32,875 bases of DNA, taken from IMG/VR virus record IMGVR_UViG_3300010883_000217, positions 1 through 32,875 of that record; one strand, 5' to 3'. The DNA is from a virus. Made by a program: the position numbers and the translations under genes. Under the pieces are notes generated by a model that searched no databases, was not told the DNA's origin, and saw nothing but the letters and a program-made list of their open reading frames with translations. How positions within the stretch are numbered: the stretch's first letter is position 1; the number at the start of each line of letters is the position of its first letter. Below are positions 1 through 32,875 of the stretch, one piece after another.

Positions 1-3000
1 CGTACTCCTGGTCTTCTGGGTCAAATCCGGGGGGTTCCAGTGCTCCCGCTGGGTCGATGATGAGGATGTCCCCTTCCTTGACCCCTTCCTGCTGGAAGTT
101 GATCTGTCCCGGATCGAGCCCCGCGTTCGTGTCCGTGAAGCGATTGATGGACGCCTCGTAGACCAGCGCCTTCCACTCGTCGAAGTCCGCTGGGGTGTGT
201 GGGTCAGGCAAGGTGGCCACATACTCCGCCCAGGTTCCTACGTCCGCTGTGTCCCAGAGGATGAATCCTCCGTTGTCTGGATAGTCCGGGCTGTCCGGGT
301 TGGCAGGGGTCCACTCCATCGTCCGCCGATAGACCATCACGTCTGTTGTCAGTTCGAGCAGTTCCTCGTTGGACTGCTCGTGCGGCACAGGAGCAATCCG
401 CATGAAGACCTGGAAGGCCAAGCCGGACCAGTCAGGATGGCTATCGGGTGCCGTGCCCACCAAGCCGGGTGGCCGCAAGGACAAGGTCTTGGCATCTGTG
501 ATGGTGCCGATCTCAGCCGTGGCAATGACCTCACCCGTTATCGGATGAAGAACCCGGACCTGGTCACCTGGGTTGATGTTGACATCGTCGTTGTCGAAGC
601 CGCCGAGCTGGGTGCCCTCTCCTTCCGCCACGAAGGTCGCGAAGTTCCCAGTCCCCGTGTAGGAGTCGATGGTCCCGTAGCGAATCTCGTAGCAGAAGCG
701 GAGCGCCTGGAGGTTGGTCGAGAAGTCGTCGAGTACATCGTGCCATCGACGAACCCTGCGAACAGAGAACGCCACGCGGTTGTACAGCGGGTCGCCCCAA
801 GTCGCAGTGTCGGTAACGAAGTCCAAAGACCCGCGAGAACCCACAGCGGAGTCCGTCAGGTCTACACCTGGGATGACAGGCGGCCCGTCCGCCTGGTCGC
901 ACGAAACACGAGGAGAGAAGACGAGCCCTTCACCTGGGAAGGCTGAGTCTTCCGTGCCGTCGTCGTTCAGGTCCCCAACCGAACGTGGGAAGGAGGGCTC
1001 CAGGAAGATGCCCGCCTCGGCGTAGTAGCCCGGAAGGTCTGTCTCTGTGCCTCCGGTATGGTCGAAGAACGAAGTCGCCACCTGACTGGTAGGCATCAAA
1101 GCGAAGATGGCCGTGTCCAGCGCGTCTGCTACCAACTCAGCCGTCTGGGTAAGCGTCTTCCACATGTCATCGGTGACATCTGACAGGTCGAGCAGGAGAG
1201 CGCCGCCTTCATGAACGAACTCTGGCTCCTCTTCCCGGAACTCACCCTGGTGGTTGGGCACAGCAGCTTCTTCGAGGACCATGCCCACATCTACTGCATA
1301 GGTGCTGCTGGTGGTGGTGACCAGGTTCCCGCTCGGGACAGACCACTCAGAGTAACCAATGTAGTCAACAGGAGCCCCAGCCAACACAGAGTCCAGGTCA
1401 TACAGCGAGGGGACCTTGATGCTGATGGCTGAGAACCCAAGGAGGGAGACATCATTTGCCGAGCCATAGTCGGTGTGCTCAGTGTGCCCAGTGACGCCCT
1501 TGTTTGGGAGTCCGGCTCCAGTGATGTTCAGGGGCATCCGTTGGATACCGAAGAGCCGCTTACCCACGACACCCTCGATCTCCTCCTCTTCGTCACCTAC
1601 CAGTTGAGCGAGAATCTGCTCGTTGGAGTAGGCATAAGGAGCCACAGAGAGGAGTTGCCCACACGCATCGGCCACCGTACTAAGGTCAATCTTGAAAGAT
1701 GTCTCCCCTGAGGTGTGCGTGTAGTCCGCTTTGAAGACCCTTGTACAGAAGGTCTCCACAGTGTCGTCAGTCTGCGGCGTAGAGCGATAGATGTAGAGTG
1801 GGTTGCCGTTGCCCACCCCCGTCGTGCCCACGTCATCCCACGCGCCGTGGAGTTCATGCCCTTCCCAGGTCACCAACTCATCGAAGTGGATGATTGCGTG
1901 GGTGCCTGAGTCGTCCTCCACCTCTGTGATGGTCGGGAAGTAGGACTGCGCCCAGGCCGTAGGTCCTGGAGCAGGAGCGACAAGAGTCATTGCCCGGACG
2001 CGAGCCTCGGCAGGCTTGGCATCTTCCGCAGGAGATCCTGGGTTGGCGTCATAGGTGTCTGTGATTGCGTTCGAGGAGACCGCGTGTCTGACCAGATAAG
2101 TCCCCTCCTTCACCGTAGCCGCTCCGTCAGTGAGCAGATCAAGCTCGTCTTCTGGGGCAAAGTTGACAGCAAGAGTGTCCCCAGCCATGACTTTGGAGGG
2201 GTTGAAGGAGGATGACCCGTCCTCCTTCGTGTAGACTCGGATCTTGTTGGCCCACCGGGAGTCACGAGCCCAGACAGGCGTCGCGTCTTCCCAAAGGCGG
2301 TCCATGACCCCGGAGCCTTTGCAGAGGAACACTGAGTCGTCCTGGGCCACCTCTGAAGAGGGCATCGCTGAGAACGTCGCCCCAGTGAAATCAATCTCTA
2401 CGTTGCCGTGACCCTCCCAAGGCATGACCTTGAGAGCAGTCACCCCTGCATGAGTGTCTGTGACGAACCCCACGCCGTTGACAGTGTCGGGTGTTGTCCC
2501 ATCACGGCTCTTGAAGGTGAACGGGTCACCCGCGTTGACGCTGTCGGGGTTGTTGATGGTGAGGTGGACCTCCTGCTTCGAGACAGGATTCATATCCTCC
2601 TTGAACAAGGTGCCTTCCACCTGACTGACCTCAAGGCGAATCTCGAAGTCAGTGTCGCCCGCACCTGGTCCGTGGGTGTCCCAGAGAGGGTGCTTGGTCC
2701 CTCGGGGCCAAGCCAAACGGAAGTCGAAGTTCTCAATGAAGCTCAACCTGTCCGTGTCGATGTAGGCCGTCTTCCCCTTGACGACCTCGAACTGCATGGT
2801 GAAGTCGAGGAACAACTCGTTCCCCACGTCATCCAAACCGTAGGTCCAGAAGTGGTCCGCGTCGTAGTCGGGGTTGGGGTCGCCAGCGTTCGGGTGACCG
2901 GGTGGGAAGAACTCCTCGTCCCCATCGGTGTCCTCCTCCTCTGACTCGAACAGGTCGAAGGGGAACCACTGCGCGGTGGTGAACTCGTCGTAGTCGGGGT

Positions 3001-6000
3001 CTGCCGGGAAACCGTAGCCGCCGTCTCCTGGCATATTCCCCAGGGCGTCCACAGGGTCCGTGTGTTCATCACTCGGATGAACCGTCCTGATGATGAGCTT
3101 ACTCCCATCGAAGTAGATGCCCCCATCGTTGTCCGGGCGGATGATTCGGACTTCCGTGACGGGGTTGTTGCTTGTATCAGTTGCGAAGGCCCTCTGCCCA
3201 CCAGCAACGTGGTCGTACACGCTGAGGAAGAAGACGGGTTCGGAATGAGCGCCGTCGATGTCAACGATGTGCCCGGAGGTTCCTGCGGTCCCCACTCGGA
3301 GTTGGATGGTTGCCCTGGCCATCCCATCTCCTGGCTGCGGGTCGGCCAAGTCCAAGGGTCTCGCCAGTATGTCGAACTGGATCTTGGTGTCCTCTGCACA
3401 GTTCGACAGGACTGAGTTGAGACCGCCTTCAGGCCAGTCACCGACGGAAGGGTCAAAAGAGCCGCCTCCGTCACCGTCATCCAAGACCAGGAACCCTGCC
3501 CCAATAGAGGCCGTAGAGATGTGCGTCTCGGTGTACCTGTCCGGGTAGTTCGGGGGGTCGGTGTCATGACCAATGACCCATTCGTCTACTCGAAGCCCCG
3601 CCAGGTAACCCGTGCTGTGGTCGCTCCAAGCCGTGGCGTTGGCAATCGTGTACGAAATCTCCGCGCCTTCGGTAGTCGGGCTGACGAATCGAGGAGGCTC
3701 GATGTATGTCTCAGGACCATCGGAGGGCACAACGGCCCCAATCTCCAAGATCCCTTGGGAACCTGGGGGAAGGGCTGCGTTATCGTCGTCCGGCTCAATC
3801 AAGAGCAAGTCGTAAGACCTGACATCCCCAACCCCGGTGTGGGCCTCATACGTTCCGTTCGTTGGAGAAAGGTCTGCCTCCGTAGCCATAGCCGCCGGGT
3901 ACGGACCATCCGGGGCAACCGACCCATCCAAAGACAGGACCTCATCTGGGTACACCGCCTTATGGACGTGTGGCTGAGGTACGGGGAGGGTGGTGCAATC
4001 GGACAGCGCGATCCCGGTTACGGCACGGGCTGCTTCTTGGAGTCTCTGAAGCTCTGTGTTGTTGACGCCCATGTACGGGATCGTCCAGTCGCCATCGTCG
4101 TCTCGATTCTCACCGAGAAGTGCTGGTATTTCAAGGGGTTCCAGCTCGAAGTTACGGAACTCAACGATGGACTCAACTTCCATCTGAGGGCTCGGTGTCT
4201 TCTGACCCAGCAGGTCCTTGAGTCCGAAGAAGGTCGGGTCTGAGAAGCTGGGGAACGAAATGTCCCGGTACTCACCGCGCCGCATACGGACGCTGTAATC
4301 GAACCCCTTGCGGAAGTTGGGCATGGCCGATGCAATCATCGCCATGTCTTCAGCGGTCGGGGGGTCATTCAACTCGACTTCGACCCCGCCTCCGAGAGCT
4401 TGGGTAATCGTGTAGCCTCGAAGAAGCTCAATCGGCGGACCCCCGTCATCAGAGGTCATCTCTACGAAAGCGTTGCCATTGGTGATGGGGTCGTCCCCAT
4501 CAGTGAACGTCATCACGCAGCCCTTGTAGATAGCACCAACAAAGACTGGCTTGACCTTGGTCATCCCAAAGATGTCCAGGGACACATCCGTGTGTCCCCC
4601 ATCGAAGAACTCCCCAGTGGGCCTTCCGAACTTGATCTTCATCCCAGTCCTGAACCCAGGCGTACTGATCTCCCAGTCACCAGTAGTCAGGTCAGGCGCT
4701 CCACCATCCATCATGGTCGCGAGCTTCCCTACGTCAGGCTTGCCTTGCTCATCCAACGGGAAATCAACCAGCAGGTTGGGCGTCGCAACGATGGCTGGTT
4801 GAGGGTTGTTGGTGAAGTCCGAACCAAGGAGGGCGTCCCATTCCGGGAACCCCACAGAGCTGTACTTGTAGATGCGGGCGCGAGACGTGCGTGGGTAGGT
4901 GTCAATGTCCGTCAGGTCATTGATCTCCCCCAACACGGGGTTGGAGATGTTCCCAGAGGTCCTGAAGAAGGAGGACCGGAGCTTCCCTCCTCGGATGCCC
5001 AAGAACAGATGCTCGCCGTAGTCCCCAGCTTCTGGGTTGGCCCCTACGCCAGGGAAGAGGGTAGTGAACCCACTGGCCCGCTCGGGGAAGATCCGAGAGA
5101 ACTCGTTGGGGTCGGCCATGCGCTCGAAGCGCCCCTTCGCCTTGATGATGAAATGAGGGAGGGGGAGGAACCTCAGTATGATTCGAGGCCGCTTACGGCC
5201 CACGATGATGAGGTCATCGAGGTCATTGCGGATGAGCCTCCGCTGCTGCTGAAGCATGAAGTCAAAGTCGTCCCCCTCTATCCAATCCCCTTCGACCTGC
5301 CCGTCTGTGTCAAAAGACGACGAGTTTGGGACGACGACCCAGTCGTCGTCCTGGATGTAAACTGAGGATGCCCCGCGCCGAGCGACGAAGACCTCAGTCC
5401 AGATGTTCCTCGGGACGATTCGGCCTGTGACTGGGTTCTCCCAACCAGGAGGGGTGAACTCCAAACCCTCGCCCACCCAGAAGCGGAACTTCCCATCTCG
5501 GTCGCCGACCATACGGCCTGAGATGTTCTCGGTGATCTGCTCGAACGCCACGATGGTCGCGTTGTAGAACGCCAGGAACTTCCGACCTGCTCGGTCGGTA
5601 TCAAGTAGATGCTCACGTTCCACAGTGAGACCAACGCGGCCCTGCTCCCAGTTCTTGGAACCTCCCCACCCTCCCGTGGACGGACCAAAGGATGGATTCT
5701 TGGAGTTGGCTTCCTTGACCATGTCGAGGGCTACTTCGCCCATGTGGTCCAGGAGAGGAACCGTCCGGCAATAGAACGAGTCTGGGGACCGGAACGTGTA
5801 GGTTCCCAGGAGTGCCGCACCCTGCAAACCGTTGTCCTGGCTCGGGGCCACAGTGTGACGGAACTTGGTCGCAAACCGTGGGAAGACGACCTGTCCACGG
5901 TGCAGCTCAGGTCGTGCGGTGGTGATGCGTGTGCGTGCGAAGTAAAGCTGTTGGGTCGCCTGAAGCGGGGCCTGAAGCGGCTGCTGAAGGGTGATGTTCC

Positions 6001-9000
6001 CAGTCATGGGGTCCACAGCGTAGTGGATGCCTTCGGCCAAGGTGCGCCCAGGCTTCTCGGTCCCGTCGATGTTCCTCTCTCCCCACAGGACGACTTCGTA
6101 AGGGAGATCAGGAAGATAGGCTCCTGCCCCAATGTAGTCTATCGGAGCGGGTGGGTAGACGGGTCGAGTCGTAACCGAGACAGAGTCAGTGCCGTAGGTG
6201 AACCCCTTCGGGAAATCAGGGGTGACGGCAATGGTAGTCCTGCGCCCGTCGTCGCTGAGCTTGAGACCCACGATAGAATGTGGACACCCACCGATCTCAA
6301 GGATGTGGCCCGCCACGAACTTACCCATACAGTTAGCCACCACGACCAACTCTGTACGGCCCTTGGACACAGGCTCATAGACTGGCTCTTCGGCCAACTC
6401 AAGCAGGTCCTGAATCGGGACAAGGAACCCGCCAGGTCCGTCTGTTGCGATAGCGTCCCCGTCCGGGTCCACCACATGAGCAATAGGCTCAGCCGTATAG
6501 AGAGTCAGCGTATCGTTACCAGGGGCGCTGGAGCCCACACCAAGTCCGGGGACTGGAGGGAAGATCCCCACCGTCGTCAAGCCCGTCCCCGCGTCGTACT
6601 CAACACTCTTGAGGTAGAACGACGCACCGCCAATCCTAAGCAGCGCACCCTCTACTAAGTCCCCTGTGCGGTCTGACTCCAACTGGAACTCTTCGAGGCC
6701 ACCCTCCAAACGGAAAGGGGGTCTGTACACCGGAGGTTTGGAAACGGTGTAGGAAAGCTCTCCTCCGAAGGCTTCGAGAACAGCGTAGCTGATACTGACG
6801 TTCGTGCTCTCCTCCACCTCGAAGAAGAAGTTGATAAGGCCGTTCTCGATGTCGATGCTGGCATTGTCGTAATCGTAGTTGGCTTGTTCAGCCCCGAAGT
6901 ACGCCAGCGGGGTGACAGTGTCGAAGACGGTCTTCCCTTCTGGGTTGAACGAATACTGCTGTGCATTGATCCGCACGCAAGACTCACGTCGAACGTAAAG
7001 GGGCAGATTTTCGTTGATGACCGGAAGGACCTCCCCTTCATCGCCCGTCGCCAACTGACCAGCCTTGTCGGATACCCGATACTCCACCTCAACGATCTGA
7101 CCAGGACCCAAAGGTTCCCGGAACATGAACGCTCCTGCTAAGGGGTTCAGATAGACATCCTTCTGTTGCTCGGTGATCATTTGAGCGGCCCAGTACAGCG
7201 ATGCTCCTGTGTACTGGGAGAGGTCGGCAGAAGAGAGGTTCAGGTCCCCCGTGCCTTGGTTGACTTCCACGAACCCAGGTTCCAGTGAGGATGACGGGGT
7301 CTCGACGTAAACGACCTGCGCTTGGTCCTGAGAATCCAGAAGAGCCCCACTGAAACGGACTTCCCCGGTGCCGTCATCCAGGTACTCCGCGAAGTCTGGG
7401 TCCTCGGAGAACTCGGAGACACTAAGAAGCTCGACTCCGGGCCGGAGAACCTCCACGCCGACGTGTAGCTCGAAGTCCCCATCCAACACCCTCTGAGAAG
7501 TCGGATCTGGGATGTAGATGCCCGCGTTCGAAATAGTCCCGAGAGAGTCCATGTCCAACCAAAGGACTTCCAGCTCTGGGGAACCAAAATCGAGCCCGGC
7601 TCGAACTACGACCCTCCGTCCACTCTGAAGGTCCTTCCCTACAATGGCTTGCAACGGGTTCGCAGGATCCTGCTGAGACGGACAGTCGCCCACATAGGAC
7701 ACCTTCCGAATGTAGAACGGCTCCTCTGGGAGATGGTTGAACTGCTGGTAGACCTGGTCCGCCACGACCTGAGGGTCAATGACATCCTTCGTTTTCTGGT
7801 CGTAAATCTCCCAAGACATCGGAGCAGACCCCGAGTCGGCTGGGAAGGCTGGCTCAACCGTGATCACCTCAGCGGTGACATCCACGATGCGATACGAACC
7901 AGCCGCATCTCCGGTGTTCAACTTGAGACGGTCTCCAACTTCAATACCAGCCGCCACGAACCCCGCATCTGTATCGGTCAGTGTTGTGCCGTCCAGGTCG
8001 AAGAACCCCTTGGAACCATAGTGGGCCAACCCTCCGATTTCTTCGACCAAGACAGCCATCCCGGTCAGACCCTCCTGGGGGAGAAGGAAGTCTTCACCCG
8101 GCTGAAGGAGTGCAAAAGGGTCCCCGCCGAAGGATGCCCTCAGATAGCCGTTCAAGGCTGGGTGGAGCGTTTCCTCAACGATGCCCTGCCCACCCAGGTT
8201 CAGATACGACACGGGGGCTTCAGCGGCCCAGGAGGACCGCTTGTTGTCGAGCCATGCAAACTGTCGGTCCTCGAAGCGGTAATGGATGTCCTCCATCGCC
8301 TCAAGCCGCTTCCGATACGGACCTGCCTGAATCTCGAAGAAGACCCCATCATCCACCCCGGCGATGTCCACCAGGGGAATCTGCTGTATGAACGTAAAGG
8401 GGACTGGCTGCACGGTGGTCAGCATCTCCCCTTCGATGCGGCTCGTTGACTTGAAGTCCGGCTCGACCCCACTACCGTCTTCGTTGAAGGGGCTGCGCCA
8501 GAGACCAATGCTCTGACCGGAGTCAACCAGCCAGTTGGGGTCCAGCGCGGTGCCTTTGATTGAAGGGTCTATGGGAGCGGTGGTCTTCCACCCCGGCCCG
8601 AACCCAAGCGCCGCTGTCCCGGAGAAGTCTTTGACTCCATCCTGGCCGTAGAGAATCTCTACGGTGCCGTTAGTGATGTTGTTTGGGGCAATGACCAGCC
8701 GACCGTTGAACTCGTAACAGGTCCCCGCAGTGTTAGCGATAAGAGTGTCAATGGAGAGGGCTACCTCCGTAGCCGAATACAGCCCGCCCTCCTCTGTAAC
8801 GCTTCCTGTGAGTTGGATAGCGTCCCACTCGAACACAGGGTCGTTATCTATGATGAAGGAGAGCTTCTCGTCGCCTCGTAGAGTGAATGGCCCCTCCTTC
8901 CGGGAGACCATCCGAGCGTCCTCTGCGTAGGTAGCTGGTGTGAAGTCCGCCTGGAGGAAGTACAACGGCTTGTCGTTGTACTTCATGAGGTCCTTGAAGC

Positions 9001-11008
9001 CGATCATCGCGTGAGAGTTGTTGGTGCTCCCTTCGGTGACGTAGACCTTGCCCCGGCGAATCATGAAGGGGAAGTCTGGTAGGTCATCGGCGGTGTCCCG
9101 AATGGACAGCTTCTCGAAAGGATGGCCTGGGACGAAGAAGAAGGTGTCGCCAATCCCCTTCACCTGCCTCATGAGCCCGGAGTCTCCTGGGCGAGTGTTC
9201 ACAACGGTGTGTGCTGGTACTGCCCCTACCTTGTCTTCAACATGTAGAATCCCGGAAGTGCCGAGACCCTCGGGCTTGGCATCGGGGACGGAGAAGGTGA
9301 AGTCCCCGGAAATCACACCAAGAGAGGCGGCGGCGCGTGCAGGTTGTGACATCCGGTTCAGGACAATGCCGTCGTAGAACACCTTGTCGCCCACAAAGAG
9401 CTTATTGAAGTCGGGGTTCGGGCTATCTACATCCCCCATGATGGTCTTCGTCACATCAGCGGGGGAGAAGAGAACCATCCCCGTGGACAACGACACAGCC
9501 ACGTTCCCAGTCTCAATGGTGACCTCGTCGGGGAGTTCGTTGTCGTTCTCAAAGTACGAGACCTTGAGCCAGCGTCGGCTCCCAATCCGCAAGAGTGCGT
9601 GGTCCGTGACGCCGGGGATGGGGGCAATAAACAGCGGAGACTGGTCCGCATCGGACAGCTTGCCCACCACACCCTTCGAGTCCTTGTTCAAGGTGCGGGG
9701 GATGTACCAGACCACCTGGCCCGCATACTCCATGAAGAGCGCAGGGTTCCAAACGATGATGCCGTTGGTTTCGCCTACGATGCCCGCTGGCGCAGGATCT
9801 CGGGACCCGAAGTCGTACTCCCCAGACGCGGCGATGTCGTCCGGGACAACTTCAATGCCCCTGAAGTCCGCCCCTGTCTCATCATCTCCAAGAGGGATGC
9901 TGTTGGCAGAAGGCATCGCCCCCAGTCGCAGCATCGCGTACTGGTCCTTGTCCAGAGAGTGGGGTCCAACCGCACCAGGCAGGTATTCACCAATCGTCAG
10001 GTTCTGGGGCTTGGGGGTGAGTTCATAGCTCTCATCGGGGAGGAGCCGACCCATGTTGATAGGCGCTCCTCCTTTGATGGGTTCCCACCGCTGGTCTTTT
10101 CCCTGCCAATGGAACCGCTCCATCTCGGGGTCGTTCCTGGTCCACCAAAATCGTGGGGATGCCAGGTAATAGACAACCTCTACGACGCGGTCCCCACGTT
10201 GCCTGGACATGGCAGGGGAGCTTCCGTCCATTGGCCTCAGCAAACCTCGGGTATTGGAGGTGTCGTTGATGGTAATCAGACCCGCCTCTGGGTCATCACA
10301 GGAGATGTCTCCACTGGATGTCGTGAGAGTCCGGTCGATCTTGAGGTCGTCGTCTCCCAGGTTGATGATGACCGCCAGGACCCCAGCAATGGTGCGCCCC
10401 CCATCGTCCGTGACGACCAAACGAGTGGTGCCATCCGAGATGGGGTTGATAACGGCAGCGGCCCCGTAGAAGGTTCCCGTGGGGGCGGTCTCCAGTGTGG
10501 CTTCAGTGTCTGACTCGACGGAAGCCACCCGGACGACGTAGAAGCCCGTAACGACGGAGGCCCCTTCGATAAGCTGAGAGAGGAACGAGGTCCCAGTCCC
10601 CACAAGCTGGTCGCTACCCGCAGTGAGTTGAACAGCTCCTACAAGAGGGAAGGTGTAGCCCTCAGCGTCGTCGGTGGAGACCTGCTGGGTTCCTGAAGGG
10701 ATAGCAACAGTAGCGTCGTTGATGGGGTAGGTGGGGTCTTCCACCACGCTGAGGTTCGACGAGTTGGCGGAGAAGACGAGGTACTCCTCAAGCTGACCTT
10801 CTCGACCTTCGAGGATTGCGGAACGGTACTGGTCTACATACGGGCGAACCAGTTCGGTCGCTCCCCAGTGACTGATGTACTGGGCGCTGTAATCCGAGGA
10901 CAGTGTCCTGCAATCAGCATAGATGCCTCCTGTCGTTGGAGCCGTAGACTTGCTGTTCGCAGGAGCCACACGGGGTCCCCTGAGGGTATGTCCGTCAAAG
11001 ATTCCCAC
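1..11008 (-). CDS. Giant tail/baseplate-associated structural protein, more than 3,669 residues, 3' end beyond the window
   Basis: A single minus-strand frame is open from GTG at 11008 to base 2, with no stop. The left edge is in the same frame and reads ...PPGFDPEDQEY. I recognise no enzyme. The protein is acidic and rich in Gly, Asp, Pro and Thr, with many short beta-type segments. A module of the form TDTDAGF...GIEVGDRLKL lies near residue 1,010, and a related one (FTDTNAGL...GVKEGDILII) near residue 3,640. A fibre-like VGTGTSFLSQLIEG segment lies near residue 137. Asp-rich stretches near residues 1,515 (VDPDGDAIATDG) and 2,690 (EEEDTDGDEEFF) may bind calcium. The gene follows the spike and a small gene in the same operon, so a virion baseplate or fibre role is inferred. 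The start has almost no Shine-Dalgarno sequence and directly abuts the previous TAA, so translation may be coupled. GTG at 10969, behind AGGGGA, is an alternative start. The gene is certain; the function is not. Confidence 0.85.
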   Translation of the reverse strand, partial: MGIFDGHTLRGPRVAPANSKSTAPTTGGIYADCRTLSSDYSAQYISHWGATELVRPYVDQYRSAILEGREGQLEEYLVFSANSSNLSVVEDPTYPINDATVAIPSGTQQVSTDDAEGYTFPLVGAVQLTAGSDQLVGTGTSFLSQLIEGASVVTGFYVVRVASVESDTEATLETAPTGTFYGAAAVINPISDGTTRLVVTDDGGRTIAGVLAVIINLGDDDLKIDRTLTTSSGDISCDDPEAGLITINDTSNTRGLLRPMDGSSPAMSRQRGDRVVEVVYYLASPRFWWTRNDPEMERFHWQGKDQRWEPIKGGAPINMGRLLPDESYELTPKPQNLTIGEYLPGAVGPHSLDKDQYAMLRLGAMPSANSIPLGDDETGADFRGIEVVPDDIAASGEYDFGSRDPAPAGIVGETNGIIVWNPALFMEYAGQVVWYIPRTLNKDSKGVVGKLSDADQSPLFIAPIPGVTDHALLRIGSRRWLKVSYFENDNELPDEVTIETGNVAVSLSTGMVLFSPADVTKTIMGDVDSPNPDFNKLFVGDKVFYDGIVLNRMSQPARAAASLGVISGDFTFSVPDAKPEGLGTSGILHVEDKVGAVPAHTVVNTRPGDSGLMRQVKGIGDTFFFVPGHPFEKLSIRDTADDLPDFPFMIRRGKVYVTEGSTNNSHAMIGFKDLMKYNDKPLYFLQADFTPATYAEDARMVSRKEGPFTLRGDEKLSFIIDNDPVFEWDAIQLTGSVTEEGGLYSATEVALSIDTLIANTAGTCYEFNGRLVIAPNNITNGTVEILYGQDGVKDFSGTAALGFGPGWKTTAPIDPSIKGTALDPNWLVDSGQSIGLWRSPFNEDGSGVEPDFKSTSRIEGEMLTTVQPVPFTFIQQIPLVDIAGVDDGVFFEIQAGPYRKRLEAMEDIHYRFEDRQFAWLDNKRSSWAAEAPVSYLNLGGQGIVEETLHPALNGYLRASFGGDPFALLQPGEDFLLPQEGLTGMAVLVEEIGGLAHYGSKGFFDLDGTTLTDTDAGFVAAGIEVGDRLKLNTGDAAGSYRIVDVTAEVITVEPAFPADSGSAPMSWEIYDQKTKDVIDPQVVADQVYQQFNHLPEEPFYIRKVSYVGDCPSQQDPANPLQAIVGKDLQSGRRVVVRAGLDFGSPELEVLWLDMDSLGTISNAGIYIPDPTSQRVLDGDFELHVGVEVLRPGVELLSVSEFSEDPDFAEYLDDGTGEVRFSGALLDSQDQAQVVYVETPSSSLEPGFVEVNQGTGDLNLSSADLSQYTGASLYWAAQMITEQQKDVYLNPLAGAFMFREPLGPGQIVEVEYRVSDKAGQLATGDEGEVLPVINENLPLYVRRESCVRINAQQYSFNPEGKTVFDTVTPLAYFGAEQANYDYDNASIDIENGLINFFFEVEESTNVSISYAVLEAFGGELSYTVSKPPVYRPPFRLEGGLEEFQLESDRTGDLVEGALLRIGGASFYLKSVEYDAGTGLTTVGIFPPVPGLGVGSSAPGNDTLTLYTAEPIAHVVDPDGDAIATDGPGGFLVPIQDLLELAEEPVYEPVSKGRTELVVVANCMGKFVAGHILEIGGCPHSIVGLKLSDDGRRTTIAVTPDFPKGFTYGTDSVSVTTRPVYPPAPIDYIGAGAYLPDLPYEVVLWGERNIDGTEKPGRTLAEGIHYAVDPMTGNITLQQPLQAPLQATQQLYFARTRITTARPELHRGQVVFPRFATKFRHTVAPSQDNGLQGAALLGTYTFRSPDSFYCRTVPLLDHMGEVALDMVKEANSKNPSFGPSTGGWGGSKNWEQGRVGLTVEREHLLDTDRAGRKFLAFYNATIVAFEQITENISGRMVGDRDGKFRFWVGEGLEFTPPGWENPVTGRIVPRNIWTEVFVARRGASSVYIQDDDWVVVPNSSSFDTDGQVEGDWIEGDDFDFMLQQQRRLIRNDLDDLIIVGRKRPRIILRFLPLPHFIIKAKGRFERMADPNEFSRIFPERASGFTTLFPGVGANPEAGDYGEHLFLGIRGGKLRSSFFRTSGNISNPVLGEINDLTDIDTYPRTSRARIYKYSSVGFPEWDALLGSDFTNNPQPAIVATPNLLVDFPLDEQGKPDVGKLATMMDGGAPDLTTGDWEISTPGFRTGMKIKFGRPTGEFFDGGHTDVSLDIFGMTKVKPVFVGAIYKGCVMTFTDGDDPITNGNAFVEMTSDDGGPPIELLRGYTITQALGGGVEVELNDPPTAEDMAMIASAMPNFRKGFDYSVRMRRGEYRDISFPSFSDPTFFGLKDLLGQKTPSPQMEVESIVEFRNFELEPLEIPALLGENRDDDGDWTIPYMGVNNTELQRLQEAARAVTGIALSDCTTLPVPQPHVHKAVYPDEVLSLDGSVAPDGPYPAAMATEADLSPTNGTYEAHTGVGDVRSYDLLLIEPDDDNAALPPGSQGILEIGAVVPSDGPETYIEPPRFVSPTTEGAEISYTIANATAWSDHSTGYLAGLRVDEWVIGHDTDPPNYPDRYTETHISTASIGAGFLVLDDGDGGGSFDPSVGDWPEGGLNSVLSNCAEDTKIQFDILARPLDLADPQPGDGMARATIQLRVGTAGTSGHIVDIDGAHSEPVFFLSVYDHVAGGQRAFATDTSNNPVTEVRIIRPDNDGGIYFDGSKLIIRTVHPSDEHTDPVDALGNMPGDGGYGFPADPDYDEFTTAQWFPFDLFESEEEDTDGDEEFFPPGHPNAGDPNPDYDADHFWTYGLDDVGNELFLDFTMQFEVVKGKTAYIDTDRLSFIENFDFRLAWPRGTKHPLWDTHGPGAGDTDFEIRLEVSQVEGTLFKEDMNPVSKQEVHLTINNPDSVNAGDPFTFKSRDGTTPDTVNGVGFVTDTHAGVTALKVMPWEGHGNVEIDFTGATFSAMPSSEVAQDDSVFLCKGSGVMDRLWEDATPVWARDSRWANKIRVYTKEDGSSSFNPSKVMAGDTLAVNFAPEDELDLLTDGAATVKEGTYLVRHAVSSNAITDTYDANPGSPAEDAKPAEARVRAMTLVAPAPGPTAWAQSYFPTITEVEDDSGTHAIIHFDELVTWEGHELHGAWDDVGTTGVGNGNPLYIYRSTPQTDDTVETFCTRVFKADYTHTSGETSFKIDLSTVADACGQLLSVAPYAYSNEQILAQLVGDEEEEIEGVVGKRLFGIQRMPLNITGAGLPNKGVTGHTEHTDYGSANDVSLLGFSAISIKVPSLYDLDSVLAGAPVDYIGYSEWSVPSGNLVTTTSSTYAVDVGMVLEEAAVPNHQGEFREEEPEFVHEGGALLLDLSDVTDDMWKTLTQTAELVADALDTAIFALMPTSQVATSFFDHTGGTETDLPGYYAEAGIFLEPSFPRSVGDLNDDGTEDSAFPGEGLVFSPRVSCDQADGPPVIPGVDLTDSAVGSRGSLDFVTDTATWGDPLYNRVAFSVRRVRRWHDVLDDFSTNLQALRFCYEIRYGTIDSYTGTGNFATFVAEGEGTQLGGFDNDDVNINPGDQVRVLHPITGEVIATAEIGTITDAKTLSLRPPGLVGTAPDSHPDWSGLAFQVFMRIAPVPHEQSNEELLELTTDVMVYRRTMEWTPANPDSPDYPDNGGFILWDTADVGTWAEYVATLPDPHTPADFDEWKALVYEASINRFTDTNAGLDPGQINFQQEGVKEGDILIIDPAGALEPPGFDPEDQEY

Positions 11009-11596
11009 TTATACAACCATGCTCGAAGGGGTGGTCCCTACTCCTGGAGCGGGTCCGGCCCCAGCGGGAGCCACGACCCCAGTACCGAACCCAAGCATCG
11101 TGTTCAATGCGATCCCGTTGCCAATGGCCTGAGCCAACTGGCCTGAGTAGATGCCTGTGATACCCATCGCTGCGAAGTAGCCATGAATCTGCCCCCCGAG
11201 CGCAGGCCCGTTAGCGGAGACGATCTTGGCTACGTCAGGCCCCAGCGAGACACCTGCTGCTGGCCCCATGTACAAACCCGACTGTGTAAAGGTCATGCTC
11301 ACTCCAACTGCAATAGCGGTAGCCACCTCCGCCGCCTTCACACCGATGATACCCGCAGCAGCAAAAGACCCTATGACCAAAGGAGGGGCTGGAGGTACGA
11401 CCAGCTTGCCATTGACGATACCCGCACCCAGAGTCCCGGCAGCGGCCCCGAGAATCAGCAGGTTGACCGGATTCGCGGTACACCAGGAGAACACCCCAAG
11501 ACCGATGGCCTCTGTAAGAGGAACCCAACCTATGGTAGGTGGGATGGCACTACTCGAACGGATATTCAGGGCTATTTGACTCGGAACCAAAGGCAT
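11009..11596 (-). CDS. Small Gly/Ala-rich hydrophobic tail protein (195 aa), possibly spike-associated
   Basis: Residues 1-195 begin MPLVPSQIALNI. The ATG at 11596 is preceded by AGGGAGGT at a good distance, which overlaps the spike gene's TAG stop. This rules out a longer in-frame start inside the spike gene. The protein is rich in Gly, Ala, Ile and Val, with hydrophobic stretches (for example LLILGAAAGTLGAGIV and IGSFAAAGIIGVKAAEVATA) and an Ala/Gly/Pro-rich C-terminus. I see no clear PAAR repeat and no signal peptide. Its position directly after the spike suggests a small baseplate or tip component, or an assembly factor; this rests on context only. A lysis or membrane role is conceivable from the hydrophobicity but has no support from the neighbourhood. 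The stop TAA is followed immediately, in the same frame, by the GTG of the giant gene. Confidence 0.6.
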   Translation of the reverse strand: MPLVPSQIALNIRSSSAIPPTIGWVPLTEAIGLGVFSWCTANPVNLLILGAAAGTLGAGIVNGKLVVPPAPPLVIGSFAAAGIIGVKAAEVATAIAVGVSMTFTQSGLYMGPAAGVSLGPDVAKIVSANGPALGGQIHGYFAAMGITGIYSGQLAQAIGNGIALNTMLGFGTGVVAPAGAGPAPGVGTTPSSMVV

Positions 11597-11601
11597 CGCT
11601 G

Positions 11602-11609
11602 ACCTCCCT
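11602..11609 (-). promoter_or_regulatory. Ribosome binding site that fixes the start of the 195-aa gene
   Basis: On the minus strand AGGGAGGT sits 5 bases before ATG at 11596. It overlaps the TAG stop of the spike gene (11608-11610), so the two genes are probably translationally coupled. Confidence 0.8.
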
Positions 11610-14067
11610 ATGCTGAACGGATAGCGCCATAATCCACAAGGGTGCAAGATGCGTAAGGCAGCCCAAGAATAGGATCGATAGATTGCCCAGTCATCAAGGG
11701 ACCCAAACAAGCTGAGGGAGCCCCCAGAAGCAAGGCACTGCTTGAGCGCACTGTCGTCGGACCCCCCGTAGACATCAAGGTGGCTCCAGCCAACCCGGAG
11801 AGCGTCTGGGTTCCCACCGCCGCAGTCGAGGAGACGTTCCCGAGCCCTACGGTCGTCGTGGCTCCCGAGGGTGTGATCTTGCAGGAGTTCGTACCCTCCA
11901 GGCTCGCAAGCTCTACGTTACCTGCGGTAGACGAGAAGGAGTGGTTGCCTACCAGGATTTCAGAGGCCCAGTCGCCCATCTCGATGGAGGAAGACCGACT
12001 CCCGATCTGCATCGTCTCGATGAACTGGTCGGTGTAAGGCACAGCCATCGTTCCGGGATTGCAGATGACATTGTGCTCGTAGCAAGCCCCGTCGAGCGGG
12101 CTTCCTCCAGAGTTGGATGTGACCATCCTCTTGGCTGAGGTCACCTCTACCGTAGAGGAGTTCGTGTTACAGTTCTCCCCAGCACCTAATGAAATAGTGC
12201 CCTGACTGTTCATTATCAGGTTCCCAATATCACTGAGATCCAACGTCGGGGCGTTGATAGTCACCTTGCGATCCGACTGCATCAGAATGTTGAAAGGGCT
12301 GTGGATGTTGATTGCCGGAAGGTCCTCGGTAGCCTCCCCTGCTTCATTAGCTGAAGGTCCGAGACCCTCAGTTGTAGGTGCGCCGCCGAAAATATGAACA
12401 GCGTTACCGGGGGAGAGAATCTCCACTCCGTAGGGGCTGTTACCGCCAGCCGTGCCGTGCCCTACAATACGGTAAGAGCCGGGTGATTCGAGGGTCATAC
12501 CCCCGGAAACACCAATCGTCGTCTGGCCTCCTGTATTGAGTGAGAGCCCATTAGCGAGATTGGCAAACACCTTGCCCGCCTTGTTGACACTGACCCAGGT
12601 GTCATCACCGCCATCAATAGGCTTGACCCGAAATAGTGTTGCGGCGTGGTCTTTGAGAGAGTGCCCAACTCCTGACACAAGGCCACTTGAGGTTGGTCTC
12701 AATGGAAGACCGTAGAGGGATGCTTCTGAAAACGGATCGTTCCCCACCACCGACCCATACACTACCTCAATAAAGGGGGAGTTTGAGCCTCCCTCCCCCT
12801 CTGATTCGGGAAGACGCTCCGCATCAAACCCGTCAGTCTGTTCCGTAACAGGCAGGACGCCGTCTGTTGTGTGCGTCACCTCAATGCGGTACTCCGTCAA
12901 GGCATCCGCAAGACCATCGTCTCCCTGGTGCAAGGCTGCGTTGATAGTGGGTTTGGTGCGGGAGTTCGGGGAATACGACATCAACCCCGTCCGGTAAAAG
13001 ACCTTGCCTCCCTGTGTGGCTGTTGCGTCGCCATCGTGGGCCTTTATGCTGCCACTTCGAGCCCCGCTTTCGGAGATAAAGGCTCCCCAGGTTAGGAAGT
13101 TGAAGGGGTCCAAATGAGGTGGGATGTGAGACCCGCTGATGTCCATTCGGAAGTCTGACTTAGTGCCGATCTCCCCGTCCGCATTCGGTGTCCTACGGAA
13201 GATGGCTCCTGGTGTGAGCAACCCTGCTTCGTAAGGAATAGGGTCGTCACAATGTGGGCCAACATCCACCGCTTCCACCCCGGCCAGATCGTAGTGGTCC
13301 CAGTAAGTGCCATCAGAGAACATCTGTCGTGGCAGGATGTTGGCATCTCGTTGGACCATACCTGCATAAATCCGTGCTCCAGACATGGCATGGAACTGCT
13401 GGAGGGACCGCATAACAATGGCCTGATCCTGCTCCCGGAGATGAATCTCATTACCTCGCCGATTCGCTATCATCACCGACTCGTCGAGCACCAAGTCGGA
13501 CCCTTGGGCAGACGAGCACACAACATTCCCAGGCTCGATCCCACGGGCCTTGAACCGAACACGGTCTGCCATTCCTTCAAGGGCAGCCCGTGCGGCGAGG
13601 GAGTCTGACATTTCCCCAGGACCAAAGTCCTGTGCAGGAACCCAGTCCCTCCCCAACCACCAAGGGGCGGGGAAGAAACCAAGAATGTAAGGGTTCCGGG
13701 CCATTGCTTGGCCAGAAGAGTTCCCGACCCCCCAACCAAGGAGGCAGAAGTCCCCAACCATAGGCATAGCGCCCATGAAGTGTCGGCGGCCCCCACCTGG
13801 GATGGTGATGGGAACCCCGTTGCGGTAGTTCGACTGGGGATCGCGGGTCCCGGTCATGATTTGAACCCGACACCGCATGACCTCATAGTCCACGGCTTGG
13901 ATCTTGCCGATGCTCAGAGCGTATTGAGAGACACCTGTGTCAGTGTTTGCTTGCCGAGACCGCGCCCCCTCGGCCTTCATTCTCATCTCGCCGCTGGAGA
14001 CGCTTCCGGCCCCATGAGATTGCGGCCCCGAGCCACCACTTCCGGCTTTTGTTGTAGGTGTCGTCAT
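11608..14067 (-). CDS. Baseplate spike protein, gp5/gpV-like (819 aa)
   Basis: The likely role is the membrane-piercing central spike below the hub. Residues about 47-133 look like the N-terminal OB-fold of phage spikes: a start of the form SIGKIQAVD, then CRVQIM, VPITIPGG, a short MVGDFCLLGWG strand, and a turn to NPYILGFF. The middle is globular and unrecognised. From about residue 480 to the end the chain is Gly/Ser/Thr/Asn-rich with alternating hydrophobic residues (LSLNTGGQTTIGVSGGMTL, KVTINAPTLDL, TISLGAGE), as expected for an intertwined beta-helix. The C-terminus (ALLLGAPSACLG...LMTGQSID) could form a tip, but I cannot call it PAAR. No lysozyme domain is apparent. ATG is preceded by AGGAGGGA. 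The gene follows the hub after 64 bases that contain a promoter-like motif. Confidence 0.85.
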   Translation of the reverse strand: MTTPTTKAGSGGSGPQSHGAGSVSSGEMRMKAEGARSRQANTDTGVSQYALSIGKIQAVDYEVMRCRVQIMTGTRDPQSNYRNGVPITIPGGGRRHFMGAMPMVGDFCLLGWGVGNSSGQAMARNPYILGFFPAPWWLGRDWVPAQDFGPGEMSDSLAARAALEGMADRVRFKARGIEPGNVVCSSAQGSDLVLDESVMIANRRGNEIHLREQDQAIVMRSLQQFHAMSGARIYAGMVQRDANILPRQMFSDGTYWDHYDLAGVEAVDVGPHCDDPIPYEAGLLTPGAIFRRTPNADGEIGTKSDFRMDISGSHIPPHLDPFNFLTWGAFISESGARSGSIKAHDGDATATQGGKVFYRTGLMSYSPNSRTKPTINAALHQGDDGLADALTEYRIEVTHTTDGVLPVTEQTDGFDAERLPESEGEGGSNSPFIEVVYGSVVGNDPFSEASLYGLPLRPTSSGLVSGVGHSLKDHAATLFRVKPIDGGDDTWVSVNKAGKVFANLANGLSLNTGGQTTIGVSGGMTLESPGSYRIVGHGTAGGNSPYGVEILSPGNAVHIFGGAPTTEGLGPSANEAGEATEDLPAINIHSPFNILMQSDRKVTINAPTLDLSDIGNLIMNSQGTISLGAGENCNTNSSTVEVTSAKRMVTSNSGGSPLDGACYEHNVICNPGTMAVPYTDQFIETMQIGSRSSSIEMGDWASEILVGNHSFSSTAGNVELASLEGTNSCKITPSGATTTVGLGNVSSTAAVGTQTLSGLAGATLMSTGGPTTVRSSSALLLGAPSACLGPLMTGQSIDPILGLPYASCTLVDYGAIRSA

Positions 14068-14070
14068 ACT

Positions 14071-14078
14071 TCCCTCCT
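14071..14078 (-). promoter_or_regulatory. Ribosome binding site of the spike gene
   Basis: Minus-strand AGGAGGGA lies 3 bases before ATG at 14067. It is a near-perfect Shine-Dalgarno match, stronger than those of most neighbours. Confidence 0.75.
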
Positions 14079-14110
14079 ATCAAAAGGCCCTGCTGTTTCA
14101 CAGTACCCTC

Positions 14111-14118
14111 AAGGTATA
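14111..14118 (-). promoter_or_regulatory. Promoter-like TATACCTT motif upstream of the spike gene
   Basis: Minus-strand TTTATACCTTGAGG lies in the 64-base hub-spike gap. The motif ends 44 bases before the spike ATG. The same core, at nearly the same distance, precedes the tail-tube candidate and a variant precedes the chaperone-position gene. No -35 element is seen. It may be a phage-specific late promoter; this is inferred from recurrence only. Confidence 0.35.
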
Positions 14119-14131
14119 AAGAGGGGATTGG

Positions 14132-17100
14132 TTAGTCTTGGGGCGGCTCTTCGTCTGCGCCAGGAACCCCGCCAGGCGTCGGTTCGGGGCCGTCCTCTGG
14201 AGTACCCCAGGTTCCGAAGCTGCCCGCTTCCACATCGTCCCAACTCTTAGTAGCCTGATCCCACAGACCACTGTCCGGGTCCTGCTCTGTTCCTGTAATA
14301 GGAGCAAACTGGTCTTCCCAGAAGTCCCCGGAGCCTTCTCCGAACATGACTTCCCAACTATCGAATATGCCGTCCAGTTGTGGGGTTATGTAGGCCGACT
14401 CATACTGGCCTCTCAACGCCTGCTGCTCAATGGCCCAATCAACCGACTTCTCTCGTATCTGGTTCATGATCCAGTCTTCGATGGGGCTCTTACCCGCCTC
14501 CTCTCCGCCAGATACGACGTAAACGAAGTTCCCTGGGTCAAATGCTTCCAGTTGAACGAAGCTGTCTGTCAACGTCGCATTAGACGCAACCCACGCTTCG
14601 GTACTGCCATCATGGTTGAAGGGGGTCAGGTCAGCCAACGTGTAGGCAGCGTTTTGGATCTGTTGAGGCTGCTGTGGCGTGGAGAAGTGGTTGATCAAGC
14701 CAAGCATGATGGATTGGGTCCGGGCGGTTACCGCTTCAGCTTCTCCAGCGGATACCTGCCCAGTGTTCCCAATGGCGGAGTTGAGGCTGGTGTATCGGTC
14801 GAAGTCAATGTCAAGTCTTGCGAGAACATCCCTGAGTTCATCTGAGTTGAGATTTGAGATTTGTTGAGCAAGGAGGACCAACCGCCGTTTACGAACATCT
14901 GCACTGTGGCGACCACTCACACAGGTCTGTGCAAAAGCATCAGCAGCATCAAGGACACCTTCGCTTGTCGTCGCCCGGAAAGGGTCCTGCTCCATCAATG
15001 CTTGGAAGGAGTCGGCGTCTGCGACATCCACACCCCTGCCGTAAGCGAAGTTCCCAAAGTGCTCGTATCCATCAGCGTCACTGATAGGGAAAACAGGGCT
15101 GGGGATAAAGTCTTGCCGCTGGCCTGCCACACGAGAGAGGAACATGGCGTGGCCACGCCGTCCCGTAGTGTTCGAGACCGCCACTGAACCACCACAAGCG
15201 GTGGTGAGGTCTGTGCAGAACGTCACCAGGTTCTGATAAGACTCGATCCCGGAGGTCTCCACCATTCCACGACCACCTGGGAACACCTTTTTCCACATCT
15301 CGGCAACCTGAGGAAGAATGTGGGTGTTGATGCGGACGTAGGTCCCCTCAGCGACCAGGTCAGCGATCTTCTCTTTGATTCCTTGGAGTTTTACTCTCGT
15401 GACCTCGAAAGGAGGGCTCGTACTTGCGTCAGTGTTATTCCAACGCCCTGTGTAGTAAGCGGTGTCGTTGCCGTTCGAAGCGAAGGTGGCACAGACAAGG
15501 CCCATAAAACTCAGAGGGACCGAACCGATGTCCGTTGTAGCGCCATCAACATGGGAACCCCAGTCCTTAGGGTTGGTGAGAAGAACGCCCGTGCTGGTAA
15601 ACCTCCTGCTGCACCGGAAGGTGGATTTCACTGTGTTCCAGTAGGTTCCGACGGCGTTGCCACGCCTGTTGGTCCACGAAAGCACTTCGCCCAGGACAAT
15701 ACCTCCCGTGTGCGACAAGTACCCGTAGCCAAACCCTGGGATCTCAGGCTTGTTGTCCGTAGTGATATTCGTTCGAGGTGTCATATAAACCGAGTTCCCG
15801 CCCGAACTGATCTTGTGGAAAGGGCTGGTAAACCTCTCCCCTGCCAACTGAGCGATCCCTTCTGCCATGTCGGCAGCTATGGTCTCGGTGCCTGAGAACG
15901 ACGGCAAACGAACATCATTGAGTTGCGAGAGAAACGGTTCCAGAGCCTCCTTGAGAGAGGTGGATGGCCCCGCGCCCCCGAGTGCCTCCAGAATCTTCGA
16001 CTTGATCCCGGCCTTCGTCTCGGCATTGAGAATGAAACGCGGATAAGTGGACCCAGTGGCCGCAGGCTGAAGCATGTTGTAGGAAAGGCGAGCCTTTGAA
16101 AACTCCATCCGCACAATCTTATGCGTCGGCAAGAGGGGGTCAGTAGAATCGGATCGACCGCGCATGATTCGAAAGCCTTTGCAAGCAGCACCTGCGTGCC
16201 CTGACGCACCTCCATCAGTCGTCTCAAAGTCCACTAAACCCTTAGAAAGCTCTGTCACATGAGCTGATGCCGACGCGATCTTCGATATGTCGGCATCACA
16301 AGATGACATGAATCTGACCCTCTTCGTCATCTCCCCGACTTCAACGTCGGTCTCCGCGTCAGGGTCTGCCTCAGCAGTGATTTCCCCAGAACCTGACGCT
16401 ACGAACCTCATCGGGGTGTAGGCTTGTTCTGTGGGCTCTGGGTGTGCAGATGAGTAGTACCGATAATATCCTGGTGTGCTGGTGTTACAGAACGAGGCTT
16501 TACGGTCTCCCAAGATGTTCAGTATCTGAGCAGAGGATGCTGTTGCAGTATCCACCCTCTCCGGGCTCGTGAGCCCACGAACAATCTTCATCAGGTCGAA
16601 GATGCTCGTACCTGTTTGAACATTGGTAGTGACACCGCTTACGGTGGATGAGGTGTGTGCGAGTTGATCGTCCGCCATCCACCCCTCGATGAGTTCTTTA
16701 CGGAGGTTCAGACTCTCCTGGATCAGCACATCACGGGCAGCTTGACTGCCTCCACCCGAGGAGCGGCTCAGCTCGTCTTGAGCCGTCGCGATCTGAGCAC
16801 TCCTCTCGGCATACTCGGTGACCTGCTCAAACAGGTTGGATATATCCAAGGCCAACACTCGAACAGAGGAGTTACCTCTTTGGGTGACGAACTGAGCAGG
16901 TTCAGAAGTACCACTCAGGATTTCCACAGAGGTTTCGGTCAGCGTGGTGGTGGATGCCCCGGACCCAACCCCTGATACAAAACTGCTATTCCAGGTTGCA
17001 TTGCCCCAGGTTGCGGGATCGGCTGGGTTTACGTCAGTCCCGCCCGCAATGGTCAACTTGTGGTTGCGGACCAGATACATCAGCACCGTATTGAGGGCTG

Positions 17101-19147
17101 TGGGTGTAGACAAGTCGGTTACTGTCTCCCCCAAGGCCCAGGTCAAAGGGTTGAGAGTCACCAGGTCGAGGGCCATGACGACATTTGGGAACCCGATCTC
17201 CTTGATACCAATCACCCCCGCCAAGCGATTCTCACTCCCGTCAGCACCCATCGTGTACATCGGCTTCCTGAGTGGCAAAGGAGAGAAGTCAGGGCGACCC
17301 AGGTCAACCTGGTTGATCCCCCCCGTCCTGGACGTGGTGGCAGGAGGGTTCCATTTCCGTCTTCGAGCAACAAGCTGCAATGTTGACGTGCATTGGCCCC
17401 CGTACTGAAACGAGTGGCTCATGTTGTCGATGTAGTAGTAGCAGTCGATGTGCTCTATGTAGATCGGGTATCCACACCTCAACTCAGGGCGCAGGGGGAT
17501 GGTCAGGCTGGCCGTTTCCATGCTTTTATTGATGACAGCAAGGCGTGCCACCGCAGCCCAAAACGCGGCACGCCCCGAGGCGTAAAAGCTGGCCTCGAAG
17601 TCGGACGGCCTCCACCCAAACTGAGCGACCAGTTTGTAGTCTACAAACTGGCCTCGGATACCCCACTCACCCCCAAGCCCCAGCCCATTCATGTTAGAGA
17701 ACTGCTCGCCTTTGACCGTCATGATCGTCGCTTCAGGCTCGTTCGACTGATACGAAATGGATATGATCTCATGCGGCTTCACTACAAACGCAGGGGTGTT
17801 GTTCGTATCCATGTTGTAGAGAGGGGGTTTGAATACCAGGTCGCCATCAACATCTTGGAAGAACTCGTACCCGCACGCCTGAGCCGCCGCGCTCGCAATA
17901 TCGAGCTTGGACTCATAGGTGGATTCAAAGAGATTGACCGCACCGTAGTTGGAGATGTCTGTAACGTAGGCTTTGAGTTGATGAACAGCAACCGAGGTCG
18001 CTGCGGTCTCAGAGCTTCTCCGCTGATAGGTCATAGATTCCTGATCAATAGCGGTGTTCCGAACCACCTCGCCACCCGTGAGTGCAGCAACCTTATTGGC
18101 AAACCAGCTCACGGCGTTGACCCCACCAACATCCTGATGGCCAGTCCCACCCGAAACACCACCACGAAGGAAGCGCATGATGTCGTTCGCTCCCTCATTG
18201 TCAGACTGAAGAAAAGACCCTTCGTCTGCTGCGGCGGCGGCAGCCAACTGAGCAGAGGACATACGACCAATCATTGCCGTAGCGGCTGAGTTGAACATTG
18301 TCCCATCACATCCAAACATGCGAAGACGGTACATGTTGGGACTCCGAAACCGCTGCTCCCAGTACAACTGTGTCATCTCAAACAATGACCCCTCGCCTTG
18401 AGCCGTAGGGGCCTGGACATTACCGGAGGAACTCAAAGCCCACGCGATGGCACCCGCAGCACCAGCGGTGTCTCGGTACAACGAATAGATGATCGAGAAA
18501 GGTGTCATGTTGGTGTAGTTGTGGCCGACCAGACTCATCCGAAGCTGGGAGCCTGTGGGCCGAGCGCCAAACAACGAGGCGTTCGTGCTCATGTCCATGT
18601 ACTGCCAGAAATGAAGCATCCCGTTAGCATTCAGTGACGCATCGTAGAACCCGCCACTAAATGAGTGGCTCGCCTGGTTTATTACACCGTGAAAGCAATG
18701 GTAGTAGGGTCGAACCGGGAGCTTCTCGAAGTCCTTTAGGTTGTCACTCCCAGAACCAGTTCCCAGCCCCTCGGTGGAGTTCAACGTGACGTAGTCACTG
18801 CTCCCCGCGTCAACTCGCACGATGCCAGGTACGGCGTAGTATCCACGAAGGTAGATATGGATCTCCAAGCCTGGTTTCAGCAGGTTGTTGCCCTCGCGGA
18901 AGATGGCGCTCCCTGCATGTCTCGGAATCCGTAGGGTGAGGCTCGCGGAAGCCGTTCCAGGCGATGTGCCGTGGTCAACAGACAACTGAGTGATGAAGGG
19001 TTGGATGTCGATCCGTTGCGACTCCAAAGACTGTGAACGCAGAGCGGTATCCCCGTTCAGGAAAACCAAAGCATCTGGGGTGTAACGAACAATCTTCTTC
19101 TTGTTCGCCCTCCAGGTTCCTGCGTATGGTCTGTCTTCAACGCCCAC
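14132..19147 (-). CDS. Baseplate hub protein (gp27/gpD-like core) with a very long C-terminal extension (1,671 aa)
   Basis: The likely role is the trimeric hub that links the tail tube to the spike. Residues 1 to about 600 read like a hub: an early strand region (residues 46-75, IDIQPFITQLSVDHG and SASLTLRIP), then residues 424-445 (ACGYEFFQDVDGDLVFKPP), a segment of the form HEIISISYQSNEPEA near 459, and residues 545-595 with TASLTIPLRPELRCGYPIYI and STLQLVARRRKW. This resembles the two-barrel organisation of gp27/gpD hubs, which are usually a few hundred residues long. About 1,070 further residues are not recognised. They include Ser/Thr-rich and helical parts and a GYEHFGNFAYGRGVDV segment toward the C-terminus. 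The start is GTG with GAGGAG 5 bases upstream. The gene stands between two tube-like baseplate genes and the spike gene, which supports the call. Confidence 0.82.
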   Translation of the reverse strand: MGVEDRPYAGTWRANKKKIVRYTPDALVFLNGDTALRSQSLESQRIDIQPFITQLSVDHGTSPGTASASLTLRIPRHAGSAIFREGNNLLKPGLEIHIYLRGYYAVPGIVRVDAGSSDYVTLNSTEGLGTGSGSDNLKDFEKLPVRPYYHCFHGVINQASHSFSGGFYDASLNANGMLHFWQYMDMSTNASLFGARPTGSQLRMSLVGHNYTNMTPFSIIYSLYRDTAGAAGAIAWALSSSGNVQAPTAQGEGSLFEMTQLYWEQRFRSPNMYRLRMFGCDGTMFNSAATAMIGRMSSAQLAAAAAADEGSFLQSDNEGANDIMRFLRGGVSGGTGHQDVGGVNAVSWFANKVAALTGGEVVRNTAIDQESMTYQRRSSETAATSVAVHQLKAYVTDISNYGAVNLFESTYESKLDIASAAAQACGYEFFQDVDGDLVFKPPLYNMDTNNTPAFVVKPHEIISISYQSNEPEATIMTVKGEQFSNMNGLGLGGEWGIRGQFVDYKLVAQFGWRPSDFEASFYASGRAAFWAAVARLAVINKSMETASLTIPLRPELRCGYPIYIEHIDCYYYIDNMSHSFQYGGQCTSTLQLVARRRKWNPPATTSRTGGINQVDLGRPDFSPLPLRKPMYTMGADGSENRLAGVIGIKEIGFPNVVMALDLVTLNPLTWALGETVTDLSTPTALNTVLMYLVRNHKLTIAGGTDVNPADPATWGNATWNSSFVSGVGSGASTTTLTETSVEILSGTSEPAQFVTQRGNSSVRVLALDISNLFEQVTEYAERSAQIATAQDELSRSSGGGSQAARDVLIQESLNLRKELIEGWMADDQLAHTSSTVSGVTTNVQTGTSIFDLMKIVRGLTSPERVDTATASSAQILNILGDRKASFCNTSTPGYYRYYSSAHPEPTEQAYTPMRFVASGSGEITAEADPDAETDVEVGEMTKRVRFMSSCDADISKIASASAHVTELSKGLVDFETTDGGASGHAGAACKGFRIMRGRSDSTDPLLPTHKIVRMEFSKARLSYNMLQPAATGSTYPRFILNAETKAGIKSKILEALGGAGPSTSLKEALEPFLSQLNDVRLPSFSGTETIAADMAEGIAQLAGERFTSPFHKISSGGNSVYMTPRTNITTDNKPEIPGFGYGYLSHTGGIVLGEVLSWTNRRGNAVGTYWNTVKSTFRCSRRFTSTGVLLTNPKDWGSHVDGATTDIGSVPLSFMGLVCATFASNGNDTAYYTGRWNNTDASTSPPFEVTRVKLQGIKEKIADLVAEGTYVRINTHILPQVAEMWKKVFPGGRGMVETSGIESYQNLVTFCTDLTTACGGSVAVSNTTGRRGHAMFLSRVAGQRQDFIPSPVFPISDADGYEHFGNFAYGRGVDVADADSFQALMEQDPFRATTSEGVLDAADAFAQTCVSGRHSADVRKRRLVLLAQQISNLNSDELRDVLARLDIDFDRYTSLNSAIGNTGQVSAGEAEAVTARTQSIMLGLINHFSTPQQPQQIQNAAYTLADLTPFNHDGSTEAWVASNATLTDSFVQLEAFDPGNFVYVVSGGEEAGKSPIEDWIMNQIREKSVDWAIEQQALRGQYESAYITPQLDGIFDSWEVMFGEGSGDFWEDQFAPITGTEQDPDSGLWDQATKSWDDVEAGSFGTWGTPEDGPEPTPGGVPGADEEPPQD

Positions 19148-19152
19148 ATCTA

Positions 19153-19158
19153 CTCCTC
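19153..19158 (-). promoter_or_regulatory. Ribosome binding site supporting the GTG start of the hub gene
   Basis: Minus-strand GAGGAG is spaced 5 bases from GTG at 19147. An overlapping ATG at 19149 is in another frame, so the GTG is the start that fits the long frame. Confidence 0.7.
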
Positions 19159-19177
19159 ATCCCAACTACGATACCCA

Positions 19178-21766
19178 TCAGCTTCGCTCCGGGTCGTCTG
19201 GGTACTCGTCGTCGGACCCATAGTGCCCATCGCCATCAGCGTCAGGGTTATTGGCGTTACTGAGGGTCCCGGCGTTTCCATCATCTGAGGTCCTACCCCA
19301 TATCTTGCCCAGGGTGTCCCAGTAGCCCTCGGTTCCATAGCCGGGGTCAATACCATCATGGCGGTCGTCGCCGAAAACGGCGCTGTTGGCGAGGCTCTCG
19401 GAAGGGGTGACACCATCAATGCCGAAGTCCCCTGCTGCGGGGTGGTGATAGTCTCTCTCGATGCTTTCCATCTGCATTGTGGCGTTCTCTCCCCAGATGG
19501 TGTTTGTGCCCTCCCAAGCCACCATCTCTCCCCAACCAAGCATCTCTCCGTTAGGGCCTCTGGGACCTTCCGCTATCTGAGACGACGGGTTCCCCCTCGC
19601 CGGGATGTTCGGTTGGTCCAAAGGTTTGACGTAGTAGGAAGGTTCCTGGTGATCGAGCATCCTCATGACAGTGAAGTCAAAACTGAACTTCAGACCGCCC
19701 CGGTTCTTCCCCTCCTCGAAGCTGTACTCAAACTTGTCAAAATGCCCCTCATAGGTGAATCCATCGAACGTGAGGCGGATAGCCCCAATCATGTGGTGGG
19801 CCAGTGAGGGGCGGTGATGAGAACTGTTCGCTCGATCCCGGACGTACCCATTGTTCATGTAGATCGTCATCAGGTTCATCAGGTTCTGGTAGGAAGCCGA
19901 ATACGCTCGGGACGCCTCCTGGTTACCCGACACAGAAGTCGTCTCCTGCTGATCGAAACTGCCAGACATGCCAGATACATCAAAGGTTCCTGAGGAGGAG
20001 CCGCCGCCCAACTGAGTAGTTGCGGCATAGAATGCCCCAATCGAACCTGAGATGTTGAGCGTCGGAGGGCTCTCCCCCCACGACTGAAAGATGTACCCGT
20101 GACGAGTCCTGTCCGTGAACTGCTGCGCTTTCGTGTAGTTGATAGTCATGTCTGAAGGGTTGATAAGCAGGACCAGGGGAGGGGTTCTGGCTATGGTGAT
20201 GAGCTGTTCCCAAATGTCCGCACACATGTTGGCTGTAAAGAAAGCCGGGTTGTACTCCCGCAGCGCCTGATTAGAGATGAGAGTGTTCAACGTGCCCATT
20301 GTCCTTTGAGTCAGGTCATGGCCCCCAGACACGGATGAGTTCATCCCCACAAGACTGGTCATAACGCCGTTGTCCGTTCTCCAGCCGCCCCACTCGGTCG
20401 CCCCAAGGGTCCCGGTCACGACGGACAGGTACTCGTCCGGGGGGTGAACCGTAATGACAAAAGGGGAGTACGTCCTCGTCCTCCGAAGCTCTCCATGTAC
20501 CGGGTCACCTGGCTGCGCTTCGTACTGCCTCTCGATGTTCCCGTCCACAGAGAGTGCCCCAAACACTTCAGCAGGTTGATGTGGGACTGGGGGGTCCGTA
20601 GTGAACGTGCCGCCCAGCAAGCCATCATTGAACTTGACTCCCTGATTTGGGGTTGGCGGCAAGGGCCAGTTCTTTTCCGGGGAGACGTAGCTGAACCCCG
20701 TAGCATCAGGATCCTTCAAGGGGATCGGAGGGTCCTCTTCTTTTAGGCGTGCAAGGTACATCATGAGAGCCCACAAGAGCTTCTTCCAGAACTGTTCCCA
20801 CCAGGAGTCCTCTTCGCGGGTGTCCCAAGAGGTCTTTAGGTTCCCATCTTCGTCATAGAGGTCTGCCGCGTCAGCGTACTTCTCTTCGAAGGCCGCGAGG
20901 GCTGCGGCCTTCTCTTCCTCGGTCGGTGCCTCTTTAGGATCCCAAGAGGTCTTTAGGTTCCCATCTTCGTCATAGAGCGGAACCGCATCGCCATACTTGT
21001 CGTTGAACGCTGCAAGAGCTGCTGCGACTTCTTCTTCGGTTGGCGGGTCCTTGGGGTCAAAGGAGGTCTTTAGGTTCCCATCTTCATCAACCAACCCGGC
21101 GTAGTCATCGTTGTTGATGTGGGTCATCCAGAACAAAATGGCCGAGATGAACTTCTCCAATGGGGTGTCGGGTTCCATCGGGTTCCAAGAGGAGATAGCA
21201 CCCTCCGCTATCAGAGGGGGTGTCGGAGACGGAGCGCCACCTGTTACGTCCTCTCTGCCGTACCACGCCTTCTCCTCATCCGACATGGACTCCCAGTCTT
21301 CCCAAGTGAGCCCGCCTGAGGGTCCGGGAGAACTTGGGTCATAGCCTGCTTCGCCGGAAGGATCAGGGGGGGTGAGACCCGCCCACAAGAACGCCGCCTG
21401 CTGCTCATCCGACATCGCAACCCAAGTGTCCCAGTCACAGTCAGCCTCCTCCCCAGGGACCGTCACCTCTGTGCTGGTTACCTTCTCAAATAGGTCCTGC
21501 AAGAAAATCTTGAGTAGGTCCAGATTGGAGTAACCCTCCGCTGGCTCCATTGAGGTCCAATGGGCATTCAGCCAGTTCTCCAGGATTGCCATCTCATAGG
21601 TCGGGAGCCAGTCCTCAGCCAGAGCGATGACCTCTTCAAGAGTCGAGGCGACCTGAAGCCGAACGTAGAAGTTGCTGATAGCCGAAACCTCAGCCGCTTC
21701 CGTGATGGAGTCTGGAAGGGCTGGTGTATCAGGTGGCGCAAATGGTGCATCAGGATCGAAGGGCAT
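19178..21766 (-). CDS. Baseplate protein with a tube-like domain, internal repeats and an Asp-rich tail (862 aa)
   Basis: Residues about 528-705 align by eye with the whole core of the upstream 239-residue protein: LVLLINPSDMTINYTKAQ, then a YIFQSWGESPPTLNISG segment, YQNLMNLMTIYMNNG, and IRLTFDGF...FDKFEYSFEEG. The likely role is therefore a tube-initiating or hub-proximal baseplate ring. The first 350 residues are acidic and helical. They contain a repeated Trp-SDE motif (residues 111-125 and 155-169) and a 39-residue tandem repeat (from residues 227, 266 and 305). The end (residues about 840-862, DADGDGHYGSDDEYPDDP) resembles a thrombospondin type-3 calcium-binding loop. The ATG has GGTGAGG upstream, overlapping the stop of the previous gene. 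The coding call is firm; the exact baseplate role is inferred. Confidence 0.6.
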   Translation of the reverse strand: MPFDPDAPFAPPDTPALPDSITEAAEVSAISNFYVRLQVASTLEEVIALAEDWLPTYEMAILENWLNAHWTSMEPAEGYSNLDLLKIFLQDLFEKVTSTEVTVPGEEADCDWDTWVAMSDEQQAAFLWAGLTPPDPSGEAGYDPSSPGPSGGLTWEDWESMSDEEKAWYGREDVTGGAPSPTPPLIAEGAISSWNPMEPDTPLEKFISAILFWMTHINNDDYAGLVDEDGNLKTSFDPKDPPTEEEVAAALAAFNDKYGDAVPLYDEDGNLKTSWDPKEAPTEEEKAAALAAFEEKYADAADLYDEDGNLKTSWDTREEDSWWEQFWKKLLWALMMYLARLKEEDPPIPLKDPDATGFSYVSPEKNWPLPPTPNQGVKFNDGLLGGTFTTDPPVPHQPAEVFGALSVDGNIERQYEAQPGDPVHGELRRTRTYSPFVITVHPPDEYLSVVTGTLGATEWGGWRTDNGVMTSLVGMNSSVSGGHDLTQRTMGTLNTLISNQALREYNPAFFTANMCADIWEQLITIARTPPLVLLINPSDMTINYTKAQQFTDRTRHGYIFQSWGESPPTLNISGSIGAFYAATTQLGGGSSSGTFDVSGMSGSFDQQETTSVSGNQEASRAYSASYQNLMNLMTIYMNNGYVRDRANSSHHRPSLAHHMIGAIRLTFDGFTYEGHFDKFEYSFEEGKNRGGLKFSFDFTVMRMLDHQEPSYYVKPLDQPNIPARGNPSSQIAEGPRGPNGEMLGWGEMVAWEGTNTIWGENATMQMESIERDYHHPAAGDFGIDGVTPSESLANSAVFGDDRHDGIDPGYGTEGYWDTLGKIWGRTSDDGNAGTLSNANNPDADGDGHYGSDDEYPDDPERS
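20819..21088 (-). repeat. 117-bp tandem repeat inside the 862-aa baseplate gene
   Basis: Units begin at 21088, 20971 and 20854, each encoding DEDGNLKTS(F/W)D. The first two continue as P(T)EEE...AAALAAF..KY.DA; the third is truncated after about 12 residues. A 38-base stretch is identical between 20823-20860 and 20940-20977. The third copy (21064-21085) is slightly diverged. This suggests recent in-frame duplication. Confidence 0.9.
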
Positions 21767-21775
21767 CGTTCATCC

Positions 21776-22495
21776 TCACCATGTGCTTGAGTCCCAGAGA
21801 CTTGATTCATCTGGGTAGGTCGCGTTGGGGTATGTGTAGTCCGTAGGTTGGGCACCATAGGAGTACAGCGTGTGTCGCTCCCTCTCGACAATGAAGTTGG
21901 CTGAGAGTTTGAACTGGTAGGGCTGTTCAGCCGTCTCACTCACAGAGAAAGACTCGAACCACCCCCAGAAGATGTGGTGGTCAAAGGAGAGCTTGACCTG
22001 ACCGTTCATGATGACGTTGCCGTTGGCATCATAGATGGCCCCGTTGTTATGGAACAGAGCCAAGAGGTCGAGGTACTTGTCATAGGCAATGGTGTCACGG
22101 CGGGCTGAGCGCACTTGGTCACCACTCGCTTGCATCGACGTGGGCCTGATGAGGGCATTGATCTCGGCAGGGAGTCCGGTAGAACTGACCACGCCTGTGT
22201 ACAAACGCATGAACCCACCTGTGGAAGCCTCCAAAGAGATCGTCGCAGGCTGTTCGCCCCAATGCTGTTCGACCCAACCCCCCATAGTCTGAATACGCTC
22301 AATGACCTTCTGGCGGCTGATCGAGAAGGTGGTTGGGTTGACGTGAAGGACCATCCTCAAGTCATCTGGGAGAAGACTATTGGTTCGGTCTGGTCCAACG
22401 ATGTCGAAGATGACAGGACGGATCCCCGCACCAGTTCCAGCGTCCTCGGGGGAGGAAAACGCCGACTTTATGTGATCATGGAAATCCCTTGCCAT
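21776..22495 (-). CDS. Tube-like baseplate protein, tube initiator candidate (239 aa)
   Basis: This gene lies directly after the tape measure gene. Residues 45-95 (MVLHVNPTTFSISRQK..., then QHWGEQPATISLEASTGGF), residues 138-155 (YDKYLDLLALFHNNG) and residues 166-205 (VKLSFDHHIFWGWFESFSVS... KLSANFIVERE) match the order and spacing of segments in the next gene. In contractile tails, baseplate rings that continue the tube often share the tube fold, and these genes follow the tape measure; that is the basis for the call. There is no LysM motif that I can point to. The ATG at 22495 has GGGGG 5 bases upstream. Spacing is 9 bases to the tape measure stop and 9 bases to the next start, so this is one tight operon. 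A Dit-like or tail-terminator role is an alternative. Confidence 0.55.
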   Translation of the reverse strand: MARDFHDHIKSAFSSPEDAGTGAGIRPVIFDIVGPDRTNSLLPDDLRMVLHVNPTTFSISRQKVIERIQTMGGWVEQHWGEQPATISLEASTGGFMRLYTGVVSSTGLPAEINALIRPTSMQASGDQVRSARRDTIAYDKYLDLLALFHNNGAIYDANGNVIMNGQVKLSFDHHIFWGWFESFSVSETAEQPYQFKLSANFIVERERHTLYSYGAQPTDYTYPNATYPDESSLWDSSTW

Positions 22496-22504
22496 CTAAA
22501 CCCC

Positions 22505-25500
22505 CTACGTTAGCCCATACGCTTGAAGAGCCCTCACGACCATGTCATACGCTCGCTGCTCGTCACCTTTGTTATTGATCATGACTGTAAATGTCCCGCT
22601 GCCACCGCCACCGCCAGCACCGCCCCCGTTTGCAAGGGCTCCAATCAGGCGGTCAACTGCACCGCCAGAACGGATACCCATAAGCTCCTCGTTACTCGGC
22701 AGGCTCCAGATTTTGCCCGTTCCTGAGCTGTCACCCTGGTAGATGAAATCCTGGGCGTAGCCCATCGACGTGAGTTGGTTTCGGAGACCTTCATCTGGAT
22801 TGACGTAGGTCCCCCTCTTCGTCACATCAATGTGGTCGTCGGGGTGCTTCTCGAACGCCGCCGCTGCAAGAGTCACCTTGCTCCAGTCTCCGTCCTGGAT
22901 GTTCGCGCCCATCCTCTGCACGTTGTTGCGGCTGTAACCAAGAGCCTGCGCGAGCTTATTAGCAATCAGGCGCTGTCGAGTCTTTTCTGTCTCTTGCAAC
23001 TGCTTCCCAATCAGGTCCGCAAACTCAGGAGCAAGATCACGCTTCTGGAAATCCTGCAACCTTCGGTCACGGTTAGCGTTCTCTCTTTGGTGCCGTGTGT
23101 AAACGTCCCAAGCGGTCTCCCCGTTGGACAGCGTCAGGCCCTGGAGCTTCTCCGTGAGTTCCTCCCGAGTGGCGGTCATTTCTCCCTCGTCGTTGGTGCC
23201 TGACATGACCTCGCCAACAACCGCCCGTATCTTCCGGGCGTCTGCATCGGCATTCAAGGACCCTGTGATCGGATTCGAGTCATTCCCCGCATCAATCGGG
23301 AGACCTCGGCTTGTTTCTTTGAGGACGCTTGCCATCAAGGTCCTCGGCACACCATCACCCATGCCCTCACGAGTCTGTTGCAATGCGAACTGCCCGGCGA
23401 CCTCGTTGGCTTCGGTTCTTGAGTTGGTTGTGACCCTGTCTCCACCGAGGGTATCTTGGATGGATTGCAAGGACTCTCCACCTTGAAAGCGGGCCAGAAG
23501 GTCGCCGATGAAATCACCTTGATTCATCCCAGGGGCGGCCATCGCAAAAGTCGGAGTCGGCTGCTGAAGATCGAACGTGCCCCCTGCCATTGCAAGTGAC
23601 CTCTGATCCAAAGGCGGCGTCTCACCTGGTGTTGGATTAGCGGGCCAGTTGCTTTGGCCGTGGATGTCTATGCCCATACCCGTCATGAGCCGTTGAGAGC
23701 CACTGCTCATAACGTCCAGATTGATTATGCCCTGAGCAAGCATGTGCTCAATGACCTGAGCCTGAGTGATGTCAATCCCAGACTGCTCTGCCCACGACTG
23801 GAAGTCATCGAACTGGACGCCGGGCGCGTCGGTCATCGAGGTCGTGCCGTCCGGTCCAGTCCAGTTCCCACCCATAGCCATCGCTGCTGCCCCAGGAGGT
23901 ATAAACTGGCCGTCGATCACCTGCCCGCTTGATATTCGCTGCTCACCTGCATATTCAGTAGTCCCAGCGTCTGACCTGAAAGACGGAAGACCGAGATTGA
24001 AACGGCTGTCCCCACTGCCAGCGGGCAGTGGGGTTGTCAGCCCCAAATACTCAGGCACGGGACCCATGTGGCTGTGGCGACCGCTCATATTGGCCCTCTG
24101 GTGCGAAATCTGGCTTGCGGTGGCGTTCTCTACGTTCGTAGGTAGGGTCGTGTTGGCTTGTTCCAGGGCGGTTTTATAGGTCGGGGATACGGCTGAGAGC
24201 TTGCCCTGAAGGTCCGTATCGCCAGTGGACTGCTGCAAGGCTTGATTGCGATATTGATCTGACATCTCGGAGCCTCGCTCGGCACCAAAGAACTGACCAA
24301 TAGTCCTCAGTACGGTGTCGGGATTGGCTACGCTGAAGTCCGTGGTTGGGGAGTTGACGCGCTGCTCCGCATCTCGGTAGAGAACCTGGTCTACCCGTAC
24401 ATTTTCTCGTTCGCCCTCAAGAGCCGTTATCTCAGCTTCGATTGCCCTCCTCTTCTCAGGATCTTCCTCCGTTCTCAAACCACGGCGCTTCTCTTGTATC
24501 GAGCCCCGTAACGCCCGATCCTGAGTCGCGAGGCCCTCGCTACCTCGTCGTAGCTCTTCGCCAGCCTGCACTCGCGCCGCTCCGTCGTCGTCCTTACCGA
24601 AGAGCCAGTTCTTGATGGCTTCCACAGCACCATACAGGCGCTCCATGATCCAACCGATGCCGGACTCCATGTAGTTGCTCAGGGAGAAGGTGTTCTCAGC
24701 AATCTCACGAGAGAGGGCCAGGTTCTCGTCAACCATGCCAGCGGCCACAGCGTCGTCCATCGTCGATCCAATCGCTTGAACGAAACCCTCACGAGCCCGT
24801 TCGCTTCCGGCATCGCTCATTGCCACCGCATCGCCAGCAGCGTTGGTGTCCACCAACGCTACGGCGGTGGCACCTGCCACCGCTTGGGGCAGGTCATCCA
24901 CGATAGCACCCGCTACGAACTGACCATTTTCGTTGATGAATCCGCCGAACTGAGCGATTTGCTCCCTCATTGTCTGGTCGGTCACCTCGGTCTGCTCCAG
25001 TGCGATCCTTTGGAGTTCCTGGAAATCACCGTCCATCTGTTGGGACAACCGTCTCATCACCCGTAACTGCTCTCCACTGATTCCCGTGGAGCTTTCGACT
25101 GCGGCAAGTTGAACAGCAGAGAGTTCGTAAAGCTCCTTACCGGGGAACAGCGTCTTTGCCGAGTTCATCATCATGTTCATGACACCACCCATGTCCAAGT
25201 CATCGAGGTGGGCAGCCATGTTGGTCAGCCCACCCTCAGAACCTTGGGCAAGGTTCACAAGCGTCTGCAACTGACGAGTCATCTCATCGTTGGTTTGGAC
25301 CACTAAGGTCTTATCGTCTCTCTCAACTGTTCGTGCGGTAGCGCCCTCAAAAGCGGAGATCAACTGGGCCTGCTCCCTGCCTGAGGTAGCAGCGATGGCC
25401 TGAGCAAGATCGTCCGCAGACGATCCGCTAAACCCGGTCAGGCCAATCTGGTCGCCAAGGGCTGCATAATCAACCGTCCCGGCGGACCCGCCCGAGTCGT

Positions 25501-27004
25501 TTTGGGCTCGAACCCAGTCCGGGGTCGTGGTCTTGTCTCGGGAGTCTCCTCCCAACTGTCCAGCATTGGCAGCTTCCTGCATCTTCGTACCGAACGAGTT
25601 GGCGGTATTCTCGCGACTCCGGGTCATGATTCTTTTAGTTCGCTTGGTGCCTGTCAACTTGACCCTCTTGATGCGGTCCTGCATGGACTCGTTCACGAAG
25701 CCCTTACCAAGGGTATCGAGGAAGTCACCGCCCACCTTCGATCCGAGAATCTTACCGATACGGACCAACAGGGCTGCGGCCTCACTGAGACGGACGTTGT
25801 ACATCGACATACCGGACGTTGCCTGAATGACCATCGAGAAGAAACGCTTGACACCAAACCCCGACTCTTGGGCGTGCTTGGTGACTTCAGCGAAGCGCGT
25901 GGCCACACCTTCAATAGTCAGCCCGAGGTCCTCCATGTAGCTCGCCATGTCGGTGGCCACCTTCGCCGAGTTCTCCCCCAATAGGCGAGAATAGGCCAGG
26001 GCATGAGAGGTCGCCCTGCCGTAATCCCGCATCGCTTGTTCAGAGTTCTCGATGTTGACCGTCATCTCCCTTAGCATGACGCCCGCTTCCCCGAAGGCCC
26101 CGACGATCCGAATCTGTTCATCAGCCATTGCACCAAGAGCCCATTGGTTATCAACGGCTGCTTTACGCATGTCGCGCAAAGACTTGGCTACCTGACCGAA
26201 ACCCCCAGCGGCCATTTCGGCTGCACCATGCGTATTGAGGATCTCCTTGTTCAGTTCAAACGCCTTGTCTTGAACCGCACCAATAGCTTTCACGAGCCCA
26301 ATCACAGCCGTGGCGACACCTCCAATGACCAGCAGTGCAGGCCCGAGCTTCGTCATCACCTTGCCGACACCACCGAGCAGCTTCCCAGCCTTGCCGCCCA
26401 TAGCCTTCCCGGCATTCATCGCGCCCTTGCCGCCCTTTTTCATGCCTCCGCCCATGCCCTTGAAGATGCCCCCCAAGTCACCGCTCTTGATATTGCCGAT
26501 AAGGTTCTCAGCAGCCTTTCCGAACCCCTCTGCGGTCTCTGTGGTGATCTTGGCCATCCCCTTCTGCATGAACTCAAGGTGGGACTTCTGCGCGTCTTGT
26601 AGGTCCTTTTCCCCCTTCAACCTGAGGTCGATTTCCTGCTGGGCGGACTTGATCTTCGCCTTGTGCTCCTTGACCAACCTCTCCATCTTGTCTCGATGGG
26701 TCTTCTTGAGGAAGTCCTTCGACAACGCCTCGTTGTATCGAGCGATCTTGGCTACGGACTCCATCATCTGGGATCGGTACTGTTTCTCTACCTTGGCGAT
26801 GCCTTGAAGATCGAAGTCAATGTCGAGCTTGGCGGCGGTACGGAGCAACCCAGCAAACTTCTCACCTACCTTGGTGAAGCCCTGGTCCATCTTGACGTAG
26901 TCGATGGAGGACACTGCGTTTGAAGCGGCTTTGGTGAGGTCGCTCTGAAACTTATCCAGACCACCCGCCTCAATCTGAATGACTGCGTCAATGACGGTTT
27001 TCAT
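22505..27004 (-). CDS. Tail tape measure protein (1,499 aa)
   Basis: This protein sets tail length and is packed inside the tube until DNA ejection. Evidence: it is the long helical protein after the tube and the chaperone-position genes; residues 70-150 are charged and coiled-coil-like; residues 182-220 form a Gly/Lys/Met-rich stretch followed by a hydrophobic segment at about 219-244 (GPALLVIGGVATAVIGLV), typical of tape measures; the middle is Ala/Gln/Glu-rich; and the C-terminus is a Gly-rich linker then TFTVMINNKGDEQRAYDMVV, a common tape-measure ending. No lysozyme or peptidase motif is evident. Using the usual 1.5 angstroms per residue, the tail would be about 220 nm long (inference). 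The ATG overlaps the previous gene's TGA by one base (TGATG), so translation is likely coupled. Confidence 0.93.
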   Translation of the reverse strand: MKTVIDAVIQIEAGGLDKFQSDLTKAASNAVSSIDYVKMDQGFTKVGEKFAGLLRTAAKLDIDFDLQGIAKVEKQYRSQMMESVAKIARYNEALSKDFLKKTHRDKMERLVKEHKAKIKSAQQEIDLRLKGEKDLQDAQKSHLEFMQKGMAKITTETAEGFGKAAENLIGNIKSGDLGGIFKGMGGGMKKGGKGAMNAGKAMGGKAGKLLGGVGKVMTKLGPALLVIGGVATAVIGLVKAIGAVQDKAFELNKEILNTHGAAEMAAGGFGQVAKSLRDMRKAAVDNQWALGAMADEQIRIVGAFGEAGVMLREMTVNIENSEQAMRDYGRATSHALAYSRLLGENSAKVATDMASYMEDLGLTIEGVATRFAEVTKHAQESGFGVKRFFSMVIQATSGMSMYNVRLSEAAALLVRIGKILGSKVGGDFLDTLGKGFVNESMQDRIKRVKLTGTKRTKRIMTRSRENTANSFGTKMQEAANAGQLGGDSRDKTTTPDWVRAQNDSGGSAGTVDYAALGDQIGLTGFSGSSADDLAQAIAATSGREQAQLISAFEGATARTVERDDKTLVVQTNDEMTRQLQTLVNLAQGSEGGLTNMAAHLDDLDMGGVMNMMMNSAKTLFPGKELYELSAVQLAAVESSTGISGEQLRVMRRLSQQMDGDFQELQRIALEQTEVTDQTMREQIAQFGGFINENGQFVAGAIVDDLPQAVAGATAVALVDTNAAGDAVAMSDAGSERAREGFVQAIGSTMDDAVAAGMVDENLALSREIAENTFSLSNYMESGIGWIMERLYGAVEAIKNWLFGKDDDGAARVQAGEELRRGSEGLATQDRALRGSIQEKRRGLRTEEDPEKRRAIEAEITALEGERENVRVDQVLYRDAEQRVNSPTTDFSVANPDTVLRTIGQFFGAERGSEMSDQYRNQALQQSTGDTDLQGKLSAVSPTYKTALEQANTTLPTNVENATASQISHQRANMSGRHSHMGPVPEYLGLTTPLPAGSGDSRFNLGLPSFRSDAGTTEYAGEQRISSGQVIDGQFIPPGAAAMAMGGNWTGPDGTTSMTDAPGVQFDDFQSWAEQSGIDITQAQVIEHMLAQGIINLDVMSSGSQRLMTGMGIDIHGQSNWPANPTPGETPPLDQRSLAMAGGTFDLQQPTPTFAMAAPGMNQGDFIGDLLARFQGGESLQSIQDTLGGDRVTTNSRTEANEVAGQFALQQTREGMGDGVPRTLMASVLKETSRGLPIDAGNDSNPITGSLNADADARKIRAVVGEVMSGTNDEGEMTATREELTEKLQGLTLSNGETAWDVYTRHQRENANRDRRLQDFQKRDLAPEFADLIGKQLQETEKTRQRLIANKLAQALGYSRNNVQRMGANIQDGDWSKVTLAAAAFEKHPDDHIDVTKRGTYVNPDEGLRNQLTSMGYAQDFIYQGDSSGTGKIWSLPSNEELMGIRSGGAVDRLIGALANGGGAGGGGGSGTFTVMINNKGDEQRAYDMVVRALQAYGLT

Positions 27005-28221
27005 CAGTCATCCTCTCGGGCAGTCGGCTTTCGGCTCCGAATCTGTTCCTGAAGCGGGGTTTTGGGCTGCGGCCTCTTCTCGACAAGGGAATCCCCGTCG
27101 GACTCCAGGTTCCCATCCTTGATCTCCGCATGAACCCAGCGGTCGAAGGCTCTTTCCCTCCGACTTGGTCCCTCCGCGATTTTTCTGATTCCCGGTTGTT
27201 CCATGTTGTCCCCTCGCTCAACCATCATCTGTTGTATCTGATTGAGGGAATATCCAACTACGGACGGACGATGTGGGTCCCAACCCATCTTAGCGACGGC
27301 GGCCTCGGCCTCGCGACGAACAAGATCAAGGCGCTGCTCCCGCTCCGCCTTCTCCCGAACCATCTTCTCTTGAATGTTCTGTTTGTAATCACTCACAACC
27401 GTGTCGTGGCGGTCCTCCTTGCCAGTCACCCAGCGGTGCATCTCTTCCATCAACTCTTCAGCCGTATGGGCCTGGAAGACTTCATCCCGGAAGGCCAACT
27501 CATTGGCCAGTTGACCGTCCTCCGTGAGAACACCACACGAGCGGTAGTAAGCGTCGTCCATCATTCGTTGACGGTCGTTCTTGAGCTTGTCGGCCTCTGT
27601 TTGGTCTCGCGTCTCTATCTTCTTCATCGCCTTGGGTGCATGGGGGGCCATCCCTTGTTTGCACAGCAACCAGGCGTACTGGTTGTCCAGACGTTGGTCC
27701 TCACCTTCATTGAAAGCCCTCCAAAGCCTCTGGACCATGTTTGAACCCAGGAACTCGGTTTCGAAACCTGTGTCTTTACGACCATAAGGAGGCGGCCCTA
27801 AAGACTTCCACAACTCCCTGGACTCAAGCTCCATGCAAAACCCGAAGCACATCGTATAAGCCTGTTGGGTCCTGATAATGAGACCCAAGGTGACCATGAA
27901 CAACGTCTGCTGAATCAGCTTTGGAAATAGCTTGAAGATTTCGTAGGTTTCGGCTTCCTGGTGGACATCAGGATTTAGGAAAACCTTCCCGTCAATGGCC
28001 CAGATGCTCCTCAGGGTTAGACGGTCGGACCAATCCTCTCTGCCCTCTCCCCATACCCAACGCATGTAGTCGATGTCCGAAGAGAGGGGACTCCGAACAC
28101 AGATTATGTGGTCTCCTATCCGAACGCGAGCGGTCAGGAACCCAGGGTAGATGAGGGTACGAAGATCCTCCCAATGGGGATAGCGAACTTCCGGTGTAGT
28201 TACCGGGAGGGAGGTAGCCAT
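27004..28221 (-). CDS. Protein in the second tail-assembly-chaperone position (405 aa)
   Basis: I do not recognise a named domain. The N-terminal 130 residues are a folded region (LRTLIYPGFLTARVRIGDH, then a WVWGEGREDW stretch). Residues about 190-310 are charged and helical. The last 100 residues are Arg/Lys/Glu/Pro-rich and probably disordered. Lying immediately before the tape measure gene and overlapping it by one base, it occupies the place of a tail assembly chaperone or a tape-measure partner; this is inferred from position. The ATG at 28221 lies 7 bases after the upstream stop, with GGTGAG overlapping that stop as a weak ribosome site. It is longer than classical gpG/gpT-type chaperones, so another structural or assembly role is possible. 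Confidence 0.5.
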   Translation of the reverse strand: MATSLPVTTPEVRYPHWEDLRTLIYPGFLTARVRIGDHIICVRSPLSSDIDYMRWVWGEGREDWSDRLTLRSIWAIDGKVFLNPDVHQEAETYEIFKLFPKLIQQTLFMVTLGLIIRTQQAYTMCFGFCMELESRELWKSLGPPPYGRKDTGFETEFLGSNMVQRLWRAFNEGEDQRLDNQYAWLLCKQGMAPHAPKAMKKIETRDQTEADKLKNDRQRMMDDAYYRSCGVLTEDGQLANELAFRDEVFQAHTAEELMEEMHRWVTGKEDRHDTVVSDYKQNIQEKMVREKAEREQRLDLVRREAEAAVAKMGWDPHRPSVVGYSLNQIQQMMVERGDNMEQPGIRKIAEGPSRRERAFDRWVHAEIKDGNLESDGDSLVEKRPQPKTPLQEQIRSRKPTAREDD

Positions 28222-28228
28222 AAGCTAC

Positions 28229-29401
28229 TCACCGCTTCGGAGGAACAAACTTAGGATTGCGTCCGTCAGTGGATTCTTCCGACTCTTCCGGCTGGTTTGG
28301 ATGGGAAGCAGAGGAGGGGTCAAAAACCTTGACAGGTGACTTCTTGTCCTGGGTGTTAGAAGCATCGTAAGCGCCTTGGTGGGGAGGGCCTGCGCGGCGA
28401 GACCGCATCTTCTGGAGCCGTTCCGTCTCGGCTGCGGCTGCGTTAGCGAGACCCTCCGAATCACCCGAGTCCACCCAACCTTCGTTCAATGGAGGGGGTC
28501 CAATGTTGCCCCCTCGGGCAGTGATCACCTCGTCCACAGGTTCCTGGGGCTGGGGGTCTTCTCCGCTCTTGATACCCTCAGAGGAAGGCCCACGGACCCA
28601 CCCCGAACCACTCCGATTCTCCAATGACTCAGCAGCGGGATGCTCGAAATCTTCGGGGAGTGTGCTCTTCGTTGGTTCAGGTGGGAGAGGGGAGCCCGTT
28701 ACTGGGAGGATGGGTCTCCGACCGCCTGTTTCGGCGGTGGGGGTGTCTTCGGAAAACGAGGTTTCAGCTTTGGGCTCAGCTTTGGGCTCAGCTTTGGGCT
28801 CAGCTTTGGGCTCTTCAGAGCCGACCAGACCGACTGTCTGGAGAGCCGCTACATGGCCGGGCGTCTTGATCTGGTTCTTCTCTCTTGCAAGACGAAGGTC
28901 TTCCAACCTGTCGATACGTCCCTGCAACCGAGAAATCTCCGCATCAAGATCGACAGGTTCGAACTCGATGAGCTGGGAGACCTCGATCTCTTGCCGCTCC
29001 ATCATCTCACCGAACTTGCGGAAGATGGCATCCAGGAGAGGCCGTGCGAAGGTCTTCAGGACATCACGCAGGGCCAGGTGCTTAGCCACCTTGACGGCAA
29101 CGCCGTTTGGGAGCACCTCCCCGGTCTCAATGTAATCAAGACCTCGAAGGTTCTGGTCTCCTATCTGAACGAGGGAATGGGACAAGCAGCCTGTCTTGAA
29201 CCTGTCGAGGTAAAGGATGCCTGAAGCGTTGTCGTCATCGCCCTCAACAGCCGAGGCTGCCCAACGCTGGACTTCAACTTCCTGGTCTGGAACCAGAGGA
29301 ATGATGACGACGTGGAGACCCTCCACATCGAACTCTTCTTCCTTCAACCCCAACCCACAAATGGGCTGGAATGCCTTTCTTAGGGACTCAACACTTAGCA
29401 T
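28229..29401 (-). CDS. Protein in the first tail-assembly-chaperone position, with a disordered C-terminal half (390 aa)
   Basis: Residues 1-145 form a folded domain (EEFDVEGLHVVIIPLVPDQE near the start, then YLDRFKTGCLSHSLVQI and a helical segment of the form LKTFARPLLDAIFRKFGEMM). Residues about 150-176 are a short coiled coil (ISRLQGRIDRLEDLRLARE). The remaining half is Pro/Glu/Ser/Gly-rich and low complexity, with a four-copy EPKA repeat at about 197-212. It sits between the tube candidate and the tape measure region, where tail assembly chaperones lie, so that role is inferred from place and from the compact N-terminal domain. ATG at 29401 has GGAG 9 bases upstream. I found no slippery site joining it to the next gene. 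Confidence 0.5.
   Translation of the reverse strand: MLSVESLRKAFQPICGLGLKEEEFDVEGLHVVIIPLVPDQEVEVQRWAASAVEGDDDNASGILYLDRFKTGCLSHSLVQIGDQNLRGLDYIETGEVLPNGVAVKVAKHLALRDVLKTFARPLLDAIFRKFGEMMERQEIEVSQLIEFEPVDLDAEISRLQGRIDRLEDLRLAREKNQIKTPGHVAALQTVGLVGSEEPKAEPKAEPKAEPKAETSFSEDTPTAETGGRRPILPVTGSPLPPEPTKSTLPEDFEHPAAESLENRSGSGWVRGPSSEGIKSGEDPQPQEPVDEVITARGGNIGPPPLNEGWVDSGDSEGLANAAAAETERLQKMRSRRAGPPHQGAYDASNTQDKKSPVKVFDPSSASHPNQPEESEESTDGRNPKFVPPKR
28765..28812 (-). repeat. Four exact copies of a 12-base repeat (EPKA units)
   Basis: CAGCTTTGGGCT on the plus strand is repeated four times without a mismatch and encodes the repeated residues EPKA in the disordered half of the 390-aa protein. Exact copies of a whole number of codons suggest replication slippage that keeps the frame. 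Confidence 0.95.
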
Positions 29402-29437
29402 CGCGCCACTCTCCTTTTGATGAGGACCTGCCCATCA

Positions 29438-29445
29438 AGATACAG
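29438..29445 (-). promoter_or_regulatory. Promoter-like TGTATCTT motif upstream of the 390-aa gene
   Basis: Minus-strand CTGTATCTTGATGG lies in the 101-base gap after the tail-tube candidate, ending 37 bases before ATG at 29401. It differs from the TATACCTT core of the other two sites at two positions but keeps the same distance and the following TTGA(T/G). The support is recurrence only. Confidence 0.25.
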
Positions 29446-29502
29446 GGAACGGGTCCTGCGGGACTATACCCACAGGTCCGTTACCCGGTATCGTCAAGAG
29501 AG

Positions 29503-30393
29503 CTACGTCCCAGGGACGGTAGTGACCGCGTCTTGGCTCGCCATCGAACCTGAACCAAACGCACCTTCGCCCGAGCCGCCGTAACGGATAGAACCAAGCT
29601 GGCCGATGGTCGGGTCGTTACCTGTCGCCATGAACTCGCCGTAGTAAGAAGCGAAGTCGTGAGTGTCAGAGACCGTCACGTCGCCTGTCTCCATGATCAT
29701 GCCCGCGTCCTTGGCAAAGCTGGCACCCCAAGAGGTGAACCAACATGCCTCGTACATGGTGATGATGGCAGAGTGACCACGACCATTATCCGCAGTGGCC
29801 GTTTCTGATGGTGTTGCGGCATGGGCTTCCGTCTGCCCGGATTCCCACCAACCAGCACCCGCGTCGTCACCGGGGACAGACTGGGTCGTCTGAGCATACT
29901 GAACCTGCTTGACGCCGCCATCGAACTTACCACCGGAGCTACCGTAGCCCTTGTTGGCCTTGCCCAAGTCCCAGTCGGAGAGAGTAGAGAACACCAACTG
30001 TTGCTCGATGTCGAACGGCCAGCGGTGATGAGCGAGAGAGCGGACAGGACCGTCAATACCAGCGGCGTAACCAGTGGCCTGCCAGAGGTTGCAGAGGTAG
30101 AGGAGCGCCCGCTCGAAGGAGCCCGTCGTAGGCTCCGTCACACTGGGGACCAACTCAGCGACCTGGTCTCCGAAGCCAATCCCACGGACGGGCTCAACGG
30201 AACGACTCTGACTCGGGGCGAAGGACGAAAGAACGCCCATTTGCCAGAGAGCCGTGTTGTCTCCGTAGACGGGGGCCAAAATACGGACCTTCTGAGACAC
30301 CGCTGTGCGGGTGTTCGGCGAAGTGCCGTAATCGTATAGATAGCTTTGGCCTTGTAGGCCATGTGCCGGGGTTTTGTCGCTGTTCGATGCCAT
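29503..30393 (-). CDS. Probable tail tube protein (296 aa)
   Basis: The likely role is the inner tube that hexamerises under the sheath and carries DNA. It lies between the sheath and the chaperone/tape measure genes, the usual tube position. Residues about 40-105 (VRILAPVYGD..., GVLSSFAPSQSRSVEPVRG, IGFGDQVAELVPS, then a helix SFERALLYLCNLWQ) read like the N-terminal strands and helix of a myovirus tube. The C-terminal part (EACWFTSWGASFAKDAGMI... GDVTVSDTHDF) reads like the closing strands. An Asn/Gly/Ser-rich loop separates the two halves. The ATG at 30393 is chosen because AGGAGGT stands 4 bases before it. An upstream in-frame start at 30465 would add 24 residues across this site and is unlikely. 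A minor capsid or other virion protein is the alternative. Confidence 0.7.
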   Translation of the reverse strand: MASNSDKTPAHGLQGQSYLYDYGTSPNTRTAVSQKVRILAPVYGDNTALWQMGVLSSFAPSQSRSVEPVRGIGFGDQVAELVPSVTEPTTGSFERALLYLCNLWQATGYAAGIDGPVRSLAHHRWPFDIEQQLVFSTLSDWDLGKANKGYGSSGGKFDGGVKQVQYAQTTQSVPGDDAGAGWWESGQTEAHAATPSETATADNGRGHSAIITMYEACWFTSWGASFAKDAGMIMETGDVTVSDTHDFASYYGEFMATGNDPTIGQLGSIRYGGSGEGAFGSGSMASQDAVTTVPGT

Positions 30394-30397
30394 TTGG

Positions 30398-30404
30398 ACC
30401 TCCT
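30398..30404 (-). promoter_or_regulatory. Ribosome binding site that fixes the tail-tube start
   Basis: Minus-strand AGGAGGT is spaced 4 bases from ATG at 30393, making this the strongest start in the frame. Confidence 0.8.
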
Positions 30405-30432
30405 GGAGTTCTTGACCTCTACTGATAGGGCG

Positions 30433-30440
30433 AAGGTATA
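30433..30440 (-). promoter_or_regulatory. Promoter-like TATACCTT motif upstream of the tail-tube gene
   Basis: Minus-strand CCCCTATACCTTCG ends 40 bases before the tube ATG. The core is identical to the site before the spike gene, where the distance is 44 bases. A related copy lies 51 bases further upstream. No -35 element is visible. Confidence 0.35.
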
Positions 30441-30483
30441 GGGGGGCAACCGAAGCCGAGGACACCTCACCCCACCCCTAAGC

Positions 30484-30491
30484 AAAGTATA
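30484..30491 (-). promoter_or_regulatory. Second promoter-like motif, TATACTTT
   Basis: Minus-strand CCCTATACTTTGC differs by one base from the core at 30433-30440 and lies 51 bases upstream of it. The two could be tandem starts for the tube operon. Support is motif similarity only. Confidence 0.25.
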
Positions 30492-30502
30492 GGGCAGATA
30501 CC

Positions 30503-30917
30503 GTCTGAAGGGGGGTGCGCTTTCCCAGGTCGCCCGTAGACCTGATGAACACACGGGGGACACCCCCCAGGAGGAGGATGCCTTATCAATATAGTAAGTC
30601 CTGGCCTCAGGGATCATCACGAGCCTGAAGCCATAAACCTGACGCCTTGTAGTGGGTAGGGGAACGAAGTCAGGCTGGACACCTAAGCTACTGCACTTGC
30701 CTTTCCAAACGCTCACCCCAGCAGGTGAGATAAGGAAGGACTGGGACCCGGAAAGAGAGCCGAAAAAGGGCGTCCGGCAAGTGTACATGACCGTGAGAGC
30801 CGTGAGCCTGCGAAGTCCATGCTGATAGGACGGAGGCAACCCGGTCAATGCTCTGAAGGGGTGGGAGTCCCCAAGTTGGTTAGACTGGACGGATGGCTGG
30901 TTGAACCCCGCGCAAAC
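30503..30917 (+). ncRNA. Candidate structured non-coding RNA between sheath and tube genes (strand uncertain)
   Basis: There is no convincing gene here, but many helices can form. Hairpins: 30526-30531 with 30539-30544; 30555-30559 with 30563-30567; 30712-30717 with 30724-30729, enclosed by 30701-30706 with 30734-30739; 30858-30861 with 30869-30872. Longer pairings: CCTGAC (30638-30643) with GTCAGG (30669-30674); CATGACCG (30786-30793) with CGGTC-ATG (30842-30850, one bulged A), enclosing a two-part hairpin at 30806-30837; TGCGC (30516-30520) with GCGCA (30910-30914), near the two ends. The plus strand is favoured weakly: its loops are purine-rich, one wobble pair is G-U only on that strand, and a hairpin terminator follows at 30918. 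I cannot match it to a known RNA family, and a minus-strand leader of the tube gene is possible. Confidence 0.45.
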
Positions 30918-30953
30918 AAAAGCCCCCACTGCCGAGAGGCGGTGGAGGCTTTT
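30918..30953. terminator. Strong intrinsic terminator downstream of the sheath gene, possibly bidirectional
   Basis: AAAAGCC... at 30918-30933 pairs with ...GGCTTTT at 30938-30953 over 16 positions, with two imperfect pairs and a 4-base loop (GAGA on plus, TCTC on minus). On the minus strand it ends CTTTTGTTTG, 24 bases after the sheath stop. On the plus strand it ends CTTTTGTCGTTT, so it could stop transcription from both sides. Confidence 0.85.
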
Positions 30954-30976
30954 GTCGTTTCAGTCTGCGGGCTGGC

Positions 30977-32875
30977 TTAGAGCTGGCTACGCAAGTTGAA
31001 GTTGAGAACGATGTACAACAGCGGGAAGACTGGCTGATAGAAAGCCTCCATGTTCGCCAACGTCGGGTCATCTGAGGAGACGGTCGCCTTCACACCCGTG
31101 TAGTTCGTGACGATCTGCGCTGCAATCATGCGCTGGAACATCATGCAGAGGTTCCCCTCAAGCTGAGAAAGGATACCAGGCAGGAACTTCACGCCGATGT
31201 AGTTCTGCAACGCTGCACGAGAACTCTGCTGTACCAGGTCTACGATCTGAACAACCGTAGGCGTTTTGGTAAGCACATCGGTCATGTCCGATGAGAGACC
31301 GTGGCGAACCTGAATCATGCCCGCCTTGTTCTCACAAACCGAGATACCTGCCGAAGCGACCTGATTCATGGCTACGGCATCCATCTTACGAGCCAGACCA
31401 TTCGTACCCACCAGACGGGTTCCCGTCCAAGGGGTCGCAACGTCCCGGTTGGAACTCAACTGCCGAGCCGCCATCATGCACGCCAGGTAGCGTCCGTCGA
31501 TAAGAGACTCCGTGTCGTTGCCCAAGTAGTCCGTAGTCGTCACGGTCATCATGTCCGGGTACATGAACCTAACCCGCCAGTCCCCAGCGCCTCCATTGAG
31601 GGCAGAGACAAGAGCAGCGGCCTCTGAAGGCTGCGTACCCGCCGAGAACCCAAGAAGGGTAGTCCGCTCTGCGTGGTGAGCAATGTCCGACTGAATCGTA
31701 CAGTGCTCACTGAGATACTGTGCCATATCCAAGGAAGCCGGAACCAGAGGAAGCAGAAGGGCGGGGCGAATCCCACCCGGAAGCATCCCCTCCAACTCGT
31801 CGATGGCATTCAAGTAAGAGGACTCTGGAGCGTTGGTTTGACCAGGAGTCTTCAGAACCTGCTTGACCCCGATGGCACCCGCGCCATTGAGCATCATCAA
31901 GTAAGAAGCCAGGCTCACTGGAGCATCAGGCCCAGTCGCTCCGTAGCTGTCCTCCAAGACCTGGAGCTTAGTGAAAATCTTCGGAGTGAAGTCACGCTTC
32001 TGGAAGGTGTAGGTCACATAGTAGGACTGGTTGTTGGCAGGTTCCTTCTCGTTGGCCCCGCGCTTGTAGGTCTCAATCGAAACCGTATCTCCAACCTCCA
32101 CCCCAGCGGTGTTGGCAACCCAGGTCCACAGACCCGGAATAGCGGTGACCGGGTTGTTGGCGTCACAGACACCCTCTCCCCGAACCGTCATGTTGTAGGT
32201 TGCCGTAGCGCCCGTGTCGTAGTTTCCAGCGCCGTCACGTTCGAGGATGGTGAAGGTCAAGCAAGTCACAGAGTCTGTGTAGGTCTGACCAACAACACCA
32301 TCAGAACCGCCTCCACCCGCTGAGAGCAAGGAGTCGTTTGCTGACCCGGAGCCGTTGGGGTTCGAGGAGGAGACAATGAAGCCAGACCGACCAGCCTCAC
32401 CGACAGCCCCTTCACCATCTTCCACAAGGAGACCAGATCCGCTAAGGATTGCGTTGCCTCCATCGCAAGCGATATTGGAAGCCGTGCCATGAGACAAGGT
32501 TGCGAGGAAAACAGTCTCCGCACCCGCGTCGTCTGACTGTGCCAAGGCCAAGGCCAAGGCCCCGTAACCACCAGCGAAGTCGATGACCCCAGAATCCCCA
32601 ACGATGCCCTGCATGTTGAGATCGACGCCCTCGGCAGCCTGGATAGCTCCAGCAAGAGCCCCCGCAGCCACAGCAGTTCGAGAGGCGCTGGACTCAAGTC
32701 CCAGATCAGCGTGGGCGTTGCCTGAGTCTTCCGTGATGGACACGCTCGACCCAGAGCCACCTGTGACGCTGCTAATGCGAAGGGCAGCGCCCTCTTGCAT
32801 CACAACTCCCGCAGTGATTACGTCCGCCGCTGCGGAGTAGCCCGTTTGGGCCACAATCGCGGCGATGATCTGACC
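30977..32875 (-). CDS. Contractile tail sheath protein, 5' end beyond the window (at least 632 aa)
   Basis: Subunits of this family form the outer sheath that contracts to drive the tube into the cell. The frame stays open through the right edge (GQIIAAI precedes the first in-window GTG), so the true start is outside. From about visible residue 295 to the end the chain reads as a sheath: residues about 360-385 (GGIRPALLLPLVPASLDMAQ), HAERTTLLGF near 400, WRVRFMYPD near 435, LIDGRYLACMMAARQLSS near 460, then TPWTGTRLVG, and a final VLNFNLRSQL strand. The first 290 visible residues are an extra Gly/Ser/Thr-rich beta region. It contains a module of the form ALRISSVTGGSGSSVSI..ADLGLES that looks like a decorating domain. 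The sheath gene directly precedes the tube candidate, as expected. The stop is TAA, followed by a strong terminator. Confidence 0.9.
   Translation of the reverse strand, partial: GQIIAAIVAQTGYSAAADVITAGVVMQEGAALRISSVTGGSGSSVSITEDSGNAHADLGLESSASRTAVAAGALAGAIQAAEGVDLNMQGIVGDSGVIDFAGGYGALALALAQSDDAGAETVFLATLSHGTASNIACDGGNAILSGSGLLVEDGEGAVGEAGRSGFIVSSSNPNGSGSANDSLLSAGGGGSDGVVGQTYTDSVTCLTFTILERDGAGNYDTGATATYNMTVRGEGVCDANNPVTAIPGLWTWVANTAGVEVGDTVSIETYKRGANEKEPANNQSYYVTYTFQKRDFTPKIFTKLQVLEDSYGATGPDAPVSLASYLMMLNGAGAIGVKQVLKTPGQTNAPESSYLNAIDELEGMLPGGIRPALLLPLVPASLDMAQYLSEHCTIQSDIAHHAERTTLLGFSAGTQPSEAAALVSALNGGAGDWRVRFMYPDMMTVTTTDYLGNDTESLIDGRYLACMMAARQLSSNRDVATPWTGTRLVGTNGLARKMDAVAMNQVASAGISVCENKAGMIQVRHGLSSDMTDVLTKTPTVVQIVDLVQQSSRAALQNYIGVKFLPGILSQLEGNLCMMFQRMIAAQIVTNYTGVKATVSSDDPTLANMEAFYQPVFPLLYIVLNFNLRSQL

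Follow-up and report, generated by a model that had tools for sequence, protein, structure and literature searches.

The minus strand of the window, by which we mean the whole 32,875-base stretch of viral DNA that was analysed, carries a frame of 3,669 codons (positions 11008 to 2) that has a GTG start codon, contains no stop codon and runs off the left edge. This frame, about one third of the window, is confirmed as one real, unbroken gene. Its product belongs to a widespread family in uncultured viral contigs, and this is a new, unnamed family among giant phage structural proteins already known in outline. The reading we prefer, with a probability of roughly 0.6, is that the complete product is a virion protein consisting of one chain of about 4,000 aa, which would form a conserved baseplate scaffold with a variable, outward-facing arm in a contractile-tailed, probably jumbo, phage. 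Both its presence in the virion and its copy number are points that we infer.

A single unbroken gene and its relatives

The initial annotation described a minus-strand frame open from 11008 to the left edge, with a GTG start and no stop, and the ORF listing and translation bear this out. At the base composition of the window (stop codon p = 0.0346), the chance of an open run of this length is log10 P of about -56. The GTG immediately follows the TAA at 11011-11009 that ends the preceding gene, and the N-terminal residues align with the starts of the giant proteins of L005 and L058. In a comparison with L005, the first two codon positions show higher conservation than the third along the whole frame. 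An in-frame stop or frameshift, or homologues divided into several genes, had been named as results that would count against a single gene. The frame is open throughout, and the gene is one closed ORF in each of 51 non-redundant homologues, plus duplicates. The sole broken copy, in L061, is one base short in a CCCC run relative to the intact and 99.97 % identical L056, most plausibly through an assembly or strain error.

The C-terminal residues absent from the window protein number 334-338 by alignment with L005 and L058 and 359 by alignment with L006 (given here as about 335-360), which places the expected end of the gene about 1.0 kb to the left of the window. The complete protein is predicted to be about 4,000 aa and about 430 kDa.

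Read-through from the preceding 195-aa gene was considered, since in the window the two genes are in frame across a single TAA. In L058 they overlap in different frames, and read-through is therefore not a conserved feature. The 195-aa gene lies between the spike gene and the giant gene in most relatives. Stop-codon recoding was also rejected, as the TAG and TGA codons flagged within matches to the baseplate protein J are the ordinary ends of J. Evidence neither for nor against polyprotein cleavage was found.

Pattern scans with a single protein, either the window giant or the sheath, recovered no relative, but an alignment of two sequences succeeded and confirmed 86 relatives in an IMG/VR scan. 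From these, 74 loci were kept, on contigs of up to 485 kb, and one relative contig was binned in a bacterial MAG. Removal of near-duplicates left 51 complete members (median 3,710 aa, range 3,007-4,164 aa), which are the basis of the family statistics. Homologues are collinear with the window protein at 24-48 % identity, and the nearest, those of L005 (4,027 aa) and L058 (3,986 aa), are 48 % identical to it. When 50,697 phage records were searched with a 3,000-residue protein query, one match was obtained, LR745208.1, with 85 % query coverage. This match is a single closed ORF of 3,642 codons, 35 % identical to the window protein in the main BLASTP block and collinear over the full length. We define the LR745208-type giant family as single ORFs of 3,000-4,200 codons that are collinear over nearly the full length, and the window protein is a single ORF of the required size, collinear with the family. 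L074 (3,049 aa) and L077 (3,007 aa) encode divergent, shorter proteins with 24 % identity and no adjoining spike gene, and represent the outer limit of the family as recovered in this analysis.

No homologue was found in Bacillus phage G, Tunturi_5 or Mycobacterium phage Phabba, and profiles of the middle and C-terminal parts gave no match in phage G or Tunturi_5. As a positive control, the C-terminal profile does match LR745208 and four contigs, sequences that had contributed to its construction. The search found no cultured member of the family. No existing description was found in the open literature searched, which is not proof that none exists. The remark in the initial annotation that proteins this long are rare in phages needs qualification. 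Huge phages encode predicted proteins as long as 7,694 aa, a part of them tentatively assigned as structural (Al-Shayeb et al. 2020, PMC7162821), and PHROGs holds profiles of about 3,000-4,200 positions.

Tail genes around the giant gene

The features of the window are listed in Table 1. In the direction of transcription, the order is sheath, tube, two proteins at the chaperone position, tape measure, the 239-aa and 862-aa tail proteins, hub, spike-like protein, 195-aa protein and giant. The names hub, tape measure, tube and chaperone are based on position and weak matches. The sheath frames of relatives are unusually long (1,607-1,881 aa), and other tail proteins are thus oversized too. An M23 peptidase domain (Pfam 5e-31) is present in the L008 homologue of the hub (L008:2850-7010), and the 1,671-aa window protein does not show it.

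Table 1. Genes of the tail operon and regions of the giant protein in the window
Feature	Position	Strand	Basis or remark
Giant gene, partial	1..11008	-	ORF and homologues; 3,669 codons read
Start of conserved C-terminal domain, aa ~3327 on	1..1030	-	Long helices in missing part, seen in L005
Variable arm, about aa 2478-3326	1031..3577	-	Lowest conservation, length variation
Conserved scaffold, about aa 1-2477	3578..11008	-	Conservation, model, internal repeats
Best conserved block: long helix aa ~1794-1830, containing DRAGRKFLAFYNATIVAFEQI, then GDRDGKFRF	5519..5629	-	Alignment and model
Small beta domain, aa 123-182	10463..10642	-	phrog_1980 'tail fiber protein', E 1.3e-4, weak
195-aa glycine/alanine-rich protein	11009..11596	-	ATG 11596, TAA 11009; between spike and giant
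Spike-like protein, 819 aa	11608..14067	-	Weak Phage_base_V OB domain; DUF2345 in relative L008
Probable baseplate hub, 1,671 aa	14132..19147	-	L008 homologue carries M23 peptidase domain
Tail protein, 862 aa	19178..21766	-	L008 relative: weak match to tail-tube-initiator family
Tail protein, 239 aa	21776..22495	-	Conserved in synteny
Probable tape measure, 1,499 aa	22505..27004	-	Position and helix-rich composition only
405-aa protein at tail assembly chaperone position	27004..28221	-	Position
390-aa protein at tail assembly chaperone position	28229..29401	-	Position
Probable tail tube, 296 aa	29503..30393	-	65 % identity in LR745208; 36 % to Tunturi_5 virion structural protein
Tail sheath, cut by right edge	30977..32875	-	Sheath homologues in relatives

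Among the 43 members with at least 7 kb of upstream sequence, 34 have a spike gene within 3.5 kb upstream of the giant gene, and 34 have the hub protein upstream. Downstream, the order in relatives is a protein of about 80 aa, which is coiled-coil-like, then proteins of about 900 aa and about 300 aa, a gp25-like sheath initiator and Baseplate_J. For members with at least 5 kb downstream, the genes found are the ~900-aa gene (47/48), the ~300-aa gene (37/48), the gp25-like gene (34/48) and Baseplate_J (24/48). The last two were identified by Pfam and PHROG matches (Baseplate_J, 1.7e-15; phrog_6, 3.2e-25; phrog_2669, 1.8e-7). With spike and hub upstream and gp25-like and J genes downstream, the giant gene is in a baseplate gene cluster in most members. 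The hub and spike side of this module is present in the window, and the gp25/J side is known from relatives only. L005 and L058 include the complete C-terminal domain and the downstream ~900-aa gene, both of which are for the most part outside the window, to its left. In G003, J is followed by proteins of 468, 1,052 and 2,143 aa. A very large protein of 2,143 aa with no family match, the second such protein besides the giant, follows the baseplate genes at L100:10017-16445.

The spike gene does not adjoin the giant gene in nine members, LR745208 among them, and the argument from position fails in these genomes. In LR745208 (L002:13482-26215) the giant gene follows a gene for a DNA helicase, and some 90 kb separate it from the sheath gene. 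The giant gene and the ~900-aa gene can thus lie as a pair apart from the tail operon. As this pair is kept in all but one of the 48 members even though the spike is uncoupled in nine, the two proteins probably work together.

Domain architecture and the variable arm

The initial annotation saw no recognised enzyme domain in the giant protein, and domain searches agree: Pfam gave no family for the whole protein and PHROG only the one weak tail-fibre domain. This domain is in an N-terminal insert of low occupancy, which many relatives, including LR745208, do not have. A PDB profile search gave no family, only chance matches to microcompartment proteins. Profile comparison of slices against each other revealed internal repeats (1361-1520 with 1521-1680, and 961-1120 with 3601-3760, L005 numbering).

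Structure prediction for two slices gave strings of small beta domains and helical blocks with no significant match to a whole fold. AlphaFold modelled aa 1270-2469 (52 sequences) as small beta domains and helices (pLDDT 79.8, pTM 0.48), including a 37-residue helix in the most conserved block. For the C-terminal domain, the end of which is missing from the window protein, the L005 sequence was modelled instead and gave a mixed alpha/beta structure with long helices (pLDDT 81.6, pTM 0.76). A Foldseek comparison of the two slices with the PDB gave no E value below 1e-3, and the C-terminal slice gave only partial overlaps in BFVD (query TM-score <=0.12). As only these two slices of the protein were compared, a missing fold match is not proof of a new fold. 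Local matches of small beta domains to T5 pb9, the lambda and Chi tail tips and J-like tail proteins were rejected, as none was convincing as a whole fold.

Conservation is uneven along the chain. The arm corresponds to L005 residues 2501-3360 and comprises about 850 residues. Mean pairwise identity is 0.390 for the scaffold, 0.284 for the arm and 0.438 for the C-terminal domain. Arm identity is below scaffold identity in 99.7 % of 1,275 pairs, which are not independent, so that this contrast is a description and not a test. Even the close pair L011 and L045 shows it (0.76 for the arm versus 0.88 for the scaffold). The arm of L070 has an insert (L070:19562-20140) that matches Pfam Gly_rich_2, with up to 45 % Gly, and the arm of L023 has an insert with a GSGY repeat that matches PHROGs named baseplate wedge and tail fibre. 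The L070 glycine-rich domain resembles glycine-rich domains of phage adhesins. Judged from sequence, the pattern is that expected of a scaffold with one arm that would be exposed and host-facing.

A probable baseplate scaffold and the alternatives

The initial annotation suggested a giant baseplate or fibre protein. The baseplate part is strengthened by the location, in most relatives, between an OB-fold/DUF2345-like spike and the gp25-like and Baseplate_J genes, and by the full-length, collinear homologues, each a single ORF. The fibre part is weakened by the conservation of both ends and of the first ~2,480 residues. In the baseplate reading, these first ~2,480 residues would make up an extended, conserved scaffold in which small beta domains, modelled for aa 1270-2469, are combined with one conserved helical block. 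Residues 2478-3326 would be a rapidly changing arm, directed outwards and able to take up adhesin-like modules. The mixed alpha/beta C-terminal domain may anchor the chain, perhaps through contacts with the ~80-aa and ~900-aa proteins. Such a scaffold could keep a host-sensing arm at a fixed place around the spike and might relay a contact signal to the gp25/J wedge, leading to sheath release. It is possible, and we put it forward tentatively, that a single polypeptide of about 4,000 residues stands in for several separate peripheral baseplate proteins of other contractile phages, with host sensing, fibre holding and triggering covalently joined and a single exchangeable arm. Points against a baseplate role include that sequence and fold searches linked the giant protein itself to no known baseplate protein, and that the 468-aa gene behind J leaves room for a separate gp7/gpI-like partner.

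The second of these points also counts against a special case of the same reading, in which the giant protein is an enlarged gp7-like wedge arm, that is, the exposed, lateral, fibre-carrying part of the wedge grown to about 4,000 aa. A gpI- or gp7-like partner is often encoded directly behind J (the P2-like order), and a separate 468-aa gene has that place here. No similarity to gp7 or Afp12/Alg12 was found by the PDB profile search or by Foldseek of the two slices at E 1e-3. The giant gene does share an operon with gp25-like and J genes, and Alg12 of AlgoCIS has an exposed gp7-like part that binds tail fibres and has been called a hotspot of evolutionary re-engineering (PMC8894135), as the variable arm would be. 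We regard this as a serious variant, if a rather unlikely one. Less probable is a tail fibre or receptor-binding protein that binds the host itself as a homotrimer. The C-terminus is usually the most variable end of a tail fibre. Here both ends are conserved and the C-terminal end is the most conserved part, so a trimeric fibre fits less well, despite the beta-rich character of the protein, the weak PHROG tail-fibre domain at aa 123-182 of the window protein and the adhesin-like inserts, which are in relatives only. The gene also precedes gp25/J, with other large genes (1,052 and 2,143 aa) after them, and no S74 or other chaperone domain was found in Pfam and PHROG searches.

The nine members with the giant gene uncoupled from spike genes, together with the exotic tail appendages known in jumbo phages, would suit a tail-surface or tail-sleeve structure such as a whisker or coil. 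We consider this improbable, given the almost constant link to the ~900-aa gene and the spike, gp25-like and J genes in most members. A tape measure or ejected protein is hardly credible. Tape measures are often the longest phage gene (PMC8570332), but the helix-former content of the giant protein is 0.35, versus 0.47 in the 1,499-aa protein at the tape-measure position, and it is predicted to be beta-rich and is encoded after the spike, not after the chaperones.

Despite the 86 IMG/VR relatives, no Pfam or PHROG model covering the family was found, and 50,697 phage records held one match. Naming the family would annotate about 12 kb in each such genome and provide a specific phage marker. The arm is the place to look for host specificity, and the family can be used to test how one giant polypeptide serves as a central component of a contractile machine.

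Among known systems, the metagenomic huge phage LR745208.1 (485,034 bp, record unannotated) has the collinear giant and homologues of the sheath, tube and hub. It differs in that its giant lacks the N-terminal insert of about 80 aa and is encoded far from the sheath. PHROG 2885, 'baseplate wedge subunit' (4,179 positions), is likewise a giant annotated as baseplate and has a GSGY-type repeat that also occurs in the arm in a few relatives, L023 for example. However, this one short repeat matches weakly and in some relatives only, and neither the window protein nor the scaffold matches. The gp7-like part of Alg12/Afp12/Pvc12 and T4 gp7 is comparable in being exposed, variable, fibre-binding and near gp25 and J (PMC8894135), but the giant protein is a separate and much longer chain. 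For the giant structural proteins of huge phages, the passage concerned (PMC7162821) names no family, position or architecture, unlike the case described here. The sheaths of Bacillus phage G and Tunturi_5 are homologous to that of the window tail module (26-29 % identity), and phage G has a similar order of sheath, tube, chaperone and tape measure genes.

Follow-up and report, generated by a model that had tools for sequence, protein, structure and literature searches.

What occupies the long gap in the middle of this tail operon? In the stretch of viral DNA that we analyzed (32,875 nucleotides of a large environmental phage, hereafter the window), the tail sheath gene and the gene that follows it are both on the minus strand and are separated by 583 bases (30394-30976, between the end of the sheath ORF at 30977 and the ATG of the next gene at 30391-30393). 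The remaining gaps between the window's main genes range from -103 to 101 bases, and the preliminary description, which had singled out this gap against others of under 110 bases, was correct on this point. It had also proposed that the interval 30503-30917 folds like a structured RNA of roughly 400 nt, possibly antisense to the operon, or else is a regulatory leader or a ribozyme-like remnant. Here we assess these possibilities from the signals that border the interval, from the equivalent locus in related phages and from the composition, folding and homology of the interval itself.

Flanking Genes

The features on which the analysis rests are collected in Table 1. When the window's sheath was compared by tblastn with annotated sheaths, Tunturiibacter phage Tunturi_5 gave an E-value of 5e-36 and Bacillus phage G one of 3e-21; an uncultured 485-kb phage is also among its kin. 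In several relatives the sheath-containing ORFs are very large (L041 1-5256, L065 549-5861, L042 151-5460, L002 1293-6290 and L039 927-5882), at about 1650-1770 aa vs. about 580 aa in phage G, with the sheath homology at the C-terminal end. Downstream of the tail cluster, a single minus-strand frame of the window (2-11008) spans at least 3669 residues and is open where the contig ends.

We refer to the gene after the gap as the putative tube gene, a label based on its position only. Searches of Pfam and PHROG gave it no name, and its structure model (pLDDT 41) is too poor to confirm a tube. Homologues were found in 119 relatives among viral contigs, several of them on contigs of 300-620 kb, and 80 of these 119 loci were fetched and compared.

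Table 1. Features of the sheath/tube junction in the window and genes found in the same slot of relatives.
Feature	Location	Strand	Remarks
Tail sheath gene	30977..32875	-	Continues past right end of window; PHROG 2839 tail sheath, 8.8e-15
Terminator-like inverted repeat behind sheath gene	30916..30955	both	T-run on each side; possibly bidirectional
Orphan non-coding insert in sheath/tube slot	30507..30915		No periodicity, no homologue, MFE z near 0
Locally best-folding part	30692..30785	+	10-bp closing helix 30692-30701/30776-30785 enclosing three hairpins
Second, weaker motif copy	30487..30506	-	10.4 bits; 51 bp upstream of first; next best in window
Promoter-like motif of putative tube gene	30436..30455	-	20.0 bits; best in whole window
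Putative tail tube gene	29503..30393	-	Conserved widely among huge phages
HNH_3 nuclease	L011 slot	against tail genes	
Endonuclease_7 (endonuclease-VII-type)	L009, L032 slots	against tail genes	
Helix-turn-helix (HTH) proteins	L010, L028 slots	against tail genes	
SNF2 helicase	L005 slot	against tail genes	
Metallophosphatase	L028 slot	against tail genes	
VWA/VIT proteins	L012, L013, L023, L033 slots		

Signals Bordering the Interval

A terminator hairpin had been suspected to the right of the interval, and we found there an inverted repeat with 18-nt arms (30916-30933/30938-30955, 89% complementary) and T-runs on both strands, which would be usable by a plus-strand transcript converging on the sheath gene. 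Three relatives (L065, L039, and L046) likewise have an inverted repeat behind the sheath gene, and in relatives with a short slot the sheath is followed first by such a repeat, then by the next gene's leader. The window's hairpin probably terminates transcription.

On the other side of the interval, most relatives have the motif TCGNT-N7-CTATA upstream of the putative tube gene. It was seen in about 40 relatives, usually at a distance of 35-100 bases from the start codon. We built a matrix from 39 sites of the relatives, with the window excluded, and its two highest-ranking sites in the window are those of Table 1, the second being direct repeat D1, which is 75% identical. Elsewhere in the relatives' loci, the matrix matched six times in intergenic stretches that precede a gene on the same strand (3.1 per 10 kb), compared with 0.3-0.4 matches per 10 kb of coding DNA; the remaining intergenic DNA had none. 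All six matches are on the tail-gene strand. The motif is thus a candidate phage promoter and may be the late promoter of this phage lineage; a brief literature search found no published description of it.

The Junction as an Insertion Slot in Relatives

Among relatives with both flanks on one contig, the distance from the sheath gene to the next gene was 97, 136, 485, 535, 680, 741 and up to more than 5,000 bases. The same two genes therefore flank a slot whose contents and length differ among relatives, as expected of a hypervariable insertion slot. The genes found in it (Table 1) include nucleases, and in several relatives they are antisense to the tail genes. A 1.2-kb gap in L032 that had been taken as empty was rejected as such, since it actually holds an antisense endonuclease-VII gene. 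The proteins with VIT and von Willebrand A domains are of about 840-900 aa (L012:2336-5005, L013:3217-5802, L023:3312-5828, and L033:2712-5420), and in several huge phages their genes precede the tube homologue.

LR745208.1, Tunturi_5 and phage G have sheath homologues in common with the window, and in the first two the window's conserved next gene lies at some distance after the sheath. Unlike in the window, the slot holds a 190-aa ORF in LR745208.1 and two genes in Tunturi_5. In phage G, the gene located 85 bases past the sheath was not recognized as kin of the window's next gene.

Free-standing homing endonucleases are well known at intergenic places between conserved genes in T4-like phages (PMC2988022). 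As at those sites, accessory or mobile genes lie here between conserved genes and near promoters and terminators (PMC2988022), and the HNH and endonuclease-VII-type nucleases in the slots of the window's relatives extend the likeness. The window's own slot differs in having no nuclease gene: it gave no coding signal and consists of non-coding DNA only.

Homologue Searches for the Insert

No relative of the insert itself turned up among phage and plasmid records or in about 50 related phage records searched whole, and probing of viral and bacterial genome collections, with degenerate as well as exact probes, found none either. Searches of viral contigs and bacterial genomes with blastn, nhmmer, and 16-20-base words produced chance matches only. 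Probing viral and bacterial collections with degenerate versions of the minus- and plus-frame translations gave no match, and the insert matched no slot gene of the relatives. Matches to CCGTGAGAGCCGTGAGC were rejected as insert homologues, as they look like unrelated and probably coding DNA. We also set aside direct repeats joining the ends of the element (TCTGAAGGGG at 30504 and 30852, and others), which are short and irregularly spaced.

Does the Insert Encode an RNA?

The leading alternative to an insert without a product is a plus-strand structured phage RNA of about 400 nt belonging to a new class, which would be antisense to the tail direction and would share the sheath's bidirectional terminator. 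Several observations speak for it. The interval is non-coding, as had been claimed: 3-base periodicity was absent (chi2 7.1, p 0.32, where 99% of coding windows exceed 12.1), and its sole long open frame has neither family nor homology support. The plus strand had been called purine-rich, and its 57.3% purine indeed surpasses every 415-base coding window in the tail cluster, where the mean is 48.6% and the maximum 56.1%; its base composition is close to that of RNase P RNA (rnpB). In this respect the strand resembles a structured RNA, so a plus-strand transcript is conceivable. Moreover, the hairpin at its right could serve a plus-strand transcript, and antisense genes occupy the same slot in several relatives.

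Folding lends less support. Compared with dinucleotide shuffles, the minimum free energy of 30503-30917 gave z-scores of -0.11 for the plus and -0.43 for the minus strand, and so is not clearly below that of shuffled sequence. In the same test, the control RNAs of E. coli gave -2.99 (rnpB) and -1.34 (tmRNA, ssrA), so the test is of moderate power only and, as the ssrA value illustrates, a weak z-score leaves room for an RNA. Sliding 120-nt windows folded no better than the coding background, the terminator excepted, and the element has 17 stems of at least 6 bp vs. 11.9 ± 3.4 in shuffles, a slight excess. The helices described earlier do exist, for example in a neat multi-branch domain predicted to be closed by 10 bp (Table 1), although folding beyond chance was not confirmed. 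That domain gave a z-score of -1.65, was equaled by 10 of 200 shuffles and had been chosen after the fact; a single-sequence covariance model built from it found only itself among 65 sources. The description of the interval as folding like a structured RNA is therefore not borne out.

Searches for known RNA families were also negative. With the covariance models of Rfam 15, tmRNA among them, there was no match at gathering level across the window, and nothing credible appeared at E-values up to 10, where 30503-30915 returned only chance miRNA and snoRNA fragments (E of at least 3). Models for group I and group II introns, HEARO, GOLLD and ROOL are all present in Rfam, and none of them matched at E=10, leaving a ribozyme or intron remnant unsupported. 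Visual inspection had suggested features of group I introns, group II introns and HEARO (GUGCG close to the left end, GGGGUGGGAGUCCCC, and GUUAGACU), and these readings were dropped because the covariance models gave them no support. What the insert has in common with these RNAs is only their size range and a purine-rich sense strand; it differs in its lack of an Rfam match up to E=10 and of excess stability.

At the left end of the insert, the plus strand showed neither a sigma-70-like promoter nor one of phage type. Antisense slot genes lack the TCGNT-N7-CTATA motif too, so its absence is weak evidence against such an RNA. By eye, possible divergent promoter pairs that could serve antisense slot genes were seen in distant relatives, and no shared divergent promoter was seen for the plus strand of the window. 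In L067-L078, apparently overlapping divergent promoters (CTATAAAGAAACTATTAG-like) separate the tube homologue from an antisense gene, at 70-100 bases upstream of the former. Of the earlier proposal of a roughly 400-nt RNA, the non-coding status, the purine-rich strand and the terminator on the right have thus held up, while Rfam, folding, homologue searches and the plus-strand promoter search all failed to back it. Such an RNA is possible, and we put it forward only tentatively.

Leader and Protein-Coding Readings

The two remaining readings are unlikely. A regulatory leader, that is, a 5′ leader or riboswitch-like control region on the minus strand of the tube mRNA, would fit an element that precedes a conserved structural gene whose expression is presumably high. 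However, the conserved promoter motif sits between the element and that gene, so an mRNA starting there would exclude the insert; in addition, the leader is not conserved among relatives and the minus strand folds with only the z-score given above. We regard this earlier suggestion as quite improbable.

A protein gene in the single long minus-strand frame (30138-30929, 263 codons open) is scarcely credible: its 189 stop-free codons within the gap were reached in only 11 of 1000 Markov simulations, but codon periodicity is absent, GC by codon position differs from that of real genes, family and homology searches for a conserved protein reading found none, and the frame overlaps the tube gene by 250 nt in another frame.

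Discussion

Taken together, these results lead us to favor, with a modest degree of confidence, reading the interval as a boundary between transcription units that contains an insertion slot, occupied in this phage by an orphan stretch of non-coding DNA with no demonstrated product. In this model, the sheath transcript on the minus strand would end at the hairpin, and the next unit, with the putative tube gene first, would start at one or both of the motif copies. The roughly 400 bases between terminator and promoter motif would then lie outside both transcription units, so that DNA could be gained or lost with every tail gene left intact. Relatives fill the slot with accessory genes in either orientation, homing-type nucleases included. 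Most likely, the insert was left by exchanges of slot genes or accreted during them, and we infer that it makes no functional RNA. The insert could not be traced to a decayed accessory gene, since periodicity and a match to slot genes are both absent.

Two considerations weigh against an insert that is mere spacer or neutral debris. Phages seldom retain 400 bases without function, and the plus strand exceeds all coding windows in purine content and is RNase P-like in base composition, traits not required of neutral debris. It is conceivable, if doubtful, that the slot carries a plus-strand RNA of about 400 nt of an undescribed class, as an accessory RNA gene in place of the protein accessory genes of other phages.

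At the level of the phage group, the odd gap fits a wider pattern in which the sheath/tube junction is an insertion slot, extending from a terminator to a conserved promoter-like motif, where nuclease and other accessory genes are exchanged. Were the insert to prove an RNA gene, the slot would, unusually, be filled by an RNA rather than by a protein.
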